Positions 1-59,767 of a stretch of DNA of 59,767 nt are shown piece after piece. Source of the stretch: Pyramidobacter sp. C12-8 (GTDB lineage: Bacteria > Synergistota > Synergistia > Synergistales > Dethiosulfovibrionaceae); the NCBI RefSeq assembly GCF_002007215.1, contig NZ_MUHX01000016.1, forward strand, positions 1 through 59,767, read 5' to 3'. The notes below the pieces were generated by a model, which was not told the DNA's origin, made no database searches, and worked only from the letters and a program-made list of their open reading frames with translations. Numbering within the stretch: position 1 is the stretch's first letter; each line of letters starts with the position of its first letter. Made by a program: the position numbers and the translations under genes.

Positions 1-8
1 GAGAAAAA

Positions 9-40
9 GGGCGGAGTCTTATTCGCTCCGCCCTTCTTCT
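9..40 (+). terminator. Rho-independent terminator of an upstream gene
   Basis: An 8-bp perfect GC stem (9-16 with 26-33) is followed by a T-rich run. It presumably ends a plus-strand gene lying before the window. Confidence 0.75.
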
Positions 41-108
41 TTGTTCGTTTTTTATTTGTTTCTATTTATTTTCTATCAATTTGCCATTTATTCGAGGAGG
101 TTTTATCA

Positions 109-639
109 GTGAAACGTTTGATGCAGGCGGCAGTTTTATTTCTGACATTCGCTATGTCCGCGGCGGCGTCCGCCACGGAGATCGCCGTGGTGGACACGGA
201 AAAGCTCCTGGTCCAGTCCGAACCCGGCAAGCTGGGACGGGCCCATCTGGAGGCAGTGCAGAAAGTGCTCCAGAAAGGGTATAACGACCTGCGGGCGCTG
301 TACCGCGGCCAGGAGAACACGGCCGAGGCGCAGAACGCGATCGCGCAGGGACAGGCGGCGCTGGAACGGCAGATGGAAGTGGAACGCGCGGCGGTGACGT
401 CGGTGCTGCAGTCGGAACTGATGGCGTCCGTGGAAACGTGGCGGAAGAAGAATCCGAAGTTCCACGCGGTGATGGCGCGTCAGCTGCTGCTCGACGCGGC
501 GCCCAGGCTGGACGTCACCGACGCCGTGCTGAAGGAGATGAACAGGCGCAGGCCGAAGTTCGCCGCCCTTCCCACGGTGACGGTGAAGAAGCCGGAAGTC
601 CCCGCCAAGGCGGAACAGGCGTCTGCGGAAGCGAAGTAA
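109..639 (+). CDS. OmpH/Skp-like periplasmic protein
   Basis: The 176-residue product starts with a signal peptide (basic MKRLMQ, hydrophobic stretch, cleavage near ASATE). The mature part opens with EIAVVDTEKLLVQSEPG, matching the conserved N-terminus of the Skp/OmpH family of outer-membrane-protein chaperones (usually about 160-180 residues). A charged helical middle part follows, then a Lys/Ala/Pro-rich tail. The start is GTG 109, placed 8 nt after a strong GAGGAGG (94-100). The gene stands alone between two terminators, so it is probably monocistronic. The family implies a periplasmic chaperone and a diderm envelope. Substrate binding cannot be judged from sequence, and the tail is divergent. 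Confidence 0.72.
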   Translation: MKRLMQAAVLFLTFAMSAAASATEIAVVDTEKLLVQSEPGKLGRAHLEAVQKVLQKGYNDLRALYRGQENTAEAQNAIAQGQAALERQMEVERAAVTSVLQSELMASVETWRKKNPKFHAVMARQLLLDAAPRLDVTDAVLKEMNRRRPKFAALPTVTVKKPEVPAKAEQASAEAK

Positions 640-668
640 CGGCCGAAACAGGAAAAACGGAACGACAG

Positions 669-722
669 GATCCCCGAGCGGGGGAGGCGCAAAAAATGCG
701 TCCCCCGATCGGGGATCTTTTC
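669..722 (+). terminator. Strong Rho-independent terminator
   Basis: A very long stem (about 20 bp: 669-690 with 698-717, one mismatch) with an A-rich loop is followed by TTTT. It ends the OmpH-like gene and separates it from the convergent LysR gene. Confidence 0.85.
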
Positions 723-751
723 GTCAGGGCTGGCGGGCGGCCGAAGCGGGC

Positions 752-1636
752 TCATACGTGATACGGAAGCGTGCGCAGGAACGCGTCGAGATGCCGTTCG
801 AAGCGGGCGATCATCTTCGTCCGCCCGCTGCCGGGCGATTTGTGGAGGATGAGGAAGCATTCGCGGTCCGGGGGGTTTTCGGCAAAGGCGTGGATCTCGA
901 TTTCCTGAGTGTCTCGATAGGCCGCGACGACGGATTCCGGGCACATGGCCCATGTCCCCGGCGCCAGGTAATTCAGCAGCGCCGCCGGCGTGTCGACGTG
1001 GACGACGGGATGGGTCGACGGGTTCCACCAGTAATCGTGCCACTGCTGGATGGTTGGGCTCCAGGCGAGATAAATTTCGTCCTGCTTGCGAAGCTGCTGC
1101 GGATGAACGGCGTGTTCGTTCCAGGGGCTGCCGGGGCGGCAGATCATGGAGATGGGTTCGCGCAGGACGGAGCGGGTGACGATGTTGACGTAACGGGCGT
1201 CGCGAAAGACGAAGCCGACGTCGGCTTCTTTGTTGTCGACCAGGTCGTATATCTCCAGCGACTGCTGGGTGCGCAGGCGCGGAAAATAGCCGAGGCCCGG
1301 GAGCCGCTTCAAGAAAGGTCCCAGCACGAAGTTGATCAAACTGTCCGGACTGGCGATGACCAGCGACTGATCCGGTTCCGTGTCCTTTAAGCGGAGGATT
1401 TCCTGATAGCTGTTCTCCCACTTTTCCGCCAGTTCGAGAAAGCGCATGCCCTGTGCCGTGATTTCGACGCGGCGGATTCCCTTCTGCCGATCGATCAGTT
1501 TGATGCCCAGCTCCTGTTCGAGGCGCAAAAGTCTCTGGCTGATGGCGGACTGCGAGAGCAGCAGCGCCTGCGACGCCTGGGTGATGCTGCGGCTGCTGAT
1601 GATGGCGCGGAAAAGTTCGATATCGAAAGAGTCCAT
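752..1636 (-). CDS. LysR-family transcriptional regulator
   Basis: The 294-residue protein has a typical LTTR N-terminal winged helix-turn-helix (about residues 1-60, with SITQASQALLLSQSAISQRL as the recognition region) and a LysR substrate-binding domain after it. It is transcribed divergently from the aminotransferase that starts at 1777. By the usual LTTR arrangement it should control that aminotransferase, RraA and symporter operon in response to a small organic or amino acid. The effector is not predictable. The length is normal and the frame is intact. Confidence 0.9.
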   Translation of the reverse strand: MDSFDIELFRAIISSRSITQASQALLLSQSAISQRLLRLEQELGIKLIDRQKGIRRVEITAQGMRFLELAEKWENSYQEILRLKDTEPDQSLVIASPDSLINFVLGPFLKRLPGLGYFPRLRTQQSLEIYDLVDNKEADVGFVFRDARYVNIVTRSVLREPISMICRPGSPWNEHAVHPQQLRKQDEIYLAWSPTIQQWHDYWWNPSTHPVVHVDTPAALLNYLAPGTWAMCPESVVAAYRDTQEIEIHAFAENPPDRECFLILHKSPGSGRTKMIARFERHLDAFLRTLPYHV

Positions 1637-1776
1637 TCTCCTGTCTCCCCGGGGAATAAATAGTGATTTTATTGATATTAAACATTAAAATTATTCGTTG
1701 GACGTTGTAATTAGCCAATGATACCATAAAAAAATAAAAAGATACATGATAATAATATATGAAGGAGGCGTCGGAT

Positions 1777-2958
1777 ATGTCTTTGAATTTGAACCGGGAG
1801 ATCGCTGCGATCGTTCCGTCGGCTTCGATGGTGACCATGGCCAAAGCGAAAAGGCTGAAAGCCGTGGATGCGGAGATCGTGGATCTGGCCGGAGGCGAAC
1901 CGGATTTCGATACGCCGAAGAAGATCTGCGACGAACTGTTCCGTCAGATCAACGCCGGCTATACGCACTACACCGTGGGCAACGGCCTGCCGGAGCTGCG
2001 CGAGAAGATTGCGGCCAAGCTCCGTACCGAGAACGGCTGCGCCGGCTATGACGCCGACAGCGTGATCGTCACGCCGGGCGGCAAGTACGCCATTTACGCC
2101 GCTGTGCGTGCGCTGGTGAATCCCGGCGACGAGGTCATGTACCTGACGCCGGGCTGGGTGTCGTATCCGGCCATCGCGCAGGCGGCTGCGGCCGTTTCCG
2201 TGGCGGTCCCCCTCGACCCCGACGGGGGCTACCGCATCACCGAAGAGGCTCTGGAAGCGAAGGTGACGAGCAAAACGCGCCTGCTCATTGTCAATTATCC
2301 CAACAATCCCACCGGCCGGGTGCTGACGCGCCCCGAAGCGGAAATCCTGCGCGGCTTCATGCTCCGCCACCCCGACGTCGTGCTGCTGTCCGACGAGATG
2401 TACGAGAAGATCCTCTTCGACGGAAACGAGAACATCAGCCCGGCCTCCTGCGCCGACATTGCGCTGCGCGTCGTCACGGTCAACGGTTTTTCCAAATGCG
2501 TCGCCATGACGGGCTGGCGCATCGGCTACATGGCGGCTTCTCCCGGGATCGTCAAGGTGGCGGGAAAACTGTTCCAGCACACGATCTCCTGTACGAGCGG
2601 CTTCATCCAGAAAGCCGCGGCGATGGCCTTTAAATGCGGCGAGGAGATCGAAGCGATGCGCCGCACATATCAGGAGCGCCGCGACTTTTTTGTCGGCGGG
2701 CTGAACGCCGTTCCCGGCGTGCACTGCGAGATGCCTGAGGGGGCTTTTTATGCCTGGACGAAATTCGATCTGCCCGGCATGGATTCGAACCAGGGCGGCG
2801 AGTATATCCTGAACAACGCCAAGGTGGTGGGCGTGCCCGGCGTTTCTTATGGGGAAGAAAAGGGCTGCTGGATGCGTTTTTCCTTTGCGACCGACGACGC
2901 GCAGCTGCGCCGTGCCGTGGAGAACATCGCGAGAATGATGAAAGGGCTGAGAAAATAA
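1777..2958 (+). CDS. PLP-dependent class I aminotransferase (aspartate aminotransferase-like)
   Basis: This 393-residue fold-type I aminotransferase belongs to the AspC/PatA-like class. The N-terminus has LAGGEPDFDTP, the middle has YPNNPTG, and the PLP lysine sits in NGFSKCVAMTGWRIGY (K240). ATG 1777 is preferred over ATG 1759 because GAAGGAGG (1761-1768) lies 8 nt before it and would fall inside the longer reading frame. It should interconvert an amino acid and a 2-oxo acid in the cytosol; the substrate cannot be fixed from sequence. The next gene follows after 1 nt, and a DAACS symporter comes third, so the unit may import and transaminate an acidic amino acid or dicarboxylate. Confidence 0.9.
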   Translation: MSLNLNREIAAIVPSASMVTMAKAKRLKAVDAEIVDLAGGEPDFDTPKKICDELFRQINAGYTHYTVGNGLPELREKIAAKLRTENGCAGYDADSVIVTPGGKYAIYAAVRALVNPGDEVMYLTPGWVSYPAIAQAAAAVSVAVPLDPDGGYRITEEALEAKVTSKTRLLIVNYPNNPTGRVLTRPEAEILRGFMLRHPDVVLLSDEMYEKILFDGNENISPASCADIALRVVTVNGFSKCVAMTGWRIGYMAASPGIVKVAGKLFQHTISCTSGFIQKAAAMAFKCGEEIEAMRRTYQERRDFFVGGLNAVPGVHCEMPEGAFYAWTKFDLPGMDSNQGGEYILNNAKVVGVPGVSYGEEKGCWMRFSFATDDAQLRRAVENIARMMKGLRK

Positions 2959-2959
2959 C

Positions 2960-3634
2960 ATGAGCACGATTGGCTGTCGGATCCGTACCGATTTTCCCCG
3001 TCCGCCCCGTGAACTGGTGGAACTGTTTCGCGGCGTTCCTGTGGCGAACATCGACGACTGCATGAACCGCATGGCCGCCGTCGACGCGGCGATTCGTCCG
3101 CTGAACGCGGCGCCGCTGCTGGGCACGGCTTTTACGGTCAAGGTCGCCGAAGGCGACAACCTGATGTTCCACAAGGCCATGGACATGGCCCAGCCCGGCG
3201 ACGTGTTCATGATCGACGCCGGCGGATGCACGGAACGCTCGATTTTCGGCGAGCTGATGCTGACGTACTGCAAAGTCCGCGGCGTGGCCGGCGTGGTCGT
3301 GGACGGCGCGGTGCGCGACGCCGGCGCCATCGCCGGGATGGATCTGCCTGTTTACGCGCGCGGCGTCACGCCCAACGGGCCGTACAAGAACGGCCCCGGC
3401 GAGATCAACTATCCCATTTCCCTGGGCGGCGTGATCGTCACCCCCGGCGACATCGTGGTGGGCGACGCCGACAGCGTGCTGGTGATCCGCCCCGGCGAGG
3501 CCGAGGATCTTGCCAAAGCTGCCCGCGCGGTGGTCGAGAAGGAAGCGACGATCATGGCGGGCATTCTCAGGGGCGAATACCCGCGTCCCTGGGTGGACGC
3601 CAAGCTCGGGGAGCTGGGCTGCACGGTCGAATGA
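2960..3634 (+). CDS. RraA-like family protein (possible HMG/oxaloacetate aldolase-decarboxylase)
   Basis: The 224-residue protein matches the RraA/menG-like fold: VANIDDCMNRM near the N-terminus, LLGTAFTVKVAEGDN, and the signature VVVDGAVRDAGAI (about 113-125), whose Arg-Asp pair belongs to the metal and pyruvate site of 4-hydroxy-4-methyl-2-oxoglutarate aldolases. True RraA RNase E inhibitors share the fold but are shorter and usually lack catabolic neighbours. The position between an aminotransferase and a dicarboxylate carrier favours a catabolic aldolase or oxaloacetate decarboxylase role. It begins 1 nt after the aminotransferase stop and is surely co-transcribed. Confidence 0.8.
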   Translation: MSTIGCRIRTDFPRPPRELVELFRGVPVANIDDCMNRMAAVDAAIRPLNAAPLLGTAFTVKVAEGDNLMFHKAMDMAQPGDVFMIDAGGCTERSIFGELMLTYCKVRGVAGVVVDGAVRDAGAIAGMDLPVYARGVTPNGPYKNGPGEINYPISLGGVIVTPGDIVVGDADSVLVIRPGEAEDLAKAARAVVEKEATIMAGILRGEYPRPWVDAKLGELGCTVE

Positions 3635-3710
3635 CTCTTGGCCGTAAAAGAAATCGTCGCGTCCGGATGAACGAAACGGTTTTATCGCAGTTTGCAGAAG
3701 GAGGGGTATT

Positions 3711-4937
3711 ATGAACTTTTGGTCCAAGCTGTCCATGTCCCGTAAGATCGTCGTCATGATGTGCGTCGGTATCGCCGCCGGCATTTACTGGGGCCCTGCC
3801 GTGACGGTGATCAAGCCTGTCGGCGACCTGTTCCTGCGCCTGCTCAAGATGCTGATCGTGCCGCTGGTGTTCTTCACTCTGGTCGCCGGGGTGACCAGCA
3901 TGGAGAGCCCCGGGAGCCTGAAAAAGATCGGCGGTTTCATCGTCGCCTTTTACCTTTTGTCTTCTCTCGTTTTTGCCGCTATGGGCACCGGCGTGGCGCT
4001 TGCGCTCCGCCCCGGCAGGGGAGCCGAGGGCGTGCTCGGCTCCGTGGTCAAGGAAGTGACGGTCGGCAGGTATTCGGCGATCGACACGATCCTCAACTGG
4101 ATCCCCGAGAATCCCGTGGCTTCCATGGCCAACATGAACATGATCCAGGTGATTTTCTTCGCGCTGATCACGGGCGTGGCGCTGCTGCACCTGAAAGACA
4201 GGGTCCCCGCGGCGATCGCTTTTTTCCGCAACATGGCCGACGTGATGATCAAGATCACCGAGTTCGTCATGGGCTTCGCCCCCTACGGCATCGGCGCGCT
4301 GGTCGCCTGCGTGGCGGGCACGATCGGCGGCAAGATGATGACGGCGATCGCCAAGTTCTTCGTCGCCGATTACGCGGCGATCCTAGCGGGCATGTTCGTC
4401 GTGTATCCGCTGGCGCTGAAGATCTGGAACGTCCCCGCTCTGCGCTTCTTCAAGCACGTGGCTCCGGCCATGCTGGTGGCCGCCACGACGACTTCCAGCG
4501 CCGCGACGCTGCCGATGGAGATGAACATCGCCGAGGAAAAACTCGGCCTCGACGAGAGCGTTTACGGGTTCTCGCTGCCGCTGGGCAACACGATGAACAT
4601 GAACGGCATGGCCGCCGCTTTCGGCGTGATCGCCGTCTTCGCTTTCGACATCTTCGGCGTGGAGATCACGCCGCTCCGTCTCGTGCAGACCGTTCTGCTG
4701 GGGCTCATGCTGGCGGTCGGCGCCGCCGGCGTAAAGGGCGCGGGGATCGTTATGTCCGCCGTGTTCTTCGAGTCGCTGGGGCTGCCGCTTGGCCTCGTCC
4801 CCATCCTGGCGGCGATCTGGCCCGTGATCGACATTCCCCATACGACCGGCAACGTCACCGGCGACATGGTCGGCACGATGGCGGCCTGCGCCAGATTCGG
4901 CAAGGTGGACTGGAACGTTTTCAACGCCGACGCGTAG
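3711..4937 (+). CDS. Dicarboxylate/amino acid:cation symporter (DAACS, GltP/DctA family)
   Basis: This 408-residue polytopic membrane protein has the landmarks of the glutamate/dicarboxylate transporter family. It has a serine-rich hairpin (TTTSSAATLP, about 260-270), NTMNMNGMA in TM7 where family members carry the NMDGT-type cation site, and IDIPHTTGNVTGD in TM8, which contacts the substrate. The start has GAAGGAGG 8 nt upstream. It is the last gene of the LysR-flanked unit and ends before a bidirectional terminator. Likely substrates are glutamate, aspartate or C4-dicarboxylates with Na+ or H+. The DAACS assignment is firm; the substrate is inferred. Confidence 0.9.
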   Translation: MNFWSKLSMSRKIVVMMCVGIAAGIYWGPAVTVIKPVGDLFLRLLKMLIVPLVFFTLVAGVTSMESPGSLKKIGGFIVAFYLLSSLVFAAMGTGVALALRPGRGAEGVLGSVVKEVTVGRYSAIDTILNWIPENPVASMANMNMIQVIFFALITGVALLHLKDRVPAAIAFFRNMADVMIKITEFVMGFAPYGIGALVACVAGTIGGKMMTAIAKFFVADYAAILAGMFVVYPLALKIWNVPALRFFKHVAPAMLVAATTTSSAATLPMEMNIAEEKLGLDESVYGFSLPLGNTMNMNGMAAAFGVIAVFAFDIFGVEITPLRLVQTVLLGLMLAVGAAGVKGAGIVMSAVFFESLGLPLGLVPILAAIWPVIDIPHTTGNVTGDMVGTMAACARFGKVDWNVFNADA

Positions 4938-4984
4938 AAAACGCCCGGCCGCGCCTTTAGATCTTCGAAAATTCTCTCCGAATG

Positions 4985-5043
4985 AAAAAAGTTCCCCGCC
5001 GGACAGGGCGCGAAGGCGCCGCCGTCCGGCGGGGAACTTTTTT
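4985..5043. terminator. Bidirectional terminator between convergent genes
   Basis: A perfect 14-bp stem (4991-5004 with 5024-5037) is flanked by A6 on the left and T6 on the right, so it can work on both strands. It separates the symporter from the LysR gene on the opposite strand. Confidence 0.9.
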
Positions 5044-6059
5044 CATTCCTGTGGAAGAGCCGTCTTTTCGGCTTTCGTTCCCGGCTCGCCGGCGCGCAGC
5101 CACTGTTCGAGAGCGGCGTCTTCGCTTTTCATGGTCTCGACGAGCATCTGCCCGAGAGCGCTGATGAACTTGGCGGGGCGGGCGCTGCGCGGCGTGACCA
5201 GCTCGACGGCGAGCCGGTTTTTGTCCCGGAGCGGGAAGACGCGCAGGCGTTCTCCCGGTTTTTCGCGGCGTTTTTGTCCCTTCAGGCGGTGCAGCTGGCC
5301 CCGGGAGCAGATGGTCGCGCAGCCGCACTGCCGGCAGAGGTCGAGCATGATGTCGAAGTTGCTCACCTCGACGTGCAGATTCGGCTTGAGGCCGCTTTTC
5401 TGCCAGAGCTCGCGCACGAGCAGCGTCGTCGTGCTCATGTCGTTGCCCTGAACGAAGGGGACGTCGGCGAACGGCGTCAGGTCGGCGCCGCTGCGGCGGA
5501 GTTTTGCCGCGGCGGACTCGTCGCAGTCGGGGAACGCGCGGCTCAGCTGCGGTTCGGGAACGACGAGGTAGAGCGGCTCTGCGGCGATCGGCACGAACCG
5601 GAACAGCGGGCTGTGTTCGGCGCCGACGCCGACGAACAGGTCGAGCGTGCCCTCGACCGTCATCTTCTGCAGGTCGCGGGTGTCGCGAAGCGCGATCTTC
5701 ACGTCGACGCGGGGAAAACGGCGCTGGAATTCGGGCATGATCCGGGGGATGAAGATGCGACCGCGCGTGAGGGGGATGCCGAGGCGGACGGTGCCGCGCA
5801 TGCCCGCGCTGACGTCTTCCATCTCGAGCGCCATGTTCTCTTCCAGCTGGGCGATTCGGCTCAGATAATCCCGGAGCGTCCGGCCTTCGCGCGTCAGTTC
5901 GAGCCGGGGACGGCGGTGGAAAAGTTTCACGCCGTACCGCTCTTCGAGCCGGCGGATGTGGTCGCTCAGGCACTGCGGCGTGACGAAGGCCCTTTTGGCG
6001 GCGCGGGAAAAACTCAGCTCCTGGGCCGCCAGCAAAAACATTTCCTGTCCTGTGGTCAT
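5043..6059 (-). CDS. LysR-family transcriptional regulator
   Basis: The 338-residue protein has the LTTR winged helix at residues 1-60 (LSFSRAAKRAFVTPQCLSDHIRRLEE) and a substrate-binding domain to about residue 290. It carries a polar C-terminal extension of about 30 residues that most LTTRs lack. It is divergent from the IlvD/Edd dehydratase, which is the obvious candidate target. It resembles the LysR at 16562 in its helix-turn-helix (AAxRxFxxxQCLSxxxxxLE), so the two may be paralogs. Confidence 0.9.
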   Translation of the reverse strand: MTTGQEMFLLAAQELSFSRAAKRAFVTPQCLSDHIRRLEERYGVKLFHRRPRLELTREGRTLRDYLSRIAQLEENMALEMEDVSAGMRGTVRLGIPLTRGRIFIPRIMPEFQRRFPRVDVKIALRDTRDLQKMTVEGTLDLFVGVGAEHSPLFRFVPIAAEPLYLVVPEPQLSRAFPDCDESAAAKLRRSGADLTPFADVPFVQGNDMSTTTLLVRELWQKSGLKPNLHVEVSNFDIMLDLCRQCGCATICSRGQLHRLKGQKRREKPGERLRVFPLRDKNRLAVELVTPRSARPAKFISALGQMLVETMKSEDAALEQWLRAGEPGTKAEKTALPQE

Positions 6060-6081
6060 GACCGTTCTTCCTTTCCCGCGA

Positions 6082-6099
6082 ATGTTCCACGTGGAACAT
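6082..6099. other. parS-like ParB (Spo0J) binding site
   Basis: The 18-bp perfect palindrome ATGTTCCACGTGGAACAT contains the 16-mer TGTTCCACGTGGAACA, which fits the bacterial chromosomal parS consensus (TGTTnCACGTGnAACA) exactly. It lies in the divergent promoter region just before the LysR start. Chromosomal parS sites cluster around the replication origin. A regulatory palindrome for the adjacent LysR is the alternative, but the exact consensus match and a near copy at 45055 favour parS. Confidence 0.75.
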
Positions 6100-6307
6100 C
6101 CGCTCTCGGTTAACGTGCGGCGGAGCTCTGTCCGGCACGCTCCGCGCGTTTTTTACGATGCTACCAGAACGGTCGAACGATGGCAAGTTTTTACTTGTAA
6201 TAAACGGTGTTAAATATTGTTTTTCTTTTAAGACGGATCATTTTATAATCGAAACAAACGATGCGAACGCCTTCGCTCGTTTGCGAAACAAAAAGGGGGG
6301 AGCGCAG

Positions 6308-7966
6308 ATGGGGCAATGGAAAGGACGCGACGCGGACGATCCTCAGGAAGCCTATTGGGCGGGGCTGATGAATTCCTGCGGCTATCGCGTCAAGGATCTG
6401 CACAAGCCGGTGATCGGCATCGTCAATTCGTACGCTGACGTCAACCCGGGGCATCGGCCGCTGAAAGATCTGGCGAATTTCGTCAAAGAGGGCATCTGGG
6501 CCGCGGGCGGCGTCCCCGCCGAGTTCAACGTGCCGGCGCCCTGCGACGGCATGGCCCAGGGCGATGGCATGCACTACATCCTGCCGCAGCGCGATCTGAT
6601 CGCCGGCAGCGCCGAAGCGATGGTGAACGCGCACGGCTTCGACGGCCTCGTGTTCATGTGCAGCTGCGACAAGATCGTCCCCGGCATGCTCATGGCCGCC
6701 GCCTCGCTGAACAAGCCGACGCTGTTTTTGACCTGCGGCAGCATGATGCCGTGGGAGACGCAGGAACGCACCTTCGTCACTCCCGACCTGAAAGAGTCCA
6801 TCGGCGAACGCGCCGTCGGGGCGATCAGCGAGGAGACCTTCAGCGAATACCGCGAGAAGATCTGCCATTCCTGCGGCACGTGCAGCATGTACGGCACGGC
6901 CAACACCATGGGCGTCTTCGCCGAAGCGATCGGCGTCTGCCCGATCGACAGCACCACGATGCTGTTCTGCTCGTCGGGCAAGTACAAACAGGCCCGCGAC
7001 GTGGGGGAGCGCATCGTCGAACTGACCCGGGAGGGCGTGCGCTTCCGCGACGTCGTCGGCGAAGGCAGCCTGAAAAACGGCCTGCGCCACATCGCCGCCA
7101 CCGGTGGTTCCACGAACGCCCAGCTGCACGTCTGCGCGCTGGCCAAAGTGATGGGCATCAAGCTGGACATCGGCGACTTCGACGCGATTCAGAGAGACGT
7201 GCCCTGCATCGCCAAGTTCAAGCCCTCGTCGAAGTACAACATCTACGACTACTACAAAGCCGGCGGCGTCGGCGCCACGCTCAAGGCCATCGAACGCCAC
7301 CTCGACCGCGCGGCGAAAATGGCCATGGGCGGCACCATGGGCGATCTGCTCGACCGTTTCAGCCGCGCGGTCGATCCCGCGGTCATCCACAGCGAAAGCG
7401 CCCCGCTTTATCCCGACGGCTGTTTCGCCGTGCTTTACGGCAACATCGCCCCCGGCGGCTGCATCGTCAAGAAGAGCGGCGTCGATCCGGAGATGTTTCA
7501 TCACCGCGGCCCCGCCGTGTGCTTCGAGTCCGAGGAAGAACTGCGCCGCTGCATGATCGACAGGAGCGTCAAGCCCGGCTGCGTGCTGGTGATCAAGTAC
7601 GAAGGCCCCAAAGGCGGCCCCGGCATGCGCGAAATGTCCATTCCCGCCGCCATGCTCGTCGGCATGGGACTGCACAAGAGCTGCGCGATGATTACCGACG
7701 GGCGCTATTCCGGCGCCACCCGCGGCCCCTGCATCGGCCATGTCACGCCCGAAGCCTGGGACGGCGGCCCCATCGCCGCGGTCCAGGACGGCGACATGAT
7801 CGAAATCGACATCGACCGGCGCAGCATCCATCTCGAAGTCAGCGACGAAGAGATCGCCCGCCGCCTTGAAAACGTCACAAAGCCCGACCATCCCGCCAAA
7901 GGCGTGCTGGCCGCTTACCGCAAAATGGTGAACGGCACCGATTCCGGCTGCACGTGGCTGTACTGA
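6308..7966 (+). CDS. IlvD/Edd-family dehydratase (dihydroxy-acid or sugar-acid dehydratase)
   Basis: The 552-residue Fe-S hydro-lyase belongs to the IlvD/Edd family. Cluster cysteines lie in [19 protein letters not shown] and [16 protein letters not shown], and the C-terminal region has [22 protein letters not shown] with the catalytic serine. ATG 6308 is chosen because a purine-rich GGGGGGAG precedes it and the family N-terminus begins there; the open frame runs 50 codons further upstream with unrelated sequence. No ilvBCE genes are nearby. The gene is divergent from a LysR regulator, so a catabolic dehydratase acting on a 2,3-dihydroxy or sugar acid is as likely as the valine/isoleucine pathway enzyme. 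Confidence 0.88.
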
Positions 7967-7983
7967 GGTCAAGGGTTCGCTTC

Positions 7984-8032
7984 AAAAAAATTCCCCTGAA
8001 ATCGGATGAATCCGTTTTCAGGGGAATTTTTA
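7984..8032. terminator. Terminator between convergent genes
   Basis: The sequence AAAAAATTCCCCTGAAA pairs with TTTCAGGGGAATTTTT across a short loop. A and T tracts on both sides allow bidirectional termination of the dehydratase and the aminotransferase. Confidence 0.85.
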
Positions 8033-8047
8033 TGGAGCTGTCCTATT

Positions 8048-9175
8048 CTATTCCAGCGTCTTCATGAACTGGCTGATGCCGTCCAGGCCGGCCTTGAGGT
8101 ACTCGGCGGTGTTGCCGGCGTAGCCGAGGCGGAAGCAGCCGGGCATTTCGAAGCAGTCGCCGGGGGACACGAACACTCCGGTCCGGTCGAAGAGTTTCTG
8201 GCAGAAGTCGTACGAGTTCATGTCGAAATCGTAGTAGAGCAGCGTGATCGAGCCGCCCTGCGGCTTCACCCAGGAGATGTGCGGCTCGCTTTGCACCCAG
8301 CCCTCGACGACCTGCAGATTGTCGCGGATCACGCGCTGTCCGCGCTCGATCAGAGTGCCGGCGTGTTTCAGCGCCAGCGCGGCGATGGTGTCGTCGAGGT
8401 TGCCACAGCTGACGAGGTTGTAGTCGCGGTGCGACAGGCAGGAGGCGACGAAATCGCGGTCGCGGCAGGCGATCCAGCCCATGCGCAGCCCCGGCATGGA
8501 GAACACTTTCGAGGTGCTGCTGGTGGAGATGCCTTTTTCGTACAGATCGGCCACCGAATCGATCCATTCGCCGTTCTGCGTCAGGTGCCGGTAGGATTCG
8601 TCGCAGAGTAGCCAGGCCCCCGCGGCGCGGGCGATGCCGACGACGCGGCGCAGCGCCTCGTTGGAGATGACGGAGCCGCAGGGATTGTTGGGGTTGATGA
8701 TGCAGATCATCTTCGTCCCGGGGGCGGCCAGACGTTCCAGTTCGTCGAGATCGGGCTGGAAGCCGTCTTCCTTGCGGAGCTTGAGCCACTTCACGTCGGC
8801 GCCATAGCCTTCGGGGATCGAATAGAGCTGCTGATAGGTCGGTACGATGCTGACCACGCGGTCGCCTGGTTCGATGAGCGTGTAGAAGACGTGGTGGTTC
8901 GCGCCCGCGGCGCCGTGCGTGGGGACCACGTCCGCGGGCTTCAGCGTGCGGTACAGGCCGCAGACGCCCTGCAGCAGTCCCGGCGAACCGCCGATGTGGC
9001 CGTAGGACAGACGGCGCGAGCAGAGCTCCCCGAGAAACGCTTCCCGATCGGTTCCCGTCAGTTCCAACAGGCCGTCCAGCGTCAGGTTGACCACGCCGGT
9101 GCTGGAGATGTTGTATTTGGCGGTCTGTTCGTGAGCGTTGATCCACTCTTCGACTTTAAACGGCTTGATGTACAT
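8048..9175 (-). CDS. PLP-dependent aminotransferase (class I/II)
   Basis: The 375-residue fold-type I enzyme has THGAAGANHHVFYTLIEPGD at the cofactor phosphate region, INPNNPCGS, CDESYRHL with the pyridine-binding Asp, and the Schiff-base lysine in TSSTSKVFSMPGLRMGW (K223). Its overall pattern recalls the subgroup that includes capreomycidine synthase-like enzymes, but its reaction cannot be named. It is the last gene of a minus-strand operon after NhaC and a PHP phosphatase, starting 13 nt after the latter. The pairing with a HisJ-like phosphatase resembles histidinol-phosphate metabolism, although no other his genes are present. Confidence 0.85.
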   Translation of the reverse strand: MYIKPFKVEEWINAHEQTAKYNISSTGVVNLTLDGLLELTGTDREAFLGELCSRRLSYGHIGGSPGLLQGVCGLYRTLKPADVVPTHGAAGANHHVFYTLIEPGDRVVSIVPTYQQLYSIPEGYGADVKWLKLRKEDGFQPDLDELERLAAPGTKMICIINPNNPCGSVISNEALRRVVGIARAAGAWLLCDESYRHLTQNGEWIDSVADLYEKGISTSSTSKVFSMPGLRMGWIACRDRDFVASCLSHRDYNLVSCGNLDDTIAALALKHAGTLIERGQRVIRDNLQVVEGWVQSEPHISWVKPQGGSITLLYYDFDMNSYDFCQKLFDRTGVFVSPGDCFEMPGCFRLGYAGNTAEYLKAGLDGISQFMKTLE

Positions 9176-9188
9176 GGAAATCCCTCCG

Positions 9189-10001
9189 TCACAGCGGCAG
9201 GAACTCGGGCTGATGATTTTTGAACACGCAGTAATATGTGAAGCCCGCGTCTTTGAGAATGTCGCCGGCGATGTCGAAGCACGCGCCGATCCGTTCCGGG
9301 AAGTGCGCGTCGGAACCGAGCGTGACCAGTTCGCCGCCCAGCTCGCGGTAGCGTTTGAACACCTCGCGTCCGGGGCTGGAATCGCGCATGCCCACGACGA
9401 GAGATTTTGTGTTCAGCTCGACGGCCTTGTTCTTTCTGATCGCCGTGAGCAGCATGGCGTCGATCAGGTCGGCGTACTGCGCGTAAGCGAAGCCCTCGTT
9501 CTTGCCGGGGATGTCGCGCAGCACGTAATCCAGATGGCCGACGGTGTCGTAGCCGTCGGTGACGGACAGGTTTTCCAGCTCTGTTTCGAAGTAGGCGCGG
9601 ATCGAGGCTTCCTTGCTGCGCCCCTCGTAAAGCGTCTGGTCCTCCGTGTCGCGCCCCTCGAAAATGTGCGTCGAGCCGATCACCATGTCGAACGGGTAGT
9701 CGGCGTAGACTTTGTTGTGCTTTTCCGCCAGGTGGGGCTGCAGGCCGAACTCGATGCCCAAAAGCATCTCGATGCGTCCTTTGTAGGCTTCGCGCGTTTT
9801 CAGCAGTTTTTCGACGTAAGCGCCCACGTTGCCGTTCTCGTTCAGCTGGTAGGTGCTGTGCCATTGAGGATAATCGTAATCCTGGTGGTCGGTGATGCAG
9901 ACGTACTTCATCCCCAGTTTGACGGCGCGGTCGAGCTGGTCTTCGATGGTCGTCTTCGAGTCGCTCGAAGCTTCCGTGTGAATGTGAACGTCGCAGTACA
10001 T
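9189..10001 (-). CDS. PHP-domain phosphoesterase (histidinol-phosphatase HisJ/HisK-like)
   Basis: The 270-residue protein starts with the PHP metal motif YCDVHIHTEASSDS (H6, H8). It also has ITDHQDYD, a central Glu/His segment (GIEFGLQPH, GSTHIFEG) and the C-terminal LGSDAHFPERIGACF, all metal ligands of the tri-zinc PHP phosphatases. The length fits HisJ-type histidinol phosphatases. Context (antiporter and aminotransferase, no his genes) leaves the true substrate open. It lies 12 nt downstream of nhaC on the same transcript. Confidence 0.85.
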   Translation of the reverse strand: MYCDVHIHTEASSDSKTTIEDQLDRAVKLGMKYVCITDHQDYDYPQWHSTYQLNENGNVGAYVEKLLKTREAYKGRIEMLLGIEFGLQPHLAEKHNKVYADYPFDMVIGSTHIFEGRDTEDQTLYEGRSKEASIRAYFETELENLSVTDGYDTVGHLDYVLRDIPGKNEGFAYAQYADLIDAMLLTAIRKNKAVELNTKSLVVGMRDSSPGREVFKRYRELGGELVTLGSDAHFPERIGACFDIAGDILKDAGFTYYCVFKNHQPEFLPL

Positions 10002-10013
10002 TTCCGCGCGCCT

Positions 10014-11495
10014 TTACTGCGCGGCGGCGCGCCGGGCGGCTTTTTCACGCTGCTTGCGGGTCGGCGACGTGCGCAGCCCCAGGCCGGTGAAACCGTAGAA
10101 AATGGCGAGGAGCCAGACGATCCAGCTGAAGAAGGAGTAGCGCAGGAACGTCGTGCTCGACGAGAAAAGCACGCTGGCGTAGAGGATCCCCGACGAAGTC
10201 CAGGGGAAGAAACCCGAGGTGCCCGTGCCGAAGTCCTCCAGCGTGCGGGACAGGTTCAGCGTGTTGACGCCCATCTCCTCGTATTTGGACTTGAACATGC
10301 TGCCGCCGATCAGCAGCGAGACCGTGGAAGAACCGCCGACGGCCGTCAGCACCACCATCGAGATTCCCGTGGTGAGGATCAGGCTGCCCGTGCTCTTGAC
10401 GAAGCCCATCAGCGAGTCCAGCAGCACGTCGAGACAGCCGCACTGCTCGGCGATGGCCGCGAAGTAGAAGCACAGCCAGGTGGCGACGAACGTCTTGTTC
10501 ATGTCGGCGATGCCGCCGCGCTCGAGCAGCGTCTTGGCCGCCTTGCTCATGGCCGCGACGTCGAAATCGGGATGCGCCGCCAGCACCATTTTGGAATTGA
10601 AGCCGCCGTACAGCACGTTGACGGCGTCTTTGGCGGAGAATCCCTGGTAGAGCACGCCGATGACGACGGCGATGAAGCCGGCGCCGAAGAGCACCAGCGT
10701 GGTGGGCTTCTTCGTGAAAGACCCCCAAAGCAGGAACGCGACCGGGATCAGCAGCACCCAGTGGAACTTGAACATGGCGCTCAGCGACGCGAGCAGCGCC
10801 GCCGAATCCTTGCTGACCACCGCGGGCGTCTCGGGGGAGTTCATGCCGATGGAGACGTAAATGCCGATGGCGATCAGCGCCGCGGGAACGACCGTCTTGG
10901 ACATGTTGATGATGTGATCGAAAATGTCGTTGTCCGTCGTCAACGAGGCCAGGACCGTCGTGTCGGAAAGAGGAGAAAGCTTGTCGCCGAACTGCGAACC
11001 GGCGTAGCAGGCTCCCGCCACCAGTCCCAGATTGACGTCCGGCATCGCCATGGCCAGCCCCATCATCGCCAGTCCCGCCGTGGACGCCGAACCGTTGGAC
11101 GTACCGGTCACGGTCGAGAACACGCAGCAGAGCAAAAAGGCGCAAAGCGCGATCCAGCGCGGCGAGACCACCTGCAATCCGTAATAGATCAGCATCGGCA
11201 GCGTGCCGGAGAACATCAGCCCGCCCAGCATGAAGCCGATCGCCAGCAAAATCATGATCACCGGCACCGAACGGCCGATGCGTTTGCCCACGGCCGATTC
11301 CATCTCGTCCCAGGTGTAGCCGCACCGCCAGCTGATCAGCGCCGAATAGGCGGCGACCACGACCATCAGCGGCACGTAGTTCAGCCCCCACAGCGCGCCG
11401 GCGCCGAACGTCAGCAGCAGAAAAACAACCGTTGAGACCGCTTCGAACGTGGTCGGCTTTCTCTTCTCTCGCGCTTTCTTCTCCGCGCTGGACAT
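10014..11495 (-). CDS. NhaC-family Na+/H+ antiporter
   Basis: The 493-residue polytopic membrane protein matches the NhaC family in length and pattern, with about 11-12 hydrophobic segments. Conserved landmarks include GTSNGSASTAGLAMMGLAMAM, GAQ-like AGSQFGDKLSPLSDTTVLAS (about 160-180) and the C-terminal GTSGFFPWTSSGILYAS. NhaC-type proteins exchange Na+ for H+ or a substrate-linked ion, and some are amino-acid or malate-lactate antiporters. As first gene of an operon with an aminotransferase and a phosphatase it could move an amino acid rather than only Na+. Start ATG 11495 has GGGAGGG upstream. Confidence 0.85.
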   Translation of the reverse strand: MSSAEKKAREKRKPTTFEAVSTVVFLLLTFGAGALWGLNYVPLMVVVAAYSALISWRCGYTWDEMESAVGKRIGRSVPVIMILLAIGFMLGGLMFSGTLPMLIYYGLQVVSPRWIALCAFLLCCVFSTVTGTSNGSASTAGLAMMGLAMAMPDVNLGLVAGACYAGSQFGDKLSPLSDTTVLASLTTDNDIFDHIINMSKTVVPAALIAIGIYVSIGMNSPETPAVVSKDSAALLASLSAMFKFHWVLLIPVAFLLWGSFTKKPTTLVLFGAGFIAVVIGVLYQGFSAKDAVNVLYGGFNSKMVLAAHPDFDVAAMSKAAKTLLERGGIADMNKTFVATWLCFYFAAIAEQCGCLDVLLDSLMGFVKSTGSLILTTGISMVVLTAVGGSSTVSLLIGGSMFKSKYEEMGVNTLNLSRTLEDFGTGTSGFFPWTSSGILYASVLFSSSTTFLRYSFFSWIVWLLAIFYGFTGLGLRTSPTRKQREKAARRAAAQ

Positions 11496-11528
11496 GGAAA
11501 ATCCCTCCCGATCGAGTGTTTTATGTGA

Positions 11529-11547
11529 AGGGAACCGGCGGTTCCCT
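11529..11547. promoter_or_regulatory. Palindrome in the nhaC operon leader
   Basis: AGGGAACC and GGTTCCCT are separated by 3 nt, 34 nt before the nhaC start. It could be an mRNA leader hairpin or an operator; nothing links it to a named regulator. Confidence 0.4.
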
Positions 11548-11579
11548 AAACATCCTTTTGTCGCTGAATAAGTTCTAAT

Positions 11580-11589
11580 TTGTATACAA
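11580..11589. promoter_or_regulatory. GntR-like operator candidate
   Basis: The perfect decamer palindrome TTGTATACAA lies about 22 nt downstream of the -10 element, where a repressor would block nhaC operon transcription. The shape resembles operators of FadR-subfamily GntR regulators. No GntR gene is in the window. Confidence 0.35.
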
Positions 11590-11610
11590 TGAAAATCTTA
11601 TGACAATAGA

Positions 11611-11638
11611 ATTATACCTTATAACAAAGCTTTGTCAA
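11611..11638 (-). promoter_or_regulatory. Sigma70 promoter of the nhaC operon
   Basis: Reading the minus strand, TTGACA (11638-11633) and TATAAT (11616-11611) are separated by 16 nt: both boxes are full consensus. Transcription would begin near 11604, about 110 nt before nhaC. Confidence 0.8.
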
Positions 11639-11731
11639 TCGGGGCGAAGATATTTTTTCAAGAACGTTGGAATGCCGCAGCGCAACGACGCGAACAAAAA
11701 CCGCGCCGGCGGAAAAACGTCGCGCCCGGAC

Positions 11732-11776
11732 AAAAAACGGAGTCGGCCGAGAAACTCGACCGGCTCCGTTTTTTGT
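11732..11776 (-). terminator. Terminator of the cit operon
   Basis: CGGAGTCGGCCGAG pairs with CTCGACCGGCTCCG (G-U pairs allowed) around AAA. A6 on the left supplies the U tract on the minus strand, and T6 on the right makes it usable in both directions. Confidence 0.85.
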
Positions 11777-11784
11777 ATGCGATT

Positions 11785-13335
11785 TTATTTTTTCTTCAGC
11801 TGACGCACCACGTCGATGACCGTGCCGTCGCGCCATTCGATGACGCCGACGATCCGGTCGGTGGTCTCGACGGGATCCATGGGGCCGGACATCCGCCTGG
11901 CCTTGTCGGCCAATTCGTCCATGGAGATCACCGGCACGTCACGGATCCCCCGGCACGCCTCGACCAGGTCGGCGCGGCGCGGATTGACGGTGATGCCGTA
12001 CTCCGTGACGACGGCGTCGACGCATTCGCCGGGCGTCGTCACCGAGTAGACTGTGTCGGTGACGCAGGGGATGCGGCCGCGCAGCAGCGGCTGGGCGATG
12101 ATCGTCAGTTTGGCGCTGGCCGCCGTGTCCTGATGGCCGCCGATGCCGTGCAGCAGCGCGCCGTCGGCTTCCGTGTTGACGTTGACGTTGAAGTCGCGGT
12201 CCACTTCCGTGGCGCCGAGAATGACCACGTCGAGCATGTTGACCGCGGCTCCCCGGTTCCATGGATTGGCGTACATGTCGGCGGAAATTTCCACGTGCCG
12301 CGGATCCGCGGCGATGGATCTGACCGCGCCGAGATCGAAGGACTGCACGTCGAGCAGCTTGTCGACCAGCCCCTCGCGAAGCAGGTCGACGAAATAGCTG
12401 GTGATGCCGCCCAGGCCGAAACTGCCTTTGATGCCTTTCCTGAGCATGGCGTCTTTCATGAACGCCGTCACGGCGAGGGCGATGCCGCCGGCGCCGGTCT
12501 GGAAGGAAATCCCGGTTTGGAAGTACGGGCTCGCTTCGATCAGTCTGGAGGCGTAGCGGGCGATGAGCAGCCGCAGCGGATCTCTCGTCACCTTGGTGGT
12601 GCCGGAGACGATGCCCGCGGGATCGCCGATGCTGGGGACCGCGACGACGAAGTCGGCGCAGGTCTGGTTGATCGAGATCGGCGCGTTGGGATAGGGCACG
12701 AGGTTGTCGGTGACGGCGACGACGCAGTCGGCGTACTGACAGTCGGTGAAGGCGTAGCCCAAAGACCCGCAGGCCGAGGGGCCCTGCACGCCGTTCATGT
12801 TGCCGTAACGGTCGCATGACGGCGCGGCCATGAAAGCCACGTCGATATGCACGTCGCCGCACATGATGGCGCGCGGCCGGCCGCCGTGGCTGCGCAGCAC
12901 CGCGGGCTCCCCGAGCCCCCCCGCGGAGACGATCTGGCCGATGGGGCCGTTGACGGATCCCCAGATGCGGGCGACGACGCCCGATTGGATATGATCGATC
13001 AGATGCTTGTGCACGCCGAAAAGCGCCGTGGGAAAGAGGGTCAGGTCGCGGATTCCCATTTCCGCGCAGGCGTCGATCACCTGGTTGACCACGTAATCGC
13101 CGTTGCGCAGATGATGGTGGAAGGAAATGGTCATGCCGCTTTTCAGGCCGGACGCGGCGATGGCGGCTTTGAGGTCGGGCAGCACCTTGTCGGTGCGGTC
13201 GGCGTTGGTGACGCGCAGACGCGGGCCGACGACGTTGCCCGACGGCTGAAGGGCGAAAGCGCCGCGATAGGGTTTGACTTTTCCGTATCCTTCGATAAAG
13301 GCGGGGATGTCCCGTCCCAGTGCGTTGAGAGGCAT
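11785..13335 (-). CDS. citF: Citrate lyase alpha subunit (citrate:acetyl-ACP transferase), or citramalate lyase homolog
   Basis: The 516-residue protein is a full-length CitF: MPLNALGRDIPAFIEGYGKV at the N-terminus, SFHHHLRNGDYVVN, SACGSLGYAFTDCQYAD, and TEYGITVNP near the C-terminus, where CoA-transferase relatives have the active Glu. It transfers the lyase acyl carrier from acetate to citrate, giving citryl-ACP. ATG 13335 is set by homology and by the 3-nt gap to citE; the frame continues upstream only as antisense-like sequence. Order citD-citE-citF is canonical, but citC, citX and citG are absent here. Citramalate lyase has the same three-subunit build and cannot be excluded. Confidence 0.9.
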   Translation of the reverse strand: MPLNALGRDIPAFIEGYGKVKPYRGAFALQPSGNVVGPRLRVTNADRTDKVLPDLKAAIAASGLKSGMTISFHHHLRNGDYVVNQVIDACAEMGIRDLTLFPTALFGVHKHLIDHIQSGVVARIWGSVNGPIGQIVSAGGLGEPAVLRSHGGRPRAIMCGDVHIDVAFMAAPSCDRYGNMNGVQGPSACGSLGYAFTDCQYADCVVAVTDNLVPYPNAPISINQTCADFVVAVPSIGDPAGIVSGTTKVTRDPLRLLIARYASRLIEASPYFQTGISFQTGAGGIALAVTAFMKDAMLRKGIKGSFGLGGITSYFVDLLREGLVDKLLDVQSFDLGAVRSIAADPRHVEISADMYANPWNRGAAVNMLDVVILGATEVDRDFNVNVNTEADGALLHGIGGHQDTAASAKLTIIAQPLLRGRIPCVTDTVYSVTTPGECVDAVVTEYGITVNPRRADLVEACRGIRDVPVISMDELADKARRMSGPMDPVETTDRIVGVIEWRDGTVIDVVRQLKKK

Positions 13336-13337
13336 GG

Positions 13338-14210
13338 CTATTCGTCCTCCTTTTCCAGGCCGGCCTTGACGAGAATGTAACGGGCGCGCTTGACCACGGG
13401 AACGTCGACCATCCGTCCGTCCACGGACACCGTGCCGAGGCCGCGCGCGCGGGCGTCCTCGGCCGCGGCGATGATGCGCTGCGCCTTTTCGATTTCCTTC
13501 TCCGAGGGCGTGAAGATCTCGTGGATGACGGGGATCTGGTTGGGATGGATGATGCTCTTGCCGTCGAACCCCAGATCCTTGGAAAACTGGGCGTCGCGGC
13601 GCAGACCTTCGTCGTCGGTGACGCGGGGAAACATCAGGTCGATGGCGTCCACCCCGGCGGCGCGGGCGGCGATGACGATCATGCGGCGCGACCATTCCAG
13701 CTCGGTGCCTTCGGGCGTGCGGCTTGTCTTCAGATCGGCGACCAGATCTTCGCCGCCGGGCAGGATGGCGGTCACGCGCCTGGAAGCCATGGCGACGTCG
13801 TAGGCATGCCAGATCCCGTAGGCCGTTTCGAGGATGCAGAACAGCTTGATGTGCCCCTGCGCGATGCCGTATTTGTCCTCGAGGCGGCTCAGCTCTTCGT
13901 CCACGTCTTTGATGACCTGCGGGCTGTCGGCCTTGGGCAGGCGGATGCCGTCGAGGCGTTTGCAGGGAACGACGGCCTCGAGGTCTTTCTTCCAGAACTC
14001 GGTGTCGGCGCCGTTGATGCGCACCGTCACTTCCACGCTGCCGAAGTCGCCGCGCCGGAGAAATTTGGAGATCATGACGCGGGCCGCGTCCTTTTCGGAC
14101 AGCGCCACGGCGTCCTCCATGTCCATGACGATGCCGTCGGAGCCGAAGAGATGACCGCGCACCAGCATATTGGGATTGTTGCCGGGCAGATAGAGCATCG
14201 TGCGGCGCAT
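13338..14210 (-). CDS. citE: Citrate lyase beta subunit (citryl-ACP lyase)
   Basis: The 290-residue CitE has the typical start MRRTMLYLPGNNPNML, DGIVMDMEDAV (Mg-binding acidic residues), ILETAYGIWHAYD, ILPGGEDLVADL and FDGKSIIHPNQIPVIHE. It cleaves citryl-ACP, or a methylated analogue, to acetyl-ACP and a 2-oxo acid in the cytosol. Its start codon overlaps the citD stop (ATAATG arrangement at 14210), which points to coupled translation. Length and motifs are normal for lyase CitE rather than stand-alone CitE-like CLYBL proteins. Confidence 0.92.
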   Translation of the reverse strand: MRRTMLYLPGNNPNMLVRGHLFGSDGIVMDMEDAVALSEKDAARVMISKFLRRGDFGSVEVTVRINGADTEFWKKDLEAVVPCKRLDGIRLPKADSPQVIKDVDEELSRLEDKYGIAQGHIKLFCILETAYGIWHAYDVAMASRRVTAILPGGEDLVADLKTSRTPEGTELEWSRRMIVIAARAAGVDAIDLMFPRVTDDEGLRRDAQFSKDLGFDGKSIIHPNQIPVIHEIFTPSEKEIEKAQRIIAAAEDARARGLGTVSVDGRMVDVPVVKRARYILVKAGLEKEDE

Positions 14211-14476
14211 TATCTCTCACCTCTCAGACGCTTCACGGCCGTCTCGACGCGCGCTTCGAGCACCACGTCGAGCGCGCCGCGGTCGTTCACGTTCACCGTC
14301 AGGTCGTTGGCGCCCAGCGCTTCGAGCGTGTCCCTGACGGCCTTTTCCATGGCGGAGCGGAAACGGCTGACGCCGTTCCCTTCAAGTTCGACGACGAGGC
14401 CGGAACCGGGAGCTGCCTCGGTCACTGTGACCAGACAATCCATCGATTCAAGCGTGCCCGCGCTTGCTGTTTTCAT
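14210..14476 (-). CDS. citD: Citrate lyase gamma subunit (acyl carrier protein)
   Basis: The 88-residue protein has the CitD signature AGTLESMD near the N-terminus; its serine carries the phosphoribosyl-dephospho-CoA prosthetic group in this family. The C-terminal DLTVNVNDRGALDVVLEARVETA matches CitD well. ATG 14476 is preferred over TTG 14482 because AAGGAGG sits at a good 10-nt distance. It is the first gene of the citDEF unit. The modifying enzymes CitX/CitG and the acetylating ligase CitC must be encoded elsewhere. Confidence 0.9.
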   Translation of the reverse strand: MKTASAGTLESMDCLVTVTEAAPGSGLVVELEGNGVSRFRSAMEKAVRDTLEALGANDLTVNVNDRGALDVVLEARVETAVKRLRGER

Positions 14477-14551
14477 TCCCAAAAGACCTCCTTAAAAGGG
14501 CTTTGTTCAACGGACGAGTATTCTCGAAAAGGTTCGCTCTAAAAATTATTA

Positions 14552-14566
14552 TTGTAAAATTTACAA
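14552..14566. promoter_or_regulatory. Palindromic operator candidate upstream of citDEF
   Basis: TTGTAAAATTTACAA is a perfect 15-bp inverted repeat with a central A. It overlaps the nitroreductase stop codon and lies 76 nt upstream of citD, in the expected promoter region. The cognate regulator is unknown. Confidence 0.45.
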
Positions 14567-15145
14567 CGAAATGTCACTCTGGATGCGGCCATCTTTGCGT
14601 GATGGAACCGGCGGATTATCTATGTTCGTATGTCCTACGCACAGCGAGGCGAGGATTACTTCATCATCCGTAAGTCCCAGTGGCACAAAAAGCGCACGGA
14701 GAGCCGGCACATCAGTGAACCAATGTGGTTGGTTGATCCAACATGCGCCAAGTCCCAATGAATGTGCAGCCAGTAGCATGTTTTCGACAGCTGCCGCACA
14801 TTCAGCCATTCCATTTGTCCTGTCTCGAGGGGCTACGGCAGAGATTAGTACCGGTGCATGATAGATAAAATGGTAATGAGGTGCCTTTGCACGTGCGACC
14901 GAAAAATCCATGATATCATTCTCTGTCAATTTATGTGTGAGTAGTTCGCGCTGTATGACAGCATTAATTCTTGCTAAAGACTCATGTTTTGTCTGCACAA
15001 ACAGCCTTACCCTTTGTGTATTATGCCCAGTTGGCGCATGTAAGCCACAGTCGATAATCGTTCGGAGAAGTTCTAATTCAACCGGTGTATCTGAATAGTT
15101 GCGTATACTGCGACGCGAAAGTATGTTCTGAATAACAGTGTTCAT
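14561..15145 (-). CDS. Nitroreductase-family flavoprotein
   Basis: The 194-residue protein has the nitroreductase opening ILSRRSIRNYSDTPVE (FMN phosphate contacts), CGLHAPTGHNTQ, AAVENMLLAAHSLGLGACWI and a C-terminal ILASLCVGH. Such enzymes use FMN and NAD(P)H; the substrate is not predictable. ATG 15145 is chosen for the upstream GAGGAGG at a normal distance, although the frame extends further. Base composition is clearly AT-richer than citDEF on one side and prpF on the other, suggesting recent acquisition. Confidence 0.85.
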   Translation of the reverse strand: MNTVIQNILSRRSIRNYSDTPVELELLRTIIDCGLHAPTGHNTQRVRLFVQTKHESLARINAVIQRELLTHKLTENDIMDFSVARAKAPHYHFIYHAPVLISAVAPRDRTNGMAECAAAVENMLLAAHSLGLGACWINQPHWFTDVPALRALFVPLGLTDDEVILASLCVGHTNIDNPPVPSRKDGRIQSDISL

Positions 15146-15224
15146 AGTTAAGCCTCCTCTAATGGTAGCTCTCATGAAAAACATTATAGACAATAATTAT
15201 TCGCTTACAAATACTAATACTGTG

Positions 15225-15267
15225 AAGATCGCCGTTGCTTTAGCAGTACAAAAGCAACGGCGATCTT
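15225..15267 (-). terminator. Long perfect inverted repeat after prpF
   Basis: An arm of about 17 nt (AAGATCGCCGTTGCTTT) pairs perfectly with its complement across about 8 nt. It lies between prpF and the nitroreductase on the minus strand. No clear T tract follows on either strand, so it may be a weak terminator or a processing hairpin. Confidence 0.5.
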
Positions 15268-15299
15268 GGGGATAGCACAGCATACTGCTTCGAACGGAC

Positions 15300-16478
15300 T
15301 TAGTCGCGGACGTAGACCCAGCCTTCCATGATGCGGCGCGCCGTGCGATCGAGATTGCCGCTCAGCACGGTATGAGTGCCGTCGGAGTTGTCTTTCAGAT
15401 CGGCGTAGGCATCCATGACGCCCCAGGGATGGCCGATGCGGATGTGCGCGGCGTGATTGTCGGGGCGCTTGCCGCGGCCGCAGACGATCTCGTTGACGAT
15501 CGTGCCGGGAGTGTTGGCGGCGGTGATGGTGCAGATCGCGCCGGTGCCCATGTAAGCGTCGATCATCTTCATGTTGACCGAGAATAAACGTCCGACCAGG
15601 TCGATATCTTCGGCGGAGATGGGCTTGCCGCTGCCGGCCGTGTAGTCGACGGGCCGGCGTACGAAAGCGATCTTGGGCAGCGTCTGGCTGTTCTTTCTGG
15701 CGTCTTCGAGATCTTTGGCGAAGCCCAGCGTGATGGCGCCGGTGCCGCGGATGATCTCGAGGACGCGGCAGATTTCCTGGCAGTTCGGCAAAGCGTTGAA
15801 CTCCGCCGGAATCTCGGTGCCGGAGACGCCGAAATCCTCTGGATGGACGAAGATCACGGGATTGGCGGCGTCGACGAAGCTGTACTCGTAGGTCGTGCCG
15901 TCGACAGTGATGGAGTCTTTGACATGCCCGGTCGGCAGCAGCTTGCCGGAGGCCGCTCCCTGAGGCGCCACGAACTTGAGCGTGACTTTTGCGGCCGTGC
16001 CGGGAACGCCGTCGATGGCGAAATCTCCTTCGGTGACGGCGCGGCCGTCTTTGACGGGAACCTGGGCGACGATTTCCTTCTGCGTGTTGGTGTTGAAGAT
16101 GTGAACTTCCGTCATGGGCTCGACGGCTTTCACCAGGCCTTCGTCGATGGCGTACGGCCCGACGGCGGATGAGATGTTGCCGCAGTTCATGGTCTTGCCG
16201 ACGATCGGCGCCGTCACGTCGACCTGGCCGAACGAGTAATCCACGTCGATGCCGGGACGGCTGCTCTTCTTGATCACGGCGACCTTGCTGGTGGACGTGT
16301 TGGCGCCGCCCATGCCGTCGATCTGGCGGCGATCCGGCGAACCGAAGGCGGAAAGAATCACCTTGTCGCGTTCCGCCACGTCCTGCGGCAGGTCCTCGTC
16401 GCGAAAGAACACCGCCTTGCTCGTGCCTCCGCGCATATAGACGCAGGGAATTTTCCTGTTGGGCTTGTAGTCGGCCAT
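15300..16478 (-). CDS. prpF: PrpF-family isomerase (methylaconitate/methylitaconate/oxalomesaconate type)
   Basis: The 392-residue protein matches PrpF: IPCVYMRGGTSKAVFF at the N-terminus, DGMGGANTSTSKVAVI, TMNCGNISSAVGPYAI with the family's catalytic cysteine, and NHAAHIRIGHPWGVMDA near the end. The family shifts double bonds in unsaturated tri- and dicarboxylates: PrpF in the methylcitrate cycle, methylitaconate isomerase in nicotinate fermentation, and 4-oxalomesaconate tautomerase. No methylcitrate synthase is near. Together with the PrpD, LeuCD and Cit genes around it, a role in fermenting such acids is likely, with the exact substrate open. It is divergent from a LysR. Confidence 0.88.
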   Translation of the reverse strand: MADYKPNRKIPCVYMRGGTSKAVFFRDEDLPQDVAERDKVILSAFGSPDRRQIDGMGGANTSTSKVAVIKKSSRPGIDVDYSFGQVDVTAPIVGKTMNCGNISSAVGPYAIDEGLVKAVEPMTEVHIFNTNTQKEIVAQVPVKDGRAVTEGDFAIDGVPGTAAKVTLKFVAPQGAASGKLLPTGHVKDSITVDGTTYEYSFVDAANPVIFVHPEDFGVSGTEIPAEFNALPNCQEICRVLEIIRGTGAITLGFAKDLEDARKNSQTLPKIAFVRRPVDYTAGSGKPISAEDIDLVGRLFSVNMKMIDAYMGTGAICTITAANTPGTIVNEIVCGRGKRPDNHAAHIRIGHPWGVMDAYADLKDNSDGTHTVLSGNLDRTARRIMEGWVYVRD

Positions 16479-16561
16479 CGTAAAACTTCCTTTCTTATCC
16501 GCAATTTTTGAGATAGAATGTTTGTGGAAATGTGCAAATTTTATTTGCGAGGTGAAGCGTC

Positions 16562-17512
16562 GTGCTGAACAATTACAACTATTTCATCACTCTTGCCGAG
16601 GAGAAGAACATCTCCCGCGCCGCGGAACGGCTGTTTATTTCCCATCAGTGTCTGAGCAAATACCTGAAAAACCTCGAGCAGGAATACCGCGTCACGTTTT
16701 TCGAACGCTCTCCCAGGCTGAAATTGACGGTAGCCGGCGAAGCCATGCTGAACATGCTGCGCCAAGTCCAGTTTCTCGAGAGGAACCTGGAAAGCCAGCT
16801 CGACGACATCCGTCAGTCCAGAAGGGGAATCATTCGTCTGGGAACGACCGAGGGACGCTATCGGATCCTGTTCCCCGATCTGCTGTCGCAGTTCAAAAAG
16901 ATCTATCCCGACGTGCTTCTCGAGGTCAGTTACGCCACTTCCGAACAGTTGACCGAAAGCGTTCTCAAAAATGAGCTCGACATCGTGCTGATGAACAAGA
17001 GCTTCGTGAATCGCAGCCAGCTCACCGTTCAGCCGCTGCTGGACGAAAGGATCTATCTGGTCATTTCGGACAACATGCTTGAACAGTACTTTCCGGAGCG
17101 GTATCCGGAATGCCGGGAACTCTTCGCGGCGGAAGGCGCCGATCTGAAGATGTTCCAGCACGTTCCCTTTATCCTCAACCGTAAGAGCTTCAACAGCCGT
17201 ATCATGCTGGACTCTTATCTGCAGGCCCATAACCTTCATCTGAACTGCGTCATGGAACTGACCCAGCTGGATCTGCATTTCATGATGTCCGCCCGCGACT
17301 ACGCCGCCAGTTTCTGTTGGTCCATGTACATCCCGCTGATCCGGCGCATGAATCGGGCGGATCCCGAACGTCATCTGAACGTATTCCCCGTCAAGGGCGT
17401 CGAGGCGCTGAACCATATGGTTCTGGTGACTCAAGAGGGAAAAATCCTGCCGGAATACGGGCGTGAGTTGATCGAAGTGATAAAAAGAAACTGCGCCGGG
17501 TTTGAGAAATAA
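16562..17512 (+). CDS. LysR-family transcriptional regulator
   Basis: The 316-residue LTTR has its helix-turn-helix in NISRAAERLFISHQCLSKYLKNLEQ (about 16-40) and a full effector domain. The start is GTG 16562 with GAGGTGA upstream. It is divergent from prpF across an 83-nt gap and convergent with the PrpD genes, so prpF and the island around it are its natural targets. Its helix-turn-helix closely resembles that of the LysR at 5043-6059. Confidence 0.9.
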   Translation: MLNNYNYFITLAEEKNISRAAERLFISHQCLSKYLKNLEQEYRVTFFERSPRLKLTVAGEAMLNMLRQVQFLERNLESQLDDIRQSRRGIIRLGTTEGRYRILFPDLLSQFKKIYPDVLLEVSYATSEQLTESVLKNELDIVLMNKSFVNRSQLTVQPLLDERIYLVISDNMLEQYFPERYPECRELFAAEGADLKMFQHVPFILNRKSFNSRIMLDSYLQAHNLHLNCVMELTQLDLHFMMSARDYAASFCWSMYIPLIRRMNRADPERHLNVFPVKGVEALNHMVLVTQEGKILPEYGRELIEVIKRNCAGFEK

Positions 17513-17516
17513 GTCG

Positions 17517-18896
17517 TTAAGCGGGAGCCTCGTTCAGCAAATTCATGAGCGGTTCCACGGAGTTCTGTTTTTCGAACGCGCCGATGAAAGAGAGGATCGC
17601 GCCGATCTTTTCTTCAGACAGTGCGGCAGCGGCATTCGAACGGAACTTGCCTTCCAGTTCATTCCAGCCGACGGGATTGCCGGGCGAGCCCTTCAGGTCG
17701 TAAAGCTCTTTTTCGAAAACGCGTCCGTCTTTCAGCGTGATCTTCACCTTGGCCCCGCGCTTTTTGGGGAACGCGGACTGCACGTCGGGGTCGATCACGC
17801 AGGTAACTTTCCGGGCCAAAGCGAGAAGCTCCGGATCCCGGTAGTGCTGGGGCGTCAGGTCGACAACGCCGAACCGGCGGTCGCGAAGCGCCACGGCAGA
17901 ACCGTAAGCAAGGCTGAATTTGGCCTCGCCGGAATTTTGCGGCGCCGTGATGGTGCCTGTCAGCTCATAGGCGACTTTGTGCGTGCCGATCCAGATGCTT
18001 TCCACCTGTGCCGGAGTGATATTATTTTCCGACGCCAGGTCGAGGACCGCTTCAATGCCGGGCTGAGCATGGCGGCAGGAAGGATACATCTTGTTGTAGG
18101 TGTCGCCGATCGACCAGACCGTGCCGAGACCTTGACAGACCGCTTCAACATCGACGTTTTCCGACTGAGTGTTGAACAGGCCGTTCGGACCTTCCAGCGC
18201 TGAAAGACACCCCTCCATGCCGGTCTGGGCGATATAGGCGGCCATGATGCCGTTGTAGGCGGCGTTGCCGACCTGCACGCATTTCGAACGCTGCCCCGAC
18301 TTCGTCGCTTCCATCGTGCCGCTGGCGAGCATCCCCGCCTGGCCAAGACCGTTGGCAAGCTGTTTCGCGTCGAGCGCGAGAAGTTTGCCGGCCGCGGCCA
18401 TGGCCCCATAGGCGCCGCAGTTGCTCGAAGGGTGGAATCCCTTGTTGATCTGCGCCGGGTTGACGTGGGCGGCGATACGGTAAGTTATTTCATACCCGAT
18501 CGCCACGGCGGCAACGATCTCTTTGCCTGTCCGCCCGAGCGCATTCCCCATCACGAGCGCCGTAGGAACAATGACTGCCCCGGCGTGGCAGCCGGCGTTT
18601 TTGTGTCCGTCGTCGAGCTCGACGGCGTGGGCGTACGTCGCGTCGATCATGGCGGCGTGGGCGGCGGGAAAAACTTTTTCATTTGAACCGATGACGCCGC
18701 AGTTCCCGATTCCCAGATGCCTGCAGGCTAATTTGATCTGTTCGCGATAATCCCAGTTGATGCTCCCGGCGACCGCAGCGCCGAGAGTGTCCATGATCCG
18801 TTCCTTGGCCAGATAGACGACGCTTTCCGGAAGCGATTCATAGTTTGTTTCGGCAATAAAACGTGCGAATTTCTCGGTGAGGTACATTTCTTTCAT
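17517..18896 (-). CDS. MmgE/PrpD-family protein (paralog 1)
   Basis: The 459-residue protein covers the whole MmgE/PrpD family. It has LAKERIMDTLGAAVAG near residue 30, the HAVELDDGHKNAGCHAGA motif (about 85-103) and the PSCRHAQPGIEAVLDL region. Members include 2-methylcitrate dehydratase, cis-aconitate decarboxylase and iminodisuccinate epimerase. ATG 18896 overlaps the stop of the upstream paralog (ATGA), so the two are translationally coupled; the longer frame would run inside that gene. It has CHAGA where the other two paralogs have MGHP, so its substrate may differ. Confidence 0.88.
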   Translation of the reverse strand: MKEMYLTEKFARFIAETNYESLPESVVYLAKERIMDTLGAAVAGSINWDYREQIKLACRHLGIGNCGVIGSNEKVFPAAHAAMIDATYAHAVELDDGHKNAGCHAGAVIVPTALVMGNALGRTGKEIVAAVAIGYEITYRIAAHVNPAQINKGFHPSSNCGAYGAMAAAGKLLALDAKQLANGLGQAGMLASGTMEATKSGQRSKCVQVGNAAYNGIMAAYIAQTGMEGCLSALEGPNGLFNTQSENVDVEAVCQGLGTVWSIGDTYNKMYPSCRHAQPGIEAVLDLASENNITPAQVESIWIGTHKVAYELTGTITAPQNSGEAKFSLAYGSAVALRDRRFGVVDLTPQHYRDPELLALARKVTCVIDPDVQSAFPKKRGAKVKITLKDGRVFEKELYDLKGSPGNPVGWNELEGKFRSNAAAALSEEKIGAILSFIGAFEKQNSVEPLMNLLNEAPA

Positions 18897-20314
18897 CGGC
18901 CTTTCTTGTGAGAACTGCGTCGATTGTGCGTGATGCGGCTCTCGTTCCAAGGATGATAAAGATTTCCAGGCGCTGAGAGTTCTTCAAAATGGGCGAGCCT
19001 TTCAGCAAGTTCCGAAGCGTAAGGCTGGTAAGGCGTGTTCTCCGTCATTCGGCAGAATTTTTGTTTCAGTTCTTCCCACGAGAAGGGGTTCTCCGCTTCT
19101 CCCCGCGGCAAGGAGACGAACGTCTCGTGTGTTTGCCCGTCCTTTGTTCCCACGGATACCCGGACTGAGCCCCAACAGCTGGGATGAGCCTGCACAAAGG
19201 CGCTGACCTCTGGGTCCATGACGAGCTTTATTTTCTGAGCTGTTGCAAAAACGTCAGATTGTTTCATGGCAGCTGCCAGTACGCGTTCGCTGGCGATGTG
19301 TCCATTTTTCAACGCCACAGCCATGGTGAATTCGAGGCTGTTCTGTGCCGAAATCTCCGTCCGAGGACAGGGTTTTGACAAACGCCCCACAAAAGGCGTG
19401 GTGTAGACGATGATTGAATCTATGTTCTCGGGAGTCAAATGGAATCTTTCTCGCAGATCGAGAACGGCGTCGATAGCGCAGTGGAGGCCGCGCATACAGG
19501 CGTGAGCTTTGAAGTAGATTTCGGAGATTTTGAAGACGGAGCCAAGCTCCGCTACGGCTTTTTCCGGTTTGGGATGGTTGGAGAATGCCTGAGCGAAACC
19601 TTTTTTCCCTTCGAATATCGCTTCCGGGCCCGTAAAGCCGCTGAGCGCCAGTTGTAGAGACATCTTGGCGTTTCTGATCGCCCAAGCGCCGCTGAGCACC
19701 TTCCCCATGGATCCATCATTTTGGTATTCGATGAGCTCTCCTGTGAATGTTGCTGCGAGACCAAGAGCGTCCTTCATCTGGGCTGCATCAAGATTGTAAA
19801 GTTTACCAAGCGCGGCTGTACACGCTACGGAACCGGTGACGCTGGTTGATTCAAAACCGCGCTCACGGTACGAAGAAGGGTTGATTGTTTCCCCGATCCG
19901 GATGTACGTTTCATATCCGGCGATAACGGCTGTAAGCATCTCTTTGCCGTTCGCGTTCATAACCTGACCATAAGTCATCACGGCGGGAATGAGGAAACTG
20001 CTGGGATGCCCCATAGCAACACGGTGACCATCGTCTAAGTCCGACGACCGCGCCATCAATGTAGAGATGAAAGCGGCATCGTCGGCGGGAAAAGAATCCC
20101 CTCCGGGAACAAAGACGAGTGATCCTTTTGCGTCGCCGGGAAAAGCCTTGATATGTGCTTTTGCTTTTTCGCCGACGGCGGTGCAGCAACCATAGAGCAT
20201 ATTGCCCGTTGAATCGAGGATACACTGTTTGGCTGAGTCAAGCGTCTTATTGGGAATGTTTTTATAATGTAGTTCCACGAGGAAATCTGCTAACCGTTGT
20301 ACGAGTCCAGTCAT
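18893..20314 (-). CDS. MmgE/PrpD-family protein (paralog 2)
   Basis: The 473-residue protein has the full family layout: SAKQCILDSTGNMLYG, SSDLDDGHRVAMGHPSS (about 90-106), GFESTSVTGSVACTAALGKLYNL and ACMRGLHCAIDAVLDL. It shares the DDGHRxAMGHP motif with paralog 3. It lies 14 nt downstream of the amidohydrolase gene and overlaps paralog 1 by 4 nt, so four genes probably form one operon (22823 down to 17517). Base composition is intermediate between the AT-rich genes upstream and the GC-rich paralog 1. Confidence 0.88.
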   Translation of the reverse strand: MTGLVQRLADFLVELHYKNIPNKTLDSAKQCILDSTGNMLYGCCTAVGEKAKAHIKAFPGDAKGSLVFVPGGDSFPADDAAFISTLMARSSDLDDGHRVAMGHPSSFLIPAVMTYGQVMNANGKEMLTAVIAGYETYIRIGETINPSSYRERGFESTSVTGSVACTAALGKLYNLDAAQMKDALGLAATFTGELIEYQNDGSMGKVLSGAWAIRNAKMSLQLALSGFTGPEAIFEGKKGFAQAFSNHPKPEKAVAELGSVFKISEIYFKAHACMRGLHCAIDAVLDLRERFHLTPENIDSIIVYTTPFVGRLSKPCPRTEISAQNSLEFTMAVALKNGHIASERVLAAAMKQSDVFATAQKIKLVMDPEVSAFVQAHPSCWGSVRVSVGTKDGQTHETFVSLPRGEAENPFSWEELKQKFCRMTENTPYQPYASELAERLAHFEELSAPGNLYHPWNESRITHNRRSSHKKGR

Positions 20315-20328
20315 GCTAGGACCTCAGG

Positions 20329-21471
20329 TCACAGAGTCTCTGTGGACTGGTATAAAATCTTTCCATTTACGATGGTCATTACAGCAGATAGAATTTGATC
20401 CCCATAAAGTGTATTGTTAAATTTGTCGAAGAAAAGAACATTCTTTTGAATAATTTTAAGGGCTGTGATATCAGCTGTCGTACCAAGTTTGAGTGTACCA
20501 AGGTCAACTTCTTGCATTGCTTTTGCAGCTGTAACAGTTGTGGTGCGAATAACATCGTTCAGAGACATGCCGAGAGCCATAAATTTTGACATGACTGCAG
20601 TAAGGCTGAAAACCATAGGGTTGTTCCAGTTACTAGCGTTTAAATCAGTGCTGAGTGTGTTAGGATAAAATTTGTCCTCAATGGCACGCTTAGCAACCGC
20701 TAGCGAGAAATTACCTTGACCTGGCGATACGTCTATGATGACTCCTCGATCTTGTGAGTCCCGTATCTTTCTATCAATAGAACCTGTAGCATACAAATGT
20801 AGTCCTGTACCATGGAAAATATGACTAAGAATGTCACCAGGACGCAGAAGCTCTGCGACAGTTCCCATTTCTTCAGGGGGATTGGTTGCATGGATCATAA
20901 CTTTTTTCCCATAATGTTCCGCGAGTTCAATAGTTTTTTCTAGAGGGTATAATCCCTGCTCTCCGATAATGTTTTTACTAATACGAATCTTGAAACCCCA
21001 GATTCGGTCTTGACCATATTCTATCGCTTCTTCAAATGCGTCCATATCCCACAATGCTGGATCAACTGGTTCATTGACCTTGGTTGTCATGATTAACCCA
21101 ATGGGGCTGACGTTCAGTGCGATCTTTGAACGAGTGTCGTAGTTTGCAAGCATCTGCAAAAGAGCCTTGTAGGCTGATATACCTGTGCTGCCGGCATCGA
21201 ATGCATAGGTGACTTCATAGGGTATATCGGCAAGATCGACAGGCATCCCATTTGCTTGCCCGCGATAATTAATATGAGTGTGGATGTCAATCAAACCAGG
21301 ACAAATAATATAACCTGACATGTCATAAGTTTTTTTAGCACTTGCTTGTGTCGGTGCTCCCAGGTAAGCTATCTTTTTTTTGTTGACGGCAATATCTCCG
21401 ATCATGTCAATGTTTTGAGATGGATCAATAATTCGTCCATTTTTTAAAAGTATATCAAATTTATTATCCAT
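20329..21471 (-). CDS. Amidohydrolase-superfamily metallohydrolase (dihydroorotase-like, deacetylase family)
   Basis: The product of about 380 residues has an N-terminal beta region (DILLKNGRIIDPSQNIDM) and then a TIM barrel with metal motif GLIDIHTHINYRG. It also has the lysine-bearing FKIRISKN where a bridging carbamate is usual, KVMIHATNPP, LSHIFHGTG and the late aspartate in LSTDLNAS. The C-terminal part returns to the beta domain (GTTADITAL). It suits hydrolysis of a cyclic or acyl amide linked to the acid handled by the flanking PrpD proteins. ATG 21471 overlaps the stop of the upstream gene (TGATG). The gene is visibly AT-rich compared with the window average. Confidence 0.85.
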   Translation of the reverse strand: MDNKFDILLKNGRIIDPSQNIDMIGDIAVNKKKIAYLGAPTQASAKKTYDMSGYIICPGLIDIHTHINYRGQANGMPVDLADIPYEVTYAFDAGSTGISAYKALLQMLANYDTRSKIALNVSPIGLIMTTKVNEPVDPALWDMDAFEEAIEYGQDRIWGFKIRISKNIIGEQGLYPLEKTIELAEHYGKKVMIHATNPPEEMGTVAELLRPGDILSHIFHGTGLHLYATGSIDRKIRDSQDRGVIIDVSPGQGNFSLAVAKRAIEDKFYPNTLSTDLNASNWNNPMVFSLTAVMSKFMALGMSLNDVIRTTTVTAAKAMQEVDLGTLKLGTTADITALKIIQKNVLFFDKFNNTLYGDQILSAVMTIVNGKILYQSTETL

Positions 21472-22823
21472 CACTTTACTAACTCCTCATTAATGGTCTG
21501 GTCTAAAATATGGAGTTTTGAAAAATCAATAGGACATTGCTTGTCAATATTGCTGATAAATGTCCATAATTCCTGAGTGGGATCAACCCCGTATACGGGA
21601 GTCACTAGGATATCAAATTTTGATTTGGTATCATCTTCAGTAAACGGATTTTCGAATTCTCCCTTAGGGTAAATCTCTTCTGCTCTAAAGGTACGCCCAG
21701 TATGAGTTATAACTGAAAGCTTGGCAGCACCCCATAGACTTTTATCCTTTTGGGAAAGAAGGATAAACTCTTGATCTAATTCTACGGTCACTTTTTTTGC
21801 TAGGGTCGAAATCATTGTATTACCAATATTTGAACGAACATCATCTTCAGTGACATGTCCATAATGCAAAAGCAAGGCAAGATTATAGGGAATACAAGTT
21901 TGTGCCTGTGCGAGGTTTTGAGGATCATAAAAGCCAGCCGGTTGAAGAAATTCTCCGCCATATACCGTGATTCGCTCGATATCTTTTTCGGTCAAATCAT
22001 TGTCATGAAGAATTGATTCAAGTAAATCAAGTTGGGTATGGATCCTGCGCACACAAGAAAATTTCTTAGTATAAACGCGTAGAATGTCATTTCTTAACTG
22101 AGGATTATTTAGTACATTGAAATTAGGTTCGGGAGAAAAAGCATTGCAGAACCCCAATTCCCCTTCTAATGCGTGACTTGGGCCATCAATTCCGGCTTGG
22201 GCCATTTGTGCAGCAGTGATACCCAACTGTGCTGCCCAGCCCGCTAGGATATATTTTTGAGATGAGCCGTCGATCGCAGCTTGATTTAACCCACCGCATA
22301 AAGTTGCTGCAAGGGCAATTGCATTTTTTGTCTTCTGACTATCTAAATCCAGAATATGCGCAGCGACAACGGCAGCAGCTGATGCACCGCTAATCGCGGT
22401 GGAGTCAAAGCCTCGCTTGGTATAGGCTGAAGGATTAACACTGCGTCCTAGGTAACAATACATTTCATATCCACGTACAAGAGCCTCAATGTATTTGCTC
22501 CCATCAATTTGTTGCGCTATATAAGCACACGCTAATGTCGCAGACTGAACGACAACCCCTGGATGTCCCATAGCATAACGATGTCCATCGTCAAAATCTA
22601 ATAAACGAGAAACTGTACCAAGCCAACAAGCTAAAACCTCAGGATATTGTATTTTCCCTTGTAACGCCGCTAAAAGTTGTTGAGCTTCCGTCTTTTGTGA
22701 GCCGGCAATCAGAACCCCCAAATAATCACTTAAGAGTAGTTTAGCTTTTGATTTTACTTCTGCAGGTATGACGTCAAAATGAATTGTATTTAAAATGTCA
22801 TACATTTTTTCGATACACGTCAT
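21471..22823 (-). CDS. MmgE/PrpD-family protein (paralog 3)
   Basis: The 450-residue family member has KAKLLLSDYLGVLIAG, LDFDDGHRYAMGHPGVVVQ (about 72-90), GFDSTAISGASAAAVVAAHILDL and the CVRRIHTQLDLLESIL segment. It is AT-rich like the amidohydrolase that follows, which it overlaps. It is the promoter-proximal gene of the amidohydrolase/PrpD operon. The reaction is unknown: dehydratase, decarboxylase and epimerase chemistries all occur in this family. Confidence 0.87.
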   Translation of the reverse strand: MTCIEKMYDILNTIHFDVIPAEVKSKAKLLLSDYLGVLIAGSQKTEAQQLLAALQGKIQYPEVLACWLGTVSRLLDFDDGHRYAMGHPGVVVQSATLACAYIAQQIDGSKYIEALVRGYEMYCYLGRSVNPSAYTKRGFDSTAISGASAAAVVAAHILDLDSQKTKNAIALAATLCGGLNQAAIDGSSQKYILAGWAAQLGITAAQMAQAGIDGPSHALEGELGFCNAFSPEPNFNVLNNPQLRNDILRVYTKKFSCVRRIHTQLDLLESILHDNDLTEKDIERITVYGGEFLQPAGFYDPQNLAQAQTCIPYNLALLLHYGHVTEDDVRSNIGNTMISTLAKKVTVELDQEFILLSQKDKSLWGAAKLSVITHTGRTFRAEEIYPKGEFENPFTEDDTKSKFDILVTPVYGVDPTQELWTFISNIDKQCPIDFSKLHILDQTINEELVK

Positions 22824-23087
22824 AAAATTCCTCCTCTTTGAGCAGGCACTGTCCTTGTTTTGTTCTCCCTTTGCAGTTAGATTATGGGCTCATTTTAGAG
22901 CGGATGCGCTAGTTAAAGAGCGAAACAGATTTGTTCATGAAAATCTGAAAGCGCAAGCGTAAAAAATATGAAACGACGCAGAAAATTAAAGCGATTTTCT
23001 ATTATGATATGAATCATCCTTGTGAATTGTTCTCTGTAAAATGAACTCTTTGAGAAAATGTCATTAATCAAGCGCGTCTTTAACTCT
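22824..23087. promoter_or_regulatory. Upstream region of the PrpD/amidohydrolase operon
   Basis: This 264-nt AT-rich gap holds two inverted repeats: CAGATTT/AAATCTG (22926-22947) and AGAAAAT/ATTTTCT (22980-23000). Both lie upstream of the minus-strand operon and could be operator sites. No confident -35/-10 pair and no terminator for the leuD-like gene were found. Confidence 0.3.
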
Positions 23088-23606
23088 TCAATGTTTCCCC
23101 TGCTTCTTCATATACCCAAACAATCCCCCCGCTTCCATGATCTCGTGCTCGAGGTCGCTGACGGCGTCACCGTGAAATTCCTGGTTGCTGGTCAGATCAC
23201 GGATCGAACCGGTGTCGAGGTCGACTTCCAGCTGATCGCCGTTTTTGATTCGGCCGTTGTGGATGGCGTCGGACAATCCTTTGACGAACAGCACGGGATA
23301 GCCGTTGTTGATGGCGTTGCGGTAGTAAATGCGCGAGCAGGTTTCGGCGAGGACGCAGGGGATTCCCGCGTATTCGAGGCAATAGACGGCGTGCTCGCGG
23401 CTGGATCCGCAGCCGAAGTTCTTGCCGGCGACGACGAAGTCGCCCGGGCTTGCCTCTTTGGCGAAGTTCTCCTGCCCGGGATAGTATTCGAAGGCGTACT
23501 GGGGCATCTGCTTGGGGTCGGTCTCGGCCAGGTATTTATTGTGATAGATCAGGTCGGTGTCGACGTTGTCGTCGAAAACCCAGGCGCGTCCGGTCAGTTT
23601 GCTCAT
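23088..23606 (-). CDS. LeuD-type hydro-lyase small subunit
   Basis: The 172-residue protein matches the small (swivel) subunit of 3-isopropylmalate dehydratase/homoaconitase-type enzymes. It has [15 protein letters not shown] near residue 15, the substrate loop [16 protein letters not shown] and [20 protein letters not shown] 23606 is chosen because GGAGGA sits 7 nt before it; ATG 23612 is too close to the ribosome site. It overlaps the end of the large-subunit gene. Without leuA or leuB nearby it is more likely a catabolic hydratase such as mesaconase or dimethylmaleate hydratase than a leucine-pathway enzyme. Confidence 0.88.
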
Positions 23607-23608
23607 GT

Positions 23609-24898
23609 TCATTCCTCCTGTCCGAGAATGTCGCGGGGGTCGGTGATGCGGCCGCGGACGGCGCTGGCCATGGCGGTCATGGGGCTGGTCAGGTAGGTGT
23701 GGCTGCCTTTGCCGACTTTGCCGATAAAATTGCGGTTGTTGGTGGCGATGCCCACGTCGCCCGAGGGCATTGCGCCGTAGTGTTCGGCGGTGCAGAGGGC
23801 GCAGGTGGGATTGGTGAAGACGATCCCGGCTTCGAGGAAGGCTGCGGCCAGCCCGTTTTTGATGCACTCGAGCTGCACTTCCGTGGTGCTCGGCGTGATG
23901 ATCACGCGCGTTCCGGGATCGACGGCGCCGCCGCCGGCCATCAGCACGTCGTAGGCGGCTTTCATGTCCTCGTAGCGGCCGTTGGAGCAGGAACCGATAT
24001 GCACCTGGTCGATATGGGCGCCGGCCACTTCGCGGACCGGTTTGACGTTGTCGGGAGCGTCGGGGCACGAGACCAGCGGCTCCAAAGCGCTGACGTCGTA
24101 GCGAAGCGCCTGGCAGTACTCGGCGTCGGGATCGGCGGAAAGAGTTTTGACGCGTTCGACGACTTCCCGTCCGGCGCGTTCGACCAGCCATTCGAGCACT
24201 TCGCCGCTGGGCATGATCAAAGGCACTTTTCCGCTCATCTCCGTGACCATGGAGCAGAGGGTGATGCGCTCGGCCAGCGTGGCGTTGTCGATGGTTTCGC
24301 CGGTAAATTCGACGGCGAGGTAGTCCATGCCGTTGGCGCCGAGGTCGCCGACGATTCTCGTCAGCAGGTCACGCATGCATACGCCCCTTGGGAACGAGCC
24401 GGTCACTTCGATCTTCATGGTCTCGGGCACTCTGAACCATGCCGTGCCGTTGATGTAGGAGGCGGCGACGTCCGAATTGCCGACGCCGGTCGCGAAAGCG
24501 CCGACGCCGCCCAGCAGGTTCATGTGGCTGTCGGTGCCGAGCACGACGTCGCCGGGCTTGATCAGGCCCGCTTCGAGCATGACGTGTTGGCCGACGCCGT
24601 GATTCACGTCGAAAAGATGTCGAATGCCTTGTCGCTTGGCGAACTCGCGGATGATCTTCTGATTGTTGGCGACCTTTTCTGAATGAGCCGGCGCCTGCAG
24701 GTCGAACGTATAAGCGACTTTGTCCGGATCCCAGACTTTGGCGTCCTTGCCCATCTCCTTTTCAAACTGGAGCACGCAGTTGGCGCCGCCGAAATCACGG
24801 GCGGACGCCAGGTCCACACGGCACCAGACGCGTTCGCCCACCCGGACCGGGCGGCCCGCCGCGCGCTCCATGATTTTTACGATGCAAGTCTTTCCCAT
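23609..24898 (-). CDS. LeuC-type hydro-lyase large subunit ([4Fe-4S], aconitase family)
   Basis: The 429-residue protein is of the bacterial-archaeal LeuC type. It has HLFDVNHGVGQHVMLEAG, GTDSHMNLLGGVGAFATGVGNSDVA, and the [4Fe-4S] cysteines in HIGSCSNGR (C304) and NPTCALC (C366, C369). Together with the small subunit it reversibly hydrates an unsaturated di- or tricarboxylate. The proximity of CitDEF and PrpF suggests mesaconate/citramalate or dimethylmaleate chemistry. AAAGGA upstream supports ATG 24898. Confidence 0.9.
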   Translation of the reverse strand: MGKTCIVKIMERAAGRPVRVGERVWCRVDLASARDFGGANCVLQFEKEMGKDAKVWDPDKVAYTFDLQAPAHSEKVANNQKIIREFAKRQGIRHLFDVNHGVGQHVMLEAGLIKPGDVVLGTDSHMNLLGGVGAFATGVGNSDVAASYINGTAWFRVPETMKIEVTGSFPRGVCMRDLLTRIVGDLGANGMDYLAVEFTGETIDNATLAERITLCSMVTEMSGKVPLIMPSGEVLEWLVERAGREVVERVKTLSADPDAEYCQALRYDVSALEPLVSCPDAPDNVKPVREVAGAHIDQVHIGSCSNGRYEDMKAAYDVLMAGGGAVDPGTRVIITPSTTEVQLECIKNGLAAAFLEAGIVFTNPTCALCTAEHYGAMPSGDVGIATNNRNFIGKVGKGSHTYLTSPMTAMASAVRGRITDPRDILGQEE

Positions 24899-25227
24899 TA
24901 TGATGGCGTTCCTTTCATTTCATATTTTTAGATCGATTGATTAAGAAGCAGCACGCGCTGATCGTCTGATAATGACTCTTTATTGATAGTCAAAATTTAT
25001 CACGATTGAAGATGAGAGAAAAGCACATAAATTTTATATGGGGGCATCTTTTGGTTGCCAAGAGGCAAAATATTCTGGAAACAGCTTAATGGTAAGCAGC
25101 GAAAAGTTCAACGAAAACGCTTTCCGCGGTGCAAGAAAATTTTGCACGAGGGGAGATATGTTTTGCTTTTCAACAGCGGCCTTTCTTTAATAAAATGTAA
25201 CAAATTTTGTTAAAGGAGCGCTGCCCC
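24899..25227. promoter_or_regulatory. Divergent promoter region between leuC-like gene and amidohydrolase
   Basis: The 329-nt AT-rich gap carries a minus-strand promoter candidate (TTGACT 24993-24988, 16 nt, TATCAG 24971-24966) and a plus-strand candidate (TTGCTT 25163-25168, 17 nt, TTTAAT 25186-25191). An inverted repeat GTGCAA/TTGCAC (25129-25147) just before the latter is an operator candidate. Confidence 0.45.
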
Positions 25228-26061
25228 ATGAACAGCTCAGAACACCCCTTCTCGTTTGCCATGCCCGAAAACGCGTGCAATTCCCATCTGCACATCATTG
25301 ACCCCGCCTTCCCCAACGACGGCAAGGCCGAGGCCCAGCGCGGCACCGTGGAGGAGTACAAGGCGGTCGCCGCGGCGCTGAAGCTGCCCCGTGCCGTCTT
25401 CGTCCAGGCCAAGCCCTTCGGCACCGATAACGCGTGTCTGCTCGACGCGATCGAGAAATTCGGGGCGAAAGACGCCGTCGGCATCGCCGTGGTGAATCAT
25501 TCTGTCGCCGACGCGGAGCTCGAACGCCTCAACGCCGGCGGCGTCAAGGGACTGCGCTTTTCCGTGTGGAACCCCAAGAACGCCGTCGTCTCGTTCGACG
25601 ACTGTCCGCCGCTGTCGGAACGCTGCGCTGACATGGGCTGGAACATGCAGCTGCACATGAGCGCGAAACAGTACCTCGAGCATGCCGACGTGATCCGCAA
25701 GCTGAAAGGCAAAGTGGTCATCGACCACATGGGTCGTCTCGACCCCGCTCTCGGCGTCAAGGATCCCGCGTATCGATTTATCTGCGAAATGATCGATCGC
25801 GGCGCCACGTGGGTCAAACTGTCCGGCGCTTATCTGAACACCGTCGCTGGCCGCCCCTGGAACGACGCTACCGCCACGGCCGTTGAGCTGGCCGGGTTCG
25901 CGCCCGAGCGCGTCGTCTGGGGCAGCGACTGGCCGCATGTCACAGAAAAGGTCAAGCCTGACGAAACTGAGCTGGCCGAGCTGATCGCGACGTGGTTCCC
26001 CACGGAGAGAGCGCGCAGGCTGGCGCTTGTGGACAATCCCGCTGAGCTGTATGGGTTTTAG
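25228..26061 (+). CDS. Amidohydrolase 2-family hydrolase (2-pyrone-4,6-dicarboxylate hydrolase-like)
   Basis: The 277-residue TIM-barrel protein belongs to the amidohydrolase_2 family that includes LigI. It has NSHLHIIDPAFP near the N-terminus, NAGGVKGLRFSVWNP, VVIDHMGRLDP and WGSDWPHVTE with the catalytic-type aspartate near the C-terminus. LigI hydrolyses a cyclic lactone of a tricarboxylate, which fits the island theme; the substrate here is unproven. ATG 25228 has AAAGGAG 9 nt upstream; the TTG start 7 codons earlier would cover it. It stands alone before a terminator. Confidence 0.85.
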   Translation: MNSSEHPFSFAMPENACNSHLHIIDPAFPNDGKAEAQRGTVEEYKAVAAALKLPRAVFVQAKPFGTDNACLLDAIEKFGAKDAVGIAVVNHSVADAELERLNAGGVKGLRFSVWNPKNAVVSFDDCPPLSERCADMGWNMQLHMSAKQYLEHADVIRKLKGKVVIDHMGRLDPALGVKDPAYRFICEMIDRGATWVKLSGAYLNTVAGRPWNDATATAVELAGFAPERVVWGSDWPHVTEKVKPDETELAELIATWFPTERARRLALVDNPAELYGF

Positions 26062-26075
26062 TCTCCATCGGAATA

Positions 26076-26119
26076 AAAGCAGCCGCGGGAACCGTGAATA
26101 CGCCTGCGGCTGCTTTTTT
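26076..26119 (+). terminator. Rho-independent terminator
   Basis: AAAGCAGCCGC pairs with GCGGCTGCTTTTTT, giving a GC-rich stem with a T6 tail directly after the amidohydrolase gene. Confidence 0.85.
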
Positions 26120-26231
26120 GTGCATCCTGTGGATCTTTTTCGCCGCGCGGTCCGAAAAGGCGTAAAATCAAGAACAATCATGATTCGGTTGTGTGCTGAT
26201 ATTTTGATTAAGGAAGAGGGGAGAGCACATC

Positions 26232-27020
26232 GTGTTTTACGGAAAACTGCCGATTTTGCTGCTGGCCGAGCTGGTGGAGCATCCGTCGGACGCGACGAAC
26301 GCGCGGATCGCGTCCTACATCCTCACGCACATGGGCGAGCTGCGCGATCTGTCGATCAAAGAGCTGGCCGCTGACTGCTACGTTTCGACCGCGTCGGTGT
26401 CGCGTTTCTGCCGCGACATCGGCCTGACTGACTTTGCCGATCTGCGCCGCCTCATCAACAACACGGACCTCAAGTTCGAGATCGCCTCGAACGCCCCTTC
26501 GCCTGCCGCGCAGAAGAAGGAATACATCGGCGCGGTCATCGACGCCATCGCGCTGGCGCGCGACAGTCTGGACATGAGGATGATCGAGCTGCTGGCGCGC
26601 GACATCGAAAAGTTCGATAAAATTTCGGTCTTCGGTCCGCTCAAGGCGGCGACCGCGGCGCTCAACCTGCAGACCAATCTGCTCATGCTCGGCAAGCTGG
26701 TCAACACCAGTCTGCGCTATTCAAAACAGATCGACTATCTGGAAAAAGCCGATGAGAACGACCTTGTGATCATCTTCAGCTATTCCGGCATCTACTTCGG
26801 CTACAAGTACAGTCAGAACCGTATCCATCCGAACATCAAGCGCCCGAAGATCTGGTTCGTCACGGGCAATCCGCTCGTGCGCGAAAACGATTACCTCGAC
26901 TGCGTGATCACGTTCAAATCGAAGCAGGATCAGGCGTCGCACCCGTATCAGCTGCAGATCGCCGCTGACCTGATCGCGCAGAGTTACGCGCATCTGAAGA
27001 ATTCCGCGCAAGCGAAATAG
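26232..27020 (+). CDS. RpiR/MurR-family transcriptional regulator
   Basis: The 262-residue protein has the N-terminal RpiR helix-turn-helix (about 1-75; SIKELAADCYVSTASVSRFCRDIGL) and a C-terminal SIS-like domain (about 105-240). The phosphosugar-binding loop is altered (FGPLKAATAALN), so the effector may not be a sugar phosphate. GTG 26232 follows a GAGGGGAG ribosome site. It lies before the DJ-1/SLC13 pair and after the amidohydrolase, all on the plus strand but with terminators between, so it is a separate unit that may regulate either. Confidence 0.87.
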   Translation: MFYGKLPILLLAELVEHPSDATNARIASYILTHMGELRDLSIKELAADCYVSTASVSRFCRDIGLTDFADLRRLINNTDLKFEIASNAPSPAAQKKEYIGAVIDAIALARDSLDMRMIELLARDIEKFDKISVFGPLKAATAALNLQTNLLMLGKLVNTSLRYSKQIDYLEKADENDLVIIFSYSGIYFGYKYSQNRIHPNIKRPKIWFVTGNPLVRENDYLDCVITFKSKQDQASHPYQLQIAADLIAQSYAHLKNSAQAK

Positions 27021-27043
27021 GCATTGGCCGAAAAAAAACGCGA

Positions 27044-27088
27044 AAACAGCCTCGAACAGGCAGGTAATCCTGTTCGAGGCTGTTTTTT
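27044..27088 (+). terminator. Rho-independent terminator
   Basis: A perfect 15-bp stem (ACAGCCTCGAACAGG and complement) is followed by T6, ending the RpiR-type regulator gene. Confidence 0.9.
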
Positions 27089-27173
27089 CGCTGTGTGCCC
27101 GCGTCCGCTCTGAATAGGCTTTTTCGCGGCGCGTTTTCATTTCCTGAAACGGTTTTCGTCATCGGTAAATTTA

Positions 27174-27202
27174 TTGAAATTCAAATTTTTGACCGCTATA
27201 CT
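27174..27202 (+). promoter_or_regulatory. Sigma70 promoter of the DJ-1/SLC13 unit
   Basis: TTGAAA (27174-27179) and TATACT (27197-27202) are separated by 17 nt, with the start codon of the next gene 38 nt downstream. Confidence 0.65.
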
Positions 27203-27239
27203 TTTCGCCAGAAAATATTGAAAAAGGAGGTCGTCGGCA

Positions 27240-27830
27240 ATGACGAAGAAGGTCTGCGTCATCCTCGCCAACAACTGCGAGGAAGGCGAAGTGAGCGAGA
27301 TCATCGACGTGATGCGCCGCGCCGGTTTCGACACCGACGGCGTGAGCATCGAGGGCGAGATCATCACGGGACAGCACAAAGTGCGCATCCTCGCCGACAA
27401 GGTGATGGGAGAGGACGTCGAGCCGTACAAGGATTACGACGCTCTGGTGCTCCCGGGCGGCTGGGGCGCGGCCGACACGATGAAGGCCGATAAGCGCGTG
27501 CTCGATCTTGTGAGATATTACGCGGGCGATCCGAACAAGTACATGTGCGCCATGTGCGCTGCGCCTGCCGTGCTGGCTGCCGCCGGCGTGAGCAGGGGCA
27601 AGACGCTCACGTCCTATCCCGGTCCCAAGATGGAGCCGCTTTTTACCGACGCCAATTACGTGACCGACACGGTGGCTTTTGACGACGACAGGCATTTGAT
27701 CACCAGCCGCGGTCCGGGCACCTCGCTGCCGTTTGCGTTTGCGATCGTCGACTCTCTGGGCGGAGATTCCGCCTTCATCAAGGGGCGTTTCCTCTACAAC
27801 GCGCTCAAGGACTGGCCTGACCGGGCATAA
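27240..27830 (+). CDS. DJ-1/PfpI-family protein
   Basis: The 196-residue protein has the DJ-1/PfpI flavodoxin-like fold: VCVILANNCEEGEVSEIIDVMRRAGF at the N-terminus with the conserved Glu, DALVLPGGWGA, and the nucleophile elbow MCAMCAAPAVLA with a reactive-type cysteine. ITSRGPGTSLPFAFAIVDSLGG closes the domain. Family members include glyoxalase III/deglycase, peptidase-like and chaperone proteins, so the function is not assigned. GGAGG precedes the start. It is followed after 55 nt by the SLC13-type carrier, probably co-transcribed. Confidence 0.85.
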   Translation: MTKKVCVILANNCEEGEVSEIIDVMRRAGFDTDGVSIEGEIITGQHKVRILADKVMGEDVEPYKDYDALVLPGGWGAADTMKADKRVLDLVRYYAGDPNKYMCAMCAAPAVLAAAGVSRGKTLTSYPGPKMEPLFTDANYVTDTVAFDDDRHLITSRGPGTSLPFAFAIVDSLGGDSAFIKGRFLYNALKDWPDRA

Positions 27831-27885
27831 GCGCTGTGTCGGATTTCAATCACATTCTTTAATATAGAAAGGATCTGTTTGTACA

Positions 27886-29169
27886 ATGACCGCACAAGTC
27901 GCAACGCTGCTGGCGATCCTTGCCGCCATGTCCGTTTCTTTCTTCGCCGAGCTGCTGCCCATCTCGTTCACGGCTCTGATGGTCCCCGTCGCCCTCCAGG
28001 CCACCGGCATCCTCAAGCCCGCTCAGGCGTGGGCCGGTTTCGCCAATACGACGATTATCACGTGGTACGGCCTGTTCATCATCGGCGGCGCGTTCGTCAA
28101 GACGACGTTTACCAACAAGATCAAGCACTTCGTCAACCGCAACGCGCAGGGCAGCTCCGTGCGCGTCACGCTGATGGTGCTGATCGCTTGCTCCGTGATC
28201 GGCATGATGACCAGCGCCGGCGGCACGATCGCTCTGCTCAGCCCTTTGCTTCTTGAGATCTGCAAGGATACCGGCATGGACCCGAAGAAGCTCTTCAAGC
28301 CCACGGCCGACGTGTGCAACTGGGCCTCGGTGCAGATGTTCCCGATCGGCGGCTCGATCGCTTATTTCATGTGGTTCAACTCCTACCTTGAGCAGACGGG
28401 CTCGCCGCTGCGCTACGGCTTGTTCGACTTTACGTTCATCAAGTTCCCGATGTGGCTGATCCTTGTCGCCTATTACCTGTTCACGAGCCGCGGACAGAAA
28501 CTGAAGAGCGAATCGGTGGCCGAAGTGGCCGAAGCGGCCAAGCCGGCACGCTATGCGCCCAAGGAAGAAAAGGTCATCGTCACGATCTTCTTTCTCAACG
28601 TCATCCTGATGGTCGTCGCCAGCATGACGAAGATCATCGCTTCTTACCTCGTCAGCCTGTTCTTCGCCGCCGTCATCATGGGCAAGGGCTACCTGACTGA
28701 GAAGGAAGCCTTCCAGTCGATCAGCTGGCAGACCGTGTTCCTCGTTGCCGGCACCCTGCCTCTGGCCACAGCGATCAACGTTTCCGGCACCAGCGAGTGG
28801 ATGGTTGGGCTCGTCCAGCAGATGTTCCCCTCGATGACCAATCCCGTCGTGCTCGCTACCGCGTTCGCCGTCATCTCGATGGTCGTCACGCAGTTCATGA
28901 GCAATCTGGCCGTGTGGGCCGTGTTCGGCCCCATCGCCGCCTCGATGGCCGTGTCGCTGGGCATGGATCCTCGCCTCGTGCTCGCCGGCGTCGGCGTCGG
29001 TTCGATCATCTGCTTCGCCACGCCCATGGCCGCGCCTGCTCCCGCTTATGCCTATTCGGCGGCGGGCTTCAAGATGAAGGAGTACATCAAGATGGGCTGG
29101 TTCCCTTGCGTGCTCATGACCGTCGTCTTCGTCCTCTGGGCGCCGCTCGTCCTCAACTGGCTGTACTAA
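27886..29169 (+). CDS. SLC13/DASS-type anion:sodium symporter
   Basis: The 427-residue protein has about 11 hydrophobic segments and the layout of the divalent anion/Na+ symporter (DASS, ion-transporter superfamily) proteins. Landmarks are MTSAGGTIALLSPLLLEI and, in the second half, TQFMSNLAVWAVFGPIAASMA followed by TPMAAPAPAYAYSAAGF. The two serine/asparagine-containing hairpins correspond to SNT-like substrate sites, here in modified form. Likely substrates are citrate, succinate or related carboxylates, consistent with the island upstream. The substrate remains an inference. Confidence 0.82.
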   Translation: MTAQVATLLAILAAMSVSFFAELLPISFTALMVPVALQATGILKPAQAWAGFANTTIITWYGLFIIGGAFVKTTFTNKIKHFVNRNAQGSSVRVTLMVLIACSVIGMMTSAGGTIALLSPLLLEICKDTGMDPKKLFKPTADVCNWASVQMFPIGGSIAYFMWFNSYLEQTGSPLRYGLFDFTFIKFPMWLILVAYYLFTSRGQKLKSESVAEVAEAAKPARYAPKEEKVIVTIFFLNVILMVVASMTKIIASYLVSLFFAAVIMGKGYLTEKEAFQSISWQTVFLVAGTLPLATAINVSGTSEWMVGLVQQMFPSMTNPVVLATAFAVISMVVTQFMSNLAVWAVFGPIAASMAVSLGMDPRLVLAGVGVGSIICFATPMAAPAPAYAYSAAGFKMKEYIKMGWFPCVLMTVVFVLWAPLVLNWLY

Positions 29170-29200
29170 AAGGCACGCACAGTCATTCCCCTCATACACG

Positions 29201-29240
29201 CGTCCCGGTCTTTCCTGTTGCGAAAGGCCGGGGCGTTTTT
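29201..29240 (+). terminator. Rho-independent terminator
   Basis: CGTCCCGGTCTTTC pairs with GAAAGGCCGGGGCG (two G-U pairs) and a T5 run follows. It ends the DJ-1/SLC13 unit. Confidence 0.8.
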
Positions 29241-29926
29241 ATTGACGGGCGGGCATGATTATAGCGGGGCAAAACCGGTTAGAGGACAGGGGACGACTCG
29301 GACGCAACCTTTCGGCGCAGTTGTGGGAAATAAAAAATACTCACGAAGGTCGCTTGAAAAACTGACGCGAGCCACCCGAATTTTTGCGGAAAAAGGAGCG
29401 CCTGGCGGCTGATATGTCCCCGGGATGCTGGTCACATTGATTGCTGGGAAACATTTTTTATGCTCGCTGTGCCACGGGCGAAAGTAATACTATTTCTTAA
29501 TTAAAAGGCCGAACGCAAGGGGGCTGCGGGGGAGTTCAGTCGCTTGGACATACTCGACCACTACGCGGTCTGCACAGCTCGCTTTGTGAATCTCCCCCGC
29601 ACCCCCCGGAAAACTATGTTAATACTTTCTATCAAGAATTAGTATAAGATCGTGGCCGGCGAGAGTATGGCGGCGCCGCGACAGACGCGGCGCTGTTTTG
29701 TCAAAAAGAGAAATCTGCTTGACAATTTATTAGTTTTATTCTCGTGTTGTCAGTTTCCATGGCTAATGAAATGAGGTAAAATGGAACAGAAGCAGGACTT
29801 TAAGGATTTTCATGGCGCTGGATAAATGAGACAGTGGAAAATCAAAAAATTATGTGTTAAAATAAGCGCCCGTAAAAATCGCTGCACGAGGCTTGCGCCT
29901 TAAAAATTCTGAAGCGCTGGAAGGGA
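29241..29926. other. Non-coding region before the MarR gene
   Basis: This 686-nt stretch has no supported gene. It contains the structured repeat copy A (29487-29645). A TTGACA box (29719-29724) and an AT-rich part up to the MarR start could hold promoters, but no confident -10 partner was found. Confidence 0.5.
29487..29645 (+). repeat. Structured repeat with terminal inverted repeats, copy A
   Basis: The 159-bp element begins ATACTATTTCTTAATT and ends AAGAATTAGTAT, forming terminal inverted repeats. Inside, 29519-29534 pairs with 29592-29607 (15 of 16). Its left arm (AAGGCCGAACGCAAGGGG) matches the left arm of copy B at 39591-39750, but the core (29535-29591) matches copy B only in reverse complement. 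A non-autonomous MITE-like or structured RNA element is inferred. Confidence 0.75.
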
Positions 29927-30364
29927 ATGGATATGGAAATGATGAGTGATGAAGCACTGGAGAAGATGACATCGACCCTCGTGGAGTTCTGCGAGAGGTT
30001 TTACGGCTGGGAGGCGTCGGTGGCGAAGCTGGGGCGGCTGTCCGCGCCGCAGCTGCGTACGATCTGCGTGATCGGGCGCAATGAAGACATCCGCATGAAG
30101 GACATCGCCGACCGCATGGAGCTGACCACGGGAACGGTGACCGTGATGATCGACCGCCTTCAGGTCATGGGACTTGTGGAACGCTGCCGGAACGAAAACG
30201 ACCGCCGTTCTTACAAGATTCTCCTTTCCGAAAGAGGGCGCGCTTATTACGAGGAACACCGCAAGCGCCAGAAAGAGCTCGTCCGCAAGTTGGCTCTGAA
30301 AATTTCCGACAGCGATCGCGAGGTGTGCGAGCGCGTGCTCGAGAACTTCATGCATAGCATCTGA
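29927..30364 (+). CDS. MarR-family transcriptional regulator
   Basis: The 145-residue protein has the MarR winged helix: LSAPQLRTICVIG, DIRMKDIADRMELTTGTVTVMIDRLQVMGLVER as helix-turn-helix (about 56-88) and NENDRRSYKILLSERG as the wing. ATG 29927 or ATG 29933 (AAGGGA 6 nt upstream) may start it. It is transcribed in the same direction as the hydrogenase operon but separated from it by a terminator. It may sense a small aromatic or redox signal; the target is unknown. Confidence 0.88.
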   Translation: MDMEMMSDEALEKMTSTLVEFCERFYGWEASVAKLGRLSAPQLRTICVIGRNEDIRMKDIADRMELTTGTVTVMIDRLQVMGLVERCRNENDRRSYKILLSERGRAYYEEHRKRQKELVRKLALKISDSDREVCERVLENFMHSI

Positions 30365-30407
30365 TCGTCGACGAATCGTTCGATTTCGGCGGTTCGCCAA
30401 AAGAAAG

Positions 30408-30449
30408 GTGGAAGCGGCTTTCGTCCTGCAAGCCGCTTCCACTTTTTCT
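30408..30449 (+). terminator. Rho-independent terminator
   Basis: A perfect 13-bp stem (GTGGAAGCGGCTT, 30408-30420, with 30430-30442) is followed by TTTTT. It ends the MarR gene. Confidence 0.9.
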
Positions 30450-30761
30450 TGTCCGAGGCCCCGGAGCGGACAGAAAATTCTGACGGCGGCGGAAAATATG
30501 GCGCCTGGATTTTTACCGTCCGAGACGGGCGCGGGTGGATTCCCGGAGATGAAGGGCACGAATGAATGGCATCATGCTATGATCTGCAAAAATTTCATCA
30601 TATCTGCGAGTATCTTGAGGAACCATACTGAGAAATGACGGACAAAAAAAGAGTATTGTACAAAAATTGTATTTTTATTCGCGAAGCTCTGCACAATGTA
30701 AATTTTATCGTATAATGAATAAGTAATTCTGTTTTTTTCTGTTCAAAGTGTGGTGAGTTGG
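30450..30761. promoter_or_regulatory. Leader region of the hydrogenase locus
   Basis: No gene is supported in these 312 nt. The AT-rich second half has a perfect TATAAT (30711-30716) about 50 nt before the zinc-ribbon start. The matching -35 region is poor, so a promoter here is likely but may need an activator. Confidence 0.45.
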
Positions 30762-30929
30762 GTGAGATGTCCTTACTGCGGCTCAAAAGAAATAAGAGAT
30801 GTCATCTATGGTTATCTGCCCTTTGACATGGCGCGGAAGAAGGAAGAGGGAAAAATCGTTTATGGCGGGCTCTTTATGCCGGAAGGCGCCGCAAGTTACC
30901 AGTGCGCTCGTTGCGGCAAGCGTTGGTGA
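30762..30929 (+). CDS. Small zinc-ribbon protein (55 residues)
   Basis: A short frame from GTG 30762 encodes VRCPYCGSKEIRDVIYGYLP at the start and ends in CARCGKRW. Two CxxC knuckles about 40 residues apart make a classic zinc ribbon. An in-frame GTG three codons earlier is an alternative start. It lies directly downstream of a TATAAT box and 119 nt before the first hydrogenase-complex gene. No family name can be given; it may be a hypothetical zinc-ribbon of the rubredoxin-like or regulator type. Confidence 0.6.
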   Translation: MRCPYCGSKEIRDVIYGYLPFDMARKKEEGKIVYGGLFMPEGAASYQCARCGKRW

Positions 30930-31048
30930 GTGACGGTACGGATCGGACCGTGGGTATTTTTGAAAGGGCGCACGTCGCTGCGTTTTTTCTGGAAAGCCGG
31001 CCGGCATGCGCCGGCACGTTGATTTTGGCTGGAGGGGGGAACAGGGAT

Positions 31049-31537
31049 TTGTTTGTCTTTGTGCTTACGTTTATCACCTATCTGCTTCTTTCCTGGTCAG
31101 GGGAGGCGCTGCCCGCTTATGAGTACGCGATCGCGCTGCTGGTGGCGGCGATCCTGTACCTGTCGCTGGGACGGAAGAACCGTTCACGGCGCTACGGCTG
31201 GGAAGGCCTGAGCCCGAAACGCTGGGGGCTGTTCATCTGTTATTTCTTCGGGCCGTTCCTTTGGGCCTTGATCAGGGCAAATATCGACGTGGCGCTGCGG
31301 ATCGTCACGGGACGGGTGAAGCCCGGCATCGTCAAGGTCTCTTCGGGACTGAAAAGCGGGCTGGGGCAGACGGTGCTGGCCGATTCGATCACGCTGACGC
31401 CGGGGACCATGACGGTGGATATCGATCCTGAAAACGGCGATCTGTACGTCCATTGGATCAACGTGACCGACGTGCGCCCGACGGAGGAAATGATCTACGG
31501 CAGCTTTGGCGCCTGGGCGAGGAGGCTGACTCAATGA
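31049..31537 (+). CDS. mbhA: Mbh hydrogenase subunit A (MnhE/MrpE-like)
   Basis: The 162-residue protein matches MrpE/MnhE: two N-terminal membrane helices, then GLFICYFFGPFLWALIRANIDVALRIV and the soluble part KSGLGQTVLADSITLTPGTMTVDI, which is the family signature. TTG 31049 is chosen for its GGAGGGGGGA 8 nt upstream; the longer frame from 30902 overlaps the zinc-ribbon gene. It is the first of fourteen genes in the archaeal Mbh order and part of the ion-translocating module. Confidence 0.85.
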   Translation: MFVFVLTFITYLLLSWSGEALPAYEYAIALLVAAILYLSLGRKNRSRRYGWEGLSPKRWGLFICYFFGPFLWALIRANIDVALRIVTGRVKPGIVKVSSGLKSGLGQTVLADSITLTPGTMTVDIDPENGDLYVHWINVTDVRPTEEMIYGSFGAWARRLTQ

Positions 31538-31806
31538 CGTTTGCGCGTTCGCTCTTTGGTTTTGCGGCCGCGGTTCTCGGCGTGCTGGCCTTCGGCTCGG
31601 TGGCGCGCATCGTCTGGGGGCCGACGGACGCCGACCGCGCCGTAGCTCTGGATACCATGAATTCGCTGGTCATTGCGATCATGATCCTGCTGGCGGCCGC
31701 TTACGATTCGGTGCTCCTGGTGGACCTGTCCATCGTGTACGGCGGGCTGTCCTTCGTGGCGACCATGTTCCTGGCCCGTTATATCGAGAGGAGGAGCCGC
31801 TCATGA
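31534..31806 (+). CDS. mbhB: Mbh hydrogenase subunit B (MnhF/MrpF-like)
   Basis: The 90-residue protein has three membrane helices and the MrpF pattern: VARIVWGPTDADRAVALDTMNSLV and DLSIVYGGLSFVATMFLARY. ATG 31534 overlaps the mbhA stop (ATGA), pointing to coupled translation. It is a small subunit of the Mrp-like antiporter module. Confidence 0.85.
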   Translation: MTFARSLFGFAAAVLGVLAFGSVARIVWGPTDADRAVALDTMNSLVIAIMILLAAAYDSVLLVDLSIVYGGLSFVATMFLARYIERRSRS

Positions 31807-32216
31807 GCTGGATCATGTACGTGCTGATCGTTCCTTTCGCGTTTCTCGGCATGCTGGTCAACTCTCTCGGCGTGATCTCGCTGTACCGTTTCAAGGACGT
31901 CTACATGCGCATGCACGGCGCCACCAAGTGCAGCACGCTGGGGACGATTTTCTGCGCGGCGGCGGTGATCGTCTACTGCGCAGCGAGGATCGTCGCCGGC
32001 GGCGAGCTGCGGTTTGCCGTGCTGATCATTCATATCGTTATGGCGCTGTTCGGGCTGCTGATCGGCAATTCGACGAGCGCTCACGTGCTTTCGCGCGCGG
32101 CCTACCGTTCCGGCATCAAACCCCGGTTTGCCGTGGTGGACGAATTCGACGGCTTCTGCAAAAAAGAGCTTGAAGAGGAAGCCGCCGAGCTGGCGCAGGA
32201 AAAGGAGCGTGAGTAA
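31803..32216 (+). CDS. mbhC: Mbh hydrogenase subunit C (MnhG/MrpG-like)
   Basis: The 137-residue protein has three membrane helices and the MrpG signature LGVISLYRFKDVYMRMHGATKCSTLGT. A charged C-terminal tail of about 35 residues (KKELEEEAAELAQEKERE) is longer than in many MrpG proteins. It overlaps mbhB by 4 nt. It belongs to the sodium/proton antiporter part of the complex. Confidence 0.87.
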   Translation: MSWIMYVLIVPFAFLGMLVNSLGVISLYRFKDVYMRMHGATKCSTLGTIFCAAAVIVYCAARIVAGGELRFAVLIIHIVMALFGLLIGNSTSAHVLSRAAYRSGIKPRFAVVDEFDGFCKKELEEEAAELAQEKERE

Positions 32217-32218
32217 GC

Positions 32219-32479
32219 GTGGACTGGCTACATTTTATAGTTCTGATCCTTTTGCTGGTTTCCGGCTTTTTCACGGTCTGGTTCCGCGACCTGCTTTGCT
32301 CGGTGATCTGTGCCGGGGCCTTCAGTCTGCTGCTGGCGCTTGAGTTTTACATCCTTCAGGCGCCCGACGTGGCGATCGCTCAGGCGGGCATCGGCGCGGC
32401 CCTCGACACGGCGATCTTCATCATCGCCCTGACGGGCATCGGTTACGTGCATCGCGGAAACGGAGGCGGACGCCGATGA
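32219..32479 (+). CDS. mbhD: Mbh hydrogenase subunit D (MrpA C-terminal domain-like, DUF4040)
   Basis: The 86-residue protein corresponds to the DUF4040 piece of MrpA: three helices with FYILQAPDVAIAQAGIGAALDTAIFIIAL, the segment shared by MbhD and MrpA C-termini. GTG 32219 follows mbhC by 2 nt. In Mbh complexes MrpA is split in this way into MbhD and MbhE. Confidence 0.85.
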   Translation: MDWLHFIVLILLLVSGFFTVWFRDLLCSVICAGAFSLLLALEFYILQAPDVAIAQAGIGAALDTAIFIIALTGIGYVHRGNGGGRR

Positions 32480-32760
32480 AATCCGTGCGGATTCTTTTCG
32501 TCATTGCGGCCATTGTGATGGGCGGCGCGCTGATGGGCGCGGTTTCGTCGCTGCATCCTTTCGGCGTGCCTTCGGCTGAAGGACGCGCGGTGGACGAACA
32601 CTATCTGGACCGCGCCGGCGCGGACCTGTCGTGCGAAAACGTGGTCACGTCCATCGTCTTCGACTACCGCGGTTTCGACACGATCGGCGAGTCGACGGTG
32701 TTGTTTGCGGCGCTTCTCTCGGTGATGATGCTGTTCCGCAAGGGGGGCAGAAAACAATGA
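32476..32760 (+). CDS. mbhE: Mbh hydrogenase subunit E (MrpA C-terminal/MrpB-like)
   Basis: The 94-residue protein has an N-terminal helix, a short extracytoplasmic stretch (DEHYLDRAGADLSCENVVTSIVFDYRGFDTIGE) and a C-terminal helix. The ENVVTSIVFDYRGFDTIGE motif is diagnostic for MbhE and the matching part of MrpA. It overlaps mbhD by 4 nt. It is an antiporter-module membrane subunit. Confidence 0.85.
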   Translation: MKSVRILFVIAAIVMGGALMGAVSSLHPFGVPSAEGRAVDEHYLDRAGADLSCENVVTSIVFDYRGFDTIGESTVLFAALLSVMMLFRKGGRKQ

Positions 32761-33272
32761 AGAGCAGGAGCATGCGCCCGCTTTCCGTGATCGCGCGCAC
32801 GGCCTGCGACATGTACGCGTGGTTCATGGTGGCTTTCGGCGCCTATGTGATCGTCCACGGCGACATCACGCCCGGCGGCGGCTTCCAGGGCGGCGCGATC
32901 TGCGCGACGTTCCTGGCGCTGATGCTGGTCACCCAGGGCAGCTCTTACGTCTCGGCGTGGCTGAACGAGAATTTTTACAAAGTCTGCCTGTTCCTGGGGC
33001 TGTTCATGTTCATCGGTTTCGGCCTGATGGGATTGGGCTGGGCGATGGACGGCACGATGATGCTGAACTGGGCTGCGGTAGCTCACGACCGACTGGCGGC
33101 GGTAAAGCCCTGGTGGCCGCCTTCCGGCACGGTCGCGCTGATGGATATCGCCGTCGGCATCGAAGTCGCCGGCGGACTGAGCCTGATTCTGATGACGATG
33201 TTCCGGGCCATTCGTCTGGGCACGGTTCAGGAGGACGGCATGGGAAAGGAGACTGGTCATGATCAGCGCTAA
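32757..33272 (+). CDS. mbhF: Mbh hydrogenase subunit F (MnhB/MrpB-like)
   Basis: The 171-residue protein has four helices and the MrpB signature HGDITPGGGFQGGAICATFLAL (about 35-55). ATG 32757 overlaps the mbhE stop. It extends to an acidic/basic tail (EDGMGKETGHDQR) that overlaps mbhG by 14 nt. It is an antiporter-module subunit. Confidence 0.87.
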   Translation: MKSRSMRPLSVIARTACDMYAWFMVAFGAYVIVHGDITPGGGFQGGAICATFLALMLVTQGSSYVSAWLNENFYKVCLFLGLFMFIGFGLMGLGWAMDGTMMLNWAAVAHDRLAAVKPWWPPSGTVALMDIAVGIEVAGGLSLILMTMFRAIRLGTVQEDGMGKETGHDQR

Positions 33273-33612
33273 TCTGCCTTATTTCGTGGTGGCCGTGCTT
33301 TTCTTGATCGGCCTTCTCGGCGTCCTGCTGGAGACGAACATGATCAAGATCGGCATTGCCATCGACGTGATGGAATCGGCTGCCAACATGTTCCTGATCG
33401 TGCTGGGGTACCGCGAGGGCGGTTATATCCCGGTCAAGTTCCTGATGCCGGCCGGCACGGAGAACTTTGTGCTGCCTACGCCTCAGGCGCTGACGCTGAC
33501 GGCCATCGTCATCGCGCTGGCGACGTCGGCGCTGATGCTGTCGCTGATCGTCATGCTGTATCGCCATTACGGCACGCTTGACGTGCGCGAGATCAGGAGG
33601 CTGAGAGGATGA
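33259..33612 (+). CDS. mbhG: Mbh hydrogenase subunit G (MnhC/MrpC, NuoK-like)
   Basis: The 117-residue, three-helix protein matches MrpC/NuoK: GVLLETNMIKIGIAIDVMESAANMFLIVLGY and PTPQALTLTAIVIALATSALMLSL. The glutamate in MIKIGIAIDVME lies where NuoK carries its conserved membrane-embedded acid. It overlaps both neighbours by a few nucleotides. Confidence 0.88.
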   Translation: MISANLPYFVVAVLFLIGLLGVLLETNMIKIGIAIDVMESAANMFLIVLGYREGGYIPVKFLMPAGTENFVLPTPQALTLTAIVIALATSALMLSLIVMLYRHYGTLDVREIRRLRG

Positions 33613-35174
33613 GGCTGATGAACCATCTTCCGGCGCTGGCGCTGGCTCTGCCTCTTTTGGCCGCTTTTGCGACGCCGCTTTTCGCCGCGGTGAGCGCCAA
33701 GGCGCGCAACCGTTGGGTGACGTGCGTCTCCGCGCTGGTGACGCTGGTTGTCTTCGCGCTGCTGCATCGCGTGCTCGTCCAGGGCACGCAGATCTACGTG
33801 ATGGGGGCGCCTTCGTGGAACATCTCGTTGCCTTCGGGATTTGCCATTCCCGTGCGCATCATCCTCGAAGTCGACGCGTTCAACGCGCTGGCGGCCTGCG
33901 CGGCGGCTCTGGCGCAGCTGGCGGGCACGATCTACGGCCTGAAATTCGTGAAGAAATTCACCGGGCTCGAGTTTTACAGCGCGCTGTTTCTGCTGTTGAC
34001 GGCCGGCACGATGGGCATGATCCTGACCGGCGACCTGTTCAACTTTTTCGTGTTTCTCGAGATCAGTTCGGTGGCGTCCTTCGGCCTGATCGCGTTCTGG
34101 CGCGACCGTCCCGAGTCGGTCGAGGCTTCCTACAAGTACATGCTGGTGTCGCAGCTGGCGGCCCAGCTGGTGCTGATCGGGCTGGCGTTCATCTACGGGC
34201 GTTACGGCGTGCTCAACATGGCCGCTTTCAGCCGCGCCGTGCAGCCCGACCTGATCAGCAAAGTGGTGCTGGTCTTCATTCTCGTCGCGCTGGGCATGAA
34301 GTGCGGCGCGTTCCCGATGCACATGTGGATGCCCGATTCCTACGCCGAGGCCCCCGCTTCCGTGACGGTAATGCTGGTGGCGACCAGCCAGGCTTCGCTC
34401 GTGGTGCTCTGCCGCTTCTGCTTCTCGCTGTACGGTACGGCGATCGGTTCGGCGGCGGTGCCCTGGGCGCTGATCGTCATGGGCTGCCTGTCCATGTTCG
34501 GCGGCGTGTCCATGGCGGTGGTGCAGCACGAAGTGAAACGCCTGATGGGCTATCACTCGGTGTCGCAGGTGGGGTACATGCTCACGGCGTTCGGCGTCGG
34601 GCTGCTGGCTTTGGGCGACGCGACGGCCATGAACGATTACGGCCTGGCGGCGGTATCCGGCGGACTTTATCACATGATCAACTACATTCTTTACAAGGGA
34701 TTGCTGTTCCTCTGCGCCGGCGCTCTGTATTACGTCGCGGGCAGCCGCGATCTCGACAAAATGGGCGGCTTGGCGCGGCGCATGCCGGTCACGAGCGTGC
34801 TGTTCCTGATCGCCGCGGCCGCTATTTCCGGCCTGCCGCCGTTCAACGGTTTTGTCTCCAAGTGGATGATCTACGAGAGCGTCTACGCGGTCCATCCGTT
34901 CCTGATGGTGGTGGCGCTGGTCTCGTCGGTGCTGACGCTGGCTTCCTTCGTCAAGGTCTACCAGACGGCGTTCCTCGGTCCCGAGCGCTCTCAGTTCGCG
35001 GCGGTCCGCGAGGTGCCGAAGTCGATGATCGCCGGCATGGTGGTGCTGGCGGCGGCGATTCTCGTGCTTTCGCTGTTCCCCTCGTGGACGGTGAACACGC
35101 TGGTGCGCCCGGCGGCGGAGGCTCTGGTGGACAAGGCCTCTTACGGAGCGGCAGTGATGGGAGGTGCTTTGTGA
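33609..35174 (+). CDS. mbhH: Mbh hydrogenase subunit H (MnhD/MrpD, NuoL/M/N-like ion channel)
   Basis: The 521-residue antiporter-like subunit has about 14 membrane helices and the proton-relay residues of this family. E151 lies in FVFLEISSV (TM5) and K231 in ALGMKCGAFPMHMWMPDSYAEAP (TM7). The MGYHSVSQVGYM segment follows, with GLPPFNGFVSKW near the TM12 lysine. It is the main ion pathway of the complex and would pump H+ or exchange H+ for Na+. It overlaps mbhG by 4 nt. Confidence 0.92.
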   Translation: MRLMNHLPALALALPLLAAFATPLFAAVSAKARNRWVTCVSALVTLVVFALLHRVLVQGTQIYVMGAPSWNISLPSGFAIPVRIILEVDAFNALAACAAALAQLAGTIYGLKFVKKFTGLEFYSALFLLLTAGTMGMILTGDLFNFFVFLEISSVASFGLIAFWRDRPESVEASYKYMLVSQLAAQLVLIGLAFIYGRYGVLNMAAFSRAVQPDLISKVVLVFILVALGMKCGAFPMHMWMPDSYAEAPASVTVMLVATSQASLVVLCRFCFSLYGTAIGSAAVPWALIVMGCLSMFGGVSMAVVQHEVKRLMGYHSVSQVGYMLTAFGVGLLALGDATAMNDYGLAAVSGGLYHMINYILYKGLLFLCAGALYYVAGSRDLDKMGGLARRMPVTSVLFLIAAAAISGLPPFNGFVSKWMIYESVYAVHPFLMVVALVSSVLTLASFVKVYQTAFLGPERSQFAAVREVPKSMIAGMVVLAAAILVLSLFPSWTVNTLVRPAAEALVDKASYGAAVMGGAL

Positions 35175-35509
35175 TGTTCGGCAGCATTTTCTCCGGCGCC
35201 GGTTTCTGGGATGCGGGGGCGTGGATCCTGGCGTTCCTCTTCGTGGGGGGAGCGGCGCTTTTCATCCGCCGGATGGGACGCAGCGATTACAAGAAGGGGA
35301 CTGACCAGGACGAAATTTACTATTCGGGCAACGTCATCCCCGACGCGGAGGTCTTTACGGTCCCGGCCAGCTCTTCCTACTGGGGATTCCGCGAAGCGCT
35401 GAAGGGCTATTATTCCCACCTGACGGCGCTGCACCGCGGCATCGCTACGGAGTACGTGGGCTGGTTCGTGTTCACGGCCGCCCTGATTCTCACGTTTGTG
35501 CTCGTTTAG
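35174..35509 (+). CDS. mbhI: Mbh hydrogenase subunit I
   Basis: The 111-residue protein has one helix at each end (AWILAFLFVGGAALFI and VGWFVFTAALILTFVLV). Between them lies a soluble stretch with KKGTDQDEIYYSGNVIP, which matches the MbhI position and pattern linking the antiporter to the hydrogenase module. ATG 35174 overlaps the mbhH stop; GTG 35171 is an alternative. Sequence similarity is weaker than for the other subunits, so part of the call rests on gene order. Confidence 0.75.
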   Translation: MFGSIFSGAGFWDAGAWILAFLFVGGAALFIRRMGRSDYKKGTDQDEIYYSGNVIPDAEVFTVPASSSYWGFREALKGYYSHLTALHRGIATEYVGWFVFTAALILTFVLV

Positions 35510-35521
35510 GAGGCTGCCGTC

Positions 35522-35992
35522 ATGAAGCTGGAAAATTATCTTCAGGTCTTGCTCAAGTCGCTGTGGTTTTTTACGCTCAACAGCGGTTCCTGCAACGGCT
35601 GCGACATCGAAATCGTCGCCAGTCTGACGCCCCGTTACGACATCGAGCGTCTCGGGCTGAAGCTGACGGGCACGCCGCGCCATGCCGACGTTCTTCTGGT
35701 CACCGGCCCGGTGACGCGCTTCATGGAGCCGAAGCTGCGCCAGATCTACGCGCAGATCCCCGACCCCAAGGTGGTCATCGCCGTGGGCAACTGCGCCACG
35801 TCCGGCGACGTGTTCTTCAAATCCTACAATCTCGTCGGCCCCGTGGATCGCATCGTGCCCGTAGACGTGTACGTGCACGGCTGCGCCATCCGCCCCGAAG
35901 CGTTGATCGAGGGCGTGGCCAAGGCGGTCACGTTGTTGGAAGCCAAGCGGGCCGCGCTGCTGGACAAAAGCGCGGCGGGAGAGGGGGCGTAA
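35522..35992 (+). CDS. mbhJ: Mbh hydrogenase small subunit J (NuoB-like, proximal [4Fe-4S])
   Basis: The 156-residue protein keeps all four cysteine ligands of the cluster next to the active site: C24 and C27 in GSCNGCDIE, C91 in GNCATSGD and C121 in HGCAIRPE. This is the NuoB/hydrogenase small-subunit pattern of group 4 enzymes. TAGGAGG precedes the start. It receives electrons from the ferredoxin-like subunit N and passes them to the Ni-Fe site in subunit L. Confidence 0.93.
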   Translation: MKLENYLQVLLKSLWFFTLNSGSCNGCDIEIVASLTPRYDIERLGLKLTGTPRHADVLLVTGPVTRFMEPKLRQIYAQIPDPKVVIAVGNCATSGDVFFKSYNLVGPVDRIVPVDVYVHGCAIRPEALIEGVAKAVTLLEAKRAALLDKSAAGEGA

Positions 35993-35998
35993 TCCGCG

Positions 35999-36592
35999 AT
36001 GGACATGCTGGCAAGCGCGCAATCGAAAAAATATCCCACGTCGATGGAAATCTACGCGGATAAAAATGTGAATTACAAAACGCCTCAGGAAGCGCTCGAA
36101 TTTCTTCAGAGCCGTTTCGGCGACGCCGTGACGGAAACGGAGCTGCGCGAGTACAAAGAGGGCGTATGCCAGTATTCGCGCTGGCATCTGCTGCTTACCG
36201 TCAGGCGCGAGAGGTTCCTCGATCTCGTGGACGCCCTCGGTGAGCTGGACTTTCCCCATTTTCACGTGACCAGCGGCAACGACGACGGCGACGCGATCCG
36301 GCAGATCTACCACTTCTCGCTGTTCCGCCGCGAAGGACGCGGCAAGGAACTGACGGTCACGGTCACGGTGCGCGTGCCCGAGACCGACCTGGTCATGCCG
36401 TCGCTGCACGGGCGCAATCCCGGCGTCGGTTTCAGCGAGCGCGAGATGAACGAGATGCTCGGCGTCGCTCACGACGGACAGCCCAACACGGATCTCGTCT
36501 TCCTGCCCGACGGCTGGGACCGCGCGATCCTGCCCTGGCGCCGCGACGAGACCGGCCCCGAGGGCAAGGGCGTCATCAATGAGCTCGATTAG
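35999..36592 (+). CDS. mbhK: Mbh hydrogenase subunit K (NuoC-like)
   Basis: The 197-residue soluble protein resembles NuoC/30-kDa subunits: FPHFHVTSGNDDGDAIRQIYHFSLFRREG, then RVPETDLVMPSLHGRNPGVGFSEREMNEMLGVAHDGQPNTDLVFLPDGW, close to the complex I 30-kDa signature. It stabilises the interface of J and L. It starts 7 nt after mbhJ. It has no redox motifs, as expected. Confidence 0.87.
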   Translation: MDMLASAQSKKYPTSMEIYADKNVNYKTPQEALEFLQSRFGDAVTETELREYKEGVCQYSRWHLLLTVRRERFLDLVDALGELDFPHFHVTSGNDDGDAIRQIYHFSLFRREGRGKELTVTVTVRVPETDLVMPSLHGRNPGVGFSEREMNEMLGVAHDGQPNTDLVFLPDGWDRAILPWRRDETGPEGKGVINELD

Positions 36593-36603
36593 GAGGTGCC
36601 GTG

Positions 36604-37842
36604 ATGACCAAAACCTATAAACTTCCCATCGGTCCCGCGCACGTGGGGCTCAAGGAACCTGTCACGGCGTGGCTCGACATCGAGGGGGAACGCATCGTCG
36701 ACGCGACGGTCCGCCCCGGCGCGATCCATCGCGGCATCGAGTTCATGAGCCGCGAGCGCAATCCCGTCCAGGTCATCTTTCTGGCCGAGCGGATCTGCGG
36801 CATCTGTTCGTTCAGTCATTCCATCGCCTATGCCAAGGCCGTGGAAGACGCCGCCAAAGTCCAGGTGCCCGTGCGCGGTCAATACATCCGCTCGCTGGTG
36901 CTGGAACTGGAGCGCGTTCACTCCCACATCCTGTGGCTGAGCGTGGCCTGCTATTCGATCGGTTTCGACAGCGCCTTTCACCTCGGCATGGCCCTGCGCG
37001 AAAAGGTCATGGACGTCCTGGAAGCGCTCACCGGCAACCGCGTCAACTACGCCGTGACGGCCATCGGCGGCGTGCGCTGGGACGTGACGCCGAAGGTGGA
37101 CCGCGTCGTGCGCGACATGATCGCTTATTACCGCAGCGAGTTCCACGAATATTACGACGCCGTGATCAACGATCCGGTGGTCAAGGCCCGTCTGCGCGAC
37201 GTAGGCGTGCTCCCCACGGGCGACGCCGTGCGTCTGGACGCGCTCGGGCCGACGTCGCGCGGCAGCGGCGTGCGCGCCGACGTGCGCGAGTCGTCGCCCT
37301 ACGACGCGTACTGCGACATTCCCGTCAAGGCCATCGTGCCTCAGGACTATTTCGGCGAAGTTCACGGCGACGTGCTCGACCGTTTCCTCGTGCGCCTGCT
37401 CGAGGTCTATCAATCGCTCGATCTGCTCGAAAGCATCCTCGAGGGGCTGCCCGAAGGCCCGATCACGGCGTTTCCGAAGCCGGTCGCCGGGCTGGCCAAA
37501 CTGAAGGCGGCCGGCGGCTTTGGCTACGGCTGCATCGAGGCGCCCCGCGGCGACGTCACGCACGTGGTGGAGCTGAAAGCCGGCGACGAGAACGTCTTCA
37601 TGTGGAAAGTCCGCGCCCCCACCTACGCAAACGCCCAGGCCTGGCCGCTGATGTTCATCGGCAACGAGATCGCCGACGCGGCGCTGATCATCAACAGCAT
37701 CGACCCGTGCATCTCCTGCATGGAGCGCATGGTGCTGACCGACCGTGCGGCGAACCGTCAGGGCGTGGTCACCAAGGACGAACTTTTGAAGATGAGCCGC
37801 GAGAAGACGGCTGACCTGAGGAGGAAGATGGGCCAATGCTGA
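36604..37842 (+). CDS. mbhL: Mbh [NiFe] hydrogenase large subunit L (group 4)
   Basis: The 412-residue catalytic subunit carries both Ni-binding motifs: ERICGICSFSHS (C65, C68, with the conserved His) and IDPCISCMERM (C369, C372). The two complete CxxC pairs mean it can build a Ni-Fe(CN)2CO centre and should reduce protons or oxidise H2. In the related Mbx/Mbs enzymes and in NuoD these ligands are not all kept. ATG 36604 is favoured over GTG 36601 because AGGAGG lies 7 nt upstream. A tail of 40 residues follows the last motif. Maturation genes hypA-F are not in the window. Confidence 0.94.
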   Translation: MTKTYKLPIGPAHVGLKEPVTAWLDIEGERIVDATVRPGAIHRGIEFMSRERNPVQVIFLAERICGICSFSHSIAYAKAVEDAAKVQVPVRGQYIRSLVLELERVHSHILWLSVACYSIGFDSAFHLGMALREKVMDVLEALTGNRVNYAVTAIGGVRWDVTPKVDRVVRDMIAYYRSEFHEYYDAVINDPVVKARLRDVGVLPTGDAVRLDALGPTSRGSGVRADVRESSPYDAYCDIPVKAIVPQDYFGEVHGDVLDRFLVRLLEVYQSLDLLESILEGLPEGPITAFPKPVAGLAKLKAAGGFGYGCIEAPRGDVTHVVELKAGDENVFMWKVRAPTYANAQAWPLMFIGNEIADAALIINSIDPCISCMERMVLTDRAANRQGVVTKDELLKMSREKTADLRRKMGQC

Positions 37843-38822
37843 TTCTGAAAATCATCCTCGCGCTTCTGCTGTCGCTCTTTGTCGTTCTCTTCGCGTTGTA
37901 TTTCCAGGCGCTGGACCGCATCGGTCATGCCCGCATGCAGCGTCGTCTCGGGCCGCCCCTCCTGCAGGGATTTTACGATTTCTTCAAGCTGCTCGGCAAG
38001 GAGAACATCACGCCGCGCCGCGCGGTGGGCTGGATTTTCAACGGCGCGCCGGTAGTCGCGCTGGCGGCGGGGCTGATGATCTTTTTGTACATCCCCATGG
38101 GCTCGGTGCCGGCGGTGCTTTCCGGCCGCGGCGACATGATCACCGTGCTGTACCTGATCACGCTGTCGAGCATCAGTCTGGCCATGGCGGCCTTCGCTTC
38201 CGGTTCGCCGATCGCCACGATCGGCGCTCAGCGCGAGATCGTGCTGATGATGAGCTTCGAGATCCCCACGGCGATCATCGTCTCCTCGATCGCGTGGCTG
38301 GCCAGTCGGGCCGGCGTGCCGGGCGCGCCTTTCGCGCTGTCGACGTACAACGTCAGCAGCCCGTGGAGCATGGTGGGCTGGAGCGGATTCATCGGCCTGC
38401 TCTGCTTCCTTTTCTCGGCGCTGATGATCACTCCGGGCGAAAGCGGCACGGGGCTGATGGACATTGCCGAGGCCAAGACGGAGATCCTCGAGGGCATGAC
38501 GGTGGAGTTCAGCGGCGTCAACCTGGCGCTGGTCAACCTGTCGATCACTGTGCGCTCGCTGGCATTTTCGGCGCTGATCGTGGGGCTGTTCTTTCCCGGC
38601 TCGCTGTTCGCCGGCAGTCTGCCCAAAGCCGCGGTCTACGTCGTGGATTTCTTCTGGTTCTGGCTGAAAGTGCTGGCGGCGGCGCTGATCGGCGTCACGT
38701 ATCTGCGCAGCGTCTTCGGACGGCTCAAGATCTGGCAGGCCGCGCGTTTCTACTGGGGGTACGTGGGACTGCTGTCCCTCGCCGGCATGATCCTGATCAC
38801 CGTCGAGATCATGCTTCATTAA
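37836..38822 (+). CDS. mbhM: Mbh hydrogenase subunit M (NuoH-like)
   Basis: The 328-residue protein has about eight helices and NuoH-family motifs. These are HARMQRRLGPPLLQGFYDFFKLLGKE near residue 30, GAQREIVLMMSFEIPTAI, the acidic loop MDIAEAKTEILEGMTVEFSG, and VYVVDFFWFWLKVLAAALIGVTYLRS. It anchors the hydrogenase module in the membrane and couples the redox reaction to ion movement. It overlaps mbhL by 7 nt. Confidence 0.93.
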   Translation: MLILKIILALLLSLFVVLFALYFQALDRIGHARMQRRLGPPLLQGFYDFFKLLGKENITPRRAVGWIFNGAPVVALAAGLMIFLYIPMGSVPAVLSGRGDMITVLYLITLSSISLAMAAFASGSPIATIGAQREIVLMMSFEIPTAIIVSSIAWLASRAGVPGAPFALSTYNVSSPWSMVGWSGFIGLLCFLFSALMITPGESGTGLMDIAEAKTEILEGMTVEFSGVNLALVNLSITVRSLAFSALIVGLFFPGSLFAGSLPKAAVYVVDFFWFWLKVLAAALIGVTYLRSVFGRLKIWQAARFYWGYVGLLSLAGMILITVEIMLH

Positions 38823-38843
38823 AGGAAAGGGAGGAGATCCGCA

Positions 38844-39422
38844 ATGCTGAACGCCATGTCGCTGACGGTGCTCCGTCAGTTCTTTATGCACTGCCTGACC
38901 CGTCCCTTCCCCGCCATGCGCATGCCCGATTCCATGAGCGGCGCGCTGCAGGCGGCGGCCGAGGGCAAAGTCGTTCTCAATCCCGCCGTGCCGCGTTGGG
39001 GGCGCTTCCGCGGGCGCCTGAATTACGACCGCGCCAAGTGCATCGGCTGCGGCATGTGCACCAAGGTCTGTCCGGCGCGCGCCATCGTCTTCGATCCCGA
39101 CACCGAAGGGCAGAAGCCCCGCAAGGTGATGCTGCACGGCGATCGCTGCTGTTTCTGCGCGCAGTGCAACGACGTCTGCCCGGTGTCGGCGCTGAGCATG
39201 ACGACCGATTTCGCCTTTGCCAGCTCCGGCGACCGCAAAACCGGTACGACCCGGAAGGACACAGGCACGGCGGCCCGCCTGCCGTTCCAGAAGGAATGGC
39301 TCGACCCCAAACCGGGCGAAGTGGAGGAGTTCCTGCCGCCGGAACTGCCCGAGGAGGCCCCCTCGGTTTCCGCAGAACCTCCGGCGCCTGCCGCGCAGCC
39401 CGCTGCGGTTGAAGGGGAATAA
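38844..39422 (+). CDS. mbhN: Mbh hydrogenase subunit N (NuoI-like, 2x[4Fe-4S])
   Basis: The 192-residue protein carries two ferredoxin motifs, CIGCGMCTKVCPA (C66, C69, C72, C76) and CCFCAQCNDVCPV (C102, C105, C108, C112, with an extra C103). It is the likely entry point for electrons from reduced ferredoxin. A Pro/Glu/Ala-rich tail of about 45 residues (from residue 148) is unusually long for this family. It is the last gene of the operon, before a strong terminator. Confidence 0.92.
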   Translation: MLNAMSLTVLRQFFMHCLTRPFPAMRMPDSMSGALQAAAEGKVVLNPAVPRWGRFRGRLNYDRAKCIGCGMCTKVCPARAIVFDPDTEGQKPRKVMLHGDRCCFCAQCNDVCPVSALSMTTDFAFASSGDRKTGTTRKDTGTAARLPFQKEWLDPKPGEVEEFLPPELPEEAPSVSAEPPAPAAQPAAVEGE

Positions 39423-39439
39423 GCGCGTTTCATGCGCGC

Positions 39440-39482
39440 GCAAAAAAATCGCCCGGTCTCGCGAAGACCGGGCGATTTTTTT
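39440..39482 (+). terminator. Terminator of the hydrogenase operon
   Basis: ATCGCCCGGTCT and AGACCGGGCGAT form a perfect stem around CGCGA (one nucleotide variable), with A7 before and T8 after. It may work in both directions. Confidence 0.9.
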
Positions 39483-39590
39483 TGCGCACTCCGTCCCTTT
39501 TTTACGCGGGCGCGTGAAAAATCCTTTTTGGTCACTTGATTCATTTTTTGCGAGTGTGTATCATAATAAAACGTTGCCCTGAAAAGAGCC

Positions 39591-39750
39591 ATACTATTCC
39601 TCAATGACAAGGCCAAACACAAGGGCGCTGCGAGGAAGATCCACGAAGCGAGCTGCGCGCCCCGCGCAGCGGTCGAGCTCCTTTTGAGTGACTGGACTTC
39701 CTCGCGGCGCCCGGCAAACCGTGGTGACGCTTTTTAGCAAAAAATAGTAT
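39591..39750 (+). repeat. Structured repeat with terminal inverted repeats, copy B
   Basis: The 160-bp element begins ATACTATTCCTCAATG and ends AAAAAATAGTAT. A 16-bp stem (39623-39638 with 39697-39712, 15 of 16) encloses a core (39639-39696). Arms match copy A at 29487-29645 in the same orientation while the core is reversed. Stem positions 4, 11 and 14 differ between copies, yet pairing is kept by matching changes on the other arm. Confidence 0.75.
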
Positions 39751-39860
39751 CGGGGCGTTTCCATGAGAAGGAGGCGGTCGGAAACCGATGGACCAACACG
39801 CTGACGGTATCCCCTTACGATTCGGCACACTAGCTCCGGCGGTTTTCGCTCGGCTCTGAC

Positions 39861-39916
39861 GTTCCTTTCGCGTCGGCTGCCGCCGCTGCCGGAACGCGAA
39901 AGGAGTGTTTTTTTTT
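39861..39916 (+). promoter_or_regulatory. mgtE leader hairpin that buries the ribosome site
   Basis: TCCTTTCGCGT (39863-39873) pairs perfectly with ACGCGAAAGGA (39894-39904), extendable by two G-U pairs. The 3' arm contains the AAAGGAG ribosome site of mgtE. Nine T residues (39908-39916) follow and overlap the TTG start codon. The structure looks like an intrinsic terminator or a translation-blocking hairpin, a plausible Mg2+-responsive switch. Confidence 0.65.
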
Positions 39917-41267
39917 GGAACGCAACAAACTTTTTGAGCAGATCGAGAACTGTATCGACCGGAAGCGCTTCCGCGAGGCCAAAGAGCTGCTCTCCGACAT
40001 GGAACCGATCGACATCGCCGAAGGGCTGGAGCGCGATCTGCCGCCGGCCCGCCTGGTATTTTATTTCCGCCTGCTGCCCAAAGATCTGGCCGTCGAGGTG
40101 TTCGAGCTGCTGGACATCGAGGAGCAGGAACGCTTTTTGCAGCACGCCACGGACGACGAAGTCAAAGAGATCATCGAGGAGATGTCCGACGACGACCGCA
40201 CGGAACTGTTCGACGAGCTGCCGGCGACCACGGTGAAGCGCCTGCTGCAGAAGCTGTCGCCCGAGGAACGAAAGCTGGCCAACACGCTGCTGGGCTATCC
40301 GCAGGACAGCGCCGGCCGCATCATGACGCCCGAGTACATCGACCTCAAGGCGCACATGACGGCCGAAGCGGCGCTCGTGCGCATCCGCCAGAAAGCGCGC
40401 AGCAAGGAGACCATCTACACGTGCTGCGTCACCGACGAGGGACGCCACCTGCTCGGCATGGTCGAGCTGGAGGACCTGATCCTCGCCGACCCGCAGACGG
40501 AAGTGCTCGACATCATGGACGGCGGCCCCGTCTCCGTGCCGACCACCGCCGACCAGGAAGAAGCCGCACAGATCATCTCCCGCTACGACCTGCACACGTT
40601 GCCGGTGGTGGACAAGGAAAACCGCCTGGTCGGAATTATCACCTTCGACGACATTCTCGACGTCGTCGAAGAGGAGGCTACGGAAGACTTCGAGCGCATG
40701 GCGGGCATCGAGCCGGTCGAGGAAGATTACCTCGACGCCGGGCTTTTCACCGTCGCGCGCAAGCGTTTCATCTGGCTGATCGTCTGCATCGTCGCCGAAG
40801 CGCTGACGTCGACGGTGCTCAAACATTACGCGCCGATCGTGCAGCACGTCGTTTCGTTGACTTTTTTCGTGCCGCTGCTGATCGGCACCGGCGGCAACGC
40901 CGGCACCCAGGCGGCGACGCTGATGATCCGCGGCATGACCGTGGGAGAGGTGCAGTGGCGCGACCTGGGGCGGATCATCCTGCGCGAGACGATGACCGGG
41001 CTTCTGCTCGGAAGCGCGCTGGGCCTGTTGGGCATGGCGCGGGCCTGGATGATCGGCACGGGAACCGCCGTGGCCTGGACGGTGGCGGCGGCGGTAACGC
41101 TGATCGTACTGCTGGGCAATCTGGCGGGGACGCTGCTGCCGCTGCTGGCCCGCGCCGTCAGGCTGGATCCGGCGATCATGTCCGGGCCGCTGATCACGAC
41201 GGTCGTCGACGTCTGCGGGCTGATCGTCTATTTCGAGCTCGCCGGCGTTTTTATCGGCCTGAGTTGA
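39915..41267 (+). CDS. mgtE: Magnesium transporter MgtE
   Basis: The 450-residue protein is a complete MgtE: superhelical N domain (1-125), two CBS domains (about 135-255; YTCCVTDEGRHLLGMVELEDL and HTLPVVDKENRLVGIITFDDILDV) and five membrane helices. It has PLLIGTGGNAGTQAATLMIRGM and DPAIMSGPLITTVVDVCGLIVYF, whose Asp lines the pore in the family. It imports Mg2+ and closes when Mg2+ binds the N and CBS domains. TTG 39915 is the only start consistent with a full N domain. A second mgtE follows. Confidence 0.93.
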   Translation: MERNKLFEQIENCIDRKRFREAKELLSDMEPIDIAEGLERDLPPARLVFYFRLLPKDLAVEVFELLDIEEQERFLQHATDDEVKEIIEEMSDDDRTELFDELPATTVKRLLQKLSPEERKLANTLLGYPQDSAGRIMTPEYIDLKAHMTAEAALVRIRQKARSKETIYTCCVTDEGRHLLGMVELEDLILADPQTEVLDIMDGGPVSVPTTADQEEAAQIISRYDLHTLPVVDKENRLVGIITFDDILDVVEEEATEDFERMAGIEPVEEDYLDAGLFTVARKRFIWLIVCIVAEALTSTVLKHYAPIVQHVVSLTFFVPLLIGTGGNAGTQAATLMIRGMTVGEVQWRDLGRIILRETMTGLLLGSALGLLGMARAWMIGTGTAVAWTVAAAVTLIVLLGNLAGTLLPLLARAVRLDPAIMSGPLITTVVDVCGLIVYFELAGVFIGLS

Positions 41268-41338
41268 GCGGTCTGTGTCCGCGATGAGGTGACGAACATG
41301 AAAAAAATCTGCGTTTTGGATCGGGAGGACGACCCGCC

Positions 41339-42670
41339 ATGTCCGCCCGCATGGGATACAGTTCTCGTCTGAAGACGCTGCTGCAGCAGGGGCGCCTGGA
41401 CGAGGCCCGGCTGATGATCCGGGGCATGACGCCGGAAGTGCTGGAGGAGGAACTGCTGCGTCTGCCGCCGCGAAGCGGCCTGGCGCTGTGCAGCATTTTG
41501 AAACCGGCCCGTCTGGCCGTGCTGATCGAAGGCCTGTCGCGCCGCGAAAAACAGAAGCTGCTGAGCAGCGCTTCGATCCCCGAGCTGCGGGGGCTGTTCC
41601 TGTCGCTGCCGGAGCGTCTGCTGCCGGAGCTGCTGAACGCCCTGCCTTCGCGCCAAAAGCATCCGTTGCTGGAAAAACTGCCGAAGAACCTGCAAAAGCT
41701 TTTGCAGCCCAAGAAAGAGTGGCCGGAAGATTCCGTCGGCTACATCATGAGCGGCAACGGCGTGGTCCTGTCGCCGCGGGACACGGTGGCCGGAGCGCTG
41801 GACAAGATCCGGCGCGACGCGCCGGGCAAGGATCTGGTCTATCACTGCTTCGTCATCGACGGCGAGCGTTTCGCCGGCACGGCGGCGCTGGAAGACCTCG
41901 TTCTCGCCGCGCCGGAAGTGAAGGTCGAGCAGCTCACGGAAGAGGACTGCCACGCCGTGCCGCCCGAAATGGACCGCGCCGAGGCGGCGCGCATCATGTC
42001 GCGCTACGACGTGCAGGTGCTGCCGGTCGTGAAGGACGGGCGGCTCCTCGGCGCGCTGCCCTTCGACGACGTGCTCGACGTCATGGAAGACGAAAACACC
42101 GAGCTGTTCCACCACGCCGGCGGACTTTACGGCGACAACGACGAGGGCAGTCTGTGGGGCGAAGCGCTGCGGCGCTTCCCCTGCCTGCTGCTCTGTCTGG
42201 TGACGGGCATCCTCACCACGGGCATCATGGAAAACTACGAGGACATGCTCTCGCAGGTGCTGGCGCTCTCGTTCTTCGTGCCGCTGCTGATCGACACGGG
42301 CGGCAACGTGGGCGCGCAGATCTCGGTGCTGATCATCCGCTCGATGGGGCTGGGGCGTCTGGAAAGCAGCGTGCTGGGGCGGGTGCTGCTGCGCGAATTG
42401 GTCACGGCCCTGCTGCTGGGCGGCGCCATGGCCCTGCTGGCGGCGGGACGGTCGCTTTTCATCGGCGCGGGCGCGCAGGTCACGTTCGTGGTCGCCATGG
42501 CGATGATCTGCGTGGTCGTGGCGTCCGACCTGCTCGGCGCGCTCATGCCCTTCGTCGTCAAACGCCTCGGCTTCGACCCGGCGCTGATCTCCGGGCCGCT
42601 GCTGGCCACGATCGTCGACGTGCTGGGGCTGGCGCTGTACTTCGCCGTGGCGAGCATGGTGCTGCTGTAG
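41339..42670 (+). CDS. MgtE-family divalent cation transporter (paralog)
   Basis: The 443-residue protein has the same layout as the preceding MgtE: N domain, CBS pair (VYHCFVIDGERFAGTAALEDLVL and VQVLPVVKDGRLLGALPFDDVLDVMED) and five helices. It keeps PLLIDTGGNVGAQISVLIIRSM and DPALISGPLLATIVDVLGLALYF with the pore Asp. The N domain is shorter in acidic residues and diverged (GRLDEARLMIRGMTPEVL), so Mg2+ gating or ion preference may differ. It begins 72 nt after mgtE and likely shares the transcript. Confidence 0.88.
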   Translation: MSARMGYSSRLKTLLQQGRLDEARLMIRGMTPEVLEEELLRLPPRSGLALCSILKPARLAVLIEGLSRREKQKLLSSASIPELRGLFLSLPERLLPELLNALPSRQKHPLLEKLPKNLQKLLQPKKEWPEDSVGYIMSGNGVVLSPRDTVAGALDKIRRDAPGKDLVYHCFVIDGERFAGTAALEDLVLAAPEVKVEQLTEEDCHAVPPEMDRAEAARIMSRYDVQVLPVVKDGRLLGALPFDDVLDVMEDENTELFHHAGGLYGDNDEGSLWGEALRRFPCLLLCLVTGILTTGIMENYEDMLSQVLALSFFVPLLIDTGGNVGAQISVLIIRSMGLGRLESSVLGRVLLRELVTALLLGGAMALLAAGRSLFIGAGAQVTFVVAMAMICVVVASDLLGALMPFVVKRLGFDPALISGPLLATIVDVLGLALYFAVASMVLL

Positions 42671-42724
42671 CCGTTTGTGAAAAAAAGGGAGCGCCACGCT
42701 CCCGAAGCGGGGAAGAGGCTGAAA

Positions 42725-43963
42725 ATGAATCGAAACGCGGAGTCGGGGGAAAAGAATTCATCGTATCGTTACGTCATTGCGGCCGTGAGTTTTATGTTCA
42801 TGTTTGTAGCCATGGGGCTGGGCAACGCTCCCAACGGGCAGTATCTTGCCCCGGTGACGCGGGAGTTCGGCCTGAGCCGGGCCGATTTTTCCCTGACCTT
42901 CAGCATGAGGTATCTGTTCACGACGATTTTCAATCTGCTGTGGCTGAAAATTTTTACGAAGATCGGCATCCGCCGGACGGTCGGCGCCGGTTTTCTGTTC
43001 CTCGCGGCGGCGTTTTTCATCTTTTCGTCTTCCAGCACGCTGCCCGGGTTTTACGCCGGCGGCATCCTGCAGGGCACCGCGCTGGCCCTGTGCACCAGCG
43101 CGTCCTGTTCTTATCTGGTGGACAACTGGTTCACGGAGCGCAAAGGCACCGTGCTGGGCATTGTTTTTGCTGCCAGCGGCATCGGCGGCGCCCTCGGCAA
43201 CGTGCTCGTGGCGCGCTGGATCGCGCAGAACGGCTGGCGTTTCTCCTACCGTTTGACTTCGTTCCTGATCCTGGGCATCGGCCTCGGTCTGACGTTGTTC
43301 GTGCGCGTGCGCCGCAGGCCGGAAAACGCCGCTTTGCAAAAGGCGCGCGCAGAGCCTTCCGACGCCGGACCGTCGCTTGCGGAGCTACGCCGTACGGGCC
43401 GTTTTTACGCGCTGTTCGCGATCGTGTTCGTGCTCGGCTGGCTGTGCAATCCTGTCTATACGATCGCTCCCGCGCATCTGGTGGATCGCGGTTTCGATCC
43501 CGTCTTTGCCGGGCAGATGACGGGGCTGATGTTCATCGTGCTGGGCGCGGCCAAGGTCCTCTGGGGCGCGCTGTACGACCGTTTCGGGCTTCGGCCTGTA
43601 TTCCTGACGAGCTGCGCGTGCGGCGTCGCCGCGCTGCTGACGCTTTCCCGCGCCTCGGGCGAGCTTTCCGCCGTCGCGTTCGCCGTGCTGCTGGGCTTTG
43701 CCATGCCGGTGGAGACCATCATGGTGCCGCTGCTGGTGACGAATCTTCTGGGGGCTCGGGCGTATACGGCGATGATCGGCGTTTTCTTCGCGCTCATGTC
43801 CGCCGGCATCGCCGTCGGCAACCCGCTGATCAACTTCGGTTACAGCCTCGCCGGCAGTTACTCGCCCGTGCTGATCCTCTACGCCGGGCTCTTTGCGCTC
43901 TGCGCCGCTCTGTATCTGTGGTGCGAACGCGAGGCGGAACGTTTTGGAAAAAGAGCCCATTGA
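42725..43963 (+). CDS. Major facilitator superfamily transporter (oxalate:formate antiporter-like)
   Basis: The 412-residue protein has 12 predicted helices with a central charged loop (RVRRRPENAALQKARAEPSD) and MFS loop motif VDNWFTERKGTVLGIVFAASGIGGALGN between helices 4 and 5, typical of the oxalate/formate and monocarboxylate group. ATG 42725 is selected by homology to N-terminal helix 1 and a nearby GGGGAAG. It stands between mgtE genes and the poly-gamma-glutamate-like gene and ends before a terminator. The substrate is unknown; an organic acid is likely. Confidence 0.85.
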   Translation: MNRNAESGEKNSSYRYVIAAVSFMFMFVAMGLGNAPNGQYLAPVTREFGLSRADFSLTFSMRYLFTTIFNLLWLKIFTKIGIRRTVGAGFLFLAAAFFIFSSSSTLPGFYAGGILQGTALALCTSASCSYLVDNWFTERKGTVLGIVFAASGIGGALGNVLVARWIAQNGWRFSYRLTSFLILGIGLGLTLFVRVRRRPENAALQKARAEPSDAGPSLAELRRTGRFYALFAIVFVLGWLCNPVYTIAPAHLVDRGFDPVFAGQMTGLMFIVLGAAKVLWGALYDRFGLRPVFLTSCACGVAALLTLSRASGELSAVAFAVLLGFAMPVETIMVPLLVTNLLGARAYTAMIGVFFALMSAGIAVGNPLINFGYSLAGSYSPVLILYAGLFALCAALYLWCEREAERFGKRAH

Positions 43964-43977
43964 AAGATCGCGACAGA

Positions 43978-44016
43978 AAAAACTCGGAAACAGCCGCTCC
44001 GTTTCTGAGTTTTTAT
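43978..44016 (+). terminator. Rho-independent terminator
   Basis: ACTCGGAAAC pairs with GTTTCTGAGT around a 9-nt loop, with an A run before and T5 after. It ends the MFS gene. Confidence 0.8.
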
Positions 44017-44051
44017 TGTCCGTGCGCCGCGACGTCATGAAGGTGGGAACG

Positions 44052-44972
44052 ATGAAAAGAATTTTCTTGTGTTTGGTTCTGGCGCTGGCGGCACGTTCCG
44101 CTTGCGCCTTCGAAGACGCGAGGCAGAACGCTGCGGTCGATTTGATGCGCCGCTGCGAGGCGGTGCTGTGGGAAGAAAAGTTGAGGCGCGTGCCCGATTT
44201 CGACGTGCGCCTCGATCCCGATCGTACCGGCTTGGTGGGCGAGGAGTTCACCGCGCTGGCCACGACCCCCGGCAGCTGGCACGACAAGCGCGCGGCCGCC
44301 CAGCCGGAAATGGCCGGGGCCCTGGCCGGCTATCTGATCCGCGCCGGCGTCAGAGAAGGAGATTGGATCGGCATCAACGCCACCAGTTCCTACCCCGGTT
44401 TCACGATGGCCGCGCTCTGCGCGGCGCGAACGCTGAAACTGAACACGGTCTTCGTGCTCTCCTACGGCGCTTCCATGTATGGCGGCACGCTGCCGCAGTT
44501 CACCGTGCCGGTGATGCTCGACGCGCTGCGCGAACGCGGCGTCATGGACGTGAAGATCGACGCGCTGACGCCGGGCGGCATGGACGACCGCATGCGCCGG
44601 AACATCCTCGATGAGGATGTGCTGCCGCTCGTGCGCCGGCTCATGAGCGAGCGCCGCGAAACCTGCATGATCCCGGCAGATCTCCGCATGTCCATGGCTT
44701 TCCGGCAGATGCTCTTCGCTGCAAAGCCCATCACAGCCTTCATCAGCTGCGGCGGTTCGTGGCTGAGCCTTGGGCGCAGCATGGAAGAAGGCGCCGTTCT
44801 GCCTCACGGGCTGATCATGCCGCCCTGGCCGGTAAAGCCGAAAACGTGGGATCGCGGCCTGATCATGGATTTTCTCGAAAAAGGCGTGCCCTGCATCCAT
44901 CTGCTGTTCACCAAAGGTGTGTGCCGCGACTGGGATCTGCCTCACGGCACGGGGCCCGAACCGAATTTCTGA
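44052..44972 (+). CDS. Secreted poly-gamma-glutamate system-like protein
   Basis: The 306-residue protein begins with a signal peptide (MKRIFLCLVLALAARSACA). The mature part contains TTPGSWHDKRAAAQPEMAG, GVREGDWIGINATSSYPGFTMAAL and VFVLSYGASMYGGTLPQFT, the recurring pattern of the poly-gamma-glutamate system (PgsW-type) family. No capB/capC/capA or other PGA synthesis genes are beside it. ATG 44052 has AAGGTGG upstream. The role is unproven; it may belong to a polymer system encoded elsewhere or have an unrelated envelope role. Confidence 0.7.
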   Translation: MKRIFLCLVLALAARSACAFEDARQNAAVDLMRRCEAVLWEEKLRRVPDFDVRLDPDRTGLVGEEFTALATTPGSWHDKRAAAQPEMAGALAGYLIRAGVREGDWIGINATSSYPGFTMAALCAARTLKLNTVFVLSYGASMYGGTLPQFTVPVMLDALRERGVMDVKIDALTPGGMDDRMRRNILDEDVLPLVRRLMSERRETCMIPADLRMSMAFRQMLFAAKPITAFISCGGSWLSLGRSMEEGAVLPHGLIMPPWPVKPKTWDRGLIMDFLEKGVPCIHLLFTKGVCRDWDLPHGTGPEPNF

Positions 44973-45054
44973 TACCGGTTTTCAATGGAAAGGCGTCGTT
45001 GAAAATATTGCGCATCGGCGCGGGAAAAAATGAGAATTGACGATAAATCGGGAT

Positions 45055-45070
45055 TGTTCCACGTAGAACA
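45055..45070. other. Second parS-like site (one mismatch)
   Basis: TGTTCCACGTAGAACA differs at one base from the perfect 16-mer at 6083. It is intergenic, in the convergent gap, where a gene-specific operator would be unexpected, which supports a parS role. Confidence 0.6.
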
Positions 45071-45079
45071 GTCCGCACG

Positions 45080-45116
45080 AAAAAGCCTGCCGATCGAGCG
45101 ATCGGCAGGCTTTTTC
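45080..45116. terminator. Bidirectional terminator
   Basis: AAAAAGCCTGCCGATCG pairs perfectly with CGATCGGCAGGCTTTTT across a 2-nt centre. It separates two convergent genes. Confidence 0.9.
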
Positions 45117-45163
45117 CGTTTGTCGCTTTTTCGTTCTTCTTGGCGTTCTTCGCCGCCTTACGC

Positions 45164-46120
45164 TCACTGATGCGTGCCGTTGGCGCCGTAAATGTCGCGG
45201 AAGCGGGGCATGGCGGCGATGGCGCCCCTCTTTTCGCAGACGCGGGCGGCGACGGCCGAAGCGCCGGAACCGATCCAGCGCGCCTGTTCCGCGGTCAGTT
45301 CGTCCCAAGCGGTGGCGTCGGGCAGGCTGAACAGGCCGCGCAGCAGACCGGCGGCATAGCCGTCGCCGCAGCCGGTCGTGTCGGCGACGGCGACCGAGTA
45401 GGCGAAGAGGCGCTCGCAGACCTGGCCGGAAGCGATCAGCGAACCTTGCGCGCCGGCGGTGAGGACGGTGAGCGCGCCGCGGCGGGCCTGGTGCATGGCG
45501 GCGAAGCTGTCGTTGACGTCCTCGCCGGGGAAGAACCATTCGATGTCGTCGCGGCTGAATTTGACGAGCTGCGGGCGGATCATGAATTTCAGCGCCCGTT
45601 CGCAGTAGTTTTGCTTGTCGGCGATCAGCGCGGGACGGACGTTGAGATCGAACGACACGGGAACGCCGGCATCGTAGAATTTTTCCGCCAAGGCTTCCTG
45701 CGCGGACGCGCCCGGTTCGGAGGCGAGCATGACGCCGCCGCAGTGCAGGCCGCTGAAGTCGTTCGGGTCGATCTCTGCCACGTCGTCGGGCGTCACGGAT
45801 TCGTCGGCGCAGCCCGCGCGGCGGAAGGCGAAGTTCGGTTGCCCCGAGGTGGCGAGGCGCACTTGCGCAGCGGCGGTGGCGCGGTCTTTTTTGTAGACGG
45901 TGAAGCGGTGGTCGATGCGCTCGCGGTCGAACAGCCGCAGCAGCGCGCGTCCTTCCTCGTCGCCGCCGATGCCGCCGCAGAAGGCCGCCGGTAGTTCGAG
46001 CCGCGCCGCGCCGACGGCGGCGTTGAGCACGGAACCGCCGGGCAGGGAGCTTTGCAGTTCGCCTGCGGCGTCGTAAAACTGGTCCATCAGCGCTTCCCCA
46101 AAGAACAGAACTGGTCTCAT
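45164..46120 (-). CDS. PfkB-family carbohydrate kinase (fructokinase-like)
   Basis: The 318-residue protein has the ribokinase fold: GEALMDQFY at the start, GGSVLNAAVGAARL, GGIGGDEEGRALL and the C-terminal catalytic signature DTTGCGDGYAAGLL with the base aspartate and anion hole. It phosphorylates a sugar or nucleoside with ATP; fructose is only a guess from the family. It is monocistronic, divergent from the thiT riboswitch and ends before a bidirectional terminator. Confidence 0.85.
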   Translation of the reverse strand: MRPVLFFGEALMDQFYDAAGELQSSLPGGSVLNAAVGAARLELPAAFCGGIGGDEEGRALLRLFDRERIDHRFTVYKKDRATAAAQVRLATSGQPNFAFRRAGCADESVTPDDVAEIDPNDFSGLHCGGVMLASEPGASAQEALAEKFYDAGVPVSFDLNVRPALIADKQNYCERALKFMIRPQLVKFSRDDIEWFFPGEDVNDSFAAMHQARRGALTVLTAGAQGSLIASGQVCERLFAYSVAVADTTGCGDGYAAGLLRGLFSLPDATAWDELTAEQARWIGSGASAVAARVCEKRGAIAAMPRFRDIYGANGTHQ

Positions 46121-46205
46121 CGTCTTTTTCTCCTTTTGTGCCGCTGGGACGGCGCGTTCGTTTTCACAAGTCTACCATAGCCGGGGGCCTTTCGGCGAGA
46201 CGGTC

Positions 46206-46234
46206 TTGACGCGTCCGCCCGGAACGATGATAAT
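46206..46234 (+). promoter_or_regulatory. Sigma70 promoter of thiT
   Basis: TTGACG (46206-46211) and GATAAT (46229-46234) are separated by 17 nt. Transcription would start near 46241, directly at the riboswitch 5' end. Confidence 0.75.
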
Positions 46235-46240
46235 AAAAGC

Positions 46241-46345
46241 AGGAACCGGGGGCGTCGGCGTATCCGGCTGAGAGGAGACGAAACGGTCTCGACCCTTGGA
46301 ACCTGATCCGGTTCATACCGGTGCAGGGAAGGTGCGGGTTTTCCC
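46241..46345 (+). promoter_or_regulatory. TPP riboswitch (THI element)
   Basis: The conserved GGCTGAGA (46266-46273) and ACCCTTGGAACCTGATCC (46312 region, beginning at 46292), followed by ACCGGTGCAGGGAAGG, match the thiamine pyrophosphate aptamer. It lies between a promoter and thiT. TPP binding should lower thiT expression; the downstream CCCGTCCCC may take part in the switch. Confidence 0.93.
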
Positions 46346-46385
46346 GTCCCCTGTAAATCTTTTGATTTTACGGGAGGTCTTTTTG

Positions 46386-46889
46386 ATGTATCAACGCAGC
46401 AAAACGCAGTCGGTGGTGGAGGCGGCGCTGTGCATTGCGCTGGCGGTGGTGTTCTCGCGGCTGAGGCTGTTCCGTCTGCCTCAGGGCGGTTCGGTGACGC
46501 TGGAGATCGTGCCGCTGCTGGTGTACGCGATGCGCTGGGGACTGTTGAAGGGGATCGGCGCGGGCGCCGTGGCCGGCCTTCTGCAGTACGTGATGGGCGG
46601 CTACGTGGTCCATCCCGTGCAAGGGATGCTCGATTATCCGCTGGCCTACGCGGCGCTGGGGCTGGCGGCGCTGGGCGGGGAACACGTCTTCGCCGGCATC
46701 CTTGTCGCCGTGGCGGCGCGGATCGTCTGCCATGTGGCCTCGGGCGTGGTGTTCTTCGCGTCCTACGCGCCGGCGGGCACGCATCCGCTGGTCTACTCGC
46801 TGCTGTACAACGGCAGCTTCATGGCCGCCAACATGGTGATCGCGCTGATCCTGGTGCCGCTGATTTTGGCGCGGCTGAAAAAATTCTGA
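46386..46889 (+). CDS. thiT: Thiamine ECF transporter S component ThiT
   Basis: The 167-residue membrane protein has six helices and ThiT pattern: VEAALCIALAVVFSRLRLFRLPQGGSVTLEIVPLLVYAMRWG at the start, with the thiamine-binding GGSVTLE loop, GLLQYVMGGYVVHPVQGMLDYPLAYAALGLA and SYAPAGTHPLVYSLLYNGSF. It binds thiamine and pairs with a shared EcfAA'T energising module encoded elsewhere. ATG 46386 has GGGAGG upstream. Control by the TPP riboswitch supports the assignment strongly. Confidence 0.94.
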   Translation: MYQRSKTQSVVEAALCIALAVVFSRLRLFRLPQGGSVTLEIVPLLVYAMRWGLLKGIGAGAVAGLLQYVMGGYVVHPVQGMLDYPLAYAALGLAALGGEHVFAGILVAVAARIVCHVASGVVFFASYAPAGTHPLVYSLLYNGSFMAANMVIALILVPLILARLKKF

Positions 46890-46911
46890 GCGATACGGAG
46901 GTGGCGCCGTC

Positions 46912-47940
46912 GTGAAAAAGAAGCGTCTTCTGAAAATCGCGGCGTGCGCTCTGCTGGCGCTCGCTTTCGCGGCCGCGCCGTCGCAGGCCTCCGTGGAGAG
47001 CGCGTTGGAAGCGTGCCGCTCCGAAAACGGCCTGCTGCCCGATCGGCCCGGCGGCAGCACTTATTCGTCGGAAGTGCTTGTGCGCGAACTGCGCCTGCGT
47101 CTGCTGCAGAACGACCGTGAGCGCTTTGAGGCGCTCTACCGCTTGGCGGTGAAGCACTTCCAGTCGCCGCTGATGCTGCTGTACCGGCAGCTGGACGCTT
47201 CTTTGCAGCCGGTAGCGTGGGAGGACCGCACCGCGACGGACCTGCAGTTCTGCCGCGTGCTGCTCGACGCGGCGGAACGATGGGACGAGCCGCACTACCG
47301 CGAGCGGGCGCTGAAAACGGCGGGGCGCATGCTGCGCTTCAACGTCTACCGCAACGTGCTGATCAACGGCGCCTCGTGGAAAGAACGGGAGTCCGGGATT
47401 TTCAGCATTTACGAGCCCAGCCACCGTCTCAGCCTCGGCGCTGTCGACGTGAAGGCGCTGCTGCAGCTGCAAAGTTTTTCTTCCCAGTGGGAGCCGGTGG
47501 CGCAGCGCTGTCTCGGCATCCTGCTGGCGGGGAGCGGCGCGCAGACGCTGCGGCTGGCTTACGACGTGGACAAGCGCAGTTACGTGGACAGCCAGGACGG
47601 TTCTCTCGACGCGCTGTTGATCATGGCCAATCTGCTGGACGGCGGCCTTGTGCCGCTTCATTCCATGGACCGTCTGGTGGAAAGGCTTCGCGCCGAGCCG
47701 ACCTGTTTCGTCGAAGGCGAACAGGCGTCGCTGGCGGCCGCTTCGCTGGGCGCTTACGTGCTGGCTCAGGCGGGGCGCGCGGCGGAATCGCGTCAGGTCT
47801 TTCTGCTTCTTGAAGAACAGTTCGGCGCCGGCGGAGAGCTGCTGCGCGCTCCCGGGCAGCAGCCGTCGATCCTGCACAATCTCATGTATCTGATCGTGCG
47901 CGAGATCCTCGAACCGGAAAGAAGCATGGAGGCCCGCTGA
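46912..47940 (+). CDS. Secreted hypothetical protein, helical-barrel hydrolase-like
   Basis: The 342-residue protein has a signal peptide (MKKKRLLKIAACALLALAFAAAPSQAS) and then regularly spaced helices. DRTATDLQFCRVLLDAAERW and VDSQDGSLDALLIMANLLD resemble, loosely, repeat turns of (alpha/alpha)6 enzymes such as family 8 glycosidases, but no catalytic pair could be confirmed. GTG 46912 follows thiT by 22 nt with GGAGGTGG before it, so it probably shares the riboswitch-controlled transcript. Function unknown. Confidence 0.6.
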   Translation: MKKKRLLKIAACALLALAFAAAPSQASVESALEACRSENGLLPDRPGGSTYSSEVLVRELRLRLLQNDRERFEALYRLAVKHFQSPLMLLYRQLDASLQPVAWEDRTATDLQFCRVLLDAAERWDEPHYRERALKTAGRMLRFNVYRNVLINGASWKERESGIFSIYEPSHRLSLGAVDVKALLQLQSFSSQWEPVAQRCLGILLAGSGAQTLRLAYDVDKRSYVDSQDGSLDALLIMANLLDGGLVPLHSMDRLVERLRAEPTCFVEGEQASLAAASLGAYVLAQAGRAAESRQVFLLLEEQFGAGGELLRAPGQQPSILHNLMYLIVREILEPERSMEAR

Positions 47941-47961
47941 ACGAGAAGCTTTTCCGAAAAG

Positions 47962-48011
47962 AAAAACAGGGGCGGACGACCGGGAAAATTTGGCCGTCCG
48001 CCCCTGTTTTT
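47962..48011 (+). terminator. Rho-independent terminator
   Basis: AAAAACAGGGGCGGACG pairs perfectly with CGTCCGCCCCTGTTTTT, with inner GCC/GGC pairing possible. It ends the thiT transcript. Confidence 0.9.
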
Positions 48012-48089
48012 GCCGCAAAAGCCGGTTCGCATGATGGTATAATGGCGAAAAATCGCGGCCGCTCGGGCCGATCTTCGAGGAGTGCGATC

Positions 48090-49319
48090 ATGAAACAGGA
48101 ACGACATTATCCGCGCTTCGCCGTCACGCCCAAGGCGGAGCGCAGCGTCAAAAGCGGCCATCCGTGGGTCTACGGCGAAGAGGTCACGGACGTTCGGGGA
48201 CAATACGCCCCCGGCGATCTCGTCGACGTGGTGAGCCGCGGCGGAACGTACCTCGGCACGGGGTTCGTCAACGACCGTTCCAAGATCCGCGTCCGCCTCA
48301 TCTCCGCCAACGCCAACGACCGCTTCGACGCCGCTTTCTTCGAGCGCCGTCTGCGCTACGCGCTGAACTACCGCAAAACGGTGATGGGCGATCAGTACGA
48401 CTGCTGCCGTTTGATCTTCGGCGACGCCGACAACTTTCCCGGCCTGACCGTGGACCGCTTCGACGACGTGCTGGTGGCCGAAGTGCTGTCGCTCGGCATG
48501 GACAAGTTGAAAGAGCTGCTGTTCCCCATGCTGGTGCGGCTGCTGCGCGAGGGCGGGCAGAAGATCAGCGGCCTGTACGAGCGCAGCGATTCTGTAATCC
48601 GCGACCTTGAGGGCCTGCCGCGGCACAGCGGCGAGTTCGCCATGGACGGCTGCTCGCTGGCCGGGCGCCGCACGGCGCGCATCTGCGAGAACGGCGTGCT
48701 CTACGACGTCGACTTCGTGGAGGGGCAGAAGACGGGCTTCTTCCTCGACCAGAAGTTCAACCGCGCTGCGGCGGCCCGCCTGTGCGCCGGTCTGAACGTG
48801 CTGGACTGCTTCACCCACACCGGCTCGTTCGCGCTCAACGCCGTCAAGGGCGGCGCGGCGCACGTCACCGCCGTGGACGTTTCCGCGAGCGCTCTGGAGA
48901 TGGCGCGCCGCAACGCCGCGCTGAACGGCTGCCTCGACCGCGTGGACTTCGTCGCCGCCGACGTCTTCGACCTGCTCGCCGACATGGCCTGCCGCGCCCG
49001 CGGCGAGTACGGCATGATCATCCTCGACCCGCCTGCCTTCGCCAAATCGCGCCGCAGCGTGCGCGACGCCGCCCGCGGCTACAAGGAGATCAACCTCAAG
49101 GCCATGAGGCTGCTGCCCCGCGGCGGCTACCTCGCCACCGCCTCGTGCTCCCACTTCATGACCGACGAGCTGTTCCGCCAAACGCTGGCCGCCGCGGCCG
49201 CCGACGCCAAAGTCAGCCTGCGCCGGATCGAAGCCCGCGGCCAATCCCCCGACCATCCCGTCCTCTGGGGCGTGCCGGAAACCGAGTACCTCAAGTTCTA
49301 TCTGTTTCAGGTGGTATAA
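48090..49319 (+). CDS. rlmI: RlmI-type 23S rRNA (cytosine-C5) methyltransferase
   Basis: The 409-residue protein has an N-terminal PUA domain (AERSVKSGHPWVYGEEV, about 10-80), a linker domain and a C-terminal Rossmann methyltransferase with LNVLDCFTHTGSFALNAV as SAM motif I, DVSASALEMARRNA, and IILDPPAFAKSR plus ATASCSHFM with the catalytic-type cysteine. E. coli RlmI methylates C1962 of 23S rRNA. ATG 48090 has GAGGAG upstream; the longer frame has no matching homology. Site specificity is inferred. Confidence 0.85.
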   Translation: MKQERHYPRFAVTPKAERSVKSGHPWVYGEEVTDVRGQYAPGDLVDVVSRGGTYLGTGFVNDRSKIRVRLISANANDRFDAAFFERRLRYALNYRKTVMGDQYDCCRLIFGDADNFPGLTVDRFDDVLVAEVLSLGMDKLKELLFPMLVRLLREGGQKISGLYERSDSVIRDLEGLPRHSGEFAMDGCSLAGRRTARICENGVLYDVDFVEGQKTGFFLDQKFNRAAAARLCAGLNVLDCFTHTGSFALNAVKGGAAHVTAVDVSASALEMARRNAALNGCLDRVDFVAADVFDLLADMACRARGEYGMIILDPPAFAKSRRSVRDAARGYKEINLKAMRLLPRGGYLATASCSHFMTDELFRQTLAAAAADAKVSLRRIEARGQSPDHPVLWGVPETEYLKFYLFQVV

Positions 49320-49343
49320 AATCAGCGTCAGGGGTGAGAAGAC

Positions 49344-50075
49344 GTGGCGATTCCCAAAATCATCCATTACTGCTGGTTCGGCGAAAAGAAATTCCCCGCG
49401 CTGGGACGCCGGTGTCTTGCTTCATGGAAGAAATATCTGCCCGATTACAGGATCGTTCTTTGGAACGAGCTGAATTTCGACCTTTCCGCGTTCCGGTTTA
49501 CACGGGAAGCGGCGGCCATGAAAAAATGGGCCTTCGTCTCGGATTTTCTGCGGATTTACGCCTTGTATCATCAAGGCGGGGTTTATCTGGACAGCGACGT
49601 CGAGGTGCTGAAGCCGCTCGATGGCTTTTTGCGGCATCGCGCTTTTACTGGATTCGAGCGTCCCGGCTGTCCCGTGACCGGGATCATGGGAGCCGAGGCG
49701 GGACACCCGTGGATCGAAGGATTGCTCGATGACTACGTGCGGAAACGTTTCGTCGATGAAAACGGCGCTCCCGATCTGACCCCGAATACGGGACTGATCA
49801 CGCGGGACCTTCAGGAACGGTACGGCGTGCTTTTGAACAATCGAAAGCAGTTTCTTGACGACGGCCTGTGTATCTATCCGCAGGAGATCTTTTGCCCGCT
49901 GACCCTGAAAGGTGAAAATTACGGAAAAAATTTTGCCGGCGCCTTTACGGTCCACTGGTTCGCGGGCAGCTGGCGTCCGCCGGGCGCCCGTCTGGTGAGC
50001 GGGCTGGGGAGAGTGCTGCGGAAAGTCCATCTGTATAATGCGGCGCGGCGGATCGTGCGGGGGAAAGACGCCTAG
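49344..50075 (+). CDS. Glycosyltransferase with DXD motif (GT32-like)
   Basis: The 243-residue protein starts MAIPKIIHYCWFGEKKFP and has GGVYLDSDVEVLKPLD, the DXD metal/nucleotide-sugar site of OCH1-like capsular polysaccharide glycosyltransferases, followed by IMGAEAGHPW and FTVHWFAGSW. GTG 49344 follows a GGGGTGAG. It is cytoplasmic or peripheral to the membrane. It faces three minus-strand glycan genes, with which it probably builds a surface oligosaccharide; the sugar is unknown. Confidence 0.85.
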   Translation: MAIPKIIHYCWFGEKKFPALGRRCLASWKKYLPDYRIVLWNELNFDLSAFRFTREAAAMKKWAFVSDFLRIYALYHQGGVYLDSDVEVLKPLDGFLRHRAFTGFERPGCPVTGIMGAEAGHPWIEGLLDDYVRKRFVDENGAPDLTPNTGLITRDLQERYGVLLNNRKQFLDDGLCIYPQEIFCPLTLKGENYGKNFAGAFTVHWFAGSWRPPGARLVSGLGRVLRKVHLYNAARRIVRGKDA

Positions 50076-50133
50076 TTCCCGTCCCGCCGGGAAACTTGCC
50101 CTCCCCGTCGCGGCGGCACAGCGCGGAACGGAA

Positions 50134-51300
50134 TTATCGTTTCTTTTGCCGAGGCGCGGGAGCTGAAGAGAGAAGTCCGGCGTAGAGTTGTTCGTGCATT
50201 TTTTGGAGGCGTTCGATGGCGTAGTTTTTGACCTTTTCCGAGGCCCGTCTGACGTGCTCTCGGCAAGGCGCGGGCGCGCCGAAAACGGCGTGGAACGCGT
50301 GTGCCAGCGCTTCCGTGTCGCCTACGGGCACGAGCGTGCCGCAGCCGCCGGCGAGCAGGTCGCGCGTGCCGCGGACGTCGGCGCCGATCGCCGGCGTGCC
50401 CATGGCCATGGCTTCCAGTATCGAACGGGGCAGACCTTCGCGTTCCGAGGGCAGCACGGCGGCGGCCGCGCCTTTGAGCAGCGCGGGGACGTCGTCGCGC
50501 TGGCCGAGGAAGTGGCAGCGTTTTTCGACGCCGCAGCGGCGGGCCAGCGCTTGCGTTTCCGCGAACAGCGGCCCCTGTCCGGCGAAGGCGAGATGAAGGC
50601 GCGGCTCCTCGATTCGTGCGAGCGCCCTGACGGCGTCGCGGTGGCGTTTGCCGGGATTGAACTCGGCGATCATGAGAAGGTAGAGCTCCTGCGGCATCAG
50701 CTGCATTTCCCGGCGCGCGGCGGCGACCTGCGCGTCGCTGACGGCGCCGCTGCTGTATCGCGATAGATCGACGCCGATCCCCGGCATCAAGGCGACGTTT
50801 TCGCGCGGAACGATGCGGTGTTTCTGCGCGGCGTCGTAGTCTTCGCGGTTGATGACGACCAAACGGTCTGTCCAGCGCCCGGCGAGTTTCTCGAGGGCGA
50901 TGAACAGGCCGTTTTTTATTTTCGAGTTGCCCTTGAAGAAATGAAAGCCGTGCGCGGTGTACACGACCTTGACCTGCCCCGCCGCGCGCAGGCCGCGCAG
51001 GGCGAAGCGGGCGACGAACGCCGCTACGGGCGTGTGGACGTGAACGATGTCGTATTTTTCGCGAGCGACCAGTTCGCGTACGGCGCGCGGCGCGCGCGCG
51101 AAATTATGCGGGTCGAGAGGGCGGCGTCCCCAGTCGACGGCGTAAAAACGATCGAAATGACTTTCCGCGGCGGGAAAGGGATCGCGCGCGTTGGCCATCG
51201 CGTCGACCTGCCAGCCTTGGGCGCGGAAATAATCGCCGTAAGGAAGCAGGAAGTCGCGCAGCGTTCTTTGGATCGTTGTCGCAATAAGAAGTTTTTTCAT
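50134..51300 (-). CDS. Family 4 glycosyltransferase
   Basis: The 388-residue GT-B protein begins KKLLIATTIQRTLRDFLLPYGDYF and has KYDIVHVHTPVAAFVAR, YTAHGFHFFKG, a GKRHRDAVRAL segment and the C-terminal nucleotide-sugar site PSEREGLPRSILEAMAMGTPAIGADVRGTRDLL (EX7E motif). It is the last gene of a three-gene minus-strand operon and overlaps the epimerase by 4 nt. It adds a sugar to a lipid-linked glycan; linkage unknown. Confidence 0.88.
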   Translation of the reverse strand: MKKLLIATTIQRTLRDFLLPYGDYFRAQGWQVDAMANARDPFPAAESHFDRFYAVDWGRRPLDPHNFARAPRAVRELVAREKYDIVHVHTPVAAFVARFALRGLRAAGQVKVVYTAHGFHFFKGNSKIKNGLFIALEKLAGRWTDRLVVINREDYDAAQKHRIVPRENVALMPGIGVDLSRYSSGAVSDAQVAAARREMQLMPQELYLLMIAEFNPGKRHRDAVRALARIEEPRLHLAFAGQGPLFAETQALARRCGVEKRCHFLGQRDDVPALLKGAAAAVLPSEREGLPRSILEAMAMGTPAIGADVRGTRDLLAGGCGTLVPVGDTEALAHAFHAVFGAPAPCREHVRRASEKVKNYAIERLQKMHEQLYAGLLSSAPAPRQKKR

Positions 51301-52169
51301 CGTAAATTCTCGAATGCGTTCAGCGTTTCCACGAGAGATTGCTCGAACGGCACGATATCGTACTCTTCGCATCGACTTAACTCCCGAGCGTAGCAGAGAG
51401 AGCCGAAGGCCTTGTCGACCGCCGGCGTGAAGCGGCGCAAAAAATACAGCGTGGGATTGAGAAGTCTCGTGAGAGTGATGTTCCGCCCCTGGAGCGCGCC
51501 CAGACGGCGCACCAGATCGGAAGTGCCGACATAAGCGCTGTTTTGCGGGAAGAACGTGCCGGAGTCCTCCCGGTCGACGATCAGGCGGAGCTGTTCGCAG
51601 AGGTTGCCGATATAGATCATGCTGCGGCGGTTTTCCACTTTGGGAAAAAGCGGCAGGCGGCGCGCGCATCCGATCAGCGCGGGAAAGTTCCCCCCGCAGC
51701 CCGGGCCGTAAATCAGAGGGGCGCGGACGACGGCGATCCTGAACGCCGGCGCGGCGAGCGCGGCGAGTCTCCCTTCGGCTTCCAGCTTTGACTGTCCGTA
51801 AATGTTCGACGGCGCGGGGACGGTCCCGGCCGCGATGATTTTTTCCTCTCCCGGCGGCGCGCTGTCGCCGTAAACGGCGATGCTGCTCATGAAGACGAAC
51901 TGTCCGACGCCCTCGCGACGCGCCTTGAGCGCGGTCTCCTCGGCGAGGTCGCGGTTGACGCGCCGATAAAACTCGTCGGGCGCGGCGGACAGGTGCGCGA
52001 TCCCCGCGCAGTGAATCAGGGCGTCGTAACCGGCGAAGCTGTGCCGGCGCCACTCCGCGCCGCGCAGGCTGACGAAGTCGGTCCGGTAGCGGCCGCCGAA
52101 GCGTTCCAGCCATCTGGCGAAAGAGCGTCCCACAAAGCTGCGGGCGCCGGCGACGAGAATTTTTTTCAT
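51297..52169 (-). CDS. NAD(P)-dependent sugar-nucleotide epimerase/dehydratase
   Basis: The 290-residue short-chain dehydrogenase of the extended type has the Rossmann glycine motif VAGARSFVGRSF (a GxxxxxG variant), ALIHCAGIAHLS, FMSSIAVYGDSAPP and the catalytic YGQSK (YxxxK). It probably converts a UDP-sugar for the transferases around it. It overlaps the downstream glycosyltransferase (ATGA) and follows the sugar transferase by 5 nt. Confidence 0.87.
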   Translation of the reverse strand: MKKILVAGARSFVGRSFARWLERFGGRYRTDFVSLRGAEWRRHSFAGYDALIHCAGIAHLSAAPDEFYRRVNRDLAEETALKARREGVGQFVFMSSIAVYGDSAPPGEEKIIAAGTVPAPSNIYGQSKLEAEGRLAALAAPAFRIAVVRAPLIYGPGCGGNFPALIGCARRLPLFPKVENRRSMIYIGNLCEQLRLIVDREDSGTFFPQNSAYVGTSDLVRRLGALQGRNITLTRLLNPTLYFLRRFTPAVDKAFGSLCYARELSRCEEYDIVPFEQSLVETLNAFENLR

Positions 52170-52174
52170 GGCGG

Positions 52175-52840
52175 TCAATCCTTCGCGCCTTTGATCTTTT
52201 CGAGCGCGCGGGGCCGCTTGATCTCCGTTGGCGGCGCGATGATCGTTTCCCCTTCGCCGGCGTCGATGCCGTTGCGGCGCAGGACGACGGCGGCGGTGCG
52301 CCAGAGGATCTTGAGGTCGAGCCACAGGCTGAGGCGGTCGACGTATTCGAGATCGTACTGGAGGCGCTTTTCCCAGCTCATGGCGTTGCGGCCGTTGATC
52401 TGGGCCAGTCCCGTGAGGCCCGGGCGGACGGAGTGGCGGCGCGCTTCCTCTTCGCTGAAGAGCGGTAAAAAATCGACCAGCAGCGGACGCGGCCCGACGA
52501 GGCTCATCTCGCCCTTGAGGACGTTCCACAGCTCGGGCAGTTCGTCGAGGCTCGAACGGCGCAGCCAGCGGCCGAACGGCGTGAGGCGCTCCCGGTCGGG
52601 CAGCGGGCGTCCCGAAGCGTCGACGGCCTGGCGCATGGAACGGAACTTGTAGTTCAGAAAAATCTTTTCGCCGCGCCCCGGGCGCGGCTGAGCGAAGACG
52701 ACGGGAGAGCCCAGCTCCCTTTTCACCCGCAGCGCGACCCGGATCATCAGCGGGGAAAAAATCAGCAGCGCCCCCAACGATCCGACGATATCCATAAGCC
52801 GCTTGAGCGGCAGATAACTTTTTCCGCTGATCAGGATCAT
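52175..52840 (-). CDS. Initiating sugar-phosphate transferase (WcaJ/PglC-like)
   Basis: The 221-residue protein has one N-terminal membrane segment (LMDIVGSLGALLIFSPLMIRVAL) and the bacterial sugar transferase domain. It has NYKFRSMRQAVD, SLDELPELWNVLKGEMSLVGPRP and RPGLTGLAQINGRNAMSWEKRLQYDLEYVDRLSL. It links a sugar-1-phosphate to undecaprenyl phosphate to start a glycan. ATG 52840 has GGAGG 8 nt upstream; ATG 52870 is also possible. First gene of the glycan operon. Confidence 0.9.
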   Translation of the reverse strand: MILISGKSYLPLKRLMDIVGSLGALLIFSPLMIRVALRVKRELGSPVVFAQPRPGRGEKIFLNYKFRSMRQAVDASGRPLPDRERLTPFGRWLRRSSLDELPELWNVLKGEMSLVGPRPLLVDFLPLFSEEEARRHSVRPGLTGLAQINGRNAMSWEKRLQYDLEYVDRLSLWLDLKILWRTAAVVLRRNGIDAGEGETIIAPPTEIKRPRALEKIKGAKD

Positions 52841-52934
52841 GTCTTTGGCCTCCGCGAAGATTTTTTTCATTATATCCCACCGGCCGCGAAATGGGGCGCG
52901 GTTCCTTCCCGCCGCGTTTCGTTTTGCCGCCGCC

Positions 52935-52962
52935 TTGATTTCTTCGGCGCTTCCTGTATGAT
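52935..52962 (+). promoter_or_regulatory. Sigma70 promoter of the UvrD-like helicase
   Basis: TTGATT (52935-52940), 16 nt, TATGAT (52957-52962). The -10 box includes the first ATG of the open frame, arguing that translation starts at TTG 52997. Confidence 0.6.
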
Positions 52963-52996
52963 GATTGGTATTCGTGGAAGAAAGGGGGCGGCGGCG

Positions 52997-55150
52997 TTGG
53001 AAGACATTCTCGAAGGGCTGAGCGCGGCCCAGCGCGAGGCCGTGACGGCGACGGAAGGTTACGTGCGCGTCATCGCCGGCGCCGGATCGGGCAAGACGCG
53101 CGCCCTGTCGCGGCGCTTCGCCTGGCTGGTGGAAGGGCTGGGCGTGATGCCTGGGCACATCCTCTGCGTCACCTTCAGCAACAAGTCGGCCAACGAAATG
53201 CGCCAGCGCATCCACGCGCTCACCGGCGACAACGACACGGGCTACGTCAACACGTTTCACGGCTTCTGCGTCTCCGTCCTGCAGGAGGACAGCCACGCCG
53301 TGCAGTATCCGAAAAGCTTCATCGTCCTCGACAACTCCGACATCGACGACATCCTCAGGATCGTTTACGCCGAGCGCGGCCTGACGCTGCGCGACATGAC
53401 TTTCGCCGAGGCGCGCGACATGTTCGAGATCCGCAAGCTCTTCAAGGAACCGCTGTACTGCCGCGACCTGATCGCCCTGCCGCTGGAGCGGCTGCGCAAA
53501 AAGTACGAGGAAGCCGCGGAGCCGTCGGACATTTTGTTTTACGGCTATCTCTATCAGCAGAAGAAATGCTTCGGCCTCGACTACAACGACCTGATCGTCT
53601 TCACGCTGCACATCTTCGAGCGCGAGCCCGAGATCCGCCGCAAGTGGCAGCAGCGCCTCGAATATATCATGATCGACGAGTTCCAGGATATCGACGGGCT
53701 CCAGTACCGCCTCATGGAAGCCCTTTGCGGCTTTCACAAGAACCTGTTCGTCGTCGGCGACCCCGACCAGACCATCTACACCTGGCGCGGCGCCAGCGTC
53801 AGGTACCTGCTCGATTTCGACGCCCGCCACCCGGGCACGCGCACGATCATGATGATGGAAAATTACCGCTCCACGCCGCAGATCCTCGCGGCCGCCAACA
53901 GCCTGATCGACAAGAACGAGACGCGCGTCAAAAAAGACCTGCTCCCCGTGCGCGCCCCCGGCGCCCCGGTGCGCTGCTTCCACGGCGAGACGGCGGAGGA
54001 CGAGGCGCGCTGGATCGCCGCCGAGATCAAAAAGCTCCGCGAAGCGGACGCGCCCTACAAGTCGTGCGCGGTGCTGTATCGCGCCCATTACCTGACGCGC
54101 AGCCTGGAAGCGGCGTTTTTGAAGGAGAAGATCCCCTACACGATCTACGCCGGCGTGCAGTTCTACGACCGCGCCGAGATCAAGGACGCGCTCGCCTACC
54201 TGCGCCTGGTCGCCTACCGCGACGACCTCGCCTTCCGCCGCGTGGTCAACGCGCCGCGGCGCAACATGGGCGCGCGGCGCATGGCCTTTTTGGAAGAACA
54301 GGCGGCGTCTCGCGGCTGCTCGCTGTGGGAGGCGCTGACCGCGACGCTGGACGAGGAGATCTTCAAGGGCACCCGCGCCGCCGCCTTCGTGAGCCTGATC
54401 GAACGGTTTGCCGCCGCCGGCCCGGCCTTGCCCGTGTCGGAAGCGCTGTCCGGACTCCTCGACGAAAGCGGCTACGAAGCGATGCTGCGCACCGAGGGAG
54501 CTCAGCAGCGCCTCGACAATCTGGCCGAGTTGAAACAGTCCGTCCACGAGTACGAGACGACCTGCGGCGAGGAAAGCGGCGTCGCCGATTACCTCCGCCG
54601 CGCGGCGCTGTTCACCGACGGCGACCGCGCCGAGTCGGCCGACACGGTGCGCTTCATGACCGTGCACGCGGCCAAGGGACTGGAATTTCCCCACGTGTTC
54701 CTGTGCGGCATGAACGAAGGCGTGTTCCCGACGCGCCGCACGCGCACGCTGCACGCGATGGAGGAGGAGCGCCGCCTCGCCTTCGTCGCCGTGACCCGCG
54801 CCCGCGACGCCCTCTGCCTGACGGAAGCCGACGGCCGCACGCTGGACGGTTCGCCGCGCTATCCGAGCCGCTTCATCCTCGACATCGACCAGGGACTTCT
54901 GCAGTACGTCACGCCGCCGCGTCCCGGCCTGATCGAAGAGGCCCGATACCGCATCGCCGAGAGCGAAAAGCAGCTGCGCCGCGACAGCCGGATCGAGGCG
55001 CTGCCGCTAGGTACGGCTGTGACGCACCCGGTTTTCGGTCCCGGCGTGATCGTCGAAGCGGATGCGGGCGAACTGTGCTACACGGTGCGCTTCGACCGCC
55101 TCGCCACGCCGCGCCGCCTCAGCTTCAAAGCGCCGCTGACCAAGGTGTAG
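52997..55150 (+). CDS. UvrD/PcrA-like superfamily 1 DNA helicase
   Basis: The 717-residue helicase carries the SF1A motifs in order: AGAGSGKTRALSRR (Walker A), FSNKSANEMRQR, IMIDEFQDIDGLQ (Walker B), VGDPDQTIYTWRGAS, ENYRSTPQIL, TVHAAKGLEFPHVFLCGMNEGVFP and EEERRLAFVAVTRARDALCL. A C-terminal beta domain (VTHPVFGPGVIVEADAGELCYTVRFD) is like that of PcrA/UvrD. It unwinds DNA 3' to 5' in repair and replication restart. TTG 52997 is chosen because of AAAGGGGG upstream and the promoter position. Confidence 0.92.
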   Translation: MEDILEGLSAAQREAVTATEGYVRVIAGAGSGKTRALSRRFAWLVEGLGVMPGHILCVTFSNKSANEMRQRIHALTGDNDTGYVNTFHGFCVSVLQEDSHAVQYPKSFIVLDNSDIDDILRIVYAERGLTLRDMTFAEARDMFEIRKLFKEPLYCRDLIALPLERLRKKYEEAAEPSDILFYGYLYQQKKCFGLDYNDLIVFTLHIFEREPEIRRKWQQRLEYIMIDEFQDIDGLQYRLMEALCGFHKNLFVVGDPDQTIYTWRGASVRYLLDFDARHPGTRTIMMMENYRSTPQILAAANSLIDKNETRVKKDLLPVRAPGAPVRCFHGETAEDEARWIAAEIKKLREADAPYKSCAVLYRAHYLTRSLEAAFLKEKIPYTIYAGVQFYDRAEIKDALAYLRLVAYRDDLAFRRVVNAPRRNMGARRMAFLEEQAASRGCSLWEALTATLDEEIFKGTRAAAFVSLIERFAAAGPALPVSEALSGLLDESGYEAMLRTEGAQQRLDNLAELKQSVHEYETTCGEESGVADYLRRAALFTDGDRAESADTVRFMTVHAAKGLEFPHVFLCGMNEGVFPTRRTRTLHAMEEERRLAFVAVTRARDALCLTEADGRTLDGSPRYPSRFILDIDQGLLQYVTPPRPGLIEEARYRIAESEKQLRRDSRIEALPLGTAVTHPVFGPGVIVEADAGELCYTVRFDRLATPRRLSFKAPLTKV

Positions 55151-55196
55151 CCCGCGCGTTTTGACGAGCCGGGCATGTTCGATGCGCGAATATTCG

Positions 55197-55702
55197 ATCC
55201 AAGAGCAACGAAGTCGAGTGGAAAACCTTATCAGGAGATTTCCAGCCAAGACATTTACGCGGGCGAATGTTTAAGCGGTTGACATACATTTGGATGATTT
55301 CGTCGGGTATCTCCGTAACATCCCTCTTTAATTGGGAAAATATCCCCTCAAAAGCCCGTCGGTGTTCTCGTTCGTTCCTCTCCGTCATGGTTGATGCGGC
55401 TCGGGATAATAGAGCTTGATCCCTTCAAGACCGGCGCTGATCTGTTCGCAGTTGGAGAACTCGCAGCCACGGTCGGGGGCAACGCTCTTATGCGGCGGGT
55501 CTTTCAGCAGGTCGATGACGGTCCTGGCGACGCAGTCGGCGGTCTTGCTCTCCGCCTTGCGGCACAGAAGCATACGGCTCTTTCGGTCGACCAGAGCGGC
55601 ACGACAGGCTTTCCCTATTGTGCCGCACACGGTATCGGCTTCCCAGCCGCCCAACCGCCGTCTTTCATTGGCGACCTTGGGACGCTGGGTAAGCTTGAAC
55701 AT
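55197..55702 (-). pseudogene. Degenerate IS30-family transposase fragment
   Basis: Minus-strand remains encode the catalytic core GGWEADTVCGTIGK, ALVDRKSRMLL and LYYPEPHQP, then in the same frame a TGA stop where IS30 transposases have Trp, followed by RRGTNENTDGLLRGYFPN. A further frame change leads to DEIIQMYVNRLNIRPRKCLGWKSPDKVF. The N-terminal DNA-binding part is missing. The copy is dead: truncated, with a nonsense codon and a frameshift. It sits between the helicase and hydrolase genes. Confidence 0.88.
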
Positions 55703-55738
55703 GAGTGGAACATTTTATGAAAAGAAGTGGATGGAACG

Positions 55739-56463
55739 ATGGACGCGGGGATGAGAGAAGAACGGCTCGAGATCGACGGCATTCCCATTTTGATCCGTGG
55801 AGAGGCGGCTGAAAAGGCGTTTTTGATGATCCACGGTCGGGGCGGCTGCAAAGAAGAGTGCCGCGATTTTTCGGGATTGGCGGCGAGCCGGGGCTGGCAG
55901 ACGGCGGCGCTCGATCTGCCGGGGCACGGCGAGCGCCGCGGAGAGCGGAGCGGCCTTGTGCCCTGGAATGCTGTGCCGGAACTTAAGAGGGTGACGCGCT
56001 GGGCGCGTTGCCGGTGGGAATCGGTCGCCCTACGCGCGGTCAGCATCGGCGCGTGGCTTGCCATGCTGGCTTGCGCCGACGAGAAACTGTCCGGCGTCCT
56101 TTTCGTTTCGCCGCTGCTCGATATGGCCGGTTTGATCCGCAGGATGATGCAACGCGCCAGAGTGAGCGAGGAGCGTCTGCGCCGCGAAAAAATCGTCCGC
56201 GCGGCGACGGGGGAGGAGCTTTCATGGCCGTATTACGAATACGCGCGGCAGCATCCGGCAAGCGTCTGGCGTCAGCCGTGCGAAATTCTCTTGGCAGGCC
56301 GTGACGAATTGACGGACCGCGGCGCCGTGGAAAAGTTCGCGATGGCTTCGGGCGGCCGCGTGACGGTGATGGAAACAGGAGAACATTGGTTCCATACGCC
56401 GGAACAAACGGCTTTCATGCATCGCTGGGAAGAACGGGCGCTTGCCCGGCTGGAGGTTTTATC

Positions 56464-56467
<4 letters not shown>
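55739..56467 (+). CDS. Alpha/beta hydrolase-fold protein
   Basis: The product of about 242 residues has FLMIHGRGGCKEECRDF with the oxyanion-type HGRGG, LDLPGHGER, a nucleophile elbow AVSIGAWLAML in place of the GxSxG consensus, the acid loop LLAGRDELTD and GEHWFHTPEQ with the catalytic histidine. The altered elbow still provides a serine. GTG 55727, ATG 55739 and ATG 55751 are possible starts. It overlaps the next gene by 4 nt, joining it to the tatD-tgt-sua5 operon. Substrate unknown. Confidence 0.82.
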
Positions 56468-59330
<2,863 letters not shown>

Positions 59331-59333
59331 GAC

Positions 59334-59380
59334 GAAAAAAAATTTCAGGCTTCCCGTTCGGAAGCCGGAAATTTTTTGGT
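59334..59380 (+). terminator. Terminator of the tatD-tgt-sua5 operon
   Basis: AAATTTCAGGCTTCC pairs with GGAAGCCGGAAATTT around CGTTC (one mismatch). T6 follows. Confidence 0.85.
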
Positions 59381-59390
59381 AAATTTTCAG

Positions 59391-59633
59391 AGTAAATGCA
59401 ACCTCGTCAAAGTAAATGCGACGGGGTTGCATTTACTTTGACAGGACAAAAGCAGCAAGCAGTCATTACGAACACATAATAACGATCAAGATTGCGCTAA
59501 CGGAACAAATTCAAGGGGATGAAAAGCTGTTACGAGGAAATTGTCCGAAAAAAGTGCATACAAAAGTGATCCTCAACTGAAAGCAAAATTTTCAGTTCAG
59601 AGTTAATGCAATCAAGAAATTAAAAAGGAGCCG
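59391..59633. repeat. IS30-associated short repeats and insertion-sequence end
   Basis: The decamer AGTAAATGCA or a one-base variant occurs at 59391-59400, 59411-59420, inverted at 59428-59437, and at 59601-59610 (AGTTAATGCA); one more is inside the transposase gene (59699-59708). An inverted pair near 59391-59440 looks like an insertion-sequence end. No gene is supported here. Confidence 0.5.
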
Positions 59634-59767
59634 TTATTTACCGGCGAGAAGAGTCCGCTTTAAACAGATATCCTGTGGCGGAATAAGTTCGAGTCCGAGT
59701 AAATGCAATACATCCTCGCCATACAGGTTGATAAAGATCTCTGCAGGAGATTTTCCGTTAAATTTTT
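59634..59767 (-). CDS. IS30-family transposase, C-terminal end (partial)
   Basis: Only the last 44 codons or so lie in the window; the rest is beyond 59767. The visible part reads KFNGKSPAEIFINLYGEDVL, HLLGLELIPPQ and DICLKRTLLAGK before TAA (59634-59636). The pattern resembles IS30-group transposase C-termini. The frame is open, so the copy may be intact. Terminal repeats of the element probably lie to its left. Confidence 0.6.
   Translation of the reverse strand, partial: KFNGKSPAEIFINLYGEDVLHLLGLELIPPQDICLKRTLLAGK

Follow-up and report, generated by a model that had tools for sequence, protein, structure and literature searches.

The tandem mgtE genes of Pyramidobacter sp. C12-8 lie behind a leader that, with an estimated probability of about 0.6, senses Mg2+ through the ribosome, in the manner of MgtL and MgtQ, and thereby controls mgtE. 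Within the window, by which we mean the whole stretch of DNA that was analysed (59,767 nucleotides of contig NZ_MUHX01000016.1), a short ORF precedes a hairpin that buries the ribosome site of the first mgtE copy; the ORF is conserved and constrained at the peptide level, and ORFs of this type are enriched before mgtE. Most likely, the hairpin belongs to this wider conserved device, and its sensor is the ribosome translating an acidic and proline-containing leader peptide. The first-pass annotation of this DNA had pictured a metal-responsive attenuator at this site; its post-transcriptional control region, free of known aptamers and most plausibly responsive to Mg2+, stands. A new Mg2+-binding RNA as the sensor is not supported: the conserved part is a short upstream ORF that the annotation had overlooked, and it is conserved at the level of the peptide.

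According to our model, ribosomes would translate the short ORF at 39788-39859 and, when Mg2+ is scarce, would be destabilised over its acidic and proline-containing start (MDQHADGIP), dropping off or lingering there; with ample Mg2+ they would translate it to its end, next to the hairpin. The position of the ribosome would then set the pairing of the leader stems, leaving the mgtE ribosome site, and in some species the transcript end, open or shut, with mgtE most likely opened at low Mg2+.

The leader ORF and its conservation before mgtE

The leader ORF (39788-39859, + strand) comprises 23 codons and a TGA stop (MDQHADGIPLRFGTLAPAVFARL) that abuts the foot of the hairpin, and is led by its own ribosome site, AAGGAGG, at 39768-39774 (+ strand), 13 nt 5' of the ATG. 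Homologous ORFs, with ribosome sites of their own, precede mgtE in relatives, including 6/6 congeners, and AAGGAG is retained in all six of these. Congener peptides begin MDQHADGIPLR (the window sequence), MDEHSDGIPLR or MDGYSDGVPLR, and the codon differences between them are mostly silent early in the ORF and free later. Peptides from other genera (e.g. MDQGAVPLGP, MDHDSVPLYRP, MESGSVPLC, MDSGLVPLS, MEEGASPLE, MDSGAQPLS, MDAGPS and MEDPSS) show the same pattern in their first ten residues, namely an acid at residue 2, often a proline at 5, 7 or 9, and almost no basic residues, followed by a remainder that drifts. The window thus holds a short ORF, led by a ribosome site, in the leader of a Mg2+ transporter gene, with acidic and proline residues in its first ten codons and conservation at the peptide level. 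We obtained dN/dS values of 0.33 for codons 2-10 and 0.73 for later codons from groups chosen by peptide prefix, a choice that biases the N-terminal value downwards and from which the congeneric codon comparison is free. This N-terminal constraint and drifting remainder argue that the start of the peptide is under selection and the rest hardly so, as expected of a cis-acting leader peptide. Among 33 distinct peptides that were selected for their acidic and proline-containing look, an acid occupies residue 2 in 85% (vs 7% of background uORFs) and a proline residue 7 in 42% (vs 4%); these peptides have no basic residue at positions 2-6, and their mean charge is basic after residue 10.

We then counted such ORFs across Synergistota, using 89 mgtE leaders, which are those fetched rather than the whole phylum, and a background of 134 genes whose upstream regions are free, taken from three Synergistota genomes as 20 stretches of 20 kb. 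A fixed rule, which asks for 5 nt or more of ribosome-site match, an acidic residue 2 and, close by, either a proline or another acid, was satisfied by 34/89 mgtE leaders vs 3/134 background genes (p 7.6e-13, uncorrected for kinship), and a looser rule by 57/89 vs 17/134; both rules were defined after the data had been seen, and genomes of the same genus are non-independent. The two groups also differed when uORFs were picked blind to their peptide, by taking the one with the strongest ribosome site upstream of every gene, with an acid at residue 2 in 34/53 mgtE uORFs vs 3/29 in the background, no basic residue at 2-6 in 46/53 vs 12/29, and a proline at 5-9 in 32/53 vs 9/29. The search for leader conservation in Synergistota that the first-pass annotation had proposed brought out an acidic leader ORF in 22 of the 35 genera sampled, that is, the 24/35 given by the looser rule minus g7 and g60, whose ORFs we take, by eye, to be tails of unrelated upstream genes. 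Against our reading, the ORF is by our count missing in the other 13 genera sampled; genus g5 has it in 0/13 leaders, and 3/7 first-copy leaders of genus g2 are without it. Rows L028 and L150 (contig ends), L193 and L194 (not entered) and L299 (short upstream region) were left out.

Further upstream, a consensus scan placed a probable promoter, TTGATT-17-TATCAT, at 39536-39564 (+ strand; 9/12 matches), at a score for which two promoter-like sites were found in 8 kb vs 1.3 expected by chance; in congener G003 the same promoter lies much closer to the uORF. Between promoter and leader ORF sits a repeat of ~160 nt (39591-39750, no strand assigned) with inverted termini (ATACTATT...AATAGTAT), which has 43 matches in its own genome; two congeners have 41 and 43 matches to it, and two others have none. 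It is missing at the mgtE site in G003 and G004, and G001 carries a different insert there; by this comparison of sequences, the repeat is outside the conserved device.

The hairpin over the mgtE ribosome site and its alternative stems

Both genes downstream match the Pfam MgtE domain, in line with the first-pass reading of a control region ahead of two tandem mgtE genes: the first copy (39915-41267, + strand) with MgtE_N, CBS and MgtE domains, and the second (41339-42670, + strand) with CBS and MgtE domains. The TTG start of the first copy (39915-39917) is credible: the annotation had named as a possible refutation a conserved start codon further downstream that is served by a separate ribosome site, and there is none; at the equivalent place, TTG follows a run of 8 T in three congeners and is ATG in two. 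The structural description given in that annotation was confirmed. A perfect stem of 11 bp, read directly from the sequence, joins 39863-39873 (TCCTTTCGCGT) to 39894-39904 (ACGCGAAAGGA); its full fold, hereafter stem 3:4, spans 39858-39909 (+ strand) at -30.9 kcal/mol, with a z of -5.4 against dinucleotide shuffles, 0/200 of which were equally stable. The mgtE ribosome site, AAGGAG at 39900-39905 (+ strand), sits within the 3' arm and is predicted by folding to have an unpaired probability near 0, its last base excepted. A tract of nine T follows (39908-39916, + strand), and the TTG start overlaps it.

With its GC-rich stem and the U tract behind it, the hairpin of the window has the form of an intrinsic terminator or attenuator, and the annotation had called it terminator-like. 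The hairpin is present in 5/6 congeners (G000, G138, G001, G003 and G004), so that its absence from relatives, also offered as a refutation, applies only to G002, which keeps the leader ORF and has lost the hairpin (z -0.4). The T tract is less constant, with 9, 8, 8, 8, 4 and 0 T across the six congeners, i.e. it is terminator-like in four and lost in two, and it is absent from other genera of the same design: in G006, which we take to be Jonquetella-like, and in Dethiosulfovibrio-like genomes, hairpins bury the ribosome site with no T tract. In two other genera, 5/5 leaders tested bury the ribosome site in a hairpin comparable to that of the window (z -1.4 to -2.8). The lack of conservation of the T tract led us to reject an intrinsic terminator as the main device, and hiding of the ribosome site is the better supported role of the hairpin; in the four T-rich congeners, termination may act on top of it. 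Over the wider set, the openness of the mgtE ribosome site has a median of 0.21 in leaders with the ORF (n=46) vs 0.33 in the background (n=134; p 0.006), and of 0.34 in those without it (n=36), which are not more buried than the background, in a comparison where the sorter wrongly placed L014, L026, L179 and L188 among those without and selected L018 and L124 via a ribosomal-protein-like tail.

Stems that could undo the hairpin by pairing with the ORF region are clear in two relatives, L017 and L024, which have a clean attenuator consisting of stems 1:2 (-15.1 kcal/mol), 2:3 (-19.3 and -17.8, respectively) and 3:4, the last of these a terminator (-20.7 and -21.2) that runs out into a U tail. 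The first arm covers codons 6-8, the D-G-P site. When a ribosome-sized block was placed on these leaders in silico, a block at codon 7 gave 2:3, a block at the stop gave 3:4, and no ribosome gave 1:2 together with 3:4; a block at codon 5 gave 2:3 in L017 and left L024 in 3:4. On these folds, expression of mgtE in the two relatives is predicted to be ON at low Mg2+.

The same set of stems can be drawn by folding for the window, with a predicted stem 1:2 in which the leader ORF folds on itself (39770-39857, + strand; -33.9 kcal/mol for 39766-39859) and a predicted alternative stem 2:3 (39848-39884, + strand; -17.1 kcal/mol; -15.9 in G003 and -7.7 in G004) that is exclusive with the hairpin. Here, the hairpin is clear and 3:4 is dominant, winning at equilibrium; that it is far stabler than 2:3, and that G002 does without a hairpin, both count against our reading. 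With a modelled ribosome at codon 8 or 9, the mgtE ribosome site stays buried, and with one at the stop it is partly opened, so that a naive reading of these folds would turn mgtE ON once the ORF is finished, opposite in sign to the direction that we favour. Since only a ribosome at the stop keeps 3:4 from winning, we infer the direction in the window from its relatives and from the analogy with MgtL and MgtQ, assuming a kinetic switch.

The partial opening seen with a ribosome at the stop is also what plain translational coupling would give, in which a ribosome that has finished the leader ORF would unfold the hairpin at the stop codon and begin again at mgtE; Mg2+ would then not be sensed, and the acidic start would be incidental. 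The place of the stop at the hairpin foot suits such coupling, as does the distance of 48-63 nt from ORF stop to mgtE start in 11/11 leaders of three genera. However, coupling leaves unexplained why a start that is acidic, proline-containing and free of basic residues is conserved ahead of a drifting C-terminus, why some leader ORFs end 100-200 nt before mgtE, and why the same type of peptide occurs before M-box-regulated genes (see below); we regard it as unlikely, though as the most probable of the rival accounts.

By eye, a hairpin resembling CCCGRCGCC-CGYCGGG was additionally seen between leader ORF and mgtE in L013, L018, L025, L124, L129, L135 and L139, in which a GGCGYCG-like stretch right after the ORF could pair with the 5' arm of the hairpin.

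Comparison with known Mg2+-responsive leaders

The M-box (RF00380) controls genes of the mgtE type, yet no match at gathering score was found in the window leader or in any of the 57 Synergistota loci scanned with Rfam, nor was yybP-ykoY found at gathering score in the window leader. A permissive scan of 39400-40000 likewise returned neither, in agreement with the first-pass annotation, which had recognised no such aptamer upstream; the apparent Thr_leader and other matches of that scan were rejected, as they score well below their cut-offs and correspond to an upstream bidirectional terminator. The 57 Synergistota loci gave no other riboswitch at their mgtE leaders either. Elsewhere in the window, the Rfam scan located a TPP riboswitch at 46238-46347 (+ strand). 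A new aptamer for Mg2+ or another metal, with the RNA itself as ion sensor and the hairpin as its expression platform, would suit a gene for a Mg2+ channel and a hairpin with a T tract of that appearance; we consider it improbable, however, given that no Rfam riboswitch lies in the window leader, no M-box in the Synergistota loci, and that across genera it is the peptide pattern that is kept, with synonymous change, and not the RNA sequence.

Leader peptides that sense Mg2+ through the ribosome offer a closer comparison. In E. coli MgtL, low Mg2+ causes ribosomes to drop off at an EPDP motif, for which the acidic residues are needed, changes of Glu2 and Asp4 abolishing the effect; some early di-acid sequences are EttA-independent, and di-acids alone are insufficient (PMC11282234). 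The mgtE leaders resemble mgtL-mgtA in a methionine-acid start, acidic and proline codons, a basic C-terminus, a Mg2+ importer as target and, among several relatives, a Pro-Leu at about residues 7-8, and differ in that control of mgtA works by Rho-dependent termination, that the window peptide has its proline at residue 9 and two early acids, and that the transporter is of another family (PMC11282234). With two acids and one proline in residues 2-9, the window peptide is weaker than EPDP. Read from its genome, E. coli MgtL shares M1, D4, P7, L8 and R10 with MDHDSVPLYRP of L009, a common P7-L8-x-R10 register that may be convergence.

The arrangement in the window is also similar to that of Salmonella mgtQ, an ORF of 8 codons in which Asp2 and Glu5 act through alternative stems 1:2, 2:3 and 3:4 to free the mgtB ribosome site, which is buried in 3:4 (PMC8092293). 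Common to both are a short ORF led by a ribosome site, early acids, the ribosome site of a Mg2+ transporter gene within the 3:4 hairpin, and, by prediction, the set of stems. The mgtQ ORF, by contrast, lies within an operon and before a gene for a P-type ATPase (PMC8092293), and the ORF of the window has 23 codons and lies in a 5' leader, before an unrelated MgtE channel and in another phylum. In corL-corA, efficient translation of a uORF represses a Mg2+ transporter, as our reading would require, but the transporter is of another family, and corL, with a single proline, may lean less on proline than mgtL (PMC11552253). The open-access literature that we searched contained no report of a leader peptide before mgtE, apart from work on mycobacterial M-box uORFs.

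In that work, uORF2 of an M. tuberculosis M-box leader has a conserved N-terminus with Pro7, and it has been suggested that such a uORF functions as a peptide (PMC12810186). By the same token, the product of the Synergistota ORF could be a small protein with a function of its own, for instance in regulating MgtE, and not a leader peptide that acts in cis; the N-terminal conservation of the ORF would agree with this. We doubt it strongly, however, as the ORFs range from 14 to more than 50 residues in length among relatives, their C-terminal part is nearly unconstrained, and their net charge turns basic after residue 10. Attenuation by amino-acid supply or polyproline, in which the ORF would sense charged tRNA-Pro/Asp or EF-P activity and not Mg2+, could draw on the attenuator stems that accompany the leader ORF in two relatives and on the enrichment of proline at residues 5, 7, 9 and 10 (with Pro-Pro at 9-10 in some leaders), but is the least probable account, since there is no run of a single codon, the window peptide has one proline in its first 16 residues, acidity and not proline is the most constant feature, and the target is a Mg2+ channel. 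Should ribosome-based sensing of Mg2+ hold, bacteria far from Enterobacteriaceae would use their own ribosomes to gauge Mg2+ for MgtE, which would explain how Mg2+ uptake may be controlled where the M-box is absent.

Leader ORFs in other phyla and beside the M-box

Acidic leader ORFs were also enriched in a sample of a clostridial-type phylum (that of the Clostridiales genome L067), where the fixed rule was satisfied by 9/48 mgtE leaders vs 1/116 others (p 6.9e-5), in a count that entered several loci with MgtE_N ~180 residues in as mgtE, so that their leader ORFs (e.g. MDPDGSN, L294) went uncounted. Peptides found there include MDGDASSPYP, MESDDDYL, MDPSPLPSS and MESEEGDYY. Tentatively, and at somewhat less than even odds, acidic and proline-containing leader peptides may be an ancient and widespread Mg2+ sensor that is not peculiar to enterobacteria, controlling mgtE in much of Synergistota as well as within several other phyla, in parts of them, and in places stacked behind an M-box. 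If so, they would form a natural set of leader peptides in which to find early nascent chains that break ribosomes at low Mg2+.

An M-box was present in 9/20 scanned loci, which had been picked for acidic leader ORFs. In a separate set, four close Halanaerobiales mgtE genes, at 4/20 places, have the peptides MANDDDD, MVNDDDV, MALDDDQ and MVADDDQ. In Halonatronum (L087), M-box and acidic leader ORF occur together, and we noted both in one leader of the mgtE type in L294, L304, L307, L308, L317, L321, L323, L343 and L067 as well. These loci apparently have two Mg2+ sensors in a row, and, if this is true, one transcript would read Mg2+ twice, through an RNA aptamer and through the translating ribosome; the apparent presence of two unrelated sensors in one leader of some clostridial-type genomes is directly testable. 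In L294, L307 and L321, all of which have an M-box, the ORFs MDPDG, MDGNP and MDTDPDG precede genes with MgtE_N ~180 residues in, which are perhaps the MgtE-like partner of NrmT transporters (PMC4072509).

Loci from Cyanobacteria and Nitrospirae that we examined by eye showed no acidic or proline-containing ORFs of such a look. In a sample of 30 Actinomycetota loci, the strict rule was satisfied by 0/21 mgtE-like genes and 0/9 others, and we make no claim for the device in that phylum. Four of its loci (L099, L102, L104 and L108) carry a leader ORF of the form MNSDSS or MSSDSSxxRS, some 190-220 nt upstream of the mgtE match, whose nucleotides are well conserved (GACAGTTC...ATCGATC), and this site is perhaps an RNA element too.
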